Assembly (NCBI RefSeq): GCF_000264765.2
Contig: NZ_CP006664.1
Span: 1,178,001 to 1,242,000 of the forward strand
Reading direction: 5' to 3'
Length of the DNA stretch: 64,000 bases
Origin: Edwardsiella anguillarum ET080813
GTDB lineage: Bacteria; Pseudomonadota; Gammaproteobacteria; Enterobacterales; Enterobacteriaceae
Shown in pieces: positions 1 through 64,000 of the stretch. The position numbers were made by a program, and so were the translations under genes. Each line of letters begins with the position of its first letter. Position 1 is the first letter of the stretch. Below the pieces are notes generated by a model. That model ran no database searches, was not told the DNA's origin, and was given only the letters and a program-made list of their open reading frames with translations.

Positions 1-56
1 AGTAACATTTGTTTGAGTGCTGCATGTTTGCATGTGATGTGCATTAGGGGAGTATT

Positions 57-3000
57 ATGAGATTTATCGCAATTAATAACACAAATGGAATCTTAGCTAT
101 TGGAGTTATCACCGCGGCGATTCAGAGCGCTATCGCCTCTCCCGTGGATTTTTCTGATGGCAACCACCATAAAATAATGGGTGAGAATCTAAATAATAAT
201 GGTTCTGCATATATCAGTACTGTGACCGTAGGTAACAAATCTAGCCTGGAAATCACTAACTCCAGTATTACTGCAGCGGCTATTGCATCCAGTGGAATTT
301 TGACTACATCAGGAGGAAGAACAGATGTAACATCATCTCACTTGCTCAGCAGCGGGGGTGGAAGTTTTGCTCTCCAGTCAAAAGAGGGCGGTAGTACAAC
401 TATTTCTAAATCAGTGGTTGAATCCAATAACAAGAGCCATGGTGGGGTACTTAGCTCAGGTAAAGGCTCAGTGATAGACGTTGATGCAACCAAAATCATC
501 GTAACATCAGCAGGGGGGATTGGATTAAATGCTGCTGGCGCTATTGCTGAATTCGAGGCCAATCTAAATATTAAGAATAGTCAGGTTGAGACTAGCGGTG
601 AGTTTTCCTCTGCACTTTTTGCTCAGGCTAAGGGAACGCTGAATGCACAAAAAACTGCACTGTTCACTACAGGAAATAATAGCACCGCAGTGCAAGCTAA
701 CAGCGGCAGTGAGGTGACTTTTGATAGTGGAAATATTCAGACTCGCGGCGATGGTTCGCATGGTGCAATGGTTTCAGGGGGAAGTACTGTTGCAATAAGC
801 CAAAGCAGTATTGCAACGACGGGGGCTGCCTATGGCGTCTATGCTACGGATGCGGGTAGTCGAGTAACGCTAGATAACGCTCAAGTGGTGACGAGCCATG
901 CGTTGTCGAGTGCTTTGCTAGTTCATCAAGGTGCGATGCTTGTCAGTAATGATAGCCAGATTGTTACAGAAGGTGCAGGTAGTTACGGTGTACTTACCAG
1001 CGGCGAGAATTCTCAGGCGCAGCTGACTAATATTCAGATTGAAACACTGGGTGATATGTCAGGGGATGTCTCGGCGAATGGTGTTGTTAGCGAGTTCGGC
1101 GCTAATGTCTCACTACGTGGTAATAACCGCATTACAACGCAGGGAACCTCGGCGATGGGTATATTAGCTCAGGTCTCCGGAACCATCGGGGATACGCTAA
1201 TATCAACGATAGGAAATACGCAGGTAGTCACGCGAGGAGATGGGGCATTTGCATTGTCCGCTTGTGCCAGGAACGGAGGGAGAGAGTGTACAACGGCTCT
1301 CGAACAAGGTGTGGATGGTAGTGATCCGGTAAGTCAGGCGTTGGTCGCGGCTAAAGGTTTACATGCCATTACCGAAGGGAAAGGAAGTTATGCCGCCTAT
1401 GCGAATGGCGCGAATGCAAAAGTAGCATTAGATAACGCCTATTTAGAGACTCGCGGAAGTGGTAGCCATGGCGTAGCTATCCGTGCGGGTCAAGCATCCC
1501 TTTCCCAAACAGATATCCGTACTATTGGTGATGGTGCACACGGTGCAGCTATATATAATGGTGGTTCGCTACAAGTTACCGATTCATCGCTCAAGGCTGA
1601 GCAGGGTAGTGGACTGTACGTTAATAGCACTCAGCCTAGCAGTGTCGCAAATATTTCTGTCTCTAACTCACAGCTTTGGGGAAAGCATAGTGCAATTAAT
1701 GTAAATACGGGTAAGGCAAATATCGCATTGGTGAACTCAGCAATCAGCGCCGGTAACGGTGTCATGCTTGAAGCCGAACAGGGCGATGTTGCTCTAGAGG
1801 CTAAAGGGAGTTTGCTTAGCGGTAGCGCGATGAGTAGCAGTCATAGCAAGATAGCGATGACGTTGAGTGACTATAGTCGATGGGAAAATGCTGCAGGATC
1901 ACGGATCAGCGGCCTGACATTGGTCGACAGTTCACTGTATTTTGCTGAACAACAATCCCCTAATCCCCACGGCGCGCTGACGATTGATGGTAATTTAAAC
2001 AGCGATAACGGCCATTTTTATTTTAACGGGGTTATTAATGGCGATGATTCAGCCATTAATAAACTTATTGTGAATGGTGATACACAAGGCAGCGGATGGG
2101 TCAGTGTAACCAATGTAGGAGGAGTAGGAGAAAAAACCTTACAGGGGATTGAGCTGATTAATGTTTCAGGAAATTCCTCTGCAGATTTCCATCAAGTCGG
2201 GCGTATTGTTTCCGGTGCTTATGATTACTATCTCGTCAGGGGGCAAGGAGACAATAAATCTAACTGGTATCTGAGTAATACGTTGGCTTCTGCTCAGTCT
2301 CCGGTTCTTCGGCCTGAAGTTGGCGGCTATATTTCCAATATTGCTGCTGCCAACACACTTTTTACAATGAGTCTGCACGATCGCCTCGGTGAAATAGAAT
2401 ATATCGATGCATTTACGGGTAAAAAGCATGCAACCAGCCTGTGGTTACGCCAGTCCGGTAGTCATAATGTTTCCAGGGATAATAGTGGTCAGTTGGACAC
2501 GCAAAGTAACCGTTACTTGGTGCAACTCGGAGGCGATATTGCCCAATGGATTATGCCGGGTCAACAGCGTATCCATCTAGGTGTGATGGCGGGTTATGGA
2601 CATAGCAACAGCAATACACATTCAACGCTTTCTGGATATCGTGCTCAAGGATCAGTGAATGGCTATAGCGTGGGTATGTACGGCTCTTGGTTTGCTAACC
2701 CCGAAGACCAATCAGGTAGTTATGTTGATAGCTGGTTGCAATATGGCTGGTTTAATAACCAGGTAAAAGGTGAGCAAACTGTTGCACAAAATTATCGCAC
2801 TCACGGCTGGAGTGCATCGCTAGAAAGTGGCTATACACTTAAGTTAAAAGATTACCATACTGAATATGGCAGCCTTAATAGCTGGTATCTACAGCCTCAG
2901 CTACAGTTGACATGGATGGGGATTCAGTCTGGTAATATGCAGGAAGCCAATGGAACGCGCATACGTGGTACCAATACAAATAATATTCAGACGAGAGTGG

Positions 3001-3287
3001 GGCTGCGTACCTTTCTTAAAGGACATAGTATTATCGATAAAGATAAATCCCGTGAGTTTGAGCCGTTTATTGAAGCAAACTGGCTCCATAATACACAGCG
3101 CTTTGCTGTTGAAGTAAATGGCGATCGATCTTATCAGCAAGGCGCGAATAATCTTGCTGAGGTAAAATTAGGCATTGATGGGAAAATCAATAATAGCGTC
3201 AATCTGTGGGGCAACGTTGGCGTACAGGTTGGCAAGGAACACTACAGTGATACCACGGCAACACTAGGCATTAAGTATATCTTTTAA
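57..3287 (+). CDS. Autotransporter adhesin-like protein with beta-helix passenger
   Basis: 1076-residue type V secreted surface protein. A signal peptide covers about residues 1-28 (hydrophobic stretch, then AIAS before PVDF). Residues about 60-600 form degenerate rungs of about 25 residues carrying a TxGxGSxGV-like core (TRGDGSHGA, TEGAGSYGV, TRGSGSHGV), as expected of a right-handed beta-helix. The last 270 or so residues look like a 12-strand outer-membrane barrel ending in the aromatic IKYIF. The passenger has one Cys pair (CARNGGREC). There is no serine protease motif, so an adhesin or aggregation role is more likely than proteolysis; that is inference. The start ATG follows AGGGGAG at good spacing. 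Base composition is more AT-rich than the core genes to the right, consistent with acquired DNA. A hairpin follows the stop and a LuxR-type gene follows on the same strand. Confidence 0.9.
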   Translation: MRFIAINNTNGILAIGVITAAIQSAIASPVDFSDGNHHKIMGENLNNNGSAYISTVTVGNKSSLEITNSSITAAAIASSGILTTSGGRTDVTSSHLLSSGGGSFALQSKEGGSTTISKSVVESNNKSHGGVLSSGKGSVIDVDATKIIVTSAGGIGLNAAGAIAEFEANLNIKNSQVETSGEFSSALFAQAKGTLNAQKTALFTTGNNSTAVQANSGSEVTFDSGNIQTRGDGSHGAMVSGGSTVAISQSSIATTGAAYGVYATDAGSRVTLDNAQVVTSHALSSALLVHQGAMLVSNDSQIVTEGAGSYGVLTSGENSQAQLTNIQIETLGDMSGDVSANGVVSEFGANVSLRGNNRITTQGTSAMGILAQVSGTIGDTLISTIGNTQVVTRGDGAFALSACARNGGRECTTALEQGVDGSDPVSQALVAAKGLHAITEGKGSYAAYANGANAKVALDNAYLETRGSGSHGVAIRAGQASLSQTDIRTIGDGAHGAAIYNGGSLQVTDSSLKAEQGSGLYVNSTQPSSVANISVSNSQLWGKHSAINVNTGKANIALVNSAISAGNGVMLEAEQGDVALEAKGSLLSGSAMSSSHSKIAMTLSDYSRWENAAGSRISGLTLVDSSLYFAEQQSPNPHGALTIDGNLNSDNGHFYFNGVINGDDSAINKLIVNGDTQGSGWVSVTNVGGVGEKTLQGIELINVSGNSSADFHQVGRIVSGAYDYYLVRGQGDNKSNWYLSNTLASAQSPVLRPEVGGYISNIAAANTLFTMSLHDRLGEIEYIDAFTGKKHATSLWLRQSGSHNVSRDNSGQLDTQSNRYLVQLGGDIAQWIMPGQQRIHLGVMAGYGHSNSNTHSTLSGYRAQGSVNGYSVGMYGSWFANPEDQSGSYVDSWLQYGWFNNQVKGEQTVAQNYRTHGWSASLESGYTLKLKDYHTEYGSLNSWYLQPQLQLTWMGIQSGNMQEANGTRIRGTNTNNIQTRVGLRTFLKGHSIIDKDKSREFEPFIEANWLHNTQRFAVEVNGDRSYQQGANNLAEVKLGIDGKINNSVNLWGNVGVQVGKEHYSDTTATLGIKYIF

Positions 3288-3294
3288 TTGATAA

Positions 3295-3316
3295 ATCGCC
3301 GGATACGTCCGGCGAT
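3295..3316 (+). terminator. Hairpin after the autotransporter gene
   Basis: Perfect 9-bp stem ATCGCCGGA/TCCGGCGAT with a TACG loop, starting 8 bases after the stop codon and followed by a short T-rich stretch (ATTT). It probably ends or attenuates transcription before the LuxR-type gene. Confidence 0.6.
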
Positions 3317-3366
3317 ATTTCCCATGCTCGCTGAAATATAATCAATGATTTTTGACGAAAGCGTTT

Positions 3367-3990
3367 ATGCCTAATTCTATTGCTAATCGATTAAATTTTT
3401 ATGGCTTAGATAACTTCTTTATTTCAGGCCTTGAAAAGGCCTGTTCTACCATGCTGGATAAATCTGTTTATTTAGGCGTAAATCAGTATGACGAGAAGGT
3501 GTCTGTGTATGTTATGTCAGGGATGAGCCTGGCTGAAATTGGCCATTATATATTACATACCGATCCAGGTGGAGTCGTACTATTCATTATGGATAGCAAA
3601 TATATACACATTCTCAGCGATATGTTTAATTACCATCAGGTGAGATTTATCGAATCATCAAAAAACATTCATGAGATATGTAATATTTTGTCTGACTTGT
3701 TGCTGGATATATCTTATACATTGAATGATAAAGCGCTTGGACTGCGCGATTCCAGATTGATCTCGCCTACTGAAACACGATTTATGTATTACTTCTTACG
3801 AGGAATCAACAATAATGAAATCGCAAAAAAACTCTCTATTAGCAATAAATCATCAAGCTATATCAAGAGGAGCTTAATGAAGAAAATCAATGCAAGAAAT
3901 AACATTGAACTACTGATTAAATATCAGTTATTATGCCGTTTTATCCCTAGCATACATCAAGACTTAAGAATTTATGATTTAGCGATGTAA
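3367..3990 (+). CDS. LuxR-type transcriptional regulator
   Basis: About 207 residues. The C-terminal 60 or so residues form a LuxR/FixJ helix-turn-helix: LISPTETRFMYYFLRG, then NNNEIAKKLSISNKS and KRSLMKKI. The N-terminal 140 residues show no receiver aspartate pattern that I recognise and no autoinducer-domain motifs, so the signal is unknown. The layout resembles fimbrial or capsule regulators with a divergent N-terminus. I chose ATG 3367; a TTG at 3352 in the same frame is possible, and neither has a convincing Shine-Dalgarno. It is markedly AT-rich and lies directly downstream of the autotransporter, so the two may have been acquired together and it may control that gene (inference). Confidence 0.8.
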   Translation: MPNSIANRLNFYGLDNFFISGLEKACSTMLDKSVYLGVNQYDEKVSVYVMSGMSLAEIGHYILHTDPGGVVLFIMDSKYIHILSDMFNYHQVRFIESSKNIHEICNILSDLLLDISYTLNDKALGLRDSRLISPTETRFMYYFLRGINNNEIAKKLSISNKSSSYIKRSLMKKINARNNIELLIKYQLLCRFIPSIHQDLRIYDLAM

Positions 3991-4101
3991 TCCATCTCTA
4001 TTTCTTAATAGAGCGACATTAATAGATACTCATAAAAATGTGTATCAACTAAACCTTGAATGTACAACAACGCAGCATAGACAAAGTGATTTTGTCTATA
4101 G

Positions 4102-4340
4102 AATACCGAGACCATTGATAAGAATCATGTCAATAAAGCGACATGGGTAATACTCAACGCTGATAAAACAGAAGATGAAGCGGTTACCGCCGGACTAAGC
4201 AAGTATCTTAATCATCTGATTGAGCAAGCTCTCCGGAATATCAAACAACGGGTGTGCCCCATGCCGGGATTTAAAGCATTTCAGCGGGCATAGACGATAG
4301 TCGCGGGCACTGGGCCAATACACATGTACACGCAGGACAA
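4102..4340 (+). pseudogene. IS6-family transposase C-terminal remnant
   Basis: Translating from 4102 gives TIDKNHVNKATWVILNAD, then SKYLNHLIEQALRNIKQR, then PMPGFKAFQRA, a stop (TAG), and a continuation TIVAGTGPIHM in the same frame. This is the C-terminal signature of IS6/IS26-type transposases (KYLNN.VEQDHR.IKRR..PMLGFKSF..A...AGIELMHM). The N-terminal two thirds and inverted repeats are not seen. It is a dead fragment marking past IS activity at the junction of the accessory left end and the core block. Confidence 0.82.
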
Positions 4341-4702
4341 CGTCAGCATTCAGCCGCCGACAGATTATCACCGGCGGAACACTTTTATCTGTGGGTGGCT
4401 GAAAAAACGGCCAGCCCCCCCTTTGGCTAATGCCATGTCGCTCATGCGACAGGGGTCACCCGACAGCCCGACTGGCCGGCCGCGCCGCTGATTCGACGCA
4501 GCGCGTTGATCGGGCTGCTGACGGCGGCGGCCTTCGCCGAACGCCCGATCCATCTTCTCTGACCGAATGACAAATCCTCGCCCCGGCGCCGGGTGGTCAC
4601 GCTCAATGCGCTGGCGGCGCACTTCTCGCCGACGCCACCCTGGCTGCGCGATCCGGCGGATGACCGCGGCGACAAATGGGCGCCAGCGCCGCGCAAAACC
4701 GC
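4341..4702. other. GC-rich stretch without a clear gene
   Basis: No convincing gene. On the + strand, one frame from about 4440 stays open apart from a single TGA near 4561 and reads protein-like (APLIRRSALIGLLTAAAFAE, then VTLNALAAHFSPTPPWLRD). This suggests the eroded end of an unidentified gene. Base composition changes sharply here from AT-rich to GC-rich, marking the accessory/core boundary. Confidence 0.4.
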
Positions 4703-5827
4703 CTACGCCTGCCGCCCGGAGCGACGGTGCGCGCCGGGCGGCAGGCGCAGACGGCGATCCTCCCGGGCCTTATCGCACAGGAAGGTCAGCGATACCCCGT
4801 TCAGCATCGCGGCCACGTCATGCTCTATCGACAGCAGCAGCGCCGAAACCTGTGCCCGGCGCTCGCCGTCCTCTCCCGACGCAGCCAGGGCCTGACGCCC
4901 GATCAGCCGGTTAATCCGCTCCAGACGCCGCAGGCGACGACGAGCCAGATCGAGCCGCAGCGCCACGATGGCGTCGATAACACCGGTCAGGGCCACGCTG
5001 TTCAGACACAGCGCGCGATACCAGGGATCATCCACGGCCAGATGCAGGCGGGTCGTCAGGCTATGCAGCAGATTCAGCGTCAGCATCAGGCGGCTGATAC
5101 GGTGGGTAAACAGCTGAAAGCGCGCATAGATATAGCGATCGAACAGCAGATCGTAAGACCAGATGGGCAGGTTGCCGTGCACGTAGTGCTCCAGCTCCTC
5201 AAAATGGTGAAAGAAGGCCCCCTCCGGCACCCGCCACTCTCCCCCGGCCGCCAGTAGGCAGCTCCGGTTAAACCCGGCGATACGGCGCAGCAGGCCGGTC
5301 AGGGTCGCAAAAACCTGATCATGCTGGTGGCGCGGCATGATCAGCAGCGAACAGAGATAGGCCACCAGGGCGCCACACAGCGTATCGATCAGGCGATAGC
5401 TGAGCAAGGTCCACAGCAGCGGGCGCTGATGATTAAAAAAGCTGGCCAGCAGCATCGCCACCAGGGTCGTGATCAGGCAGACAAAAAGGCCGTAGTAGCG
5501 GCTCAGGCACTTGCTCCAGTAGGCCAGCGTTCCGGTCAACACCAGCAGAATCAGGAAGATAGCAGTATGATCGATCAGTAGGATGCCACAGCTGCCCAGC
5601 GCGACCCCGCACATCGTTCCCAGTACCCGCTGGAAACCGCGGCGAAATGCCGCCGATGAGGAGGTGATGGTCAGACTGACCACCAGCGCGGTCAGGGGAA
5701 CCCAAAATCCCTGTACCAGCGGCACCCATGCGATCAGCAGCTGGGCCACTACCATGGAGACCGCGGCGCTGGCCATCTGGTGTAGCACCAGCGGCGGCAG
5801 CGGCGTCTTAGCGCCGCTCAATCGCAT
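4703..5827 (-). CDS. FUSC-family efflux protein, C-terminal half
   Basis: 374 residues read from the ATG at 5827. Hydrophobic segments cover about residues 15-170, with the family hallmarks FRRGFQRVLGTMCGVALG and SYRLIDTLCGALVAYL. A hydrophilic cytoplasmic tail of about 190 residues follows. Full-length FUSC proteins (AaeB and YccS types, about 650-720 residues) have two such membrane-plus-soluble halves; this is the second. The upstream gene ends inside this gene: its TGA (5818-5820) lies 4 bases after this ATG, so the two overlap by 10 nt and are probably translationally coupled. An in-frame upstream extension to 6007 is low-complexity Ala/Gly/Arg and overlaps the first gene, so I rejected it. 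Substrate unknown; aromatic acids are typical of the family. Confidence 0.75.
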   Translation of the reverse strand: MRLSGAKTPLPPLVLHQMASAAVSMVVAQLLIAWVPLVQGFWVPLTALVVSLTITSSSAAFRRGFQRVLGTMCGVALGSCGILLIDHTAIFLILLVLTGTLAYWSKCLSRYYGLFVCLITTLVAMLLASFFNHQRPLLWTLLSYRLIDTLCGALVAYLCSLLIMPRHQHDQVFATLTGLLRRIAGFNRSCLLAAGGEWRVPEGAFFHHFEELEHYVHGNLPIWSYDLLFDRYIYARFQLFTHRISRLMLTLNLLHSLTTRLHLAVDDPWYRALCLNSVALTGVIDAIVALRLDLARRRLRRLERINRLIGRQALAASGEDGERRAQVSALLLSIEHDVAAMLNGVSLTFLCDKAREDRRLRLPPGAHRRSGRQA

Positions 5828-6840
5828 GACGCCTCCTGCTGCGCGGGGAGCGCCAGCGGCGCGCATTGCTCGACCAGCGCCTGCAGCAGGGAGACCAGCA
5901 GGCGCAGCGTGGGATGCGCCCCCTCCGGCAGCGCGCATGCAAGCCACTGACGCAGCGCCGTCAGCTGCTGCGCGCGCTGACGGTAGTCCAGCGACTCCAC
6001 CCGACACAGCAGCGAGGCCAGCGCCAGAAAGCAGCGTCGACGCAGCGCGTTGACCCGGCGTAGATCATCCCGCCCCAGCGGCTCCACCGGCCAGTAACTC
6101 AGGGTGATCACCCCCTCCACCAGCGCCATCAGCATCGCGGAGCGGGGCGACGGAGGGGCGCCACCGCCGTCGCATCCCGCGTGGTATGCGCTCAGCAGGC
6201 GCTGCAGCGTAGCCTGACGATTGAAGGTGGCCTTTTTCAGCGCCGGCGCCAGCTGGTTAAAATCGCGTACAGCGGGCAGATAGGCCAGCCAGCGGCAGGT
6301 CTCTCCCAGCTGGTGTAGCAGTACGCGCGGCAGGCGCCGCCGGTAGCGGCGGCTGGTGCGGGCGGGAAGCAACAGGAAGGCGCCCAGCGCGCAGGCGCCG
6401 CCGGCCAGCAGCGCCGGGATCAGCTGCCCCATGACCGGGGGGCGCTCCTGCGCCAGCCCATTGGCGATAATGGCGAACAGCGTCACAAACAGCGACACCA
6501 TGGCCATCGCGGGCCGGCAGGAGAATAGATACAGCGTTAGGGCCGCCAGCAGCGCTACCATCACCACCTGCAGCGGGATACTGCACAGGCTGCCCAGCAG
6601 CACCGCGCTACCGATCAGCAGGGTATTGATCAGGACGCTCAGCGCATGGCTGGCGAGGCGATCGCCCATCACCACCTGTACGGAGAATACGCCCAGCAAA
6701 ATACTGTAGATCCCCCATTCGGCGAACGGACCGACCTGATCGACCACGATCCCCAGCGTCAGTCCAATCGCGGTACGCATAGCGTTGAGCATAAAGCGGC
6801 CGTCGGGATCGGCCAGAATAACGCGATCGCATACCCTCAT
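5818..6840 (-). CDS. FUSC-family efflux protein, N-terminal half
   Basis: 340 residues with about six transmembrane segments within residues 15-165 (WGIYSILLGVFSVQVV, AMAMVSLFVTLFAIIANG, LIPALLAGGACALGAFLLL). A soluble helical region with RR-rich stretches follows. It corresponds to the first half of an AaeB/YccS-like FUSC transporter. The start ATG is preceded by GGAGCG. Together with the overlapping downstream gene it adds up to about 714 residues, the length of one normal FUSC protein. It is either a genuine two-subunit arrangement or one gene broken by a frameshift at the overlap. It is divergent from cfa. Confidence 0.75.
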   Translation of the reverse strand: MRVCDRVILADPDGRFMLNAMRTAIGLTLGIVVDQVGPFAEWGIYSILLGVFSVQVVMGDRLASHALSVLINTLLIGSAVLLGSLCSIPLQVVMVALLAALTLYLFSCRPAMAMVSLFVTLFAIIANGLAQERPPVMGQLIPALLAGGACALGAFLLLPARTSRRYRRRLPRVLLHQLGETCRWLAYLPAVRDFNQLAPALKKATFNRQATLQRLLSAYHAGCDGGGAPPSPRSAMLMALVEGVITLSYWPVEPLGRDDLRRVNALRRRCFLALASLLCRVESLDYRQRAQQLTALRQWLACALPEGAHPTLRLLVSLLQALVEQCAPLALPAQQEASCD

Positions 6841-7135
6841 CGCGAGCGCTCCGGACCACGGCGTAGGGAGACCCAGGCGTCACACTCGCCAGCGCGCGGC
6901 CTCGGCATTCTTGACGTAGACAAAACAGAGAGGCTATCCCAGAACACCATAAAATCGCCGACCTAAAAAAATGACTCTATTATTAAATAGCATATCAATC
7001 TGGACATTGGGTTGGAATATTTCTACTGGAATGATTTTATTCTATTAATTTATGCTTAATGGGAATTTTTATATGCTTTGTTATCGATAATAAACGCCGG
7101 ATATTATGCGAAAAAAATTCATCTCCGGAATAAAT
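6841..7135. promoter_or_regulatory. Divergent promoter region between the FUSC genes and cfa
   Basis: 295 bases between divergent genes. The right part (about 6965-7100) is strikingly AT-rich compared with its surroundings and should carry the cfa promoter. No single operator stood out. Confidence 0.45.
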
Positions 7136-8281
7136 ATGAGCACCGTAGTCAGCGAAATAGATTATCAGTCCCGCAGTTACCATATCCTGCAGCCGTTACT
7201 GCAGCAGGCCGGCATAGGCCTTGAGGGGCAGCAGCCCTATGACCTGCAGATCCATAACCCGCAGCTATTCTCCACCGTGCTCAAGGCCGGCTCCCTGGGG
7301 CTGGGCGAGAGCTATATGGACGGCTGGTGGGACTGCGAACGCCTGGATATGTTTTTTGACCGCGCCCTGCGCCACGGCCTGGACAAGAAGCTGCCCGGCA
7401 ACCTCAACGATCTGATCTATGCCGTCAGCGCCCGCCTGTTTAACCTGCAGTCGCGCCGGCGCGCCGGTCAGGTTGCCCGCGAACACTACGATCTGGGCAA
7501 CGATCTGTTTGAGGCCATGCTCGATCCCCACATGCAGTACTCCTGCGCCTACTGGAAAGAGGCCAAAACGCTGGAGCAGGCCCAAGAGGCCAAGCTGGAT
7601 CTGATCTGCCGCAAGCTCGATCTGCAGCCGGGTCAGCGAGTGCTCGACATCGGCTGCGGCTGGGGGGGACTGGCGGCGTACATGGCCCGCAACTACGGCG
7701 TAGAGGTCACCGGGATCACCATCTCGCAGGAGCAGTGCGAGCTGGCCCGCCAGCGCTGCGCCGGTCTGCCGGTAACCCTGCGCCTGATGGACTACCGCGA
7801 TCTGGACCAGCCATTCGAGCGCATCGTCTCCGTCGGCATGTTTGAGCACGTCGGCCCCAAAAACTACGCCACCTACTTCAACACGGTCAAACGCTGCCTG
7901 CACCCTGAAGGGCGTTTTCTGCTGCACACCATCGGCAGTAATATCTCCGATCACGGTGTCGATCCCTGGATTAACCGCTATATTTTCCCTAATGGACGCC
8001 TGCCCTCCATGCGCGATATCGTCAGCTGCAGCGAGGGGATGATGGTCATGGAGGATTGGCACAATTTGGGGAGCGATTACGATAAGACGCTGATGGCATG
8101 GGAGGCTCGCTTCCGCGCCGCCTGGCCACAGCTGAAGGATCGCTACGGCGAGCGTTTTTACCGTATGTTCCGCTACTATCTCTGTGCCTGCGCCGGCGCC
8201 TTCCGCGCCCGGGATATCCAGCTGTGGCAGGTGCTGTTTAGTCCCCACGGCGTCAGCGGCGGCGTACGGGTCGCACGCTAA
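7136..8281 (+). CDS. cfa: Cyclopropane-fatty-acyl-phospholipid synthase
   Basis: 381 residues, close to the 382 of E. coli Cfa. It transfers a methylene group from S-adenosylmethionine to cis double bonds of membrane phospholipid acyl chains, which raises acid tolerance. The SAM-binding loop is VLDIGCGWGGLAAYMA. Known active-site elements are all present: Cys in MQYSCAYW, Glu in GMFEHVGPKNY, His in LLHTIGSN and Tyr in SDYDKTLMAW. The C-terminus AFRARDIQLWQV and VRVAR matches the family. I chose ATG 7136 (MSTVVSE) rather than 7106 because it gives the family length and follows CTCCGGA. The acid-tolerance role fits the decarboxylase operon elsewhere in the window. Confidence 0.93.
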   Translation: MSTVVSEIDYQSRSYHILQPLLQQAGIGLEGQQPYDLQIHNPQLFSTVLKAGSLGLGESYMDGWWDCERLDMFFDRALRHGLDKKLPGNLNDLIYAVSARLFNLQSRRRAGQVAREHYDLGNDLFEAMLDPHMQYSCAYWKEAKTLEQAQEAKLDLICRKLDLQPGQRVLDIGCGWGGLAAYMARNYGVEVTGITISQEQCELARQRCAGLPVTLRLMDYRDLDQPFERIVSVGMFEHVGPKNYATYFNTVKRCLHPEGRFLLHTIGSNISDHGVDPWINRYIFPNGRLPSMRDIVSCSEGMMVMEDWHNLGSDYDKTLMAWEARFRAAWPQLKDRYGERFYRMFRYYLCACAGAFRARDIQLWQVLFSPHGVSGGVRVAR

Positions 8282-8371
8282 CCCCGCCCCTATTTTCTAC
8301 GGTCGGCCGCCGCGGCGGTCGGCCTGTCTATGATCGCTAACGGTGAATACGACACCGCAACAGGTGACGCC

Positions 8372-9334
8372 ATGTCGCACGATAATTTTCTGAAGTCCAT
8401 GTATGACACCCACTACGGTGCCCTGATCGCCCTGGCCGCACTGAATGAAGAGCAGAGCGTCAGCCGGGCCGCCGAATGCCTGAGCATCAGCCAGCCCTCC
8501 ATGAGCAAGCTGCTGATGGAGCTGCGCAAAGAGTTCAACGATCCGCTGTACACCAAGTGCAATAATCTGTTTACCCTGACCCCGGTCGGCGAGACCCTGT
8601 GCACCATCGTGCGCAATACGCTGTACGCCAGTCAGTCGATGATCGACCAGCTGCGCTGCGGGGTGAAGCACCGCTATAACATCTGTCTGCCCCACTGGTT
8701 CAATATTCAGGAGGTCTCCGCCCTGATCGGCAACGTGCGCACCCTGTATCCCAACCTGGTGATCAACTTCCGGCCGCCCAGCGCCACCACCGCAGAAGAC
8801 ATCGTGCAAAGCCTGAAGCAGGGCAACGTGGACGTCGCCGTACGCCACTTTCCCCACGCCTGTCCCAGCGGTATTCACCTGAAGACGCTCGGATCCTCCG
8901 AATTCATGTTCCTACGCCGTGTCCGCGCCATCGGCCAACAACCGACGCAGATGCTGACCATGACCCGCGAGCAGCTGCTCTGCACGCCGCTGATTATCTA
9001 CAATATCAGTCCCTACCTACAGGACAGCTTCCTGCAGGCCAACCGCCTGGATGAGGGACTGCTGAATATCACCATGACCCTGACCAACAACTTCCGCCGC
9101 TGGCTGGATGAGCTGGTGGACGACGATACCCTGCTGATAACGCTGCGCAGCGTCGGCGAGGCGCTGGTCGAAAGCGGGGAGTACCGGGCGGTCGCTATTC
9201 CCGGCATGGCCATCCACTTCCCGTATCATCTGATGTGGCACGAGCGCTCGTCGCAGGATCCGGTCCATCACCTGATCCGCAAGGCGCTGATCGCCATGGG
9301 CAGCGCCAGCCTTCCCCCACCGATGGAGCGCTGA
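8372..9334 (+). CDS. LysR-family transcriptional regulator
   Basis: 320 residues. The N-terminal winged HTH lies around residues 15-70 (LAALNEEQSVSRAAECLSIS, QPSMSKLLMELR), followed by a LysR substrate-binding domain (YNICLPHWFNIQEV, VDVAVRHFP). The start ATG 8372 has AGGTGA eight bases upstream and gives the normal LysR length; an upstream ATG at 8330 would add 14 unusual residues. It is followed by a strong terminator shared with the convergent DUF1275 gene. The target is unknown; regulators of this class often act on a neighbour, but no divergent gene is present here. Confidence 0.88.
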   Translation: MSHDNFLKSMYDTHYGALIALAALNEEQSVSRAAECLSISQPSMSKLLMELRKEFNDPLYTKCNNLFTLTPVGETLCTIVRNTLYASQSMIDQLRCGVKHRYNICLPHWFNIQEVSALIGNVRTLYPNLVINFRPPSATTAEDIVQSLKQGNVDVAVRHFPHACPSGIHLKTLGSSEFMFLRRVRAIGQQPTQMLTMTREQLLCTPLIIYNISPYLQDSFLQANRLDEGLLNITMTLTNNFRRWLDELVDDDTLLITLRSVGEALVESGEYRAVAIPGMAIHFPYHLMWHERSSQDPVHHLIRKALIAMGSASLPPPMER

Positions 9335-9350
9335 GGCTAGCGATAGACCA

Positions 9351-9375
9351 AAACGGCAGCCAACGGCTGCCGTTT
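9351..9375. terminator. Bidirectional rho-independent terminator
   Basis: Perfect 11-bp inverted repeat AAACGGCAGCC/GGCTGCCGTTT with an AAC loop. A-run and T-run flanks suit termination in both directions. It sits between the convergent LysR and DUF1275 genes. Confidence 0.88.
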
Positions 9376-9389
9376 TTACTGCGTCCAAA

Positions 9390-10148
9390 CTAGATCTGCA
9401 CTGCCCGGTGGCGGCCATGCACCACCCAGATGCGCAGGGTAAACAGCACCAGCGCCAGCAGCGCCAGACTCAGGCTGTAGAAACCGATGTGCCGGCTCAG
9501 CAGCGCGGTCACCAGCGCCCCGACAAAGAAGTGCGCGATCACCATCAGGTAATGCAGGCCCTCATGGTACAGGCGTACCCGCTCACGTCGATTGCGGTGA
9601 CGATCGAACACGCTGAACAGACGGCTCATCATCAGCACGTACACCGTGGTCACCACCGAGGTCGCCGTCGGCTGACGGGTTCCCCCGTGCTTAATCACAA
9701 AGTTCTGGATATACATAAAGATCAGCCCGATGGTCACCAGCGGCATCACCCGCGGCGTCGGCTTGGCACCCAGCAGCCCATAGTGGCTCATCGCCGCCCC
9801 CAGCAGCATGAACGCCAGCAGCAGCAGGCAGTTGATGCTCATGGCAATGGCATAGCCGTGCCACGGGCTGTTCAGGCGGGAGTGATAGCGGTTGACGAGC
9901 AGCTGATGCAGCGCCGCCAGCACCATCCAGATCAGGATGATAGAAATATGGTAGACCGACTCAAAGTCCATCCCCCCATTGGCCAACGCCGCAATGCCGA
10001 AGATCATGTTAGAGGTCATATAGCCGATTAAGGCCTTGTATAAATACATAAAACTGACGATTTCCAGGCAGCCGCCAATAAAGCTCATCATATAGTGAAT
10101 TTCATGATTGAGCGTGCGGTAGACCCGGGATAGGGGCTTATTACGCAT
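9390..10148 (-). CDS. DUF1275 (YoaK-like) inner-membrane protein
   Basis: 252 residues with about six hydrophobic segments (FIGGCLEIVSFMYLYKALIG, TSNMIFGIAALANGG, ISIILIWMVLAALHQLLV, LLLLAFMLLGAAM, VTIGLIFMYIQNFVIK, FVGALVTALL). The motifs GYMTSNMIFG and TATSVVTTVYV match DUF1275, a family of putative transporters of unknown substrate. Monocistronic, convergent with the LysR gene and downstream, on the same strand, of the hydrogenase/oxidase cluster but separated by a terminator. Function in the cell is unknown. Confidence 0.8.
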   Translation of the reverse strand: MRNKPLSRVYRTLNHEIHYMMSFIGGCLEIVSFMYLYKALIGYMTSNMIFGIAALANGGMDFESVYHISIILIWMVLAALHQLLVNRYHSRLNSPWHGYAIAMSINCLLLLAFMLLGAAMSHYGLLGAKPTPRVMPLVTIGLIFMYIQNFVIKHGGTRQPTATSVVTTVYVLMMSRLFSVFDRHRNRRERVRLYHEGLHYLMVIAHFFVGALVTALLSRHIGFYSLSLALLALVLFTLRIWVVHGRHRAVQI

Positions 10149-10235
10149 TACGTCACTCGATAAGAATTAACACGCAGAAATTTTATCACTCGATAATAAT
10201 ATCTGGTGGTTATGATGATTATATTATAGGCGGGA

Positions 10236-10260
10236 ATAAAAACGGCGTCGGACGACGCCG
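10236..10260 (-). terminator. Terminator of the hya-cbd cluster
   Basis: On the minus strand a 7-bp GC stem CGGCGTC/GACGCCG with a four-base loop is followed by GTTTTTATT. It lies about 50 bases after the cbdX stop. A second GC hairpin (GGGGGCG/CGCCCCC, about 10273-10297) lies between it and cbdX. Confidence 0.8.
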
Positions 10261-10308
10261 GTAGAACGATGACGGGGGCGGCATCGACCCGCCCCCGGTT
10301 GACCCAGG

Positions 10309-10398
10309 CTATTTCAGCCGCGGCTCAAGCCATACCAGGATCAGAGTCGACAGCGAACACATCAGCAAAATGCCGACAAACCACAGTAAATACCACAT
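10309..10398 (-). CDS. cbdX: Cytochrome bd-II small subunit CbdX (AppX)
   Basis: 29-residue single-helix membrane peptide beginning MWYLLWFVGILLMCSLSTL and ending LEPRLK, nearly identical to E. coli CbdX/AppX as I recall it. CydX-type subunits stabilise the haem core of bd oxidases in the inner membrane. It starts 12 bases after the cbdB stop and has a strong GAGGAGAGGG ribosome-binding site, so it is the last gene of the cbd operon. Easily missed because of its size. Confidence 0.93.
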   Translation of the reverse strand: MWYLLWFVGILLMCSLSTLILVWLEPRLK

Positions 10399-10410
10399 CG
10401 CGCCCTCTCC

Positions 10411-11547
10411 TCAGTACAGTTCGTGATCGTGACGGCGGATGGTCTCCGGATTAATCCGCCCCAGCATTTTATAGTAGCTCCACAGGGTGTAGAGCAGCAC
10501 GATCGGCAGGAAGATCAGCACGATCACCAACATGATACTCAATGTCATCTGGCTGGAGGTGCTATCCCACAGCGTCAGGCTGGAGACAGGGTTAATGCTG
10601 GAGGGCATCACAAACGGGAACAGCGTCACCCCGGCGGTAAACACCACCCCGGCCTGCGCCAGCGATGCCAGCAGGAATCCCCACCCTCCACGACCGCGGG
10701 CGCTGGCGAACAGGGTCAGCAGCGGACACAGCACGCCGAGCAGCGGGAAGAGCAGCAGCAGCGGCGAACGGATAAAGTTACTCATCCAGGCGCCGGGCAG
10801 CACCGCAACCGCCTTCAGCAGCGGGTTGGAGGGGCCATTGGCATCCTGGCTGAGCAGCACATAGCCATCGATGCCGACCCATAGCCAGTAGCCGGCCAGC
10901 AGGAAGCAGAGCACCACCAGCAGCGCGCTGCGGTTGGTCGCCGAGCGGGCCCGCTGACGGATCACGCCGTCGGTCTTCAGCTGTAGCCAGACACCGCCCT
11001 GCATGATCACCATACACAGGCTGAGCAGCCCGCACAGCAGGGCAAAAGGCGACAGCAGCTGCCAGAAGGTGCCAAAGTACTCCACGCGCAGCTGCGGGGT
11101 GAAGGCAAAGGGAACCCCCAGGATCAGGTTGCCAAACGCCACGCCGAACACCAGCGGCGGCACCAGGCTGCCGATCACCAGCCCGATATCCCACAGGGTG
11201 CGCCAGCGCGCATCGGCGATCTTGCCCCGGTAGTCAAAGGCCAGCGGACGAAAGAATAGGGCACACAGCACCAGGATCATCGCCACATAGAAGCCGGAAA
11301 AGGCGGCGGCATAGACCCGCGGCCAGGCGGCAAACAGCGCGCCGCCGGCCAGGATCAGCCATACCTGGTTGCCCTCCCAGTGGGCACCGACGCTGTTGAT
11401 CAGCACGCGCCGCTCGTCGTCGCTGCGCGCCACCAGCGGCAGCAGGCAGCCGACCCCCATGTCAAATCCGTCGGTCACCATAAAGGCCACCAGGATCACG
11501 CCGATCAACAGCCACCAAATAAACCGCAGCGTTTCATAATCAAACAT
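10411..11547 (-). CDS. cbdB: Cytochrome bd-II ubiquinol oxidase subunit II
   Basis: 378 residues, the same length as E. coli AppB/CbdB. It is an inner-membrane protein with about nine transmembrane helices. The N-terminus [25 protein letters not shown] and the [21 protein letters not shown] motif are diagnostic of bd subunit II. With CbdA it oxidises quinol and reduces O2 to water, probably drawing on the quinol made by the adjacent hydrogenase-1. It starts 11 bases after the cbdA stop and is preceded by a good GGAGAC site. Confidence 0.95.
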
Positions 11548-11558
11548 AACAGTCTCCT

Positions 11559-13100
11559 TTACCCCTGCTGCGCCGGTTGTTCACTCTGCATCGCGCTCGG
11601 CCCGAGACGCGCGTACTTCTGCATCAGATAGACCTCGGCGATTAAGAACAGGGTGTAAAGCCCCAGGATCAGCCCCATCGAGAAGGCCAGCTGGCCTACC
11701 GTCAGGGCCGAGTGAGCGGAATAGGTCGGCAGGATATCCTGAATTGCCCAGGGCTGACGGCCAAACTCCGTCATAAACCAGCCGGCCTCGATGGCAATCC
11801 ACGGCAGCGGCAGGCTATAGAACACCATACGCAGCACCCAGCGGTGCTGATCGATGCGCACCCGCAGCGTCTGAACCAGCGCAATCAGCATCACCAGCAG
11901 CAGCAGCGAGCCGCAGCCCACCATGATACGGAAGCTCCAGAACACCGGCGCCACCTGCGGGATCAGGCCGCGCTGCGCCGCCTGATACTGCGCCGGCGTC
12001 ACATTGTTCATATCCGGCGCATACTGCTTCAGCAGCATGCCGTACCCCAGATCGCTTTCGACGGCGCGGAACGCGCTCAGCACCTGCGGCGAGCGGTTGC
12101 CCTGCGAGAGGGTATTCATCAGCAGCCAGGCCTCGCGCCCGCGCTGCAGACGCGGCAGGGCGTCGGCCATCAGATTCTTCAGACCCGGCACCGGCGTATC
12201 CAGCGAGTGGGTCGCCAACAGGCCGAGTAGAGCCGGTACCTTGATGGCGAAGGCGTTACGCTCCTGCTCTTGCTCCGGCCAGGCCACCAGGTGGAACGGC
12301 GCAGGCGCGGGTTCGGTCTGCCACTCCCCTTCCATCGCCGCCAGCTTCACCGGCTGAACCTTGGCCACCTCATAGGCGGAGCTGTCGCCCAGCTGCAGCG
12401 TCCCCAGAATGGCCAGGGTGCCGAACACCGACCCGATGGCGAAGGAGCGCAGCGCCACGTCACGCTCGCGGCCGCGCAGCAGATACCAGGCGCTGATGGA
12501 CATGATGAACATCGCCCCGGCCACATAGCCGGACATCACGGTGTGGACAAACTTCACCTGGCTGACCGGGTTAAATACCAGCTCGCTGAAGCTGGTCATC
12601 TCCATACGCAGGGTGTCGATATCAAAGTGAGCCCCGGTCGGAAACTGCATCCAGCCGTTGGCGTTCAGGATCCACAGGGCGGAGATATTCGAGCCGAAGG
12701 CCACCAGCCAGGTCACCAGCAGATGCTGATACTTGTTCAGCCGCTGCCAGCCGAAGAAGAACAGGCCGACAAAGGTGGACTCGAGGAAGAAGGCCATCAG
12801 CGCCTCCATCGCCAGCGGTGCGCCGAAGATATCGCCCACGTAGTTGGAGTAGAATGACCAGTTGGTACCGAACTGAAACTCCATGGTCAGGCCGGTCGCC
12901 ACGCCCAGAGCAAAGTTGATCCCAAACAGCTTACCCCAGAAACGCGTCATATCGCGGTAGATCGCTTTGCCGGTCACCACGTAAATGGTTTCCATGACGG
13001 CCAGCAAAAAAATCAGCCCCAGGGTAAGGGGTACGAACAAGAAGTGATACAGCGCGGTCAGCGCAAACTGCCATCGCGATAAGTCAATAACATCCCACAT
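11559..13100 (-). CDS. cbdA: Cytochrome bd-II ubiquinol oxidase subunit I
   Basis: 513 residues, close to E. coli AppC/CbdA. It carries the haems and the quinol site. Visible hallmarks are the N-terminal [20 protein letters not shown] with the His ligand, the GRQPW motif ([20 protein letters not shown]) and the short-Q-loop region around [20 protein letters not shown]. The start ATG 13100 follows AGGAGTCCGC and gives the usual [10 protein letters not shown]-terminus; the longer in-frame extension to 13154 is not needed. A gap of about 340 bases with a hairpin separates it from the rubredoxin gene, so cbd may have its own promoter as well as read-through from hya. Confidence 0.95.
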
Positions 13101-13391
13101 GCGGACTCCTGTAGGCGATAAGATGGGGAATATGGACCCGGCTGTCTCCCGCAACGGATCACCGCGTCAACGCGTGCCCGGACGTGCGCCCTGCCAACGG
13201 GGAGGCTCCCCCGCCGTTTTTGCGCAGCCCAAAGCCGCCATGACCACTGACGACATATCCATACTTTTACGGGATACCGCCTAATAGTAGATCGCCGCGC
13301 GCGCCGCCGCAGACCCGGCCCCCATATATAGGCCAATCGTGCTACACAAAGGCCCGAAAACCCTATTTTATGTACGTATTTATCAGATGAC

Positions 13392-13413
13392 TGCGCCGCC
13401 TAACGGCGGCGCA
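13392..13413 (-). terminator. GC hairpin between the hya cluster and cbdA
   Basis: Perfect 9-bp stem TGCGCCGCC/GGCGGCGCA with a four-base loop, about 30 bases after the rubredoxin stop. There is no T-run on the minus strand, so it is more likely a pause or RNA-stability element than a full terminator. The remaining bases up to 13101 should hold a cbd promoter, but I identified no exact boxes. Confidence 0.45.
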
Positions 13414-13443
13414 AAATGAGGCGGGCTGACGCGCGAAAAGCGC

Positions 13444-13641
13444 TCAGTCCAATAGCAGGAAGTGCGGCTTATCCGCGTCACACTGTGGGCAGCGCCAGTG
13501 CGCCGGCAGCGCGCTGAAGGGAACCCCAGGCGGGATTTGTCCCACCTTGTCCCCCTGTGCCGGATCGTACACCCACCAGCACAGGTTGCACTCCAGCCGG
13601 GCATCGTCCGCGATCGTCTGGGCGTAGCCGCGCTCAAACAT
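13444..13641 (-). CDS. Hydrogenase-associated rubredoxin (HoxR/HupI type)
   Basis: 65-residue rubredoxin with two iron-binding CxxC knuckles: LECNLCWWVYDP and WRCPQCDADKPHF. Small rubredoxins of this kind accompany uptake hydrogenases that work in air and are thought to help mature the small subunit under oxygen. Its ATG (13639-13641) overlaps the hyaF TGA (13634-13636), so translation is coupled to hyaF. E. coli hya lacks this gene as far as I recall, which makes the operon closer to O2-tolerant types such as those of Ralstonia and Salmonella hyd. Confidence 0.88.
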   Translation of the reverse strand: MFERGYAQTIADDARLECNLCWWVYDPAQGDKVGQIPPGVPFSALPAHWRCPQCDADKPHFLLLD

Positions 13642-14491
13642 GGGCCACCTCCTCCAGCCAGCGGCAGACGTCGCCCAGACGCTGGGCCGAGTCGGCCAGA
13701 TCCTCCGGCGCCGCCAGCACCAGCTCCGGCAGGGTGCACACCTCATAGCTGTCGAGCAGCGTCCCCTTCAGGGTATCCAGACAGCGTACGTGCCAGACAT
13801 GGCGCAGCCCCGTCGCGTCGATACGGCTCTCGCCGTAGCCAAAGGTGCGGATCTGAATCCGCCCTGCCCCACACAGCCGCGTTAAAAACAGACGATCGGC
13901 CTCGCTCAGCGGCAGCTGGGTCAGGTTGATGCTGTGGGGCTGGGCCGCCGGATCGCGCACGTGCGTCAGCAGCTCATGGGCCAGCGGCAGCCCGTTCATC
14001 AGCCCATCGATGGGCGGCGGCAGCAGCGAATCGTTCGGCAGCGTATCGGCGCTGGCCGCCTGCCACAGCGGCAGCGGTGCACAGCCCGCCTCCAGCCGGT
14101 CCTCCAGCACGCAGCCCCCCAGCAGACGGCGAACCCGCCACAGGCCACAGAAGATCGCCTCCTGGATCTCGCTTTCGCTGCCGTCCGGATGCTGAATACG
14201 CACCGAGACCTCCCCTTCGCCCAGCAGGGCGTTGAGAAAGGTCATATCCTCGTCATCCAGCGCCGACAGATCCCAGCCGATCACCTCGCCCAGGGGGGGA
14301 ATCCCCTGCGCCAGCTGACTCAGTAAGCGCGTCAGCAGTGCCATGATCCGCGGGCTGTGGGCGCAGTGCTCCAGCGCCGCCATACTCGGATCGCCGTTTA
14401 CCCCGCAGGTGATCGGCAGCGGGTTCATGCTAAAGCTGTCGTCATCGGGCTGGGTGCCCGGCCCCAACAGATGGAAAAAGGTCTCGCTCAT
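13634..14491 (-). CDS. hyaF: Hydrogenase-1 maturation protein HyaF
   Basis: 285 residues, the same length as E. coli HyaF. Recognised from FHLLGPGTQPDDD, MAALEHCAHSPRIMALLTRL, IQEAIFCGLWRVRR and the C-terminal HVWHVRCLDTLKGTLLDSYE. It is a cytoplasmic accessory protein (HupH/HyaF family) needed for small-subunit Fe-S maturation. It begins 3 bases after the hyaE stop and overlaps the start of the rubredoxin gene. Confidence 0.93.
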   Translation of the reverse strand: MSETFFHLLGPGTQPDDDSFSMNPLPITCGVNGDPSMAALEHCAHSPRIMALLTRLLSQLAQGIPPLGEVIGWDLSALDDEDMTFLNALLGEGEVSVRIQHPDGSESEIQEAIFCGLWRVRRLLGGCVLEDRLEAGCAPLPLWQAASADTLPNDSLLPPPIDGLMNGLPLAHELLTHVRDPAAQPHSINLTQLPLSEADRLFLTRLCGAGRIQIRTFGYGESRIDATGLRHVWHVRCLDTLKGTLLDSYEVCTLPELVLAAPEDLADSAQRLGDVCRWLEEVAHV

Positions 14492-14494
14492 CGA

Positions 14495-14893
14495 TCAGGA
14501 CTCCTGCGGAAGGGCGGATTCAACCAGCGGGCGCATCAGGGCGATCAGCTCGGCCCACGGGTGGATCCCGCTGAGTACGCCGCGCAGTTCGCCGCCGATA
14601 AACACCAGCGTTGCCGGAAAGCGACGCACGCCAAAGCGATCGCCGATGGCCTCGCTCTGATCCAGATCGGCCATCGCGATGCGCCAGTCAACCTGGGGAA
14701 ACTCACGCAGCAGCTCGGCGATCATCACCGGGTTGTCGCTGACCTCCGGCGTACGGCGCGGATCGCAGCTCAGCAGCACCACGCCGTCCGGCGCCTGTGC
14801 CAGCCAGCCGTCCAGCGAATGCGCCTCTACCGGCTGCCAGCCGCGCGCCAGCATGCGCTGCCACAGCGCGGAAAACGGATTGTCGTTCAACAC
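14495..14893 (-). CDS. hyaE: Hydrogenase-1 chaperone HyaE
   Basis: 132 residues with a thioredoxin-like fold but no CxxC ([35 protein letters not shown]). HyaE-type proteins bind the Tat signal of the hydrogenase small subunit as a proofreading chaperone. It overlaps the end of hyaD by 7 bases. Confidence 0.92.
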
Positions 14894-15480
14894 TCCTCCT
14901 GTCCCTCCAGCGTCATCCGATACTGGCGAATGCGGACGCCCTCATAGTTCTCCATCGACAGACATTCGTAGTTCAAGCAACGGCTCTCCTCGCTCGGCTG
15001 CGGGACGATCCCCCAATCGGCCAGCTGCGTCAGCGCCGCCTGCTCCGCCGCGGGCAGCTGGGCCCGCGCCACCTCGGTCAGGCTACCGCCGTACTCATCC
15101 AGCAGCGCGGGCTGCAAACCGACCAGCGCGACATGAGACGGCATGTGACCGCGAATGTCCGCCAGGGCCAGCACCTCGGAGAAACTGCTCTGGTGCAGAC
15201 TCATCTTCTTGGCGCTGAGGTAGGCCGGCACCATCTCCCCGGCGTAGGTACGCAGGGTGCCCGGCGCCAGGCCGTAGTCAATGGCATCCAGGATCAGCAG
15301 ATGGCTGGCGCTTTCGACATAGCCCAGCAGGTTCAGCCCCTGGGTGCCGCCGTCGACAATCTCCACCTGATCCGGCCAGTGGTAATGGGCATACAGCCGT
15401 TCGGCCACCCGTACGCCGAAGCCCTCATCGGCCCACAGCAGGTTGCCCAGCCCCATCACCACCACGCGCTGCTCACTCAT
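14887..15480 (-). CDS. hyaD: Hydrogenase-1 maturation endopeptidase HyaD
   Basis: 197 residues of the HybD/HyaD peptidase family (M52). The metal-binding residues are in [17 protein letters not shown] (Glu), [10 protein letters not shown] (Asp) and the HQSSFSEVL segment (His). It cleaves the C-terminal extension of HyaB after Ni-Fe centre insertion. It overlaps hyaC by ATGA and hyaE by 7 bases. Confidence 0.94.
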
Positions 15481-16211
15481 GACGCCTCCTTGTCGCGTTT
15501 GCGCTTCGGGAACTTATGACTGCGAAATCCATTGATCATGGTAGAGATAACCGTGTCGTCAGACATGATGTCTTCGCGGATGGCCATATACACATGCCCA
15601 ACGATAAACGCCCCGATAAGCCACATCCCCAGGCGGTGCCAGCTGTGGATATCGATGGAGTTGCCGCCGGTCCAGTAGAAGAACTCGATCACATAGTGGA
15701 ACGGGGCGAAGATGGCGTACTGGCTGTGCTCGCTGAACAGCGCGAACCCGGTGAGGATCATGAATACCGACATCAGGAAATAGCCAAACATCGCCGCCTG
15801 GGCGATGGGGTTATGGCCAATGTCACCGCTCGGGCGCTTCTCCAGAAACAGATACCAGCGGATCTCATACAGCACGCCCTGCCACCAGCTGCGGCGCCAC
15901 ACCGGCACCACGAACAGCTCGCGCGAGTAGCGGTTGCCGACGCAGGCCCAATAGATGCGCATCAGCAACAGCACGGTGAACAGCATCCCTGCGCTGAAAT
16001 GAACCAGACGGATATAGCCCATGTAGAACAGATAGGTGGCCTCGCCGCTGACCGACGGCAGTGGCCGGCCAATGAAGTACCCGGTCACCATCAGCACCAG
16101 CATGCAGCCCACCGTCAGCCAGTGCCACAGGCGCACCGGCGCCTCGAACACATAGTGGCTGACGGCATCATCACGCGCCTCCTCGGCGCGCGGGGATGTC
16201 TTTTCACTCAT
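15477..16211 (-). CDS. hyaC: Hydrogenase-1 b-type cytochrome subunit
   Basis: 244 residues with four transmembrane helices and conserved haem-ligand histidines ([53 protein letters not shown]). It anchors the HyaAB dimer on the periplasmic side of the inner membrane and passes electrons from H2 to quinone. It starts 18 bases after hyaB with a good AAGGAGAAG site. Confidence 0.95.
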
Positions 16212-16229
16212 CGTTCTTCTCCTTAGCGC

Positions 16230-18023
16230 TTAGCGTACCTGGACGGAGATCAGTTCGCTGCCGTCATCGCCGAGCACGTGGGTTGAACAGGCCAGGCAGG
16301 GGTCGAAGCTGTGCAGGGTGCGCAGGATCTCCAGCGGCTGATCGGGGATCGCCATCTGGGTCCCCATCAGCGCCGCCTCATAGGCCCCGATCTGTCCCTT
16401 GGGATCGCGCGGACTGGCGTTCCAGGTGGTCGGTACCACGCACTGATAGAGATCGATCTTCTGATCGCGGATCGATGCCCAGTGGCCCAGCGCACCGCGC
16501 GGCGCCTCGGTAAAGCCGATACCGCGGCAGTGCTGCGGCCAGGTGGCCGGTTCCCACTTCTCGGTATTGGCCGTCGCCAGATTGCCGTTCTTCAGATTGG
16601 TCATCAGCTTGTCGAAGAAGTACTGCAGCTTGCCGGCGGCCCACTGCGCCTCGTGGGCGCGGCACAGAATGCGGCCCAGGGTAGACTGAATGCCGGAGAG
16701 CGGCAGCTTGAGCGATGACATCATACGATCCACCGACTCGATGGTCGCGGCATCGCCCTTGTGGTAGGCGATCAGGGTACGGGCCAGCGGGCCGACCTCC
16801 ATCGGGTGACCGCGCCAGCGCGGCGCCTTGATCCAGGAGTAGCGCGCCTGCTCATCCAGCTGCAGGATATTGGTGTCGCTGCCCTTCACGTTGCCCGGGT
16901 TGTACCAGGGGTCGGTAATGCCGTCGAACGGATGGCGTCCCTGCTGCTCGTTGGGGTAGCGATACCAGGAGTGATCGACAAACTCCTGTACCTGCTGCGG
17001 ATCGGCCAGATCCACCGGCAGCACGTTGGCGAAGTCGCCGTTGATCACCGCGCCGCCCGGCATCAGCAGGCTCTTCTGGCTGAAGTCGTTGGCGATGTCC
17101 GGGAAGGCGCCGTAGCTCAGCACGCACTTGTCGGACAGACCGGTGCCGATCTGGCTCCACGGCTTGTTAAACAGGCCGATGGCCAGCGCATCGGGGATCA
17201 TCACGTTGTTGATAAAGTCGGCGGTGCGGGTAATGATCGACTGCACCAGATTGAGGCGCTCCATGTTGATCGCGCCGACCGCGCCGCTCTGATCGATGTT
17301 GATGGCGCAGGGCATGCCGCCGACGATCCAGTTCGGATGCGGGTTCTTACCGCCGAATACCGTGTGGATCTTGACGATCTCACGCTGGAAATCGAGGGCC
17401 TCCAGATAGTGGGCAAAGCCCATCAGGTTGGCCTCCGGCGACAGCTTGTACTGCGGGTGCCCCCAGTAGCCGTTGCGGAAGATCCCCAGCTGACCGCCCT
17501 CCACGAACTTTTTCAGGCGGTTTTGCACGTCAAAGAAGTAGCCCGGCGACGACATCGGCCAGGAGGAGAGGCTCTGTGCCAGCTGCGAGGTGGCGCGCGG
17601 ATCGGCCTTCAGGGCATCCAGCACGTCGATCCAGTCCATCCCCGCCAGCTGATAAAAATGCACCAGATGGTCGTGGCACCACAGGGTGGCCAGCATGATG
17701 TTACGGATGATATTGGCGTTGTCCGGCACCTTGATGCCGATGGCATCCTCGATGGCGTACACCGACGCCAGGGCGTGCACCCCGGTGCATACCCCACAGA
17801 TACGCTCCACAAACGCCCAGGCGTCGCGCGGGTCACGCCCCTGCAGAATGATCTCCAGTCCGCGGAACATGGTGCCGCAGGAGACGGCGTTGGTAATGAT
17901 GTTCTGATCGTTGATGTTCACTTCGCAGCGCATGTGCCCTTCGATGCGGGTGATCGGATCCACCACCAGGCGACGGCCGGCATCGCTTAACGTATATCCT
18001 TGGGTTTGATACTGGTAACTCAT
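16230..18023 (-). CDS. hyaB: [NiFe]-hydrogenase-1 large subunit
   Basis: 597 residues, the same length as E. coli HyaB. Nickel ligands lie in the N-terminal RICGVC (C76, C79) and the C-terminal DPCLACSTH (C576, C579). The precursor continues 15 residues past His582, the tail removed by HyaD. It oxidises H2 at the periplasmic face together with HyaA. It overlaps the hyaA stop by ATGA, so the two subunits are translationally coupled. Confidence 0.97.
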
Positions 18024-19141
18024 GCCTGTTTATCCTCATTGCCCGGCTGTTGTTGTTCTGCCTGTGTCAGCTGCTGGTTGTGGCGTTTACGCTGATTGAC
18101 GGCGCTGGCCACCGCATGTACCCCTACCCCGGCGGCGACCACGCCCAACGCGGTCAGGCCGACGGTATCGGCGGTAGAGTGGGTCCCCATCTGAGGGATA
18201 TCGACCACCCGGCTGTAGAACGAACCGCGATCCCAGAAGCCATTCTCTGCGCAGCCCAGGCAGCCGTGGCCGGACTGGATCGGGAAGGATACGCCGTCGT
18301 TCCAGCGGGTGGAGGAGCAGGCGTTATAGGTGGTCGGCCCCTTACAGCCCATCTTATACAGGCAGTATCCCTTACGGGCGGCGTCATCATCCCAGCTCTG
18401 GACGAACTCACCGGCGTCGAAGTGGGCGCGGCGGTAGCACTTATCGTGAATGCGCTGACCGTAGAACATCAGCGGACGCCCCATGCGGTCAACGTCCGGC
18501 AGACGGTCAAAGGTCACCATATAGGTGATGATGGCGCTCATCACGTCCGGAATCGGCGGACAGCCGGGCACTTTGATGATCGGCTTGTCGGTGATCACCT
18601 TGTCGATGGGCGTCGCCTGGGTCGGGTTGGGACGGGCGGCCTGCACGCAGCCCCAGGAGGCGCAGGTCCCCCAGGCGATGATGGCGCTGGCGCCGGCGGC
18701 GGCCTTCTTCAGCTTTTCAATAAACGGACGGCCGCTGCTGATGCAGAACATCCCCTGCTCACCCAGCGGCGGATTTCCCTCCACCGCCAGAATGTACTTG
18801 CCGTGGTAGCGGGTGATGATGTCGTCGAATACCGCCTCGGCCTGCGTCCCGGCCGCCGCCATCAGGGTATCGTCATAATCGAGAGAGATCAGCGAAAGGA
18901 TCACATCCTTGGCCAGCGGATGCGAAGAGCGGATAAAGGATTCGGTACAGCAGGTGCACTCCAGACCGTGGATCCAGACGACCGGAATGCGCGGCTTATT
19001 CTCCAGCGCCCAGGCAATCTTTGGCGCCATCCCTGCCCCCAGCCCCAGCGACGTGGCGGCCAGACTGCAATACTTGAGAAAACTCCGCCGGGTCACTCCC
19101 TGACGGCGCATGGCTTGGTAAAAGGTATCCTCGTTATTCAT
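18020..19141 (-). CDS. hyaA: [NiFe]-hydrogenase-1 small subunit, Tat-exported
   Basis: 373 residues. The twin-arginine signal ([20 protein letters not shown]18-R19) ends near residue 45 (AWA/LENK). The proximal-cluster motif [10 protein letters not shown] and the later [12 protein letters not shown] carry the two extra cysteines typical of the oxygen-tolerant [4Fe-3S] centre. A C-terminal membrane helix ([21 protein letters not shown]) anchors it. The start is ATG 19141 ([13 protein letters not shown]), matching the family; upstream in-frame codons to 19435 are not coding. First gene of the operon hyaABCDEF-rubredoxin. Confidence 0.97.
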
Positions 19142-19924
19142 AACGCACGTCTCTTCTCCTTGCAGCACCGGCGGGTGTACCGGGCGCGTTTGGTCGGCCG
19201 GCGACGTCCCCCAGCAAGGCAAGCCATCGGATCGCGCGCGCGACGCGAACGCGAAAATAACGATCGCCCTTCCCTTTGCACTGGCGTACGCCGTCAGGTG
19301 ATATTGTAAAAAAAGTGTAGCCAGTTTTTTGCTAAAAACAATATAGAAACTATGGATATGTCTTTTTACGATGTTTTCTGAACTATTTACCTCTCTTTCC
19401 AGCGGCGACGCTTTTTTCCCTCTGGCGACAAGCACTTTTCGCCCTATCGTGGCCGTTAGACGCCGCGGGAAATCCCCATTATTCCGCGCCCGCTAGCGCA
19501 TTCGATGTGCATAAATCCCCATCCGCGCGCAAATTACCCACTGCGACAATATCAATAAATGAATGTCACTCATGTAATAATTAATTTATGGACGATAATT
19601 GGCGAATAACAGAGACCGGCGCGAGACACCATCATTCAATTTACTCATTTCCCTTACACGTCAATCAGCTAAATTAACGCAAGCGTTAACGCCGATAAAA
19701 CCGACACGCCGGTAAGCAACGCTACAAAAACGTATTCGAGGATTAATTTTACTAATAGTGATAAATATCACAGTATCCCGCTACCACCAACTTACACTGA
19801 CTCTGTTTTTTAAACGGGGATATGTCCGGCAGCGATTGCCAAACATAGACCGGCAAGGAGTTCAATAATCCACGCTGTGGTGAACTCAGTTGAGTGTATT
19901 TCCTGATAGCGAGAGAGTCGAAGA
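19142..19924. promoter_or_regulatory. Divergent region between hya and the speF operon leader
   Basis: 783 bases with no gene seen other than the speFL leader that follows. The left part should contain the hya promoter; the AT-rich stretch about 19305-19370 is the best candidate. The right part, about 19640-19920, should contain the speF operon promoter and the start of a long 5' leader. I could not assign exact -35/-10 boxes. An antisense open frame at 19752-19952 covers the leader and looks non-coding. Confidence 0.45.
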
Positions 19925-20029
19925 ATGGAAAACAATAATAAAAACTGGCCACACATTCGACGTGTGACCCATATTATGATGGTGGCTCACCGCAGCTGCT
20001 TCGATTTCCACAAGTTCAACGCTCGATAA
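19925..20029 (+). CDS. speFL: Ornithine-sensing leader peptide SpeFL
   Basis: 34-codon ORF with the features of the E. coli SpeFL arrest peptide: it begins MENN, contains PHIRR, THIM and AHR, and ends FDFH..FNAR before TAA; the length of 34 residues is the same. In E. coli, the nascent peptide binds ornithine and stalls the ribosome near its end, which prevents Rho-dependent termination in the leader and lets speF be transcribed. It lies 307 bases upstream of speF, as expected. Differences from E. coli fall mainly between the conserved blocks. It is too short for most gene finders. Family identity is from memory of the E. coli peptide and the match is very strong. Confidence 0.93.
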   Translation: MENNNKNWPHIRRVTHIMMVAHRSCFDFHKFNAR

Positions 20030-20336
20030 CCCTCCTTCCCGACATCCGTCGCGTGCGGATCGTCACGCGCCTAATCCAGCCATACCTGTAATCTGCGCCA
20101 GGCCGCACTCGGCGGGCGTTTGGCTAGAGCTTTGCGTTATCTCTGACAATCCGTAACCGACCCGTGTCGCGACGATGGCTAAGGCCATCAGGCAGCCGTA
20201 TATCCATTGGACAGTAGTGTCTTTACGACAGATTACTGTGCCCTACTGCTGCCATAAAAAATGACTTACAGCGAATTTAATTCAATTAAATTCGACGGGA
20301 TGGGTTTATCCTAAATAATGTAATGAGACCAATAAA
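20030..20336 (+). promoter_or_regulatory. speF leader: candidate Rho-dependent attenuator
   Basis: The 307 bases between speFL and speF start with a C-rich, G-poor segment (CCCTCCTTCCCGACATCC just after the stop), a plausible Rho-loading site. An AT-only hairpin (CGAATTTAATT/AATTAAATTCG, about 20272-20294) lies 43 bases before the speF start. This matches the logic of the E. coli speFL leader. The Rho site is inferred, not seen directly. Confidence 0.6.
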
Positions 20337-22499
20337 ATGGAAACATTAAAAATAGCAATCAGCGACAACGTGATGCAGTGTATTAATACACAGCGAAACC
20401 TTGTGGCACTCGAAAATAGCGATCTTACCGACGTTGCCGCCGTGGTGCTGTCGGTACAGGATGCGCTGGGCGGCGCGCTGGAGAAGGTCGAGCAGAGCGC
20501 CTTTGGCCTGCCCGTCTTTGTCGCCGAGGCGTGCGATCAGCGTCTGCCGGCCGAATATCTGCCGCGCCTGACCGGCGTATTTGCCTGCGGCGATGGCAAT
20601 CAGGACTTTTATGGCAAGCAGCTGGAAAGCGCGGCGCAGAAATATGAGGCCGAGCTGCTGCCGCCGTTTTTCGGCAGCCTGCAGGCCTATGTCCAGCAGG
20701 GCAACGCTGCCTTTGACTGCCCGGGGCATCAGGGCGGGCAGTTCTTCCGCCGCCATCCCACCGGCCGCCGGTTCTTCGACTACTTCGGCGAGGCCCTGTT
20801 CCGCTCCGATCTGTGCAACGCCGACGTCTCCATGGGCGACCTGCTGATCCACGAAGGCGCCCCCTGCGCCGCCCAGCAGCATGCGGCCAAGGTGTTCAAC
20901 GCCGACAAGACCTACTTTGTGCTCAACGGCACCTCCTCCTCCAATAAAGTGGTGCTCAACGCGCTGCTGGCGCCCGGTGATCTGGTCCTCTTTGACCGTA
21001 ATAACCATAAATCTAACCACCACGGCGCATTGATTCAGGCCGGCGCTACGCCGGTCTACCTGGAAACCGCACGCAACCCGTTCGGTTTCATCGGGGGCAT
21101 CGACGCACACTGCTTTGAAGAGAAATACCTGCGTGACCTGGTGCGTGAGGTCGCCCCGGCGCGCGCCGGGGAACAGCGGCCGTTCCGCCTGGCGGTTATC
21201 CAGCTCGGTACCTACGACGGCACTATTTACAATGCCCGCCAGGTGGTGGACAAGATAGGTCACCTGTGCGACTACATCCTGTTCGACTCCGCCTGGGTCG
21301 GCTATGAGCAGTTCATCCCGATGATGAAAGAGTGCTCGCCGCTGCTGCTGGAGCTGAACGAGAACGATCCGGGGATCCTGGTGACCCAGTCGGTGCACAA
21401 ACAGCAGGCCGGCTTCTCCCAGACCTCGCAGATCCACAAGAAAGACCGGCATATCAAGGGGCAGGCGCGCTATGTCAACCATAAACGGCTGAACAACGCC
21501 TTTATGATGCACGCCTCCACCAGCCCGTTCTACCCGCTGTTCGCCGCCCTGGACGTCAACGCCCGCATGCACGCCGGCGACAGCGGCAAGCGCATGTGGA
21601 TGGAGTGCGTCCGGGTGGGCATTGAAACCCGTAAGCTGCTGCTGAAGACCTGCCAGCACATCCGCCCCTTCATCCCGGAGACCGTGGACGGCCGCCCGTG
21701 GGACGCCTTCGACACCGAGGAGATGGCCAACGATCTGCGCTTCTTTAACTTCATCCCCGGCGATCGCTGGCACGCCTTTGAGGGCTATGCCGAGCATCAG
21801 TACTTTGTCGACCCGTGCAAGCTGATGCTGACCACTCCGGGCATCGACGCCAAGAGCGGCGAATACCAGGCCTTTGGGGTGCCGGCGACCATTCTGGCCA
21901 ACTTCCTGCGCGAAAACGGCATCGTGCCGGAGAAATGCGACCTGAACTCGATCCTGTTCCTGCTGACCCCGGCGGAGGACATGGCCAAGATGCAGCATTT
22001 GGTGGCCCAGATCGCCCGCTTCGAGCGCCTGCTGGAGCAGGACGCCCCGCTGGTCGAGGTGCTGCCGTCCCTCTACCGCGCCAACGAGGCGCGCTACCGC
22101 GGCTACACCCTGCGTCAGCTGTGCCAGGAGATGCACGACCTGTACGTCAGCCACGACGTGAAGCAGCTGCAGAAGGAGATGTTCCGCAAGGCGCACTTCC
22201 CACGGGTGGCGATGAACCCGCAGCAGGCCAACATCGCGTTCGTGCGCGGCAACGTCGAGCTGGTCTCCCTGGCGCAGGCCGAAGGCCGCATCGCGGCGGA
22301 AGGGGCACTGCCGTACCCGCCGGGGGTGCTGTGCGTGGTGCCGGGCGAGATCTGGGGCGGCTCGGTGCAGCGCTACTTCCTGGCGCTGGAAGAGGGCATC
22401 AACCTGCTGCCGGGCTTCGCGCCGGAGCTGCAGGGGGTCTACATCCAGCAGGATGAGGATGGTCGCAAGCGCGCCTATGGCTATGTGATCAAGCAGTAA
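20337..22499 (+). CDS. speF: Inducible ornithine decarboxylase
   Basis: 720-residue PLP enzyme of the fold-I acid-inducible decarboxylase family, about the length of E. coli SpeF. It converts ornithine to putrescine and consumes a proton. The PLP lysine is in TQSVHKQQAGFSQTSQIHKK. Other hallmarks are CPGHQGGQFFRRHP, NGTSSSNKVV, DRNNHKSNHHGA and LFDSAWVGYEQF. The N-terminal 110 residues form the response-regulator-like wing domain. It sits behind the speFL leader and ahead of potE. The Shine-Dalgarno is weak (AATGAGACC), consistent with a regulated start. Confidence 0.96.
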   Translation: METLKIAISDNVMQCINTQRNLVALENSDLTDVAAVVLSVQDALGGALEKVEQSAFGLPVFVAEACDQRLPAEYLPRLTGVFACGDGNQDFYGKQLESAAQKYEAELLPPFFGSLQAYVQQGNAAFDCPGHQGGQFFRRHPTGRRFFDYFGEALFRSDLCNADVSMGDLLIHEGAPCAAQQHAAKVFNADKTYFVLNGTSSSNKVVLNALLAPGDLVLFDRNNHKSNHHGALIQAGATPVYLETARNPFGFIGGIDAHCFEEKYLRDLVREVAPARAGEQRPFRLAVIQLGTYDGTIYNARQVVDKIGHLCDYILFDSAWVGYEQFIPMMKECSPLLLELNENDPGILVTQSVHKQQAGFSQTSQIHKKDRHIKGQARYVNHKRLNNAFMMHASTSPFYPLFAALDVNARMHAGDSGKRMWMECVRVGIETRKLLLKTCQHIRPFIPETVDGRPWDAFDTEEMANDLRFFNFIPGDRWHAFEGYAEHQYFVDPCKLMLTTPGIDAKSGEYQAFGVPATILANFLRENGIVPEKCDLNSILFLLTPAEDMAKMQHLVAQIARFERLLEQDAPLVEVLPSLYRANEARYRGYTLRQLCQEMHDLYVSHDVKQLQKEMFRKAHFPRVAMNPQQANIAFVRGNVELVSLAQAEGRIAAEGALPYPPGVLCVVPGEIWGGSVQRYFLALEEGINLLPGFAPELQGVYIQQDEDGRKRAYGYVIKQ

Positions 22500-22535
22500 C
22501 AGCCTTTAATCGACATTACCAATAAAACAAGGTTG

Positions 22536-22584
22536 GCGGGGGGCCGCGGCTCCTGGGTTGCTCCTGCCCGGCTCCCCGCATTTT
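22536..22584 (+). terminator. Intercistronic hairpin between speF and potE
   Basis: GC-rich 11-bp stem (GCGGGGGGCCG paired with CGGCTCCCCGC, one G-T wobble) followed by ATTTTG, in the 99-base gap. It probably attenuates transcription or protects the speF mRNA 3' end rather than fully ending the operon, because potE and cadA have no other obvious promoter. Confidence 0.5.
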
Positions 22585-22598
22585 GAGAGAGAGAAACT

Positions 22599-23930
22599 AT
22601 GAGTACGTCTAGCGGCAATAAGATGGGCGTCGTGCAGTTAACCATACTGACGGCGGTGAACATGATGGGGTCCGGCATCATCATGCTGCCGACCAACCTG
22701 GCTTCCGTGGGGACTATGTCGATACTCTCCTGGCTGGTCACCGCCTTCGGCAGCCTGTGTCTGGCCTACGGTTTTTCCAAGTGCGGGATGTTCAGCCGCA
22801 AGTCCGGCGGGATGGGCGGCTACGCCGAGTACGCCTTCGGCAAGTCCGGCAACTTCATGGCCAACTTCACCTACGCCATCAGCCTGGTGATCGCCAATAT
22901 CGCCATCGCTATCTCCGCCGTCGGCTACGGCGCCGTGCTGTTCGACTGGCATCCGTCGCCGATCATGACCTGTATCGCCACCATCGCCGTCATCTGGCTG
23001 ACCACCGTGGCCAACTTCGGCGGGGCGCGCATCACCGGGCGCATCGGCTCCGTCACCGTCTGGGGGGTGATCATCCCGGTGGTCGGTATCTCCATTCTCG
23101 GCTGGTTCTGGTTTAGCCCGAATATGTACATCCAGGCCTGGAACCCGCATCACCTCTCCTTCGCCTCCGGTCTGGGTGCCTCCATCGCCATGACCCTGTG
23201 GGCCTTCCTGGGGCTGGAGTCCGCCTGCGCCAACTCCGACGCCGTGGAAAACCCGGAGAAAAACATCCCGGTCGCCGTCTTCGGCGGCACCCTGATCTGC
23301 GCCATCGTGTATATCCTGTCCACCAACGTGATGGCCGGCTTCGTCCCCAACATGGATCTGGCCAACTCGACCGCGCCGTTCGGCCTAGCCTTCTCCTACA
23401 TGTTCGACCCGACGGTCGGTAAGATCATCATGGCCCTGATGGTCGTCGCCTGTATCGGCTCCCTGCTGGGCTGGCAGTTCACCGTCGCCCAGGTGTTTAA
23501 GTCCTCTTCCGACATCGGCTACTTCCCGCAGATCTTCGCCAAAGTCACCGCCAAGGATGCGCCGATCGCCGGGATGATCATTCTGGGGGTGGCGCAAACC
23601 ATCCTGTCGCTGATGACCATAAGCCCGTCGCTGAACAATCAGTTCAACTCGCTGGTTAACCTGGCGGTGGTCACCAACCTGATCCCCTACATCCTCTCCA
23701 TGGCGGCGCTGATCCCGATGCACCGCCTGTACAAGATGGCCAACAAGACCCACGTGATGATCCTGCTCACCGCCATCATCGGCACCGTTTACAGCTTCTA
23801 CGCCCTCTACTCCTCCGGCTCCGACGCCATGCTGATGGGGTCACTGGTCACTTTTGCCGGCTGGAGCTGCTATGGCCTGTTCGTGCGGGACAACAACACC
23901 TGCCCGAAAGACAAGATCCAACATGTTTAA
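22599..23930 (+). CDS. potE: Putrescine/ornithine antiporter
   Basis: 443 residues with 12 transmembrane segments of the basic amino acid/polyamine antiporter (APA) family. Diagnostic PotE segments are NKMGVVQLTILTAVNMMGSG, RKSGGMGGYAEYAFGKSGNF, TVANFGGARITG and MTLWAFLGLESACANSDAVE. It swaps external ornithine for internal putrescine across the inner membrane. It is clearly PotE-like, not CadB-like, in sequence. The downstream cadA has no cadB partner in this window, so this antiporter may be the only exchanger encoded in the operon. Confidence 0.95.
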   Translation: MSTSSGNKMGVVQLTILTAVNMMGSGIIMLPTNLASVGTMSILSWLVTAFGSLCLAYGFSKCGMFSRKSGGMGGYAEYAFGKSGNFMANFTYAISLVIANIAIAISAVGYGAVLFDWHPSPIMTCIATIAVIWLTTVANFGGARITGRIGSVTVWGVIIPVVGISILGWFWFSPNMYIQAWNPHHLSFASGLGASIAMTLWAFLGLESACANSDAVENPEKNIPVAVFGGTLICAIVYILSTNVMAGFVPNMDLANSTAPFGLAFSYMFDPTVGKIIMALMVVACIGSLLGWQFTVAQVFKSSSDIGYFPQIFAKVTAKDAPIAGMIILGVAQTILSLMTISPSLNNQFNSLVNLAVVTNLIPYILSMAALIPMHRLYKMANKTHVMILLTAIIGTVYSFYALYSSGSDAMLMGSLVTFAGWSCYGLFVRDNNTCPKDKIQHV

Positions 23931-23945
23931 CTCGGAGAACGTGAA

Positions 23946-26081
23946 ATGAAAGACATTCTGTTCCTGTGTAACCCCTCACCGACCTTCAAGCGGATTCCGC
24001 TGGAGGAGCTGTACGCCCAGCTGCGCGATCGGAGTTTTAGCATCATCGAAAGCACCTCGGTCGACGATCTGCTGGATCTGGTGCGCAATAATGCCCAGTT
24101 GGCCGGGGTGGTCTTCGACTGGGATAGCTACAGTCTGGATCTGTGTAAGCACATCACGGCGCTGAACGAGATGCTGCCGCTGTATGCCTTCGCCAACACC
24201 CACTCCACGCTGGACGTCAGCCTAGGCGACCTGCGCATGAACATTCAGTTCTTTGAGTATACGCTGGGCGGCGCGGCCGACATCGCCGACAAGATCCGCC
24301 AGGGAACCGACGGCTACATCGATGCCATCATGCCGCCGCTGACCAAGGCGCTGTTCCACTACGTCAAAGAGGGCAAATACACCTTCTGTACCCCGGGGCA
24401 CATGGGCGGCACCGCGTTCCAGAAAAGTCCGGCCGGCAGCCTGTTCTATGACTTCTTTGGCGCCAACGCCATGAAGTCCGACATATCCATCTCCGTCTCC
24501 GAGCTGGGCTCCCTGCTGGACCACTCCGGCCCGCACAAAGAGGCGGAAGAGTATATCGCCCGCACCTTCAACGCCGATCGCAGCTACATGGTGACCAACG
24601 GTACCTCCACCGCCAACAAGATCGTCGGCATGTACTCCGCCCCGGCTGGCAGCACCATCCTGATCGACCGTAACTGTCACAAGTCGCTGACCCACCTGAT
24701 GATGATGAGCGACGTTATCCCGATCTACCTGCGGCCGACCCGCAACGCCTACGGCATTCTGGGTGGGATCCCCAAACGCGAGTTCACCCATGACACCATC
24801 GAGGCGCGGGTGAAAAAGACCCCGAACGCCACCTGGCCGGTGCATGCGGTGGTCACCAACTCCACCTACGACGGCCTGTTCTACAACGCGGAGTACATCA
24901 AGAAAACCCTGGAGGTAAAATCCATCCACTTTGACTCCGCCTGGGTGCCCTACACCAACTTCAACCCGATCTACCAGGGACTGTGCGGCATGAGCGGCGA
25001 GCGCGTAGAGGGTAAGGTTATCTACGAAACCCAATCCACCCACAAGCTGCTGGCAGCGTTCTCGCAGGCATCCATGATCCACGTGAAAGGCGACTTCAAC
25101 CAGGAAACCTTTAACGAAGCCTACATGATGCACACCTCCACCTCACCGCACTACGGTATCGTGGCCTCCATCGAAACCGCGGCGGCGATGATGAAGGGCC
25201 ACGCCGGTAAACGCCTGATCGATGACTCTATCGCGCGTGCCATCCGCTTCCGTAAGGAGATCAAGCGCCTGCGCAGCGAATCCGACGGCTGGTTCTTCGA
25301 CGTCTGGCAGCCGGACAATATTGACCAGGTCGCCTGCTGGAAGCTGGACCCGAAAGAGTCCTGGCACGGCTTTAAGGGCATTGATGACAACCACATGTAC
25401 CTCGACCCGATCAAGGTCACCCTGCTGACCCCGGGGATGAACCCGGACGGTACCATGGCGGATGACGGCATTCCGGCCTCCATCGTAGCCAAGTACCTGG
25501 ACGAGCACGGCATCATCGTCGAGAAGACCGGCCCGTACAACCTGCTGTTCCTGTTCAGCATCGGCATCGACAAGACCAAGGCCCTGAGCCTGCTGCGCGC
25601 GCTGACCGACTTCAAACGGGCCTATGACCTGAACCTGCGCGTGAAGAACATGCTACCGTCGCTGTACCGTGAGGATCCGGAGTTCTATGAGCACATGCGG
25701 ATCCAGGAACTGGCCCAAGGCATCCACGCGCTGATCCTGCACCATAACCTGCCGGATCTGATGTACCGCGCCTTCGAGGTGCTGCCGACCATGGTGCTGA
25801 ACCCACACGACGCCTTCCAACAGGAGCTGCGCGGCCAGGCCGAAGAGGTCTACCTCGACGAGATGATCGGCAAGGTCAACGCCAACATGATCCTGCCGTA
25901 CCCGCCGGGCGTGCCGCTGGTGATGCCGGGCGAAATGCTGACGGAGGAGAGCCGGCCGGTGCTGGAGTTCCTGCAGATGCTGTGCGAAATCGGCGCCCAC
26001 TATCCGGGCTTCGAAACCGACATCCACGGCGCCTATCGTCAGGCCGACGGGCGCTATACGGTGAAAGTGCTCAAGCAGTAG
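23946..26081 (+). CDS. cadA: Inducible lysine decarboxylase
   Basis: 711 residues, closely resembling E. coli CadA (715). It converts lysine to cadaverine and CO2 with PLP, consuming a proton. The PLP lysine is in YETQSTHKLLAAFSQASMIH. Other hallmarks are CTPGHMGGTAFQKSPAGS, SDISISVSELGSLLDHSGPH, NGTSTANKIVGMYSAPAGS and the C-terminal ETDIHGAYRQADGRYTVKVL. The start lies 15 bases after the potE stop with a GGAGAACG site, so it is the third gene of the speF operon. cadB and cadC are not adjacent. LdcC is the alternative name; the operon setting favours an inducible, acid-response role. Confidence 0.94.
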   Translation: MKDILFLCNPSPTFKRIPLEELYAQLRDRSFSIIESTSVDDLLDLVRNNAQLAGVVFDWDSYSLDLCKHITALNEMLPLYAFANTHSTLDVSLGDLRMNIQFFEYTLGGAADIADKIRQGTDGYIDAIMPPLTKALFHYVKEGKYTFCTPGHMGGTAFQKSPAGSLFYDFFGANAMKSDISISVSELGSLLDHSGPHKEAEEYIARTFNADRSYMVTNGTSTANKIVGMYSAPAGSTILIDRNCHKSLTHLMMMSDVIPIYLRPTRNAYGILGGIPKREFTHDTIEARVKKTPNATWPVHAVVTNSTYDGLFYNAEYIKKTLEVKSIHFDSAWVPYTNFNPIYQGLCGMSGERVEGKVIYETQSTHKLLAAFSQASMIHVKGDFNQETFNEAYMMHTSTSPHYGIVASIETAAAMMKGHAGKRLIDDSIARAIRFRKEIKRLRSESDGWFFDVWQPDNIDQVACWKLDPKESWHGFKGIDDNHMYLDPIKVTLLTPGMNPDGTMADDGIPASIVAKYLDEHGIIVEKTGPYNLLFLFSIGIDKTKALSLLRALTDFKRAYDLNLRVKNMLPSLYREDPEFYEHMRIQELAQGIHALILHHNLPDLMYRAFEVLPTMVLNPHDAFQQELRGQAEEVYLDEMIGKVNANMILPYPPGVPLVMPGEMLTEESRPVLEFLQMLCEIGAHYPGFETDIHGAYRQADGRYTVKVLKQ

Positions 26082-26571
26082 CGTCTCTTGTGCGGAGCGC
26101 CGCGGTGCCCCGCAGTAACCTTCTGCATTTTCCTGCCTGAAGACGGCTGCGCGTAGGAGGCGCCGCAGCGGCGCCGGGGGAAAGGAAGAGATTCCCCCTC
26201 ACTATTTATCCACCCTTTCTGACGCGACGTGCCGTCGCCGCGTCATCACGCCGTCTCCCGAGCCGCGGCGCAGGCTTTGCCTGCCGCGGCTCATCTCTCC
26301 GGCGTGACATCGGCTGACAAGCCCTGATGCCGACGGACGGACACCGCTAAAGCCTCCTATGCCCTTTACGGTGGCCCCCGTCCGTCGGCACTTTTTTTCC
26401 CCGCCCAAGATCCGGCTGCGCGGTTGGCGCCCCCACAAATAATAAAACATCATTTCAAATTAATTGAATTGGCAGACCAGCATCAGTAGACTAGCCAGAG
26501 ATTCGCGGACGGATTCGCGCCTGCGGCGACAATTCCCGCCCTTCCTTTGGGTTACGATGTAAGGATATGTT
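26082..26571. other. Non-coding gap with a long terminator hairpin
   Basis: 490 bases between cadA and the isomerase gene. No gene is seen. The prominent element is an extended stem-loop: TGCCGACGGACGG (26328-26340) pairs perfectly with CCGTCCGTCGGCA (26378-26390), followed by seven Ts. Within it ACCG/CGGT and AAAG/CTTT can also pair. This should end the speF operon. The last 100 bases are AT-rich and should hold the next promoter. Confidence 0.6.
26328..26397 (+). terminator. Terminator of the speFL-speF-potE-cadA operon
   Basis: 13-bp perfect GC-rich stem with further internal pairing and a T7 tract directly after it. The loop of 37 bases is longer than usual. Confidence 0.75.
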
Positions 26572-27213
26572 GTGAAAATTGCACTCATGATGGAAAACAG
26601 CCAGGCCGCCAAGAACGCGGCGGTGCTGAACGAACTCAACGCCGTGGCACAGGACGGCGGGCACCAGGTCTATAACGTCGGCATGTGCGACGAACAGGAT
26701 CACCATCTGACCTATATTCACCTGGGGATCATGGCCAGCATCCTGCTCAACGCCCGCGCGGTTGACTTTGTGGTCACCGGCTGCGGCACCGGTCAGGGCG
26801 CCCTGCTCTCCCTCAACGCGCACCCCGGCGTCGTCTGCGGCTACTGCATCGATCCGGCCGACGCCTTCCTGTTCGCCCAGATCAATAACGGCAACGCCCT
26901 GTCCCTGCCGTTCGCCAAGGGCTTTGGCTGGGGCGCCGAGCTGAATCTGCGCTATATCTTTGAAAAGGCCTTCGCCGGCGAGCGCGGCCAGGGCTACCCG
27001 CAGGAGCGCCGCGAACCGCAGGTGCGCAACGCGGCGATCCTCAACCGGGTAAAGGCGGCGGTGATCAAGGACAACTATCTGGATACCCTGAACGCTCTCG
27101 ATCGCGATCTGGTCAAAACCGCCGTCGGCGGCGCGCGTTTCCAGCAGTGCCTGTTTGAGCAGGGGCAGGATCCGGCGATTATCGACTATGTTCGCAGCCT
27201 GCTGGCCGCGTAA
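26572..27213 (+). CDS. RpiB/LacA/LacB-family sugar-phosphate isomerase
   Basis: 213 residues starting at GTG 26572 with AAGGAT upstream. The N-terminal domain has the RpiB/LacAB fold signatures: MKIALMMENSQAAKN, VGMCDEQDHHLTYIHLG and the active-site loop VVTGCGTGQGALLSLN (GCGTGxG). The C-terminal 70 residues are an extension beyond classical RpiB (about 150 residues), seen in a larger subfamily. A role in isomerising a five- or six-carbon sugar phosphate is likely, but the substrate is not evident. It is a single gene with its own terminator and no sugar-pathway neighbour. Confidence 0.85.
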   Translation: MKIALMMENSQAAKNAAVLNELNAVAQDGGHQVYNVGMCDEQDHHLTYIHLGIMASILLNARAVDFVVTGCGTGQGALLSLNAHPGVVCGYCIDPADAFLFAQINNGNALSLPFAKGFGWGAELNLRYIFEKAFAGERGQGYPQERREPQVRNAAILNRVKAAVIKDNYLDTLNALDRDLVKTAVGGARFQQCLFEQGQDPAIIDYVRSLLAA

Positions 27214-27229
27214 CCGAGCCGCATCGTCA

Positions 27230-27263
27230 AACAACAGCGCGGCCGATAGGCCGCGCTGTTGTT
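27230..27263. terminator. Terminator between convergent isomerase and yhjX
   Basis: Perfect 15-bp inverted repeat (AACAACAGCGCGGCC with GGCCGCGCTGTTGTT) around a GATA loop, 17 bases after the isomerase stop and 35 before the yhjX stop. Probably bidirectional. Confidence 0.8.
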
Positions 27264-27297
27264 GCTCTCTGAAGCGCAGGGGCGACATCAGGAAGGA

Positions 27298-28518
27298 TTA
27301 CGACTCCAGCGCCAGACGCGCATCGACGTGCGGCAGACGCGGACGCGCCACCCGCAGCGAGCAGCACAGGGTCACCAGCAGCAGGCCGAAAATCAGGTAG
27401 AAGGTAGCCAGGAAACCGCCGAACAGCGCCGCCACGATCGAACCGATGATGCTGCCGATGCCGAAGCCAAGGTAAATCACCCCATAGTTTTTGGTCAGGT
27501 TGTTCAGGCCAAAGAAGTCGCTGACCAGCGACGGATAGACGGTAATGGTGCCGCCGAAGCTGAAGGCGACGCAGGCGACCGCTAGGTAAAACAGCGTCTC
27601 ATTGAGCGGCACGAACAGCAGCAGCGCCATCCCCAGCAGGGTCACCAACTGCGCCAGCGAAATCACCCGGATACGCGGCATCTTGTCCGACAGTACCCCC
27701 AGCGCCAGCCGTCCCCCCAGATTCGCCACGGCGATGATCGCCACCGCCCCGGCGGCGACGCTGCCAGACAAGTGCGCCAGATGCTCACCGATATCTTTGG
27801 CCACCCCGATGACGTACAGCCCGCTCATGCAGGCGGAGAGGAAGATCAGCGCCAACACCCAGTACTGTGGCTGACGCATCGCCTGCGCCAGGGTGAAGTC
27901 CACGCGGCGATCCTGACCGTCCACGGCGGCGGCGCTGTCCTGACGCGGCGGCGCGTCACGCATCAGCAGGCTCCCCAGCAGCACCATCACCATGGCGATC
28001 GCCCCCCAGTAGGTGAAAGCCTGGGACAGCCCGGCGTGGCTCAGCAGCAGGCCGTTGATAAACTTAAAGCCCAGGCTGCCCAGCCCATAGGCGCCGATAG
28101 CGCAGGCGGAGACCAGCCCCTTCCGCTGCGGAAACCACTTCACGCAGTTGGAGAGGGTCAACAGATAGCCGGCGCCGTCCGCCAGCCCCACCAACACCCC
28201 GGCGCACAGGTACAGCATCACCAGGCTGTTGGCGTGGGCGGTCAGAAAAAAGCCGATCCCCAGCGCAATTCCCGCTCCCTGCGTCACCCGGCGCACCCCG
28301 AAACGCTCCTGCAGCTTGCCCGCCAACGATGAGGCCAGCGCCAGCGCCAGACTGAGCAGGCCGAAGGTAAAGGCCACCTGACTGACCGGCTGATCCAGGC
28401 GCTGCGACAGCTGGGCGTTAAACAGGCTCCAGGTATAGACCGAGCCGAGGGCAAACTGGGTGATGACCGTACCGATCAGCGTCAGTACGCGGGTACGTTG
28501 GCGGGAATGCGGATCCAT
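27298..28518 (-). CDS. yhjX: YhjX-like MFS transporter (pyruvate-responsive)
   Basis: 406 residues with 12 transmembrane segments, of the oxalate/formate antiporter (OFA) branch of the MFS. It closely follows E. coli YhjX: TLIGTVITQFALGSVYTWSL, KLQERFGVRRVT, GYLLTLSNCVKWFPQRKG, CMSGLYVIGVAKDI and LNNLTKNYGVIYLGFGIGS. In E. coli, yhjX is the main target of the pyruvate-sensing YpdAB system; here ypdB and ypdA lie directly upstream on the same strand, with three YpdB-like boxes in the 146-base gap. It probably moves a small carboxylate such as pyruvate. Confidence 0.92.
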   Translation of the reverse strand: MDPHSRQRTRVLTLIGTVITQFALGSVYTWSLFNAQLSQRLDQPVSQVAFTFGLLSLALALASSLAGKLQERFGVRRVTQGAGIALGIGFFLTAHANSLVMLYLCAGVLVGLADGAGYLLTLSNCVKWFPQRKGLVSACAIGAYGLGSLGFKFINGLLLSHAGLSQAFTYWGAIAMVMVLLGSLLMRDAPPRQDSAAAVDGQDRRVDFTLAQAMRQPQYWVLALIFLSACMSGLYVIGVAKDIGEHLAHLSGSVAAGAVAIIAVANLGGRLALGVLSDKMPRIRVISLAQLVTLLGMALLLFVPLNETLFYLAVACVAFSFGGTITVYPSLVSDFFGLNNLTKNYGVIYLGFGIGSIIGSIVAALFGGFLATFYLIFGLLLVTLCCSLRVARPRLPHVDARLALES

Positions 28519-28610
28519 AGTTACCTCGTGAATGTCAGTTGGCGGCAGCGGCGGGCTGCCGAATACTGGGCACTATAGGCGCACACCCGCGCGAGGCGGG
28601 CGAAAAAGGC

Positions 28611-28662
28611 ATGAGATGCACGATGAGAGGAATGAAATGCAGCCCATGGGGAATAGAATGCA
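28611..28662 (-). promoter_or_regulatory. Three YpdB-like boxes upstream of yhjX
   Basis: Read on the minus strand: TGCATTCTAT (28653-28662), 11 bases, TGCATTTCAT (28632-28641), 11 bases, TGCATCTCAT (28611-28620). The E. coli YpdB operator is a direct repeat of GGCATTTCAT separated by 11 bases. Here the motif occurs three times with the same 21-bp period. A -10-like TATAGT lies at 28572-28577, about 34 bases downstream, with no good -35, as expected for an activator-dependent promoter. Confidence 0.8.
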
Positions 28663-28664
28663 GG

Positions 28665-29402
28665 CTATAAACGCATCAGCTGGCGGAAGGCTTTGATGTT
28701 GCTGCGGCTAACGGGCACTTCGAACGTCAGATCATGCAGGTGGATCAAGTAGGTGCTGTTAAACCAGGGCACGATCTCGCGGATCTTATCGATATTCACG
28801 CAGTAAGAGCGGTGACAGCGGAAGAAGCGCTCCGTCGGCAGCCGGCTGATAAACTCGCTCAGGCTCATCGACAGGACAAAGCGATCGTCGCGGGTGTACA
28901 CATAGGTCAGCTTCTCATCCGCCTCGGCGTAGTAGATCTGCTCACAGGGGGTGACGATGATGCGCTCCCCCTTGGTCAGGTTGACCGTCGCCGCCGGCGC
29001 GTTGACCTCGACGCTCCCGGGCGCCGGGCGCAGCGCCTGCTGCTCCAGCTGCTGCAGCACCTGAACGATGCGCGCCTCGTTATAGGGCTTGAGGATATAG
29101 TTGAACACCTCCAGCTCAAAGGCCTCGGCGGCAAACTCCTTATGGGCGGTGACAAACACCACCGCCGGTCCCCCCTCGCCGCGCTGCTGGCCCAGCAGGT
29201 TACGCGCCAGCATCATCCCGTCGATGGAGGGGATCTGAATGTCGAGAAACACCGCGTCCACCCGGTGCCCCTGCAGGTATTTGAACGCCTCCAGGCCATC
29301 CTCAAACTGCGCCAGCACCCGGATCTGGCTGTGACGCCCGATCAGGTAGGCCAGCTCCTCTCGCGCCAGGTATTCGTCCTCCACAATGATCGCCGTCAGC
29401 AT
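28665..29402 (-). CDS. ypdB: LytTR-type response regulator YpdB
   Basis: 245 residues. Receiver domain about residues 1-120: acidic pocket VEDEY, phospho-acceptor Asp in [15 protein letters not shown], Lys in YILKPY. LytTR DNA-binding domain about 135-245 ([53 protein letters not shown]). It follows E. coli YpdB throughout. The start ATG 29402 overlaps the expected end of ypdA by 7 bases (ATGCTGA). A longer in-frame reading to 29519 actually covers the shifted end of ypdA and is not used. Confidence 0.92.
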
Positions 29403-31071
29403 GCGCTCCTCCCGGATTTCGGCAAATAGAAACAGACCTCGGTTCCCGGCTCCAGGCGGCGGATATGCAGCCCCTCGCCATACAGCAGCGCAGGCGCTGC
29501 TGCACGTTACCAAGCCCAATGCTGTCGCCGCTGGACTCGCCGTTCGCCACCTGGGCGATCACCGCCTGGCTGATGCCGTAGCCGGTGTCGCGCACCGCAA
29601 TGCGCACCCGCGTCGGCTCATCGCGCACCTCAATGGTCACCTGCCCCGGCCCGCTGCGCGGCTGAATGCCGTGCAGGATGGCGTTCTCCACCAGCGGCTG
29701 CAGCAGCAGGCTGGGCAGCGAGATCGATACCGGATCCAACGCAAAGGTCACGTTCAGCCGGCGGCCGAATCGGGCCTGCTCAATAGCGATGTAGTTGCGC
29801 ACCTGCATCAGTTCCTCCTGCAAGTCGATCAACCTGTCGCCGCGCGCCAGGTTATAGCGCAGGTAGTCTGCCAGCGAGGCGATCAGCTGACGCGCCTGAT
29901 CCGGATCCATGCGGATCAGGGATGAGATGGCGTTCAGCGCATTAAACAGAAAATGGGGATTGATCTTGCTCTGCAGCGCGCTGAACTCCGCCCTGCGCGT
30001 CCCTTCGCGCAGCTGCTCCGTGCGTGCCACCGCCATCTGGGTAGACATCAGCTGCGACAGCCCCACCGCCAGCTCGCGCAGCGCGCCGCTGATCCGATAG
30101 CGGCGATGGTAGTAGATCTTCAGCGTCCCGGTCACCGCCTCCTGCTGCTCGCGCAGCGGAATGATGATCACCGAGTGAAAGCCCGACAGGCTATAGCTGC
30201 TCAGGTTATTGTTCAGCAGGATCTGGCCACTCTCCACCGCCTCGCGCGTCAGCTGACCGATAGCGTGATGCCCCTCCAGCGGATACTCCTCGCGCCCGGC
30301 GCCGGCGTAGGCCAGCACATCCTGGGTGTCGGTGATCGAGACCGCATCGGCGCCGATCTCGCGGCGGATAATCTCGCACACCGACTCGAACGCGCTGCGG
30401 GTTATCTGGCGAAAGTAGGGCAGCGTCTGGTTGGCGACGTCCATCGCCAGCTTGGCCTGACGCGCGGCGATCAGCTCCTTCTCATCGTTGAGATCCTGCA
30501 CCAGGCGGATGATCAGACCGATGCAGGTCGCCCCAACGATCATCGGCACCCCGATCTGATCGACGATAGCGATCCCTACCGCGTGGGGCTGGGTCAACAG
30601 CAGGATCAGCAGCATGGTCAGCCCCTCACAGGCCATGCCGGCCAGAATGCCGTACAGCCACAGGCGCGAACGGCGTACCCGGTAGTGGATCAGCGTCGCC
30701 AGCAGCCCCGCCGCCACGCTGCTCAGCAGACAGGGCAGCGAGGTGTAGCCATCCACATCGATCAGATAGCGGTGCAGTCCGGAGACGATCCCGGCGGGAA
30801 TGCCCACCCAGGGGCCGAACAGGATCCCCCCGGCGACGATGGCGATAATGCGCACGTTGATCAGCGCCCCCTCGACCCGCAGGCCGGTGTAGGTGCTGAA
30901 GACCGCAAAGGCGCAGAACAGCACCGACACGGTGGCCAGCTCAGTGGCCGAATGCTTCTGCTTCTGCAGCAGCGACTGAAACGGGCGGATGCGGGTGAGG
31001 AAAAACAGCATCATCAGCATCAACGCCGCCCGCTCAAACACGGCCAGCAGCCGCAGGATATCACTGAACAC
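29302..31071 (-). CDS. ypdA: Sensor kinase YpdA with C-terminal frameshift
   Basis: Histidine kinase of the LytS/YpdA type: 5TM-LYT membrane domain (residues about 1-190, with [20 protein letters not shown]), GAF domain (about 215-350), His-kinase core ([20 protein letters not shown]) and ATPase domain ([33 protein letters not shown]). The start is GTG 31071 after GAGGTGG, giving the E. coli-like N-terminus. After QQRLR the frame is wrong: one base appears to be missing near 29488. Restoring it would read [18 protein letters not shown] and stop at 29396, overlapping ypdB. As it stands, the last 35 or so residues are replaced by 64 unrelated ones ending at 29302. Sequencing error or recent mutation; the kinase core is intact. 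Confidence 0.88.
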
Positions 31072-31155
31072 GCCACCACCTCGGCAGGCAATACGGCCCC
31101 ATACGGCCGAAAGGGATCTCCGTAAGAGGGGCACAGAACGCGGCCCCCTTACGCC

Positions 31156-32535
31156 TCAGGCCGGCGTCCGTGCGGCGTTAAACTGCGGCAGCCACTGCCG
31201 CTGGGCGGCGAACAGCGCATCGAACATCTGTTGGATCTGCTCCAGGGTACAGACGGCGGCGGTCAGCGGATCGAGGGAGAGCGCATAGCGCGCCGCGTCC
31301 AGATCGCCGGTCAGCGCCGCCTGCACCACCAGCTCCTGCACCGCGATATTGCTCTTGCACAGGCTGGCGCACTGAGTCGGCAAGCGCCCCATCGTCTGGG
31401 GGTGCAGGCCGTCGCCGTCCACCCAGATCGGCACCTCTACCACACACTCCGCCGGCAGGTTCTCCACCAGCAGCCCCTGCGGCTGACGGTTGGCCATATT
31501 GCCGTTGATACGGATGCGCTCGCCGCTGAGCTGCGCGGTGATCAGCTTGGGCGCGTTGAGCATGTTCGGCGCGATAACGAAGGGACGCTCACCGGCCAGC
31601 TGAGCATCGATCTCCGCCTTGCCGGCGGCGTGCACCTGCTCCTCCAGCGCCAGCAGATTCCAGCGCTGCGGCAGGAAGCGATCGATCATCTGTGGGTTCT
31701 TGCGGAAGTAGGGCAGATAGTCGCTGCAGTGCCAGTGGTTCTCGGTACACCACAGGCCGAAGAAGCGCAGCACCTCGCAGCGGACCAAATCGGCCTGACG
31801 GGTAGGTTCGTCGTCCGCCAGGGCGCGTACCCTTGGTAACAGATCCTCGCCATGGCGCGACAGCGCCGTGATCCAGGTCATGTGGTTGATCCCGGCAAAG
31901 CCATACTCGATATCCGCCGGGACCTCGTGGTACATCAGGCGCTGCCAGCGCTGCGGCGTGGAGGGGTGGTCAACCCACGGCCCCAGCCCAAGATAGCCGA
32001 CCAGCTGCGCCACGGTATAGCGCACCCCGTAGCACAGGCCGATGCTGCGCACGCCGCTGGCCTCTTTGGCCGCCCAGGTCAAGGGGGCCAGCGGATTGGC
32101 ATAGTTGATGAACAGCGCCTGCGGACACAGATCCTCCATATCGCGCAGAATATCCAGCATCGGGGGAATATGGCGCAGGGCGCGGAAGATACCGCCCGGC
32201 CCCAGGGTGTCCCCCACCTCCTGAATCACGCCGTAGCGCGCCGGAATCTCCATATCCAGCCGCCAGGGCGCCAGCCCGCCCACCTGAATGGCGTTGATGA
32301 CAAAGTCGGCGCCGCGCAGCGCGCTGCGTCTGTCGGTGGTGTGGCGCACCGTCACCGGCACCCCCGACTGCGCCACCATCATACCGATCAGGCGCTGGCT
32401 GCGCGCCAGCACCTGCTCATCCAGATCCATCAGGATGATTTCGCTGCCGGCCAGCACCGGGCTGGACAGCAGGGCGGAAATGATCTGACGCGAAAACATA
32501 ATACTGCCCGCGCCGATCAGGGTGATCTTGCTCAT
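31156..32535 (-). CDS. GH4-family glycosidase (MelA-like), substrate uncertain
   Basis: 459 residues. Glycoside hydrolase family 4 enzymes use NAD and a divalent metal. Seen: NAD loop ITLIGAGSIMF (residues 4-14), EVGDTLGPGGIFRALR, NYANPLAPLTW, and the metal region with Cys168 and NHM at 217-219. The family motif after the metal Cys is usually CHSV (alpha-galactosidase), CHEV (alpha-glucosidase) or CHG (alpha-glucuronidase); here it is CYGV, with Tyr in place of His. Specificity therefore cannot be read from the motif. It is the last gene of an operon with a ribose-type sugar ABC importer, so it probably hydrolyses the imported unphosphorylated glycoside. Confidence 0.85.
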   Translation of the reverse strand: MSKITLIGAGSIMFSRQIISALLSSPVLAGSEIILMDLDEQVLARSQRLIGMMVAQSGVPVTVRHTTDRRSALRGADFVINAIQVGGLAPWRLDMEIPARYGVIQEVGDTLGPGGIFRALRHIPPMLDILRDMEDLCPQALFINYANPLAPLTWAAKEASGVRSIGLCYGVRYTVAQLVGYLGLGPWVDHPSTPQRWQRLMYHEVPADIEYGFAGINHMTWITALSRHGEDLLPRVRALADDEPTRQADLVRCEVLRFFGLWCTENHWHCSDYLPYFRKNPQMIDRFLPQRWNLLALEEQVHAAGKAEIDAQLAGERPFVIAPNMLNAPKLITAQLSGERIRINGNMANRQPQGLLVENLPAECVVEVPIWVDGDGLHPQTMGRLPTQCASLCKSNIAVQELVVQAALTGDLDAARYALSLDPLTAAVCTLEQIQQMFDALFAAQRQWLPQFNAARTPA

Positions 32536-32575
32536 TACATTGCCTTAATCAATACGCTGCGCCGACGGCGCAGCC

Positions 32576-33541
32576 TTAACGCCGTCGCGGGCGGCGCTGC
32601 AGCAGAGAGCCATGCACCACCAGCGCCGCAAGAATAATCACGCCGTACACCAGACGGGTCCAGAAGCCGTCCAGACCGGCGCTGATGATCCCGGCCTCCA
32701 GCATGCCGATAATGCAGGCGCCGAACAGGCTGCCCATCAGCGAACCGCGCCCGCCCAGCACCGAGGTGCCGCCGATAAACACCGAGGCGAACACCAGTAG
32801 CATGTAACCCTGCCCCTGATTCGGCCACCAGCTGCTCATCTCGACGCTGAGCAGTACCCCGACCAGCGCGGAGAGAATGCCCATCACCATAAACAGCCAG
32901 AAGCGGGTGGCGTTGACCGGCACCCCCATCAGACGCGCCGACTCGGGATTGTCGCCGATGAAGTTGATCTGATCGCCGAAGCGGTGACGCGCCAGATACA
33001 GCCACATCACCAGCGTCACCAGGAGCCCCCACAGGCTCTGCGCCGGCAGCCAATCGCCCAGGCGCCCCACCAGCAGGGTTGATAGCCCATCGTCGCGCAG
33101 CGTCGGCAGGCTGATCGCCAGGCCGTTGGCCAGCACCGTCGACAGACCGCCCAGAAAGAACTGAGTGCCGATGGTGGCGATAATCGACGGGATATTGAGG
33201 CGCACCACCAGCAAGGCGTTCAGCAACCCACACAGCAGACCGCTGACCACTGCGCCGCCCAGCGCCAGCGGGGCAGAACCGGTATGCTGATACAGCCAGG
33301 CGAAGACGAAGCCCCCCAGCGCCACCACCGACGGAAAGCTCAAATCTATCTCGCGGGCGATGATCAGCAGCGTCATCCCCAGCGCCAGCAGCACCGTCAG
33401 CGGAATGGTGGAGAGCAGCGAGGTATAGATCCGCGCGTGCAGAAAGGTCACCGGGCTGATGGCGGCAAACAGGCTCCACAGCAGCAGCAGGATAAACCCG
33501 GTCAGCAGCGGCGCCCGGTGACGGGTAAAAAACAGTTTCAT
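32576..33541 (-). CDS. Sugar ABC transporter permease (RbsC/FrcC type)
   Basis: 321 residues with about nine or ten transmembrane segments. Family marks are LLALGMTLLIIAREIDLSFP, NIPSIIATIGTQFFLGG, GDNPESARLMGVPVNATR and FASVFIGGTSVLGGRGSLMG. It is the only permease in the operon and so presumably homodimerises. It lies 4 bases after the ATPase gene and 40 bases before the GH4 gene. Confidence 0.92.
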   Translation of the reverse strand: MKLFFTRHRAPLLTGFILLLLWSLFAAISPVTFLHARIYTSLLSTIPLTVLLALGMTLLIIAREIDLSFPSVVALGGFVFAWLYQHTGSAPLALGGAVVSGLLCGLLNALLVVRLNIPSIIATIGTQFFLGGLSTVLANGLAISLPTLRDDGLSTLLVGRLGDWLPAQSLWGLLVTLVMWLYLARHRFGDQINFIGDNPESARLMGVPVNATRFWLFMVMGILSALVGVLLSVEMSSWWPNQGQGYMLLVFASVFIGGTSVLGGRGSLMGSLFGACIIGMLEAGIISAGLDGFWTRLVYGVIILAALVVHGSLLQRRPRRR

Positions 33542-33545
33542 CGAC

Positions 33546-34295
33546 TCATGACCTCACGGCATCCAACAACGCCTGCTGCAGGCTGGCCAGCGTCAGCTGA
33601 TCCTTACGATAGGCGGCGACGATAGCGCCGCGATCCATCACCACGAAACGGTCCGCCACCCGGTAGGCGTCGGCCATGTTGTGGGTGATCAGCAGGCAGG
33701 CTCGCCCCTGGGCGCGCAGCTGCTCAATAAAGCACAGCACCTTCTCCACCTCCCCCAGCGACAGGGCGGTGGTCGGCTCATCCAGGATCACCAGGCGGGC
33801 GTCGAACAGCATGGCGCGCCCGATGGCTAGCCCCTGGCGTTCACCGCCGGAGAGCTGGCCGACCAACGCATCGACGTTGGCGCCGACGCCGCGAAAGTTG
33901 AGCTGACGCAGCAGCGCCTGCGCCCGCTGTCGCTCCGCCCGCTCGTCGATAAAGCCCCAGCGGTTGCGCAGGTGACGCCCGAGGAACAGGTTGCGCCACA
34001 GCGACTGCCCCAGCCCCAGCGCGCCGTTCTGGTACACGGTCTCGATCCCCTGGCGGCGGGCCCCCAGCACGTTGTAGCGCCGCCCGTCGACCGCCTGCCC
34101 CGCCACCTTCAGCGTACCGCTATCGAAGCGCTCGGCGCCGGCGATCGCCCGGATCAGGGTCGATTTGCCGGCGCCGTTATCCCCCAGCAGGGCAACCACC
34201 TCGCCGGGGAACAGCTGAAAGTGAATATCGCGCAGGGCGTGAACCGGGCCGAACCATTTGTTCAGCCCGATCAGTTCCAGCGCAGGCTGCGTCAT
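33546..34295 (-). CDS. Sugar ABC transporter ATP-binding protein (FrcA type)
   Basis: 249 residues, a single ABC domain rather than the double domain of RbsA/MglA. Walker A is GDNGAGKSTLIRAIAG, the signature is LSGGERQGLAIGRAML and Walker B is LVILDEPTTAL; the switch His is in LLITHNMADA. The start ATG overlaps the TGA of the binding-protein gene by one base (TGATG). It powers import with the downstream permease. Confidence 0.93.
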   Translation of the reverse strand: MTQPALELIGLNKWFGPVHALRDIHFQLFPGEVVALLGDNGAGKSTLIRAIAGAERFDSGTLKVAGQAVDGRRYNVLGARRQGIETVYQNGALGLGQSLWRNLFLGRHLRNRWGFIDERAERQRAQALLRQLNFRGVGANVDALVGQLSGGERQGLAIGRAMLFDARLVILDEPTTALSLGEVEKVLCFIEQLRAQGRACLLITHNMADAYRVADRFVVMDRGAIVAAYRKDQLTLASLQQALLDAVRS

Positions 34296-35293
34296 CAGCG
34301 CAGACCCTGGCTGGCCAGCGGAGCGATCAGACCGATATTCTCTTTAGAGACAAACCCGGCGCCGGTGTTGATATCCAGACCGGAGAAGCCATAGCGCTTG
34401 CTCAGGACGATCTGCACCACGGAGAAGTAGCCCATCAGGTAGGGCTGGGCATCGGCCACCAACTGTACATAGCCGGACTTAATCGCCTCGGCGGTCGCCG
34501 GCGACAGGCTGAAGCCGGCCACGTAGACCTCGCCCTGCTTGATCCCGGCGTTGCGCATCAGGTTGCCCATCTGCGCGGTCAGGGCGCCGTGATCGACCAG
34601 CACCATCTTCACGTCCGGGTGGGTCGCCATATAGGCGGTAAAGGCCGGCGCGCCCAGAGAGGGATCTTTATCCACCTCCGGTGAGATCTGCAGGAAGTCG
34701 ACCTTCACCCCGGCCTGCTCCAGCCCCTTGATCAGCCCCAGGGTTGACTCACTGCGGGCGGCGCGATCTTTAAGCCCCCACACCAGCGCGCGATCGCCCG
34801 CCTTCAGCCCGCTGCGGCGCACCGCCTCTTTGGCCAGGCGCAGACCGCGCACCGCGTTGTTATCGCCAACGTAGCCGAAGCCCTTGCTCTGCTCGGCCGC
34901 CATGGTGCCCGGCAGCTCGGTGTCGATGGAGGTCACCAGGATCCCCTTATCGATCGCTTCCTTGATTAACGGCTGATAGGCGGTATCGCCCGGCAGGCCG
35001 ATCACCACGATGCCGGTCGGCTTGGCCGCCAGCGCCTGCTTAAAGTTTTCGATCATCTTCTGCGGCTGCCAGTCGGAGTAAACCAGACGCAGATCGACGC
35101 CCAGATCCTCGGCCGCCTGCTTGGCCCCGTTCTGCACCACCGTCACGTAGGACTCGCCCACCGGGCCGCCGACGTCGAACCAGATGCTCATATCCTTACC
35201 AGACTGCGCGGCAAACGCCGGCGAAGCCACGCAGGAGACGGCCAGCAAACAGGCCACAGCCCAACCTTTAATCCTTTGAGAAACACCCATCAT
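34295..35293 (-). CDS. Periplasmic sugar-binding protein of the ABC importer
   Basis: 332 residues starting at ATG 35293 (or 35290) after AAAGGTGATA. A signal peptide (KGWAVACLLAVSCVASPAFA) is followed by a type-1 periplasmic binding domain of the ribose/fructose family (SYVTVVQNGAKQAAEDLGVD, GIVVIGLPGDTAYQPLIKEA, SIDTELPGTMAAEQSKGFGY). It is the first gene of the operon binding protein-ATPase-permease-GH4. The ligand is unknown; the partner glycosidase points to a glycoside. Confidence 0.92.
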   Translation of the reverse strand: MMGVSQRIKGWAVACLLAVSCVASPAFAAQSGKDMSIWFDVGGPVGESYVTVVQNGAKQAAEDLGVDLRLVYSDWQPQKMIENFKQALAAKPTGIVVIGLPGDTAYQPLIKEAIDKGILVTSIDTELPGTMAAEQSKGFGYVGDNNAVRGLRLAKEAVRRSGLKAGDRALVWGLKDRAARSESTLGLIKGLEQAGVKVDFLQISPEVDKDPSLGAPAFTAYMATHPDVKMVLVDHGALTAQMGNLMRNAGIKQGEVYVAGFSLSPATAEAIKSGYVQLVADAQPYLMGYFSVVQIVLSKRYGFSGLDINTGAGFVSKENIGLIAPLASQGLR

Positions 35294-35698
35294 TATCACC
35301 TTTATTATTAGCAGGGTATGACGGCCGCCGCAGGGGCGGGCGCCACCAGGCCGCAGTCGGGGACGAGGAGAACAGCGGGGACAACGGCGTCGCTGTCGTT
35401 TTTCGTCACATCCATTTACGCGGGGCAAATATAGTAGGCGTTTTTATCCCTCAGCTAAAGCCCATCCGCACCGCCCAGGCGATACCACTCTGGCGGTGTC
35501 TGCGGTAGACTGTTAATAGGGATCGCCCGCGCCGCGTCAACCTCTGCGGAAAAAACGCCCACCGTGCGGCGACGCACGCCGCGGGTGAGCGCCCGATAAC
35601 ATAATCGATAAGACAGCCGATAAGATAATCATGTATCGCCGTGGGGCGGGCGGATACTCGCCCAGGCCCGGCCATTTTCACCATTTAAGGAAACGACC
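35294..35698. promoter_or_regulatory. Divergent intergenic region
   Basis: 405 bases between the ABC operon and the next + strand gene. It should contain both promoters. GC-rich, with no clear gene or operator seen. AAGGAAACG just before 35699 is the ribosome-binding site of the next gene. Confidence 0.35.
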
Positions 35699-36118
35699 AT
35701 GTCCAAATCACGGGCCGCCATTCTGGTTGAGCGAATTAAGGATGCGCTGAAGGGCAATAAACTGCAGACCAGCGAAATCAACGTCCATCTGGTGGAAGAC
35801 AGCTCCTTTGGCCCGGTCAAGATCGTCATGTTCCTGTGGAGCGTGGCGGACAACGATATTAATGCCGACATCGTCGCTCAGGAGGTGCTATTTCACCTGA
35901 AAGACGACGATATCTATGTCTCATTCCATAAGACCCGCCGCCGTGACGGCGAGCGTCTGCTGACCGTCACCCAGCCGCTGGAGCCGAACAACCCCAAGTA
36001 CAGCTACGGCAATCTGCGCGGCTTCACCTCGCTGTGGCTGATCCAGGCCACCGGCGCCGAAAAACTCAAGCAGGCGCGCGACGGCCAGGGCAACGACGGT
36101 CGCATCATCCGTCGCTAA
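35699..36118 (+). CDS. Uncharacterised 139-residue soluble protein
   Basis: I do not recognise this family. The protein begins MSKSRAAILVERIKDALKG, has no signal peptide or membrane segment, and is a mixed alpha/beta sequence (VKIVMFLWSVADNDINADIV, DDIYVSFHKTRRRDGERLL) with a basic end (DGRIIRR). The start has a strong AAGGAAA site, and codon use matches neighbouring core genes, so it is very likely real. It is convergent with the 2H phosphoesterase gene 9 bases further on. Confidence 0.75.
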   Translation: MSKSRAAILVERIKDALKGNKLQTSEINVHLVEDSSFGPVKIVMFLWSVADNDINADIVAQEVLFHLKDDDIYVSFHKTRRRDGERLLTVTQPLEPNNPKYSYGNLRGFTSLWLIQATGAEKLKQARDGQGNDGRIIRR

Positions 36119-36127
36119 GCGATAGCC

Positions 36128-36817
36128 TTACTGTCCCGCACTCGGCGCGGCAAAATCGTAGCGGGCCAGCACCGTCTTGCTCTGTCCGTTGGCGTCCGTC
36201 TCCGCGATCCCCAGCCCAACCGCCTCTAGGGTTTGCGCGCCAAAGCGCTGACCATCATGCTGCATAAACTGGCTTAGCGCCGCATGGTCGCTCTGCGCCA
36301 GCAGGGTGATGTGGGGATCGAAGTGGCTGAACACATTCGGGCTGCCATAGCGGACAAAGGCCGCCTTCTTCTCCGGATAGGCTTTCACCCAGCTCGGCAG
36401 CGGTGCGCCCTTATCACGATAGGGTGACAGCCGGCGCACCAGCGTATCCGACAGGCCCTGCAGCTCCCGGCTGTTCTTTACCGCCACCATCAGCCAGTCG
36501 CCGCGCGTCTGGACCAGGTGGGTCAGACGCAGGGGAAACGCCCGCTGACGCTGGCTGAGCGCCGCGACCTCCTGCTTCAGCCGCGGCAGGACATCGGGCC
36601 CATACTCGGCCAGATACAGCGTGACATGGGGCTGAAACCCCTGCGCCGCCAGGCTGGTCAAATGATACTGCCCCAGCTGCGCCGTGGTCTGTGCCAGCAG
36701 GGTCTCCATCCCGTCGCTGGGAATAATGAACACATCGTAGCTCTTGCTCTTGCTCGCCCCCCAGGCCGCCCCCGTCAATGCACACAGCAGCACAGCGCCG
36801 CCCAACCGATAACCCAT
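36128..36817 (-). CDS. Exported 2H phosphoesterase-family protein
   Basis: 229 residues with a signal peptide (LGGAVLLCALTGAAWGA, about residues 5-21). Two HxT motifs define the 2H (LigT-like) phosphoesterase superfamily: FQPHVTLYLAEY near residue 63 and FDPHITLLAQSD near 170. Members act on 2'-5' or cyclic phosphodiester bonds. A periplasmic location is unusual but not unknown. The substrate cannot be inferred. The start ATG has GGGAGGCGAG upstream. Confidence 0.8.
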   Translation of the reverse strand: MGYRLGGAVLLCALTGAAWGASKSKSYDVFIIPSDGMETLLAQTTAQLGQYHLTSLAAQGFQPHVTLYLAEYGPDVLPRLKQEVAALSQRQRAFPLRLTHLVQTRGDWLMVAVKNSRELQGLSDTLVRRLSPYRDKGAPLPSWVKAYPEKKAAFVRYGSPNVFSHFDPHITLLAQSDHAALSQFMQHDGQRFGAQTLEAVGLGIAETDANGQSKTVLARYDFAAPSAGQ

Positions 36818-37049
36818 CGTCTCGCCTCCCCTCGGATCGTCATACGCTGCGACCGCCCGGCGCTCAGGCGACGCGGGCGACCCCGTTTATCCCCGCTATC
36901 ATCCCTGCCCCTCAGCGGCAAAAATGAGATCGCACTCAAGAAACGGACCGCGCTATATGTATATTGCAAAAACAGGGCTGCTCCCGATCGATATTGGCGC
37001 CGGCCTCGACGGTCGTCATCGCCCCCCTCGCTGGAGACCTCCCCGCGCC

Positions 37050-37506
37050 GGTTTCCCGCTCGGATCCGCCGCACCGATGCCCTGACCACCAGCGCTCCGT
37101 ACAGCAGCCGCGCGCCATACGGCGCCCAAGGTCGCCGCCGCCGCGGCTGCAGCACCTGCACCGCCTCGCTCCCCAGGACATCGCGCGAAACGTGCACCGC
37201 CGTCAGCGGCACATCCAGGATCGCCGCCAGCGTAAGCTCGTCAATACTCATCACCGACACACCCTGTGGTACCCGCGGCCCGCCCTGGCGCAGCGCGCCC
37301 AGCTTATCTGTCAACCATCCCCTAGGGAAATTAAACAGGGCATAGGCCATGCCCCAGACAAAAGAGATATCGCCGTTCGGCGCAAGACTACAGTGCCAAT
37401 CTTTCTGAAGCGCCGGAATCCACACGGCGAAGTTAACCCTATCCATAGCATTAATCGCGATGACGATAACCATCGGCAATATAATTAAGTAACGCCGCCG
37501 GGTCAT
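37050..37506 (-). pseudogene. Chimeric remnant: MFS N-terminus joined to LacI C-terminus
   Basis: A single open frame carries two unrelated gene pieces. From 37506 down to about 37300 it reads like the first 70 residues of an MFS anion:cation symporter (LIILPMVIVIAINAMDRVNF, FVWGMAYALFNFPRGWLTDK). From about 37287 to 37050 it reads like the last 75 residues of a LacI/GalR repressor (RVPQGVSVMSIDELTLAAIL, VPLTAVHVSRDVLGSEA, GALVVRASVRRI). The frame then runs on into non-coding sequence to 36775. An internal deletion probably fused the start of a sugar-acid transporter gene to the end of a regulator gene. Neither half can be functional. Confidence 0.7.
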
Positions 37507-37563
37507 AAACACGTCTGAGATATGGATCGTGATCCCCCGGCGCCGCGCTATCGTTGATGACAA

Positions 37564-37951
37564 AATGCAAATTCACGGATAACACCTCCCCCGCGTTATT
37601 TCAACAAATCCCATTTTGCTAGGCAAAATGTGGCGACAAACCGGGGATAAATATCCGCGCCCCGAAACCGGGCGTAATACGATGGCGGGGCTCCGACAAT
37701 AAAACCCGCCGGCCGGTACAGGTTACGTTTATCTTTATCGGCGCATACTGTCTATCACCCGTTCATTCCCCCTGAGGAGAGCAGACATGTTCAGCGCAGC
37801 ATCAGACGACCCCCCATCGTTCGGCAACGCGACGGAATGACGATTCTGAACACCCGCTCATGCGTAGGTAAGAATAGTCAGTCCACGCGCCGCATATTGC
37901 CCGGCGCGACGTCAAATTATTTTTAACCTATACGCTTAATCGAGGTGTAGT
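37564..37951. other. Intergenic region with a possible 17-codon ORF
   Basis: Mostly nothing recognisable. A 17-codon frame (37787-37840, MFSAASDDPPSFGNATE) has a very good GAGGAGAG ribosome-binding site and may be the surviving start of a lost gene or a leader peptide. The AT-rich stretch 37915-37945 probably carries the promoter of the next small gene. Confidence 0.35.
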
Positions 37952-38182
37952 ATGTGGTATATCGATACATTATTCCCTGGCTATATCGGCTCACCGGTGG
38001 TCAACCGGACATCGAGCGCCTCTACATTTGATAGCGCCGACGATCATCATCCCCAGCGGGATACTACGCCGGCGTCTGGCCGGAACTCGACGCTGGGTGC
38101 CGCGATTCGCGCATTTTCAAAGAGAATGGCGGAAAAACGCCGGCAGCGGATTATTGATCAGGTCGACGCATTAATTCCCTAA
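37952..38182 (+). CDS. Uncharacterised 76-residue protein
   Basis: It begins MWYIDTLFPGYIGSP after a good GAGGTG site and ends with a basic amphipathic segment (LGAAIRAFSKRMAEKRRQ, RIIDQVDALIP). The middle is Ser/Asp/His-rich and probably disordered. No signal peptide or family recognised; the C-terminal part has the flavour of small DUF1127-like proteins, but I would not assign it. A 12-bp terminator follows. Probably real because of the start site and terminator. Confidence 0.5.
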   Translation: MWYIDTLFPGYIGSPVVNRTSSASTFDSADDHHPQRDTTPASGRNSTLGAAIRAFSKRMAEKRRQRIIDQVDALIP

Positions 38183-38196
38183 CCACAGCCAGGGCG

Positions 38197-38228
38197 CATT
38201 CACTGCGCTATCCATCGCGCAGTGAATG
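38197..38228. terminator. Terminator between convergent genes upstream of the uidC stop
   Basis: Perfect 12-bp stem CATTCACTGCGC/GCGCAGTGAATG with an 8-base loop. A second hairpin, GGCGGCC/GGCCGCC (38272-38288), directly follows the uidC stop on the minus strand. Confidence 0.65.
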
Positions 38229-38288
38229 ACTGCGGTATTCGCGGCAGCGGGGGATTATCCGCCCGCGGGGCGGCGGCCATCGGCCGCC

Positions 38289-39548
38289 TCACTTCAGCAC
38301 AAAGTCATACTGAATGCCGCCCTTAATATCCCAATAGTTCAGACGATCGCCCAGGTGGCTGCCCGGGCGTTTCTCCCGCGTACGGTCGGCGGCGATAAAG
38401 GCCGTCAGCCCCGCCAGCGGGCCGGAGGGTATGCGCCCGGAGACGCCGCCGAGCAGGCCGATCCCCTGCACCCGCACCCGCTTTTCCGATGACTCCCAGC
38501 CGTCGGTGTAGATCGGCGCCAGCATCAGGCTAATATTCGGCAACGGGCTGTAGCTCAGCCCCACCTGATAGGACCACATCCCCTCATGGTTACGATCCAT
38601 CGACAGGGAGAACGGGTAGCCGATATCGGTATTAACGGCGTATCCCAGATTATGGGTCACTTTCTCAAACGCCGCCGACACTCCCCAGCGCCCCACTTTC
38701 CACGCCGCCGAGGCAGAAGCAATAATGGATTCATTCGGTTTCCCCGCCCGTCGGCTCATCCCGTCCAGGCTGGCATAATAGAGGATGGCATCGTACTGTA
38801 GCGCGGTATCATTCTGCAGCGTCTGAGTATACTTCAGGGTACTGGAGGCCTGCAGGGCCACATCGGACTGATAAGACACCCCGGTGCCAAACTGGCTGTT
38901 GTCATCCCGGTAAACGGCAGCGACCGCCCCCAGCGGACGATGCACATCGTATTCCCCGGTCTGTGGGTTGAACACCCCTTCATAGCGAATCCCTTTATCG
39001 GCATCGAAGGCGGTAAAGACCCGCTGGCGGTATAGCATCCATAAATCGAGGCGATCTGTCAGGGCAAACTGCCCCATTGCCCCCTCTGACACCACCGGCA
39101 GGGTGCGGTTAGAGGCGCCGTCGATCATCGGCACCGAATAGGGCAGACTGCCATACAGCGCATCGGTGCCGAAGCGCCCGATTTTCAGCTTGCCATACTC
39201 CCCCAGCTTCACCTTTATCGCCCCCAGGGCATAGCCAAAGCTATCGTGGCCGTCGAGATAAAAACGGCTGGATGCGCTGGCGCGGGTGCCCAGTTTATAC
39301 ACATAGTAGGCCCCCCCCTCGATGCCGATAATATCGTGGTAGTAGTGGCTGTTCGCATCCAGCATCACCCCCTGCACCCAGGCGTAGACATCCCGCCCGT
39401 CCCCGGCGCTGGGCTTATCGGCCCGGCGCAGATCGTTACGTAGGCGCAGACGGATATAGTCCTCTTCATCCTGTAGCGCGGCGGCGTAGCCCAGCGACGA
39501 CGTCATCACCGCGCCCAATAAACCAAGGCATATTATTTTAATTTTCAT
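38289..39548 (-). CDS. uidC: Outer-membrane glucuronide porin UidC
   Basis: 419 residues, close to E. coli UidC/GusC (421). The signal peptide is at the N-terminus from ATG 39548 (MKIKIICLGLLGAVMTSSLG, then YAA). The body is a beta-barrel with alternating aromatic strands (YVYKLGTRASASSRFYLDGH) and a terminal aromatic-poor FVLK end. I preferred this start to 39584 because it gives a clean signal sequence and follows CGGGAT. It is the last gene of uidABC and increases glucuronide uptake across the outer membrane. Confidence 0.9.
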   Translation of the reverse strand: MKIKIICLGLLGAVMTSSLGYAAALQDEEDYIRLRLRNDLRRADKPSAGDGRDVYAWVQGVMLDANSHYYHDIIGIEGGAYYVYKLGTRASASSRFYLDGHDSFGYALGAIKVKLGEYGKLKIGRFGTDALYGSLPYSVPMIDGASNRTLPVVSEGAMGQFALTDRLDLWMLYRQRVFTAFDADKGIRYEGVFNPQTGEYDVHRPLGAVAAVYRDDNSQFGTGVSYQSDVALQASSTLKYTQTLQNDTALQYDAILYYASLDGMSRRAGKPNESIIASASAAWKVGRWGVSAAFEKVTHNLGYAVNTDIGYPFSLSMDRNHEGMWSYQVGLSYSPLPNISLMLAPIYTDGWESSEKRVRVQGIGLLGGVSGRIPSGPLAGLTAFIAADRTREKRPGSHLGDRLNYWDIKGGIQYDFVLK

Positions 39549-39670
39549 TTTTATATCCCGGTGAAAAATAATATAAAGTGGCATGTTTATTTATTGCGGT
39601 GCCGGCAGACTATTTCTCAGAAAATAGCCTGCCGATACGTCATACCGCGACAGCGTTCCATTCTTTATTT

Positions 39671-43184
<3,514 letters not shown>

Positions 43185-44984
43185 ATGGCGTTATCTGCCC
43201 CGCTGATGTTGGTGCTGATTGGATTAAGCGCCCTGCTGGCGCAATGGGCCGCCTGGTCACTGCGCCTACCGGCCATACTGCTGCTGCTCTTGTTTGGGAT
43301 TGTTCTCGGCCCGGTCACCCACCTGGTACAGCCCGACCCGCTCTTTGGCGAGCTGCTGTTTCCCCTCGTCTCCCTGTCGGTGGCGATCATCCTGTTCGAA
43401 GGCGCGCTGACGCTGCGGCGGGAGGAGATACGCGGCCTGGGCGGCGTCGTGCGTAACCTGGTCAGCATCGGCATGCTGGTCACCTTTGCCGTCATCGGCC
43501 TCGCCTGCTGGTGGCTGCTGCGGCTGCCGCCGGAGCTAGCGGCGCTGATCGGCGCGGTAACCGTGGTCACCGGCCCCACGGTGATCGCCCCCCTGATGCG
43601 CGTGGTGCGCCCGAACGCCCGCATCAACCAGGTGCTGCGCTGGGAGGGGATCATCATCGATCCCATCGGCGCCATCTTCACGCTGCTGGTCTTCGAATTC
43701 ATCGTCCTGCAGCAAAGCGCCCGGTCTTACGGCCATCTTTTCTGGACGCTGGGCAGCACCGTCCTGTCCGGCCTGCTCGTCGGGCTGGCGTGCGGCTATC
43801 TTATCGGTGTTAGCCTGCGCCGCGCCTGGGTACCGAGCTATCTGCAAAACCTGGCGGTCCTCGCCTCGGTGCTGGCCGCCTTCGGCCTGTCGAACGCCAT
43901 CGCCGACGAGTCGGGGCTACTGGCCGTCACGGTGATCGGCATCCTGCTGGCCAACATGCGCGATGTCGATACCAGCGATATCCTCGCCTTTAAGGAGGAG
44001 CTCTCCGTCATCCTGATCTCCGCCCTCTTCATTATCCTAGCGGCACGCCTCGATATCGCAGCGCTCTGGCAGATGGGCTGGCCGCTCATCGGGGTGCTGT
44101 GCGCCGTGCAGTTCATCGCCCGGCCGCTGTGCATCGCCGTCTCCACCTGGCGCTCCTCGCTGCGGTGGCGCGAGCGGCTATTGCTCAGCTGGATCGTCGC
44201 CGCGGCCGTCAGCGCCCTCTTTGCCCTGACGCTGCAGCGCAGCGGCTACCCGGATGCCGGACGGCTGGTGACGGTGGTTTTCGCCATCATCATCGGCACC
44301 GTCATCCTGCAGAGCCTGACCAGTCGCTTCGTGGCCCGCCTGCTACGCGTCCAGCAACGTAAGCCGCGCGGCGTACTGATCATCGGGGCCAACGGCGTGG
44401 CCCGCCTGCTGGCCCAGGCGCTGATCAAGCTGGAGATCCCCGTCATCGTCAGCGACAGCAGCTGGGAGTATTACCGTCAGGCGCGCATGGAGGGGATCCC
44501 CGCCTATTACGGCCACGCCTATTCCGAGCACGCGGAAAACTACCTCAATCTCGGCGAAACGGCACAGGTGTTCGCCCTGTCGCCCAACCGCCACCAGAAC
44601 GCCCTGGCCATCTACCACTTCGGCCATATCCTCGGCGATGAGAACGTCTTCGCGATCCGCTCCGGCTCGCCGCTGAAGGGACGCGGCGATCGTGCGGAGA
44701 GCGCGCGTTTCCGCCGCCACGAGAGCCTTTTCAATCACGAGGCCAGCTACGGGAAACTGAGTAGCCTGATAGCCAGAGGCGCCATCATCAAGGTCACTCG
44801 CCTGAATAAGAACTTCGGCTGGCCGGAGTACCTGGCGATGCACCAGGGCGTCATTCCGCTGTTTACCCTGTCAGAGAGCGGAAAGCTCCAGCCCGTGCGC
44901 GCCGATAGCGCGCCTGCGGCCCCCTGCACCCTGATCGCACTGGTACAGCGCGACAGCGAGGCAGACCCCGCCCACCGCGCCTGA
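43185..44984 (+). CDS. CPA-family cation:proton antiporter with TrkA-N-like domain
   Basis: 599 residues. The N-terminal 390 residues hold about 12 membrane segments with the NhaP/KefB-type marks LFPLVSLSVAIILFEGALTL and LIGAVTVVTGPTVIAPLMRV, then DPIGAIFTLLVFEF. The C-terminal cytoplasmic part starts with a Rossmann loop (GVLIIGANGVARLLAQALI) and a following acidic/Ser segment (IPVIVSDSSWEYYR), typical of nucleotide-sensing RCK/TrkA-N domains. It probably exports Na+ or K+ in exchange for protons at the inner membrane. It is monocistronic. The exact ion is unknown. Confidence 0.88.
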   Translation: MALSAPLMLVLIGLSALLAQWAAWSLRLPAILLLLLFGIVLGPVTHLVQPDPLFGELLFPLVSLSVAIILFEGALTLRREEIRGLGGVVRNLVSIGMLVTFAVIGLACWWLLRLPPELAALIGAVTVVTGPTVIAPLMRVVRPNARINQVLRWEGIIIDPIGAIFTLLVFEFIVLQQSARSYGHLFWTLGSTVLSGLLVGLACGYLIGVSLRRAWVPSYLQNLAVLASVLAAFGLSNAIADESGLLAVTVIGILLANMRDVDTSDILAFKEELSVILISALFIILAARLDIAALWQMGWPLIGVLCAVQFIARPLCIAVSTWRSSLRWRERLLLSWIVAAAVSALFALTLQRSGYPDAGRLVTVVFAIIIGTVILQSLTSRFVARLLRVQQRKPRGVLIIGANGVARLLAQALIKLEIPVIVSDSSWEYYRQARMEGIPAYYGHAYSEHAENYLNLGETAQVFALSPNRHQNALAIYHFGHILGDENVFAIRSGSPLKGRGDRAESARFRRHESLFNHEASYGKLSSLIARGAIIKVTRLNKNFGWPEYLAMHQGVIPLFTLSESGKLQPVRADSAPAAPCTLIALVQRDSEADPAHRA

Positions 44985-45055
44985 TGTCGCATGGGGAGCG
45001 TGCCACCGCCGGGGCTATCTCCGCCGAGCTGGGATTTAACGGGTAGGTCGCGCGC

Positions 45056-46117
45056 CTAGGCGCTCTGCCGGGCGACAAACTTATAGGGGAAGATCACCGT
45101 CTGCGGCGCGCCAGGATGCTCGCCATCCAGGGCGGCCAGCCATTGCTGTAGGCGCTTCGCCGCCTCATGCGCCATCTTGTCGTAATCGATACGCAGCGAG
45201 GTTAACGAGGGGTGGATCTGGTCGCAGTTGGCGGAGCCTTCGACGCAGGCCAGCGCCAACATGCCGGGCAGCTTGATCAGCCGCCGTTGGCATTCAAACA
45301 GCACCCCCAGCGCGATTGCCTCGTGGCTGCATACCACCGCCTCCAGCTCCGGCTGGCGGGTCAACATGTCGCTGATGGCCTGGCGGCCAAACTCCATCGT
45401 CGCCACATAGGGCGTGGTAATGCTCTGTTCGGCGCTATAGTTATGGTGCAGCATCGCCCGGCTCCAGCCGCTCAGCTGTTGCCCTTGTATCTTGCGCCCC
45501 ATCTGGGCGCCGATATAGCCGATGCGCTGGTGGCCCTGCCGCAGCAGGTACTCAGTGAGGAAGTAGGCCGCATCGCCGATATTGCTCTGCAGGTTCAGGG
45601 CGAAGGGGTATGCGTCCTCGCCGGCGGCGCAGATCACCGGCAACGCGCTGTTGGCGAGCAGCTCGACGGCCTGCTCCGCATTCAGCGCGCCGAACACCAC
45701 TAGGGCCGCCGGGCTACTCTGCAGCAGCGTAGAAAGTACCTCGGCCTCCCTCTTCGCCTGGTAATCGTGACAGCCGATGACCACCTGATAGCCGTTGTCG
45801 TTCAACGCCGCCTGCAATGATTGCAGGAACACCGAGCTGGCGTAATCACGCAGCGAGGGGACGACCACCGCCACCGTACGGCTCTGCCCCGATGCCAGGA
45901 TCCCCGCCGCCGAGTTTGGAATGTAGCCTAACTCGGCGATCGCCTGATCGATCTTGGCGCGCAGCTTAGCGGAGACCAGTTCGGGGGTGCGTAACGCGCG
46001 CGATACCGTCATCGAGCCGACACCGGCTCGTTGTGCGACCTCTTGTAGGGTGACGCGCCCGGTGCCTTTTCTCTTGCGTGTTTTTTCCATGAAGTAGGGT
46101 GTATTCACATTGATCAC
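45056..46117 (-). CDS. LacI/GalR-family repressor of the adjacent PTS
   Basis: 353 residues. The DNA-binding domain is VTLQEVAQRAGVGSMTVSRAL with hinge helix YIPNSAAGILASGQSRTVAV, followed by the periplasmic-binding-like effector domain (SPAALVVFGALNAEQAVELL, RIGYIGAQMG). A start at ATG 46090 (MEKTRKRKG) is equally plausible; neither has a strong Shine-Dalgarno. It is divergent from a three-gene PTS, and two AGCGCT-centred palindromes lie between them, so it almost certainly represses that operon and perhaps itself. The effector is probably the PTS sugar or its phosphate. Confidence 0.9.
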   Translation of the reverse strand: MINVNTPYFMEKTRKRKGTGRVTLQEVAQRAGVGSMTVSRALRTPELVSAKLRAKIDQAIAELGYIPNSAAGILASGQSRTVAVVVPSLRDYASSVFLQSLQAALNDNGYQVVIGCHDYQAKREAEVLSTLLQSSPAALVVFGALNAEQAVELLANSALPVICAAGEDAYPFALNLQSNIGDAAYFLTEYLLRQGHQRIGYIGAQMGRKIQGQQLSGWSRAMLHHNYSAEQSITTPYVATMEFGRQAISDMLTRQPELEAVVCSHEAIALGVLFECQRRLIKLPGMLALACVEGSANCDQIHPSLTSLRIDYDKMAHEAAKRLQQWLAALDGEHPGAPQTVIFPYKFVARQSA

Positions 46118-46203
46118 TGACCGTCTTACGGTAGCACAGCTTGCCGCCGATGATCAGCGCAGCGACGCGCTTTGAGCGCCGGCGGATTAATTTCGCAGCA
46201 AAA

Positions 46204-46250
46204 TGATAGCGCTATCACGAAATCACCTCCTCGAACTAGATAGCGCTACC
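46204..46250. promoter_or_regulatory. Paired LacI-type operators
   Basis: TGATAGCGCTATCA at 46204-46217 is a perfect 14-bp palindrome. A second, slightly imperfect copy GATAGCGCTACC lies at 46239-46250. Their centres are 34 bp apart, about three helical turns, allowing cooperative binding. They sit between the divergent repressor gene and the EIIA gene. Confidence 0.8.
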
Positions 46251-46322
46251 ATTGCTCTCTACTATGCCTTTCACAAGAGAATCATTTTAAAAAAACAGCC
46301 GACATGACCAGGAGCCGATTGA

Positions 46323-46766
46323 ATGTTGACGAAACTGCTTACCCCCAACGTCATTCAGGTTATCGAGCAGGTAACGGACTGGCGTGAGGCGATTCAAACC
46401 GCCTGTGCCCCACTGATAGAAAATAATGCGATTACCCCTGGCTATGTCGATGCCATTATTCAGTCGCATAACAAAATCGGCCCCTATTATGTGCTGGGCC
46501 CAGGCATGGCAATGCCGCATGCACGCCCGGAAGATGGCGTTAATCAATTGGCATTAGGCCTGACCGTGATTAAACACGGCGTCGAATTCGGCTCCGCCGG
46601 TAACGATCCGATTAAATTACTGATCGTATTGGCCGCCACCGATAGTAATAGCCACATCGGCATCATCGCCAAACTCGCCGAGCTATTCGATAACCAAGAC
46701 GATATCGATAGGCTGCAACAGGCAGAAAGCGTCGATGAGATCCTGCAAGTCATCGCGCGTTATTAA
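46323..46766 (+). CDS. PTS EIIA component, ascorbate/fructose-like (UlaC/SgcA type)
   Basis: 147 residues. The phosphorylated His is His66 in MAMPHARPEDGVNQLAL, the family signature. It accepts phosphate from HPr and passes it to the EIIB product of the next gene. It is the first gene of the operon behind the LacI operators, 26 bases from EIIB. Confidence 0.92.
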   Translation: MLTKLLTPNVIQVIEQVTDWREAIQTACAPLIENNAITPGYVDAIIQSHNKIGPYYVLGPGMAMPHARPEDGVNQLALGLTVIKHGVEFGSAGNDPIKLLIVLAATDSNSHIGIIAKLAELFDNQDDIDRLQQAESVDEILQVIARY

Positions 46767-46792
46767 TTACGAATTACACCGAGGGAATAATT

Positions 46793-47080
46793 ATGAATAT
46801 CACAGTGGTATGCGGTAACGGTTTAGGCACCAGTCTGATGATGGAAATGAGCATCAAGACCATCCTAAAAGATCTGCAGGTCAACGCCGAGGTTAACCAT
46901 GTCGATTTAGGCTCCGCCAAAGGCACCGCCAGCGATATTTTCGTCGGTACCGCCGATATCGCCGAGCAGTTGGTCGCCCAGCAGGTCGGCGGCGAGATCG
47001 TCGCGCTGGATAACATGATCGATAAAGTGGCGATGAAAGAACGTCTGAGCGTCGCCCTGCGTAAACTCGGCGCATTGTAG
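46793..47080 (+). CDS. PTS EIIB component, ascorbate type (UlaB-like)
   Basis: 95 residues with the phospho-Cys loop VVCGNGLGTSLMMEM (Cys7), typical of lactose/ascorbate-type EIIB. It transfers phosphate to the sugar brought in by EIIC. It is 10 bases upstream of the EIIC gene and has a good GAGGGAA site. Confidence 0.92.
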   Translation: MNITVVCGNGLGTSLMMEMSIKTILKDLQVNAEVNHVDLGSAKGTASDIFVGTADIAEQLVAQQVGGEIVALDNMIDKVAMKERLSVALRKLGAL

Positions 47081-47090
47081 TGGAGGCACT

Positions 47091-48347
47091 ATGTCATTCT
47101 TCCGTTTTCTGATGCAGGATGTGCTATCCGAACCGGCGATATTAGTCGGCCTGATCGCACTCATCGGCTTAATCGCCCAGAAAAAACCGGTTACCGAATG
47201 CATTAAAGGCACCATCAAGACCATCATGGGTTTTGTCATTCTGGGTGCCGGCGCCGGTCTGGTGGTCAGCTCGCTGGGTGACTTCTCCGCCATCTTCCAA
47301 CATGCCTTCGGTATTAATGGCGTGGTGCCGAATAACGAGGCCATCGTCTCCATCGCTCAGAAGAGTTTCGGGCGTGAGATGGCGATGATCATGTTCTTCG
47401 CCATGCTGATCAACATCGTTATCGCCCGCCTGACGCCGTGGAAGTTTATCTTCCTCACCGGCCATCACACGCTGTTTATGTCGATGATGGTGGCGGTGAT
47501 CCTGGCGACCGCCGGGATGCAGGGCACGATGCTGGTGCTGGTCGGTTCGCTGATCGTCGGCTTCTGTATGGTGTTCTTCCCGGCCATCGCCCATCCCTAC
47601 ATGAAAAAGATCACCGGCTCAGACGACGTGGCCATCGGCCATTTCTCGACGGTATCCTATGTACTGGCTGGCTTTATCGGCAGCAAGTTCGGTAACAAAG
47701 AGCACTCTACCGAAGACATGAATGTGCCGAAGAGCCTGCTGTTCCTGCGTGATACGCCGGTGGCGATCTCGTTCACCATGTTCATCATCTTTATCATCAC
47801 CTGCCTGTTCGCCGGCGGTGACTATGTGCGTGAGGTGAGCGGCGGCAAGAACTGGTTTATGTTCTCGCTGATGCAATCCATCACCTTCGCCGCCGGGGTG
47901 TACATCATCTTGCAGGGTGTGCGGATGGTGATCGCCGAGATCGTCCCGGCCTTTAAGGGGATCTCCGACAAGCTGGTGCCCAACGCCAAGCCGGCGCTGG
48001 ACTGCCCGGTGGTGTTCCCCTACGCCCCCAACGCGGTGTTGGTTGGCTTCTTGAGCAGCTTCGCCGCCGGGGTCATCGGCATGTTCGTGCTGTACGCGCT
48101 GAATATGACGGTGATCATCCCGGGCGTGGTACCGCACTTCTTCGTCGGTGCGGCGGCGGGTGTGTTCGGCAACGCCACCGGTGGGCGGCGCGGCGCCATC
48201 CTGGGCGCCTTCGCCCAGGGGCTGCTGATCACCTTCCTGCCGGTGTTCCTGCTGCCGGTACTCGGCCAGATCGGCATCGCCAACACCACCTTCAGCGACG
48301 CCGACTTTGGCGTGGTGGGCATTCTGCTGGGCATCATCGTGCGCTGA
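47091..48347 (+). CDS. PTS EIIC component, ascorbate-type (UlaA/SgcC-like)
   Basis: 418 residues with about ten membrane segments (LVGLIALIGLIAQKKPVTEC, GFVILGAGAGLVVSSLGDFS, IFLTGHHTLFMSMMVAVILA). It is shorter than E. coli UlaA (465), in line with the SgaT/UlaA-like subfamily. The substrate could be ascorbate or another acid sugar or pentitol. No catabolic genes follow: the operon ends at a strong terminator and then an IS256 scar, so downstream genes may have been lost. Confidence 0.9.
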   Translation: MSFFRFLMQDVLSEPAILVGLIALIGLIAQKKPVTECIKGTIKTIMGFVILGAGAGLVVSSLGDFSAIFQHAFGINGVVPNNEAIVSIAQKSFGREMAMIMFFAMLINIVIARLTPWKFIFLTGHHTLFMSMMVAVILATAGMQGTMLVLVGSLIVGFCMVFFPAIAHPYMKKITGSDDVAIGHFSTVSYVLAGFIGSKFGNKEHSTEDMNVPKSLLFLRDTPVAISFTMFIIFIITCLFAGGDYVREVSGGKNWFMFSLMQSITFAAGVYIILQGVRMVIAEIVPAFKGISDKLVPNAKPALDCPVVFPYAPNAVLVGFLSSFAAGVIGMFVLYALNMTVIIPGVVPHFFVGAAAGVFGNATGGRRGAILGAFAQGLLITFLPVFLLPVLGQIGIANTTFSDADFGVVGILLGIIVR

Positions 48348-48371
48348 TAGCGCGACCGCCCTGCCTCACAG

Positions 48372-48405
48372 ACGCCCCGTCACCCCGCGTGACGGGGCGT
48401 TTTTT
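48372..48405 (+). terminator. Strong terminator after the PTS operon
   Basis: Perfect 11-bp stem ACGCCCCGTCA/TGACGGGGCGT followed by six Ts. It lies 25 bases after the EIIC stop. Confidence 0.92.
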
Positions 48406-48420
48406 ATGGTGCCAGCCTGC

Positions 48421-48680
48421 CTCCCACTCACGCCAATGTGGCAACGTGGGCCATCAATGTTTACACCACGAATACTATCGAATCAGTACATCGTCAGTTC
48501 AGGAAGCTGACGAAAACAAAATAAACTTTCCCTAATGAAAACAGTCTCTTGACGCTGATTTATCTGGGACTGATGAACGCACAGGGAAAATGGACAATGC
48601 CGATCCAGAGCTGGAATTCGACATTGTCGCAGTTAGCCATTTATTTGGAGGGGCGCCTAAATAATGCGATAACGCTGTAG
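48421..48680 (+). pseudogene. IS256-family transposase C-terminal remnant (copy 1)
   Basis: One frame reads NVYTTNTIESVHRQFRKLTK, TK, stop, then TFPNENSLLTLIYLGLMNA, QGKWTMPIQSWNSTLSQLAI and YLEGRLNNAITL before TAG (48678-48680). This is the conserved C-terminus of IS256-type Mutator transposases (YTTNAIES...FP.....K..YL......KW..PI..W). An in-frame TAA interrupts it and the N-terminal part is missing, so it is inactive. It marks the left boundary of the accessory region holding the protease autotransporter. Confidence 0.88.
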
Positions 48681-48730
48681 AAGTTTTAACGTGATACAGA
48701 ATTCTGAACGCTCTCTACAGACTCCAAATA

Positions 48731-51700
48731 TCAGAAGCTATAGCGTATTCCCAGCCCCCCCTCACCGTCTGTCTTAAAGTCCCCGTCAAAACTGCTGTTC
48801 AGCGTCAGCTGTACATGCAGTTTTTCCGTCACTCTGCCGTCAAGCCCCACGGAGGCGGTATAGCGATCGGCGCGCTCCGCGTTATAGTGTCTTGCCCTCC
48901 AGTTATCAGTAAGCGTGATACCCGGCATCTCATTCAGCGTAATATTCCGGGATAACCCGGATTTAATCGACAGTATCCCAAAGTCCTTCTCCACCATCAC
49001 TCCAGCCTTCAGCCACAGCGCCCCCCCCGCATGCAGTTCTGCCGACCGGCCATTGCCCTGCAGATAATTGCCATCGATACGGGCCCCGTTCACAGAGACT
49101 GATGGCGTGATAGCGATATCGGCGTCTTTAAGATCTATCCGCCACCCAATCCGGGCGCCAGCGGTGGCAATATGGCTCTTCACATTCCCAGACAGATCAT
49201 TCAGATCGCCCTGAACGGAAAATGTCTCAGACAGCTGTCGGTATCCCGCAGAACCATCCACAAACAGGCCTGATGCTAATGTCTGGCCGGCGAAAAGGCT
49301 GACGCCCCATACTCTGTAATCATCGCGGAACCCCGTAGCGCTGCTGTTGCCATCATATAGCTCCACCGCCGTGCCCCAGAATTCACCTGAATCACCGTGC
49401 TTTCTGAAACCGAAATCCAGGCCGTTCTGCCTCACGCTATAGGCGTCATAACCACCGTGGCTATAGCCAGTCATGGCCCATGCCCCGCTCTGCGCATCCG
49501 TGTAATCAATAATCTGTTCCCAGTGATCTACGTGGTCACTGAGGATATATTCCCGTGCGGCAAACATACTCCGTGCCTTTTTCAGCAGCGCCGTATTATC
49601 CTCTTTCCTGAACAGATGCTCCCCATTAACCGGCGTGCTGATATTGCCCGACGACGAACCGCCCGCGCCGCTGCCCGACGGCGGATCCCCCGCGCCGCTG
49701 CCCGACGACGAACCGCCCGCGCCGCTGCCCGACGACGAACCGCCCGCGCCGCTGCCCGACGACGAACCGCCCGCGCCGCTGCCCGACGACGAACCGCCCG
49801 CGCCGTTGCCCGACGACGAACCGCCCGCGCCGCTGCCCGACGACGAACCGCCCGCGCCGTTGCCCGACGACGAACCGCCCGCGCCGCTGACCGACGACGA
49901 ACCGCCCGCGCCGCTGCCCGACGACGAACCGCCCGTGCCGCTGCCCGACGACGAACCGCCCGCGCCATTGCCCGACGACGAACCGCCCGCGCCATTGCCC
50001 GACGACGAACCGCCCGCGCCATTGCCCGACGACGAACCGCCCGCGCCGCTGCCCGACGACGAACCGCCCGCGCCATTGCCCGACGACGAACCGCCCGCGC
50101 CGCTGCCCGACGGCGGATCTCCCACGCCGTTGCCCGACGACGAACCGCCCGCGCCGTTGCCAGCGGAGCCTGAAGCGCCATTGCTCCCATCGCCAGCCGG
50201 CGTCGTCGCACTGTCAGCGCTCTCCAGAATGGCGCTGTGCTTCAACTGCCACTGAACTCGGCCATCCTTCTCCACGATCTGTGTGTCCGGGGTGTATACC
50301 GTAAAGCCACGATTCAGGCTGGCAAAAGAGAAATAGCCGTGCGATGTCCCCGCCGGTGCCGAAGCCAGAGTAAGGTCATTCGTTAGCTGCACCGTCTGGT
50401 CAAACAGGTAAGACATATCCAGAATATTATGTTCGCCCTTAGCCTGATTCAGGATATCGATTCGGTCACTAGCGTTGTCCGATGTATTAACCCCCAGACC
50501 AATGCGCAGGTTGCTGGCATCCAGAGTATTTACCGTCAATGTCTTCGGTTTCCAGCGGGCCGTCACCAGGGAAAGCACCCCATCGCGGCTTTGCAAAACA
50601 TCAAGAGAGGAGTCTTGCGTCATGTTCCATATGCCGCCCTGCGCCAGCTGCACATGTGTACCTGAATAGCCGGTAATATCACCGTTAAAGAGAGCATTCA
50701 CAATATTCAGCTGGCTGTTCCCGCTCAGCGCGGCGCTGCCATTAAATACGCTCCTCTCAGCCTGGTTACGGGCCGCTGATATGCCCTCGCTCAGGCGAAA
50801 ATCTGTTCCTGCACCATCTTTTTGATCAATAAATACCCGGTCGTCACCCAGCGTGACAACGGAGTTACTGGCGTCAATGGCAGTATTCAGGGTGGCGTTA
50901 CGACCTAAACCAAAATCTGTATTCTTCAGAACCAGACGACCCAAGGTGAACGACCTATTTTCCCAATCCTCTTGGTCAAAAGAGGTCGGCTGGGTCCGCA
51001 CGGACGTATCACCAGTTGCGGCCAGCTTATCCGCGATAGCCCGATCGTTATACGCATGAATGACCGGATGCCCCTGCAATGTCAGGCGTCCGTTTTCCTG
51101 AGTGAAACTCCCGGATATATCTGCCGAGCCATCCAGCACTAGCTTCCCGCTACTGCCTGGGGCTACGACATTGCTCACGTTCAAATTCCCTTTTAGCTGA
51201 CCGTGATACAGATATCCTTGGGCATTCTCTCTTTCTGCCACCTGTTTTTGAGCATCGACCAGGTTATTACCTAAGTACTCCCACGTATCGCTGCTGCGCT
51301 GATCCGTCGGGAAATAACCGTAGGAATTGGTTTTCAGGATGAAATAGTCGGTAGTGTTCGCATAAGGGTTGCGGTATTCATAAAGGCTTCCGACAGTTCC
51401 CTGGCGAGAGCCGGACCAGCTATTCAGCGCTACATTTCCCGGTGACAGGGTATAATCCATGGCCACCGTGGCACGAACCTCCGCATTATTCGCCAACACC
51501 GCGCCATAGTCCGCTGCCCTCAGACGATGGAAGGTAAGACTATTGCCATTAATATCCAGCGTACCGCCATGATACCCCCAGGAAATATTATCCGGCTGCA
51601 CCTGCCGGTTATCAGACAGCACCACGGTGGGGCGACCGCTGGCGATATTTACGCTGTCGAAGGCCTGAACCCGGCCGTCTTTATCTGTCTGCTGCTGCAG

Positions 51701-53035
51701 GACAACGGTGCCATCCCCCACCTTCAGCCCTCCTTCATTGACGCCCTCGCCCTGTATAACCAGCGTTCCCTCACCGATTTTATGCAGATTATCGCCCTTC
51801 ACACCGTTGACCTGCCAGTATACGGACGCATCCTTGTCCACAATAATCCCGGCACCGCTCCAGGTGCTCCCGGTGGATGCGGTTACCCGGTAGTCATTGC
51901 GGAATGTCAGGGAGCCTGCGCCCTGTGAAACGCTGTTTTTCAGATCAATCAGCCCTGCCTGTCCCAGAAATACCAGATTCTTACCCGCGTTCAGATCGGC
52001 TCCCTGCTGCCCGTGCATGGAATATACCGAGGCTCCCTGCGTTAAGGCTCCGATCCCCCGGCTACCGTCAAAGGTCCAGGAGAGCTCGTGCCCGGCCGAA
52101 GCATCAAACCTGATCGGAGCGTCGCTGTCATCAGAAAAAACCTGTGAAATGAAAGCGCCGGGTATCAATTTCTCTATCGACGTCACCCCGCCACCGTTGG
52201 CCGCGTGCACCGCAACCAACACCCATTTTTTATTAGCCGCATCCCAGCCAAACACGGGTGAACCGCTATCTCCGGGGCGGGGGCGACTGGCCATAACGCC
52301 ATAATCATTGATATTCCCGCCCATATTCACCTGAATTCCGCTCAGGCCACCGTGCGAGTAATACGACGCAGGTAATAGCCCTCCGGTAAGATAGTTGTAT
52401 GCCCCGCTTATTTCAGTGAGAGTGCCATCGTCATCCTGAATATATTGCGTCCCTGATCCCACGCGGTAAAATACGGTGAATCGCGAGGGGTCAAGTATTT
52501 CTTCCTGTGAGGCGCCGCTGACAGCGGTGGGAGCGACTTCGGTAACCAGCTTATTGAGTCGTGGCGCGTGAAAATCGATAGAATCATGCTCGTTCCGAGC
52601 CACGATGTTGTACTGATTCTCACCATTACCAAAGCCGACGGTCTGATATCCAGAGTTATGCTTCACGCTTACGATATATTGGGGGTTAATCAGTGTCGCA
52701 ACCCCGATGCCCGAATCCACCGAACTGAAGTCCAGCATCGGTGTCTTATTCAGCGTCGCAATCTGCTCACCTTTTTTATTATAGATAGAGATATTGGTGG
52801 CTCCGGGTTTAAAGGCACCCTTATTTTCTGCAAAATCACGGTATTGCTGATAACCAATATTCGAACTAACAATAGAGGCCTCCACCAGGCTACTAGATCC
52901 CAGCAGAGATAATAATAACGCAGCGTTCAGGGGAGATCTCCCGGCGATCTGGCAGACACACTTCCTGGCAAATTCGGGAACGGCAATAAATCCACGGGCA
53001 ACGGTGCTATAGCGGAGAGAGTAGATTCGGTTCAT
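48731..53035 (-). CDS. Serine-protease autotransporter (peptidase S6, SPATE/IgA1 protease-like)
   Basis: 1434 residues from ATG 53035. A long extended signal (MNRIYSLRYSTVARGFIAVP, processed near residue 53, LVEA/SIVSS) is typical of large autotransporters. Residues about 54-310 are an S6 protease domain: His126 in YIVSVKHNSG, Asp in NEHDSIDFHAPRL (about 151-154), nucleophile Ser258 in RPGDSGSPVFGWD. A long beta-helix passenger follows. Then come 19 perfect-length nine-residue Gly/Ser repeats, and a C-terminal barrel ending GGLGIRYSF. It is secreted to or beyond the outer membrane and probably cleaves host or competitor proteins; the substrate is unknown. The repeat tract makes it longer than common SPATEs (about 1300 residues). 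Confidence 0.92.
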   Translation of the reverse strand: MNRIYSLRYSTVARGFIAVPEFARKCVCQIAGRSPLNAALLLSLLGSSSLVEASIVSSNIGYQQYRDFAENKGAFKPGATNISIYNKKGEQIATLNKTPMLDFSSVDSGIGVATLINPQYIVSVKHNSGYQTVGFGNGENQYNIVARNEHDSIDFHAPRLNKLVTEVAPTAVSGASQEEILDPSRFTVFYRVGSGTQYIQDDDGTLTEISGAYNYLTGGLLPASYYSHGGLSGIQVNMGGNINDYGVMASRPRPGDSGSPVFGWDAANKKWVLVAVHAANGGGVTSIEKLIPGAFISQVFSDDSDAPIRFDASAGHELSWTFDGSRGIGALTQGASVYSMHGQQGADLNAGKNLVFLGQAGLIDLKNSVSQGAGSLTFRNDYRVTASTGSTWSGAGIIVDKDASVYWQVNGVKGDNLHKIGEGTLVIQGEGVNEGGLKVGDGTVVLQQQTDKDGRVQAFDSVNIASGRPTVVLSDNRQVQPDNISWGYHGGTLDINGNSLTFHRLRAADYGAVLANNAEVRATVAMDYTLSPGNVALNSWSGSRQGTVGSLYEYRNPYANTTDYFILKTNSYGYFPTDQRSSDTWEYLGNNLVDAQKQVAERENAQGYLYHGQLKGNLNVSNVVAPGSSGKLVLDGSADISGSFTQENGRLTLQGHPVIHAYNDRAIADKLAATGDTSVRTQPTSFDQEDWENRSFTLGRLVLKNTDFGLGRNATLNTAIDASNSVVTLGDDRVFIDQKDGAGTDFRLSEGISAARNQAERSVFNGSAALSGNSQLNIVNALFNGDITGYSGTHVQLAQGGIWNMTQDSSLDVLQSRDGVLSLVTARWKPKTLTVNTLDASNLRIGLGVNTSDNASDRIDILNQAKGEHNILDMSYLFDQTVQLTNDLTLASAPAGTSHGYFSFASLNRGFTVYTPDTQIVEKDGRVQWQLKHSAILESADSATTPAGDGSNGASGSAGNGAGGSSSGNGVGDPPSGSGAGGSSSGNGAGGSSSGSGAGGSSSGNGAGGSSSGNGAGGSSSGNGAGGSSSGSGTGGSSSGSGAGGSSSVSGAGGSSSGNGAGGSSSGSGAGGSSSGNGAGGSSSGSGAGGSSSGSGAGGSSSGSGAGGSSSGSGAGDPPSGSGAGGSSSGNISTPVNGEHLFRKEDNTALLKKARSMFAAREYILSDHVDHWEQIIDYTDAQSGAWAMTGYSHGGYDAYSVRQNGLDFGFRKHGDSGEFWGTAVELYDGNSSATGFRDDYRVWGVSLFAGQTLASGLFVDGSAGYRQLSETFSVQGDLNDLSGNVKSHIATAGARIGWRIDLKDADIAITPSVSVNGARIDGNYLQGNGRSAELHAGGALWLKAGVMVEKDFGILSIKSGLSRNITLNEMPGITLTDNWRARHYNAERADRYTASVGLDGRVTEKLHVQLTLNSSFDGDFKTDGEGGLGIRYSF
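49646..50158 (-). repeat. Tandem array of 19 x 27-bp units (Gly/Ser linker)
   Basis: Exactly 19 in-frame units of nine residues, consensus (S/N)GAGGSSSG. Variants are DPP in place of GSS in units 2 and 18, GTG in unit 9 and a Val in unit 10. The array lies between the passenger and the barrel domain of the protease autotransporter. Unit length is a multiple of three, so slipped-strand changes would alter linker length without breaking the frame. Long open frames on the opposite strand through this tract are by-products of the repeat. Confidence 0.95.
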
Positions 53036-55003
53036 ACTATGTATCCATAAAATAACGTCAATCAAGTCATCAGGCGTAATTCACAGCGACAGTCCAGCAG
53101 GGCGACCAGACTGATTGTTAACTCGCCACAATGTGGGATTACAGACTAATCCAAGCCATAACATGAATGTCCAGCACATATCCCAATAAAATAAAATCGG
53201 CTGAGGACAATAAAACCATGACAAATCCGCTTGCCGGAAATTCGCATCAGGGTAAATAATCACTCCCGGCACTTTTGCAGGCTTCGGATGCATTCCTCCG
53301 ATGTCTAGCTATTTAACGATGAACCGGAGCAATAGTGGTTATATTGCTATCGCTCTATCTTTTCCTGCGCATCTTGCCGGGGGAGTCTCCAGGCACATTC
53401 ACTCCCCATCTCGAACTCAGCGATTCAATAACGCGATCAGCACATTCTCCGCAGGCTTAACCGCCCACGAGAAGCCCATGACCATACCGTTTTCGCCGGC
53501 CCTGGGTTCCTGGACCTTAAAAATAAATCTGCGGCCATTGTCCATCTACAGCCATTAGAGAACCCGCACTCTTAGCGGCTTCAGACGTTCATCCGCGTTC
53601 ACAAGGTAACGCTGGCGGCCTGGCACGACACACCAGACCACGTCTCCCTCCGGCAAAACGCAGCCTCAGAAATCGCCCTCTTCGCCAGACCGCTGTTCCC
53701 GCCTGCCGGTTTTCGCCTGCTTCAGGGAAAACGCCGTCCGTTACTCGGTATAACGTGGCATGTTGATGCCAGATAACGTTACTTTTCACCAGGGGGAAGA
53801 AAGATCGCGTGCTTTACTTTACACAGGTATTGAACCGCGGGGGAGACCCGAACATAAGATTCAGACGAAATCCATTTCTAATCCATGTTGCAGCGCAAAT
53901 ATAACGCTTTAATGAATATCCGCTATTCAGGTGCGTTATTTATCACGACATAAGGTTGAGCTCATATCCTCCATTAATCCGATCCCTGACCGACATAATA
54001 TTTGAAGACGATTTATACCCGTTACCGCCAACAAACGGGTTAGATGAAAATAACGCCTCCGTCTTCCGGGGGTAGACTGTCTGCGTCATACCGCATTCCC
54101 GGATAAAGGTCAGCCACGCCTCCCGCTGGCCACGGGTGAGCTTCACAGACTGACTCCCCGGACTGCGTGTTAAAGCCATTAGCTGGCCCAACATAGAGAA
54201 TACCGGCAGCTATAGCCGCGATCGACCGGACCGACCTCCTGCCGCAGGCATCTCCCCCTAAGCCGCTCCGGTACCCGCGCCCCCTGCGCACCTCTGCCTG
54301 TCGCTACGCCGCACATATCCACGACGGATATCGCCCCCGGCCGGCAAGAGGTACTGCGCTCAGGGCCGAGAGCGTCATGTCATCACCGTCCCCGACGCCG
54401 CGATTCGCCCCCGCGTACGGGTACTCAGTCTCACCGCCGGAGAGGCTCGCCCGCGGAATGGCGCTGCGCCGGTCAGACAAAGCTCGCCGCAGCCGGAAAC
54501 GCCAAACAAAAGAATATCCGCAGAGGCCATATCTCTATACGGCCGACAATAGGCATAGCACGAATAAAAATATCAGCCGCGCGAAAATAATATCAATGAT
54601 ATCCCGATTTTGACCACGGGTTAAAACGGTTATAAATAGCCCGCCGCAGGCTGTATCGCTCAGCTATGCCACGCCATGGCTCGCCTGAGCACAGTACCTC
54701 AAATACGATACTCTACCTGCCTGTCCATGGCGTTGCGGACTCTGCCGACGGTCAAGGCTGAATGAAAATCCATGCGTCATCGAGAGGATCGCAGCGAACC
54801 ATAGTTCAATATATTGTGGAAATGGCGATGACTATAGCGCTAGTGCATAAGAAGCACAGCCTAGATACGTAGAACTTTTCTACCTTAACAGCAAATTACG
54901 CCACAAAAATGCTTCAGAGATAATGCCTGGATCAACTTTGTATACTCTTTGTTGTCATATGTACTGGTATTAATGACTGACACTACAAGAAAAGGGGTTT
55001 ACT
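53036..55003. other. Gene-poor accessory stretch
   Basis: Nearly 2 kb without a convincing gene. Short open frames (53301-53558 +, 53589-53789 -, 53943-54194 -, 54377-54613 +) lack good start sites and familiar motifs. The minus-strand frame ending at 53943 (MALTRSPGSQSVKLTRGQRE) is the most protein-like and may be a gene fragment. The left end should hold the protease autotransporter promoter. The AT-rich stretch 54880-54995 should hold the amidase promoter. Confidence 0.4.
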
Positions 55004-55774
55004 ATGTATCTGATTGATTATAATAGTTATCGCTCGGTAAAAGGCTTCAGTCGTCGCGTTCGATTCCTGGTCATGCATTACACTGCTATTGATTTTAAGG
55101 CGTCAGTTACCGCGTTGACCGGATCTTCTGTAAGCGCCCACTATCTTATCCCTGACCCTTCAGAAAAAACATATATTGATGCCGGCTTTAAGGATATGCG
55201 TATTTTCAACCTGGTTGATGAAAATGAGCGTGCCTGGCATGCAGGCGTCAGCTCATGGTCAGGGCGTAGCAATCTAAACGACACGGCCATCGGTATAGAG
55301 ACAGTCAATCTAGCCACTGAAAACAATAATATATTTATTTTCCCGCCTTATAATCCAGAGCAAATTGAAGCCATTAAAGCGCTGGCAACTAATATCCTAC
55401 AGCGCTATCCCGATATTACACCTACGAATGTTGTCGGTCACAGTGATATCGCCCCGGGGAGAAAAAGCGATCCAGGGGCGGCTTTCCCGTGGAAAGCGCT
55501 GTACGATGCAGGTATCGGCGCATGGTATCAGGAGTCGACTATGCAGAACTACCTGGCACAGTTCAGCCGAACTCAGCCAGCGAAAGCAGATATCATCGCC
55601 AAGTTAAAGACATACGGGTATGACACTTCAGATGCTGGAACAGACAACGGATACAAGAATTTAATCCGTGCATTTCAGCTTCACTTCCGACAAAAAAATT
55701 ATGACGGGATCGCTGATGCTGAAACAGCAGCAATCCTCTATGCGTTAGTGGATAAATATTTCCCGGGGAAATAA
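55004..55774 (+). CDS. N-acetylmuramoyl-L-alanine amidase with peptidoglycan-binding domain
   Basis: 256 residues of the Amidase_2 (AmpD/AmiD) family. Zinc ligands fit His25 (FLVMHYTAID), His146 and Asp157 (VVGHSDIAPGRKSDPG). Substrate-site marks are AHYLI, RAWHAG and IGIETVN. A peptidoglycan-binding domain covers about residues 190-250 (KLKTYGYDTS, LIRAFQLHFRQKNYDGIADA). Unlike AmiD, it has no signal peptide or lipobox: the start ATG follows a strong AAGGGG site and no upstream in-frame start fits. It could be a recycling enzyme, an endolysin or a type VI effector. It is followed 65 bases later by an exported chorismate mutase. Confidence 0.9.
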   Translation: MYLIDYNSYRSVKGFSRRVRFLVMHYTAIDFKASVTALTGSSVSAHYLIPDPSEKTYIDAGFKDMRIFNLVDENERAWHAGVSSWSGRSNLNDTAIGIETVNLATENNNIFIFPPYNPEQIEAIKALATNILQRYPDITPTNVVGHSDIAPGRKSDPGAAFPWKALYDAGIGAWYQESTMQNYLAQFSRTQPAKADIIAKLKTYGYDTSDAGTDNGYKNLIRAFQLHFRQKNYDGIADAETAAILYALVDKYFPGK

Positions 55775-55839
55775 TGCAATACGCAGATTGACATTAACTG
55801 CACCTGCAAACCGGCTTGTTAAAATAGAGGGGATGTTAA

Positions 55840-56409
55840 GTGGGTCGTAAAATAACAGGAAAATTACTTATTTTAGCTTGGCTATTCTCCTCTACGACAG
55901 GATTGGCGAGGTCGATACCAAGCGAAGATATCGCTTCATTAATTAATCAGCGTTTGTCTTACATGAAAGACGTTGCTGGGTACAAAGCGAACCATCATCT
56001 GGCGATTGAAGATTTACCTCAGGAAGCCAAAGTATTAGCAAACGCGATGCGCGAGGCCGCGACGTTAGGATTGGATGGTGAATCAGTAAAGCCCTTCATA
56101 CAGGCACAAATGGATACGGCTAAAGCGATTCAATATCGCTATCGCGCTGACTGGCTATCGATGCCGGAAAAGGGTTGGCAACCTGAGTCCTTGGAGCAGG
56201 TAAGAGCCAAAATCAGTATGTTAAACACCACTATTCTTACCGATATCAGGACACAGTTAACGGCGGGCGATCCGTTGACTGACAAAGCCGCTTTTATGAA
56301 AAGGCTTAATCAAACCAACTTAAGAGACAGTGATAAAGAGCACCTGTGGTATTCATTGAAAAAAATTACTTTAAAGAAATATCCAGACCCTGTAAATCAT
56401 ACAGTGTAA
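55840..56409 (+). CDS. Exported chorismate mutase (AroQ gamma type)
   Basis: 189 residues from GTG 55840 (GAGGGGA upstream). The signal peptide (KLLILAWLFSSTTGLARS) is cleaved near residue 25. The helical chorismate-mutase domain shows INQRLSYMKDVAGYKANHHL, IEDLPQEAKVLANAMREA and MDTAKAIQYRYRADWL, characteristic of the secreted *AroQ class. It converts chorismate to prephenate in the periplasm or outside the cell, where the purpose is unclear; secreted forms occur in several pathogens. It is terminated by a 12-bp hairpin. Confidence 0.9.
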   Translation: MGRKITGKLLILAWLFSSTTGLARSIPSEDIASLINQRLSYMKDVAGYKANHHLAIEDLPQEAKVLANAMREAATLGLDGESVKPFIQAQMDTAKAIQYRYRADWLSMPEKGWQPESLEQVRAKISMLNTTILTDIRTQLTAGDPLTDKAAFMKRLNQTNLRDSDKEHLWYSLKKITLKKYPDPVNHTV

Positions 56410-56417
56410 CGGCCACT

Positions 56418-56453
56418 GAGCTCAGGTGATCGCGCAGGCGGTCACCTGAGCTC
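56418..56453 (+). terminator. Hairpin after the chorismate mutase gene
   Basis: Perfect 12-bp stem GAGCTCAGGTGA/TCACCTGAGCTC with a 12-base loop, 8 bases after the stop. There is only an A/T-mixed stretch after it, so it is a moderate terminator. Confidence 0.6.
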
Positions 56454-56454
56454 G

Positions 56455-57060
56455 ATAATAAAACGCCCTCTCGCCAGCCGATAGCCCTAGCGCGACATAA
56501 TCCATGTTCTCGATGCTGCCAGTACCACCGGTGATCCCCCCTGCGCACCGAGTCATCTGCCGGGAACACTCTGCGTTTCTTGGTATCCACAAGGATAATG
56601 CTGTTCAGTAATTCGACGGTATTGATCGCGTAGATAGCTTTGCGGATATCGGGTGGATAGCCGACAGGCCTGTCAAGATTTTCCCTGTAGATACGTCAAC
56701 CGTTGCAGATTGGCGAACATTTGTCATCCCAGACCTCTGCGAGCCGGAACCGAACCATCAAGGCTACGATGGCTGCCGGAGCCTAAAGCCCGTCGGTGAC
56801 AGCCTTGCCGTCTCTCCAATCACGTATTTCTGGCAGTTACGCGCTATAGAGATGATATACAGCGGGATATGAATGTATGGATAGATGCTGTTGATTGCAT
56901 CCGGGAAATCTTTCAGACCATCCACGCAGGTCATAAAGGCCACAAGTTTTAAACGCCTCTAACCAGCCACATCTCAGCACTGTTTTCCGGCCTCCGGTGT
57001 ATATATCCCGCACCAGGCAGATGAAAATCTCTCACTTTTCACTGCGCTAATTTTTATCCA
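56455..57060 (-). pseudogene. IS256-family transposase remnant (copy 2), frameshifted
   Basis: On the minus strand, pieces in different frames read MTCVDGLKDFPDAINSIYPY, IHIPLYIISIARNCQKYVIG and, later, GYPPDIRKAIYAINTVELLN, TKKRRVFPADDSV. These are successive conserved blocks of IS256-type transposases (CVDGLKGFPEAI...YP....Q.CIIH..RNS.KYV; IYTTNAIESLN; R..FP.D). Frameshifts and stops separate the blocks, so the gene is dead. It lies in the opposite orientation to the remnant at 48.4 kb. Confidence 0.85.
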
Positions 57061-57563
57061 GGGTCAGTCCGATTCAGGAAGATCCCTCACCGAGGGTTAA
57101 ACGTTAAAAACATATAAACATCAAACCAGTTTATGCCGCAACTTTAACAATACATTTTCATTTTCGGGTGTGTTTTTATTTTTCATTTCACCAACGTTAC
57201 CGTGACAATAATGTGAATAGAATGTAATACTTCCTTTCCCTTTAATAAAAACTATTGTCGTGATAAAATTATTCATATTACAAAAAGAAGTAACCGTTCG
57301 TTACTTTATATAATCGAATAGTCTATCCGTAATTGATAGTTAAACCCAACCCCGTATCGGTTGTCCCCCGTGAATTAAGATACAGAGCAGATGAGTGACT
57401 TTGTATAAAATCTCATCGAGACATGGAGCAACTTTATACAAAGCGTAATAAATCGGGGCTACCCATATCTGCAGCACTAAAAACAATAAATTTAGCTTAG
57501 CGAGCTTTTTCATATGCTGAAAGACTCTATTTGGTGTGGTTAAAATGCAAAAGGAAACACGTT
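57061..57563. other. AT-rich intergenic stretch
   Basis: About 500 bases, strongly AT-rich from 57110. No gene is seen. It probably includes the promoter of the following membrane-protein gene; AGGAAAC just before 57564 is its ribosome-binding site. Confidence 0.4.
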
Positions 57564-58118
57564 ATGTTCAATTTCAATAAATCAGATATAAATGCCCTGA
57601 GCCTGATCATCGTCCCGCTCATTTTATCAGCGCTGGGTGCCTGGATTAATCCAGCGATCATCGGGCCTGCCAGCATCGGGAGCTGCATTTTCTATATTTA
57701 CGCCGACCGTAAGCAGCGCAAACAGGCCGGGGTGAACTCACCCTCATTCTGGTGGTGGCTGTTATCACCGGTCTATCTGTGGAAACGTGACACCCTGGAC
57801 AGCCGAGCCAAACATCCCCTGTTTCTGCTCTGGTGCGTATCCGTTGTGGTTATGGTGCTGATCAGCCTAGCGGCGGATGCGAAAGAATCTAACCAACTGG
57901 TAAAAACACGCACCTGCGAACTGGTGACCGAAATCATGCACGATAACCGCATTCAGGGATCCTGTGTTAAGACCATGGAGTTGAATCGTGTAGAAGGTAC
58001 TGAGTTCTATCGCGGTACAGTATTGATCACTAACGGTAACGAGGTGCCCGTCACCACCAACATGCAGAAGGATGGGAACATCTACGTGCGTATCACCGAT
58101 ACTTCTACTTTGCGTTAA
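57564..58118 (+). CDS. Uncharacterised inner-membrane protein
   Basis: 184 residues from ATG 57564, chosen for AGGAAAC upstream; an ATG at 57531 lacks one. Three or four hydrophobic segments lie in the first 105 residues (LSLIIVPLILSALGAWINPA, IIGPASIGSCIFYIYA, FWWWLLSPVYLW, LFLLWCVSVVVMVLISLAA). A soluble C-terminal domain with two cysteines (TCELVTEIMHDN, GSCVKTMELN) follows and is predicted periplasmic. The family is not recognised. It lies between the IS256 remnant and the P4-like satellite, so it may be cargo of either. A weak terminator follows. Confidence 0.75.
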   Translation: MFNFNKSDINALSLIIVPLILSALGAWINPAIIGPASIGSCIFYIYADRKQRKQAGVNSPSFWWWLLSPVYLWKRDTLDSRAKHPLFLLWCVSVVVMVLISLAADAKESNQLVKTRTCELVTEIMHDNRIQGSCVKTMELNRVEGTEFYRGTVLITNGNEVPVTTNMQKDGNIYVRITDTSTLR

Positions 58119-58126
58119 ACAATCAC

Positions 58127-58158
58127 GATGGCTGAAGGAGGTCGTGCCTTCGGCCATC
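58127..58158 (+). terminator. Hairpin after the membrane-protein gene
   Basis: 12-bp stem GATGGCTGAAGG/CCTTCGGCCATC (one G-T wobble) with an 8-base loop, 8 bases after the stop. A TATTTTTA stretch follows about 12 bases later. Confidence 0.6.
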
Positions 58159-58714
58159 TCCCACCCGGCTATTTTTATATTGACTGATTCGATACGCCGC
58201 GCATAGAACGCATGTTTACTACCTACTCAAATAATACGATAACGGTATCGACCTCCCCACGATGTAGCCCGGGTAACGTCCAAAAGCTGTGCCGGTAACA
58301 TCAGCCAACATCTATATTATCCCCTGTAACGATGCAAACTATTGACCATGGGAGAGCATACACATTGACAAATAATATAGAAAACTTATGTATATTCATT
58401 AATTACAGGGTACCAGACTCAAAACCCTCCTTTCGGTGGCTTGATGCGACGGATGGACTCAAAAAACAAATCAACACATTGAAAATTAAGAAAAAAGTAC
58501 ATATATGTGCCCCCATAGTTTTTTAAGTCCCTTAAGCTCACAACTGATTGGTATTCATAAGGAAATGGATATTTTTCCTTCATCGGTTAGGTTCCGACAT
58601 ACGGATCCTAACCGGGGTAATATTGAACATCAGTAAAATTCTTTTTTTCCGTATAACTGTTCACCTCGACAATTTTCTATTTCATATCATTAAGTTAAGT
58701 GGTGATGAGTTGCT
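58159..58714. other. AT-rich stretch left of the satellite origin
   Basis: No confident gene. A 64-codon frame (58332-58526, +) lacks a ribosome-binding site; its end (LKIKKKVHICAPIVF) looks random. The region is probably the left part or flank of the P4-like element. Confidence 0.35.
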
Positions 58715-58908
58715 GAAGAGTGAACAGTCGACTCTTCACCTTTGTGATTTTTGCTCGTTCTGGATCCGCCCGGTCAGGCGATGCGCAGGGTGATAAAAAG
58801 TTTTTTTAGGTTTTACTGTTCACTCTGTTCGCCTTTTATTTTTTATTAATAATTTCATTGTGATACAGGGTTCACATACGGTGAAGGGTGAACAGGGGAT
58901 TGTTCATC
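58715..58908. other. Iteron-like cluster, candidate P4-type replication origin (crr/ori)
   Basis: Several copies of GTGAACAG in both orientations: 58720-58728, 58815-58823 (reverse), 58825-58833 (reverse, one mismatch), 58868-58875 (reverse, partial), 58888-58895 and 58901-58908 (reverse, partial). The first is framed by GAAGAGT/ACTCTTC. P4 alpha protein binds repeats of the GGTGAACA type as I recall, and the cluster lies directly downstream of the alpha gene remnant, as crr does in P4. Confidence 0.55.
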
Positions 58909-58960
58909 TTGTGGCAATGGCCAGAAAGGAAAAGACCGGCTGTTGCCGGTCTGAGTTAGG

Positions 58961-60712
58961 TTATGTTGCTGTGGGTTCGTCACACTTCGACAGCCAGTCG
59001 CCGTAGCTTTCCTCTTTCAGCGACAGGTTGGTCTGGATCCCCTGCTTTATGTGTCGCTTCTCATAATTCAGGTCGCACTCTTTCAGCATCATGGGCAGCC
59101 CCAGCCCGAACATTTTCAGGCTGAGCTCGTTCCTGTATCCGTTGGCCTCCATATAGGCCAGATACGTGTGATAGAGATATTTACGGTAATTACGCGGGAT
59201 GATACTGGCATTCCCCATAAACATCCCGTTAGTCTGCGAGAGCATGTCCAGATAGCCACAAAAATCAAAGGTCGGGTCAGCATCGCACTTGATGCTGAGC
59301 GCCTCGTCGGAGTTCTGCTGCGACTGGAGCAGTGCGCGGGCTGCCATCAGGTCGCTAAACTGCTGCATAAGCTGGCGCACAATCACGGCCAGCTCGCGCG
59401 CAATTTTATCCCTGAGCTGCGGGTCGCGCTCCTCCGGGGCAATCTGCTCCGGGAAGTGAATAATCACCCGGCGATGTGACACTCCGCCGCTGCGGTCAGT
59501 GAAGCGCATCGGGTTGTTGTTCACGGCCAGAATCACCGCCGGAATATGTGTTGAGTACGGGTTCTGGTATTTCGGGTCAACCGAGACCGCATCGCCGCCG
59601 GTGATGGCCCTAAGCCCTGCGCCGTCAACGCTCCATTTTTCCTAATCAGGTAGACGTATCAGCGAGAAACCAATCAGGGATGCGCGATTGCGCGGATCTT
59701 CCAATGTATCGACGTCAGCCGAGGTGGCGTTATCCTCTCCGGCGAGCAGGGTCGCGATCTCGGCCAGAATGCTTTTCCCGCTGCCGCCCGGCCCGGTCAC
59801 TTCGAGAAAGAGCTGCCAGTCGTAGCGGTTCGCCAGCACCATAAACAGCGCGGCGAGTATCACATCGCGTTTATCGGCGCGGCCACCGGCCGCCCGGTCG
59901 AGCCAGCGCCAAAAATTCGGTGCGTGGGTCTCCAGCGTTTCGCCCTCAACCAGCGAGGTAAAATCCACGTCGCACAGCGTGCGCAGCCAGTGCAATTTGT
60001 GGTGCGGGTTGAACAGGCCGCTTTGGGTATCGAGTACCCCGTAGCGAAAGCCAATCAGACGGCGCGCCGGTGTATCCTGCTGCGGAATAATCAGCTTCAG
60101 GGTCTCCACCACCGAGGTAATTTTCCCGGACAAGAACGGGGCACGCAGGCGCTGAAACAGCCCGGCCACGTCACGGGCAAAATCGGATGACGGAATGATT
60201 TTCCATATCCCGGCCTCATAGCGTGACAGGAGCTGGCCGTTAGCATCGACGGCCAGCGCTTCGCCGTAATGCTCATGGACCCGCATCGCCTTTTCACTGG
60301 TACTCATGGCGGTAAACGCCGCCTCACTCATGGTGTTAAACGGGCTCTCCGCTATAGGGCGAGTAGCGTCATAAATCGCTTTCCGCGTGGCCTCCCCGCC
60401 TTTCTGCATAAAGGCGTCATTCCAGTCACCGAACACCGGTGGCAGGGCGACCATGCCGTCACAGGACTCTGCGGCCGCGGCGGCTTTGCTCTGGCCGTCT
60501 CCGTTCAGATCCCGGTCGGCTGCCAGCACAAGCTGACAGGCCGGGTATTTATGACGGGCAAGGCTCGCCAGAGAAAGGAGGTTCACGGAGGACTGCGCCA
60601 CCATGACGGTTTCCCCGCTCAGGTGATGCACGGTGAGCGCGCTCGCATAGCCCTCCGCTATCCACAGGCGTCTGCCACGCTGGCACCTGAGCTGATGGGG
60701 TATAACGAACAA
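58961..60712 (-). pseudogene. P4-like alpha primase-helicase, 5'-truncated and with an amber codon
   Basis: A frame of 583 codons matching P4 alpha from the Toprim region onward: RRLWIAEGYASALTVHHLSG, LVLAADRDLNGDGQSK, then the SF3-type helicase with Walker A in LEVTGPGGSGKSILAEIATL. At 59642-59644 a TAG interrupts FSLIRLPD*EKWSVDGAG; the reading continues in the same frame to TGA at 58961 (HIPAVILAVNNNPMRFTDRS). Family members have Gln there, so CAG to TAG is a single change. The zinc-binding primase N-terminus (about 200 residues) is missing upstream of about 60675. Not a working replicase unless the amber is suppressed and the N-terminus dispensable. Confidence 0.9.
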
Positions 60713-60744
60713 ATTCCCGCAGTAAAGCAGTAAAACAGAGCGCC

Positions 60745-60954
60745 ATGCAGCACTCAGTTGATTATCTGCGTGAAGCCCTGTCGGTGTGGCTGGCCAGCGG
60801 TGAAAAAATTAATTATTCCGCGCAGGGCAGCGATATTTTAACGGCCATCGGATTCAGGCCTGACGCGGCCTCGCGGGATGATCATCGCGAGAAATTCACC
60901 CCGGCACAGAGCCTGATTTACACCCGCCGCCGTGCAGAACTGGCCGCACGGTAG
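60745..60954 (+). CDS. Small uncharacterised protein of the satellite
   Basis: 69 residues (MQHSVDYLREALSVWLASGE, then FTPAQSLIYTRRRAELAAR). Protein-like composition and a terminator hairpin 46 bases after the stop support a real gene. There is no clear ribosome-binding site, and it begins at the point where the alpha gene is truncated, so it may itself be a rearranged end. Family not recognised with certainty. Confidence 0.45.
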   Translation: MQHSVDYLREALSVWLASGEKINYSAQGSDILTAIGFRPDAASRDDHREKFTPAQSLIYTRRRAELAAR

Positions 60955-61211
60955 TAGGCAAAAAAATCCCCGAAAATCCCGCTATTTTTCCCAAAATAAG
61001 CCATGCATCCATAAGATGCATGGTTTTGCATGTGCTTTACCGACACTGAATCCCCCGCCAGCGCCAGCACTGGCACGCCCTGAGGCTGTTTATGCACCTG
61101 CATTAAAAGCGACCTCTTAAGCGGGCAGGCGTAGCGGGGAGAGCATTGCGCGCTGAGTTTGATATTGCCTTTTATATCAATGAGCTCAAAGTAGATGCGT
61201 TTAACATCCAA
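60918..61211 (-). CDS. Possible small P4-family protein (Ash-like)
   Basis: 97 residues at most; an internal ATG at 61103 would give 61. The segment MQVHKQPQGVPVLALAGDSV resembles, from memory, the small Ash-type proteins found upstream of alpha in P4-like elements. It is weakly supported: it overlaps the opposite-strand small gene by 37 bases and has no good ribosome-binding site. It could be a degenerate copy. Confidence 0.4.
   Translation of the reverse strand: MDVKRIYFELIDIKGNIKLSAQCSPRYACPLKRSLLMQVHKQPQGVPVLALAGDSVSVKHMQNHASYGCMAYFGKNSGIFGDFFAYYRAASSARRRV
61001..61027 (+). terminator. Hairpin CCATGCATC/GATGCATGG with T-run
   Basis: 9-bp perfect stem with a five-base loop followed by TTTT; it fits a terminator for the small + strand gene at 60745. 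Confidence 0.65.
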
Positions 61212-61373
61212 TCCGCTTGGTTACGGTGAAAAATATAAGCGTGATAGCTTACTAAAATCATATGCACGAGTCCCTTGCGACAATGTGAAATCATTTCATC
61301 GAATACCCCCCTGTAAATCAAAGTGCTTCAAGCCTCAATAAACAAGAAGCACCTTATAGCAAGGTTTATGTAT

Positions 61374-63071
61374 TCATTCTTCTGATTCAACAAATTCAAA
61401 ACAATGATTACACAACCCTCTTTTTTTATAAGCCGCATGATTAACATCAATTGGAGCTTTGCAATGTGGACACCTAAAGGCCTCACCGATTTCCATCATA
61501 AATGACTGGAAGAAAGCATCCTCAAGAGAAATCCTGCGAACATCACGCAGATCCTTTATATTGAGGTCGTTAAGCATTGACGTATCTAGTTTGTTTTTCG
61601 TTATATTAAGAGAGTTATAACAACCATAGTCGACAGAGTAAACATTGTATGATACCCCTGGGTGATCTTTATGCGAAAATCCACTTTTACGCAAATGAAT
61701 AACGCGCAAGTCGATAAGATTCTGAATGTGTTTATTATTCGAATATTTTTCAGGAATCAAAAAATGCATGGATTTCTTTTTTTCTATTACTTCCTTCACT
61801 ATTTCAGTTAATAATTTCTTCTCAATATCGTTTTTATCAACCTGTTCTTTTTTATCTGACTCATACCATTCGGCATTAGCTAGTCGTAAATTTTTAACGC
61901 TAATCCTCGCAGCTGTCGAACTAGATGATAGCATGAATTTATCATAGCTATTAAGAAACAAATTCATGAAATCTCGTGGTATTCCAGCACAAGCAATTAA
62001 TATTTCATTCAACGCAACATTAGCAAAAAGTATATTAATAAAGCTGTCTTTAGTTTTCTTCTCTTTTTTAACAAGATTATCAATGGCTGTTTTATTTATT
62101 GAAGAAAGATGTTTATATAGAAGATCATTAAAGAAATCTCTAGTTTGGTTTTTATTAACTTCAAAAACATATCTCATATCTAGAGGATATCCAAAAATAT
62201 CCCCCCCTTCTTCGAGACCAAAAAATTTACTCTCAGTTTTAATACCCAAAGTAGTTCTATTCGGAATAGCTGCAATTTTTGTAACCACATTGATTGCAGA
62301 AAATGTTTTTTTAAAAATCTCTGCCAATGAAGGCTGTATTTCACGAGGTATTTCTGACCATTCATCAACTAAAATCATCAGAAAGCGCAAATCCAACTCG
62401 TTTAAAATTTCATCAAGTGCATTAGTGATATGTAAAATGGAGACATGCCCTCTACGGCCAGTTTGTTTGTTTTCTTTAACAGTACCTGACGCTGATAATT
62501 TTGCACTAGGGCTTTTCGATATATTCACGTCTCCACTTAAAGTTTTCACCTCCTCCTCAGATACCGTTAAGTCATTAGATTTTTTTAATTCTCGACCATT
62601 GAATTCCAAATATAATGATTCAAAAAAATCATTTAATTGAGATTTTTTGGAATCAAACAAAGCCTCATTTTTAGAATCAAATTCATTTTTATTTAATAGA
62701 GTGGGTAAGTTACAATACAAATTAAATGAAACTTCTTGCATTATGTATTTGAAAATCAAAAGAGCATCAACCTCCTTGTTTTCCACCTCTGGTGAAACCA
62801 AAGGTATAATTCTCCTTAAGTCTATATAAACTGGGAACACTTTATCATCAGGATAATTATAAGCAACCCTTTCAGACAATGCTTTGAGGAGATGGGTTTT
62901 TCCTGACCCACGCCGTCCATAAACAACCGTGTTATTAATATTATCAATATTCCTAATATTTTCCTCACCGGAGTAAAGTTCCAAATAACTATTGTAATCA
63001 ATTCTCTCAGCTCGAATGTTATTAGCCAACTTACCTATGCAACTATTTATCTCTTGTGATTTTATGCTCAT
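61374..63071 (-). CDS. ORC/CDC6-like AAA ATPase with C-terminal zinc ribbon (candidate defence gene)
   Basis: 565 residues. P-loop YGRRGSGKTHLLKAL (residues 51-65), Walker B LMILVDEWSEIP (231-242) and a sensor-like IAAIPNRTTLG near 270 indicate an ORC/STAND-type AAA ATPase. A Lys/Ser-rich insertion (about 130-210) separates Walker A and B. The C-terminus has a treble-clef or ribbon with C534, C537, C554 and C557 (RCPHCK, LCNHC). No nuclease motif is visible. The gene is much more AT-rich than the rest of the window and lies between the integrase and the alpha remnant, a position where P4-like satellites carry anti-phage cargo. GGAGCTGGG precedes the ATG. The function is inferred; no close homologue is recalled with certainty. 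Confidence 0.85.
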   Translation of the reverse strand: MSIKSQEINSCIGKLANNIRAERIDYNSYLELYSGEENIRNIDNINNTVVYGRRGSGKTHLLKALSERVAYNYPDDKVFPVYIDLRRIIPLVSPEVENKEVDALLIFKYIMQEVSFNLYCNLPTLLNKNEFDSKNEALFDSKKSQLNDFFESLYLEFNGRELKKSNDLTVSEEEVKTLSGDVNISKSPSAKLSASGTVKENKQTGRRGHVSILHITNALDEILNELDLRFLMILVDEWSEIPREIQPSLAEIFKKTFSAINVVTKIAAIPNRTTLGIKTESKFFGLEEGGDIFGYPLDMRYVFEVNKNQTRDFFNDLLYKHLSSINKTAIDNLVKKEKKTKDSFINILFANVALNEILIACAGIPRDFMNLFLNSYDKFMLSSSSTAARISVKNLRLANAEWYESDKKEQVDKNDIEKKLLTEIVKEVIEKKKSMHFLIPEKYSNNKHIQNLIDLRVIHLRKSGFSHKDHPGVSYNVYSVDYGCYNSLNITKNKLDTSMLNDLNIKDLRDVRRISLEDAFFQSFMMEIGEAFRCPHCKAPIDVNHAAYKKRGLCNHCFEFVESEE

Positions 63072-63117
63072 CCCAGCTCCAAGTGTTATTTTTAATTAGC
63101 CGCTCACGTAATAATAT

Positions 63118-63155
63118 CCTTTGAATAAATTAGTTCACTCTAATTTATTCAAAGG
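63118..63155. repeat. Perfect 16-bp inverted repeat between the ATPase and integrase genes
   Basis: CCTTTGAATAAATTAG (63118-63133) and its exact complement (63140-63155) flank a six-base TTCACT loop. It lies 47 bases upstream of the ATPase start and 77 bases after the integrase stop. There is no T-run, so it is not a typical terminator. It may be an operator, an RNA hairpin in the ATPase leader or a recombination site. Confidence 0.85.
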
Positions 63156-63231
63156 CACTACGTGGAAGTTTGGCAAAATCATAAGCTGTAACATACCCAT
63201 TTGAGTTTCTATCAAGGTAGTCAGCCCACCA

Positions 63232-64000
63232 CTATACCATCAAACGCCGCTCATCCAAATGTTCAGAAGTATGAATATAGGCCGAGCGCACATTACTGTG
63301 CTCAGAGTGGCTTAACTGGCGCTCGATAGCGTCATTGCTCCATAACCCTGACTCTCCCAACGCACCACGCGCCATCGTCCTAAAACCATGCCCGCAAACC
63401 TCGATTTTCGTGGCATATCCTATCGCACGTAATGCGCTGTTCACCGTGTTTTCACTCATAACCTTAGTTGCGTCATGATCACCCGGAAAAAGCAGCTCTT
63501 TATCACCACTAATCTGCTTTAACTGGTCTAACAAAATCATCGCCTGTCGACTAAGCGGAACGATATGCTCCTCTTTCATCTTCATACCCCGGTACGAGTA
63601 ACGCACACCCTTAATTTCCTCTCGTTTTGCAGGTACTCGCCAGAGAGATTTATCGAAGTCGAACTCATCCCAACGCGCGAAACGTAACTCACTGGAACGC
63701 ACAAAAGTCAGCAAAGAAAGCTCGACTGCGATCCGTGTCATCACACGGCCACAATAAGCAGCAAGACGAGCAAGAAACTCAGGGAACCGGCTGGAGGGTA
63801 AAGCGGGGTAATGTCGTGCTTTGGTTGTAGATAACGCACCGACCTATCACTGGCTGGATTTGAGTCGATGTAATCGTTCTGTACGGCATAACGCATTATG
63901 ACCGTCACGCGCTGCTGCAGGCGCTGAGCAACGTCATGTTTACCACTGGCATCAACTTTTTTAATTGGGGCTAACAGGTGGCTAGTTTTGAGCTGGCGAA
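63232..64000 (-). pseudogene. P4-type tyrosine integrase, frameshifted and cut by the window edge
   Basis: C-terminal catalytic half (63232 to about 63840): RSSELRFARWDEF (Arg), CGHGFRTMARG (His and Arg), LSHSEHSNVRSAYIH (His, then the Tyr nucleophile). Upstream, a different frame encodes the core-binding domain (HLLAPIKKVDASGKHDVAQR, VIMRYAVQNDYIDSNPASD). The two join near 63845, where one base seems to be missing; restoring it gives a continuous integrase (NPASDM.GALSTTKARHYPAL). The 5' end lies beyond 64000, so the attachment site, usually a tRNA gene, is expected just outside the window on the right. Confidence 0.88.

Follow-up and report, generated by a model that had tools for sequence, protein, structure and literature searches.

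A speFL-speF-potE-cadA gene cluster of Edwardsiella in which ornithine may gate lysine decarboxylation

Gene organization of the locus

The window studied here is the whole 64,000-nucleotide stretch of Edwardsiella anguillarum ET080813 DNA that was analyzed. It carries, all on the + strand and flanked directly by hybO and an RpiB-like gene, speFL (19925..20029), an open reading frame encoding a 34-residue leader peptide (MENNNKNWPHIRRVTHIMMVAHRSCFDFHKFNAR); speF (20337..22499), encoding an inducible ornithine decarboxylase; potE (22599..23930), encoding an antiporter; and cadA (23946..26081), encoding a lysine decarboxylase (LDC) and being one of three LDC genes in the genome. Searches with NCBIfam models assigned SpeF to TIGR04301 (1432 bits, cut-off 1310), PotE to the PotE equivalog TIGR04299 (701 bits, cut-off 560; 244 on the CadB model PRK10435, cut-off 585) and CadA to the inducible-type lysine decarboxylase model NF011929 (1487 bits, cut-off 1056), the best ornithine decarboxylase model giving 422 for CadA (cut-off 794). 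CadA also contains STHKLLAAFSQ at 364, which we take to be the PLP-lysine motif of the decarboxylase.

The leader matched no NCBIfam model, and its identity as speFL therefore rests on its relatives. After ten of the 77 leaders found were dropped because of length or start, 67 full-length sequences remained; they comprise 29 different peptides, with a few records duplicated for one genome, and in all 67 H10, I11, R12, R13, H16, M18, M19, R23 and F26 are invariant; the SpeFL of the window keeps every one of them. Few arrest peptides, SpeFL among them, are known to be sensors of free metabolites; the discussion of TnaC in PMC8429421 may be compared. The 307 nt between speFL and speF (20030..20336, + strand) form a putative premature-termination zone. 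Their C-over-G excess, taken as a sign of a C-rich entry site for Rho and hence of Rho-dependent termination, was not above that of shuffled sequences (p 0.30), and the same test of the leader in three relatives gave p values of 0.03, 0.04 and 0.84; the test has little power, because the Salmonella control leader fails it too (p 0.67).

The 99 nt that separate speF from potE have a folding energy of -38.8 kcal/mol (z -2.3, with 7 of 200 shuffles folding as well) and contain a strong hairpin at 22536..22579 (+ strand) that has the tail ATTTTG and had gone unmentioned in the preliminary description of the locus. Stems are also present in the corresponding gaps of Hafnia, Serratia and Proteus and absent from the short gap of Salmonella. 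Between potE and cadA are 15 bases (23931..23945, + strand), including a GGAG Shine-Dalgarno sequence at 23934-23937, eight bases 5' of the cadA ATG, and the fold of this junction, at -15.7 kcal/mol, is hardly more stable than those of its shuffles (z -0.92, 37 of 200 as good). About 250 nt beyond the cadA stop lies an intrinsic terminator (26328..26398, + strand), consisting of a stem at 26328-26390 and a run of seven T at 26392-26398 (-36.1 kcal/mol, z -6.1, 0 of 200 shuffles as good); the call rests on the fold, since a terminator scan gave no more sites than shuffles did (6 vs 6.8). The shared orientation of the four genes, the length of the potE-cadA gap, the weakness of the hairpin there and the strength of the terminator all agree with the preliminary description.

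A search of the entire window against Rfam at gathering thresholds gave 0 matches. In a promoter scan of positions 19000-27500, a weak test, no sigma-70-like site was seen near the potE-cadA junction or the end of potE; this silence before cadA says little, because the scan found just one site in all (vs 3.3 in shuffles) and none 5' of speFL. A separate promoter with a CadC-type site directly upstream of cadA had been named in the preliminary description as an observation that would speak against control by the leader. Using as query a 20-mer from a conserved stretch of the cadB promoter, which is not a proven CadC site, we obtained best identities of 13 (5' of speFL), 14 (leader) and 12 (5' of cadA); the shuffled controls, 15 for each region, averaged 13.5, 13.3 and 12.8, respectively, and no cadB-promoter-like site was found in any of the three regions.

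Conservation of the operon in Edwardsiella

The order speFL-speF-potE-cadA is kept in four of the five Edwardsiella genomes searched (G000, G002 [E. ictaluri], G003 and G004, with speF of G003 broken by an assembly gap of 25 N) and thus exceeds chance; the fifth genome, G001, has potE and lacks cadA. An apparent deletion in G003, where both speF copies seemed to be without most of residues 27-472, was rejected as an artefact, each copy containing a run of 25 N that marks an assembly gap at the near-identical repeat of the two copies. The speF of the window and that of a second operon have identical DNA from about codon 35 onward.

The SpeFL peptides of the three further genomes that have all four genes are 94-100% identical to that of the window, and the potE-cadA gap with its GGAG has the same length in all four cadA-bearing genomes. 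A single leader upstream of both decarboxylase genes, as claimed in the preliminary description, is thus supported by the gene anatomy and by this conservation, as is the short gap. Both genes of the potE-cadA pair are under purifying selection, with dN/dS values of 0.011-0.071 for potE among Edwardsiella and 0.064-0.085 for cadA in six of six pairs of the four genomes. In PotE trees, G001 grouped with G004 (87/96 and 85/96), which favours loss of cadA in G001; by distances of the ordinary potE, G001 is closer to G000 than to G004.

Among 80 SpeF loci sampled from genome contigs, 67 of them with a PotE of at least 60% identity (four of these 67 contigs end before the next gene is visible), cadA follows potE at the E. 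ictaluri locus alone. No prior description of the four-gene operon was found in the titles and abstract openings returned by a literature search.

PotE belongs to a clade linked to lysine decarboxylase

In phylogenetic trees, the PotE of the window groups with 13 other sampled PotE proteins in a clade that spans four genera (support 100/99), and its grouping with the ordinary Edwardsiella PotE was rejected (p-AU 0.0014). Because of this separate clade, we file it, on sequence grounds, as a PotE-family protein other than the ordinary speF-linked PotE. Directly downstream of potE in 13 of the 14 members lies cadA; these pairs are not independent events, since they form one clade in a sample, and long branches meet in the trees. 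A search of 392 sampled genomes with model A1 set these 14 proteins apart by score: they reached 842-939 bits, and the other 94 of the 108 matches listed stayed at 771 bits or less. At the best 16 of these lower-scoring loci, potE is preceded by speF, and no cadA lies less than 1.5 kb away.

At all eight loci outside Edwardsiella for which open reading frames were listed, potE-cadA has two divergent neighbours, an extra lysyl-tRNA synthetase-like gene and a small gene. A profile search confirmed three of the synthetase-like genes and three of the small genes, and the synthetase gene adjoins potE-cadA in g10, g236 and g177. Upstream of the g10 potE no small open reading frame similar to SpeFL was found, with one nine-residue match elsewhere in L172. 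CadB was not detected at E <=1e-60 in the pair-bearing genomes of g10 (3/3) and g236 (3/3), where the best matches reached 228 bits, compared with 697-963 for true CadB, and the LDC-linked PotE appears to be the only antiporter candidate in these two genera.

Twenty-nine of 31 pocket-region positions, which we assume to be correctly placed by AdiC numbering, carry the residue of ordinary PotE, the exceptions being V97, also found in 7 of 94 ordinary PotE proteins, and V296, which is the CadB residue. The clade has five fixed changes of its own; at two of them, A284 and V296, it carries the residue present in all 21 CadB proteins compared (10 divergent PotE-like rows were excluded from the residue counts). 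With so PotE-like a pocket, the pocket gives no demonstration of lysine exchange. The few residue differences make CadB-like versus PotE-like specificity testable, and the clade cautions against annotating every 'PotE' as an ornithine transporter.

Other decarboxylase loci of the genome

The preliminary description had noted the absence of CadB and CadC near the operon and had called for a genome search. This search located three CadB genes and one CadC gene, all about 850 kb or more from the operon; the loci comprise cadC-cadB-cadA, a second cadB-cadA and a lone cadB. The genome also has a second, ordinary speFL-speF-potE operon. Since this operon and cadC-cadB-cadA are retained, the operon in the window adds a further circuit rather than forming the only lysine system of the cell. 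It had further been suggested that PotE serves two exchange reactions or else that a CadB lies elsewhere; a CadB does lie elsewhere, in three copies, but framing the two as alternatives did not hold, this PotE being from the LDC-linked clade.

Trees were used to compare two sources of cadA, arrival together with potE and derivation from the cell's own cadCBA. A quick first tree gave a support of 89 for common ancestry of the cadA of Edwardsiella and those of the other pairs; careful trees were without that grouping, which was not rejected (p-AU 0.44 and 0.53), and placed the gene with cadCBA at supports of 52/86 and 64/75. One decarboxylase row (L175) had been dropped before the quick tree and five and nine rows before the careful ones.

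Proposed regulation and alternatives

Given the linkage of this PotE clade to cadA, the lysine-type potE-cadA pair therefore seems to have come under an ornithine-sensing leader. We consider it rather probable that the four genes constitute a composite decarboxylase operon, in which an ornithine-sensing speFL-speF part is combined with a lysine-type potE-cadA part and lysine decarboxylation is ornithine-gated and CadC-independent. Most likely, a single transcript would start upstream of speFL; with ornithine present, the ribosome would stall at the 3' end of speFL, which would relieve premature termination within the leader and let RNA polymerase continue across speF, potE and cadA up to the terminator at 26.4 kb. 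Cadaverine would be made from lysine by CadA and exchanged for lysine by the PotE paralogue, which would probably exchange putrescine for ornithine as well; lysine decarboxylation would gain an ornithine-requiring input, with CadC governing the separate cadBA operon. Co-transcription, stalling by ornithine in this species and the transport specificity of PotE are steps that we infer, as is ornithine control of cadA. Ornithine may thus switch on lysine breakdown in Edwardsiella. If cadA is an output of SpeFL, this would show that an arrest-peptide sensor can control a reaction whose substrate it does not sense, and the operon would offer a CadC-independent source of cadaverine; cadBA mutants of Edwardsiella are described, in the text available of PMC8438976, as having residual late lysine decarboxylase activity.

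It is unlikely, in our view, that cadA is expressed mostly from an acid-responsive promoter of its own inside potE, with the leader playing a minor part and no true ornithine control. Such a promoter would agree with the reported acid induction of the orthologous ETAE_3006 of E. tarda TX01; LB at pH 5.5 with 5 mM lysine is given for RT-qPCR, ornithine being unnamed, in the accessible methods of that paper (PMC8438976), whose ETAE_3006 primers match G003 exactly; the strong speF-potE hairpin could also lower read-through into potE-cadA. However, acid induction does not discriminate, because the SpeF of Salmonella is itself described in PMC3143133 as inducible by low pH. Further points against an internal promoter are that no promoter-like site was found in the last part of potE (by the weak scan), that third-position changes in potE codons 391-420 (6, 7 and 5, vs 2-14, 2-6 and 4-12 in other windows of the gene) are not unusually low, and that the 300 bp 5' of cadA are 43% AT, compared with 61% in the cadC-cadB intergenic region. 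Still more improbable is that cadA represents a recent chance passenger behind potE without regulatory meaning: although the gene is missing from one of five Edwardsiella genomes, two other LDC genes, each beside cadB, are present in the cell, and a single later gain would be as simple as a loss if G001 branched first, four of the five genomes retain cadA with an identical gap length and a dN/dS below 0.1, and the same potE clade adjoins cadA in three other genera.

For PotE, the chances seem nearly balanced that it is a generalist, exchanging both ornithine/putrescine and lysine/cadaverine, as the single transporter of the lactobacillar three-component system reportedly does, and no lysine specialist; this reading is compatible with the composite-operon explanation and differs from it in degree. 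The PotE-like residues at 29 of the 31 pocket-region positions, the location next to both SpeF and CadA, the retention of potE without cadA in G001 and the transport of cadaverine in both directions by E. coli PotE (according to the available part of PMC6659618) are all in its favour, whereas the pairing of the clade with LDC in g10 and g236 genomes where CadB was not detected, and the CadB-type residues A284 and V296, point to lysine; these latter observations are nonetheless compatible with generalism. Somewhat more doubtful is that this branch of PotE replaced CadB as the antiporter of lysine decarboxylation and that in Edwardsiella it came under the ornithine-sensing peptide, giving CadC-independent, cross-substrate control.

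Comparison with known systems

The enterobacterial speFL-speF-potE operons, such as those of E. coli and Salmonella, resemble the operon described here in having a leader with the invariant residues a few hundred nucleotides upstream of speF, followed by potE, and three of the four outside examples folded share the stem in the speF-potE gap; the Edwardsiella operon differs in its additional cadA and in a PotE from another clade. A lactobacillar three-component system reportedly relies on a single transporter for exchange of both ornithine/putrescine and lysine/cadaverine. Like the operon in the window, it brings together one ornithine decarboxylase, one LDC and one PotE-type transporter, and its genes are contiguous in P. 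wasatchensis, as far as the accessible description tells; on the other hand, that text mentions no SpeFL leader, and the LDC of that system had been annotated as an ornithine decarboxylase, whereas the CadA of the window matches the inducible LDC model.

With cadC-cadB-cadA of E. coli and Edwardsiella (ETAE_0756/0757 in the available text of PMC8438976), the operon shares an inducible-type LDC beside a basic amino acid antiporter. It differs in being without CadB, CadC and the cadB-promoter-like stretch, in its PotE-type antiporter and in the leader-peptide control expected for it. The lysS-argP-cadB-cadA cluster of Morganella morganii, as presented in the accessible part of PMC8638253, has CadB as antiporter, unlike the Edwardsiella operon with its hybO and RpiB-like neighbours, but resembles the potE-cadA loci of g10, g236 and g177 in having a lysyl-tRNA synthetase gene beside those for LDC and antiporter.

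Organization of the operon and of related loci in the genome

The genes speFL (34 aa), speF, potE and cadA share one orientation at 19925-26081 (forward strand), as the preliminary description held, and its structural details were also confirmed: the 15-base potE-cadA gap, which carries GGAG, has only a weak hairpin (junction fold z -0.92), and a strong terminator lies 3' of cadA (fold z -6.1). The cadA product matches the model of the inducible lysine decarboxylase (LDC) and has an intact PLP-lysine motif. The speF-potE gap also folds into a strong hairpin, absent from that description, which we treat as ordinary because stems are also present in this gap in Hafnia, Serratia and Proteus, with none in the Salmonella example. 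Among 80 genome loci, the SpeF closest to that of the window was from E. ictaluri (97%).

It had been proposed that PotE may have to serve two exchange reactions or that a CadB lies elsewhere. The latter proved true, as the genome (4.33 Mb, 3 contigs) has three CadB, at 2.57, 2.06 and 3.94 Mb. Its three LDC matches are the window copy and those at 2.57 Mb (85% identity), in a full cadC-cadB-cadA locus, and 2.06 Mb (78% identity), in a cadB-cadA pair. A second speFL-speF-potE locus (L016), lacking cadA, is located at 2.04 Mb (speFL 88%, SpeF 98% and PotE 72% vs the window); with this locus and cadC-cadB-cadA present, the window operon is accompanied by standard lysine and ornithine systems. The third CadB, a lone paralogue (L017 3075-4409), is flanked by potC-like and potD-like genes, and the 1884 primers of PMC8438976 fit it with 0-1 mismatches. 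The two speF copies have identical DNA for about 2.2 kb, a stretch that takes in the speF-potE gap (window about 20440-22660), whereas the leaders are only about 45-73% alike and potE, for most of its length, about 59-87%; in another Edwardsiella genome, G004, the speF copies are 96-100% alike across most of the gene. Gene conversion likely lies behind these near-identical copies.

A PotE clade linked to lysine decarboxylase

In a survey of 60 family genomes from 60 genera, with counts that hold at the thresholds used, PotE was present in 15 genomes and LDC in 23, and potE was directly followed by cadA in the window genome plus a single further genus, g10. A model, A1, built from six proteins of these two groups and run on 392 sampled family genomes, gave 108 listed hits that split by score into a high class of 14 (842-939 bits) and an ordinary class of 94 (771 bits or lower). 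The high class comprised five proteins from Edwardsiella and three each from g10, g236 and g177, the last two being further genera; two more of the sampled genomes, G445 of g10 and G670 of g236, had only the ordinary class. Immediately downstream of potE, cadA was found in 13 of the 14 high-class loci, the exception being Edwardsiella genome G001, and in the 16 potE loci that came next by score, all those with sequence available, speF preceded potE and cadA was lacking within 1.5 kb. The 14 proteins formed one clade in the careful tree (support 100/99). Grouping the cadA-linked with the ordinary potE of Edwardsiella was rejected (p-AU 0.0014), in trees in which long branches meet. The PotE of the window operon falls outside the ordinary class. 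This LDC-linked clade is the most useful addition to the preliminary description, whose interpretation was plausible but incomplete, and it makes the notion of PotE serving two reactions concrete and testable.

The cadA genes of the non-Edwardsiella pairs also formed a clade (support 100/99). The Edwardsiella operon cadA grouped with the Edwardsiella cadCBA copy at a support of 64/75, and its grouping with the cadA of the other pairs was not rejected (p-AU 0.53). Because cadA may join either group, we claim a shared PotE lineage and not a shared two-gene module.

Does the PotE clade handle lysine?

No CadB was detectable in six pair-bearing genomes of g10 and g236, in which the best match to the CadB query scored 228 bits or was lacking (true CadB, 697-963). 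The three g177 genomes carry CadB, with cadC and cadA alongside in both inspected, so PotE is not the sole candidate antiporter there. Divergent to potE-cadA, all eight ORF-listed loci of the three genera had a gene resembling lysyl-tRNA synthetase together with a small gene; three of these synthetases scored 709-720 bits (cut-off 427.6), and three of the small genes were narrowly above the helix-turn-helix cut-off. E. coli PotE is reported to transport cadaverine in both directions (excerpts of PMC6659618). The lack of a detectable CadB in g10 and g236, the adjoining synthetase and this cadaverine transport point the PotE clade to lysine. Counting against this reading, clade PotE matches ordinary PotE at 29 of the 31 pocket-region positions compared (AdiC numbering). 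Five positions (150, 234, 284, 296 and 329) are fixed differently in 14/14 clade PotE from at least 93 of 94 ordinary PotE, and A284 and V296 are the residues fixed in 21/21 CadB. These mild changes (S-to-A and I-to-V), 8 before and 4 after W292, probably sit on the helix face of that residue. In the three other genera (L172, L249, L252 and L254), a CI-like helix-turn-helix gene and an additional gene for lysyl-tRNA synthetase run divergently from potE-cadA, and together these genes possibly constitute a lysine-linked island.

Leader and control of cadA

The window SpeFL keeps all residues that do not vary across 67 full-length leaders, which comprise 29 distinct peptides; in excerpts of PMC7815308 and PMC8429421, ornithine is described as stalling the ribosome on SpeFL before the stop codon, acting on Rho and mRNA structure. 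A C-rich Rho entry site showed no excess over shuffles here; two relatives gave p 0.03-0.04 and another 0.84, and the Salmonella control also failed the test (p 0.67), which therefore says little. Near the potE-cadA junction no sigma-70-like site was found by a scan that also gave none upstream of speFL; no cadB-promoter-like stretch stood out, and the region upstream of cadA is not AT-rich. The 3006 primers of PMC8438976 have 0 mismatches to the operon cadA of Edwardsiella genome G003 and 1 each to the window copy. According to excerpts of that paper, which counts three LDC and three antiporter genes, cadBA of E. tarda TX01 is strongly CadC-dependent at low pH, and acid raises ETAE_3006 and ETAE_1884, which form no operon, less than cadBA; its authors suggest that these two compensate late in cadBA mutants, and neither speF nor speFL is named in the excerpts. 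Induction of the operon cadA by acid fits read-through from upstream and a promoter of its own alike. The E. ictaluri SpeFL (L018 7584-7685) ends with Q at position 34 where the window SpeFL has R, a residue change found in only 2 of the 67 rows (L018 and L125, both from one genome).

Gain or loss of cadA within Edwardsiella

Among five Edwardsiella genomes, including that of the window, the four-gene operon was present in four (G000, the window's genome; G002, E. ictaluri; G003; and G004). In G001, the next gene directly follows potE, with no cadA or cadA remnant found between; its speFL adjoins hybO on a different contig, which stops inside speF, so this operon is known only in pieces. Depending on the species tree, cadA was either lost in G001 or gained by the others: the PotE trees join G001 with G004 (support 87/96 and 85/96), whereas ordinary potE distances point the opposite way. 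The dN/dS values were 0.064-0.085 for window-type cadA (6/6 pairs), 0.011-0.071 for window-type potE (10/10 pairs) and 0.015-0.024 for CadC-linked cadA (6/6 pairs); window-type cadA is under selection, yet looser than the main CadC-linked enzyme. An apparent shared speF deletion in G003 (L123 and L124) turned out to be 25 N in each copy, an assembly gap at a near-identical repeat. In the G001 speF copy behind hybO, the first 78 residues are 50% identical to the window SpeF, and those of the other copy 72% (L256 2447-2680 and L255 1-234).
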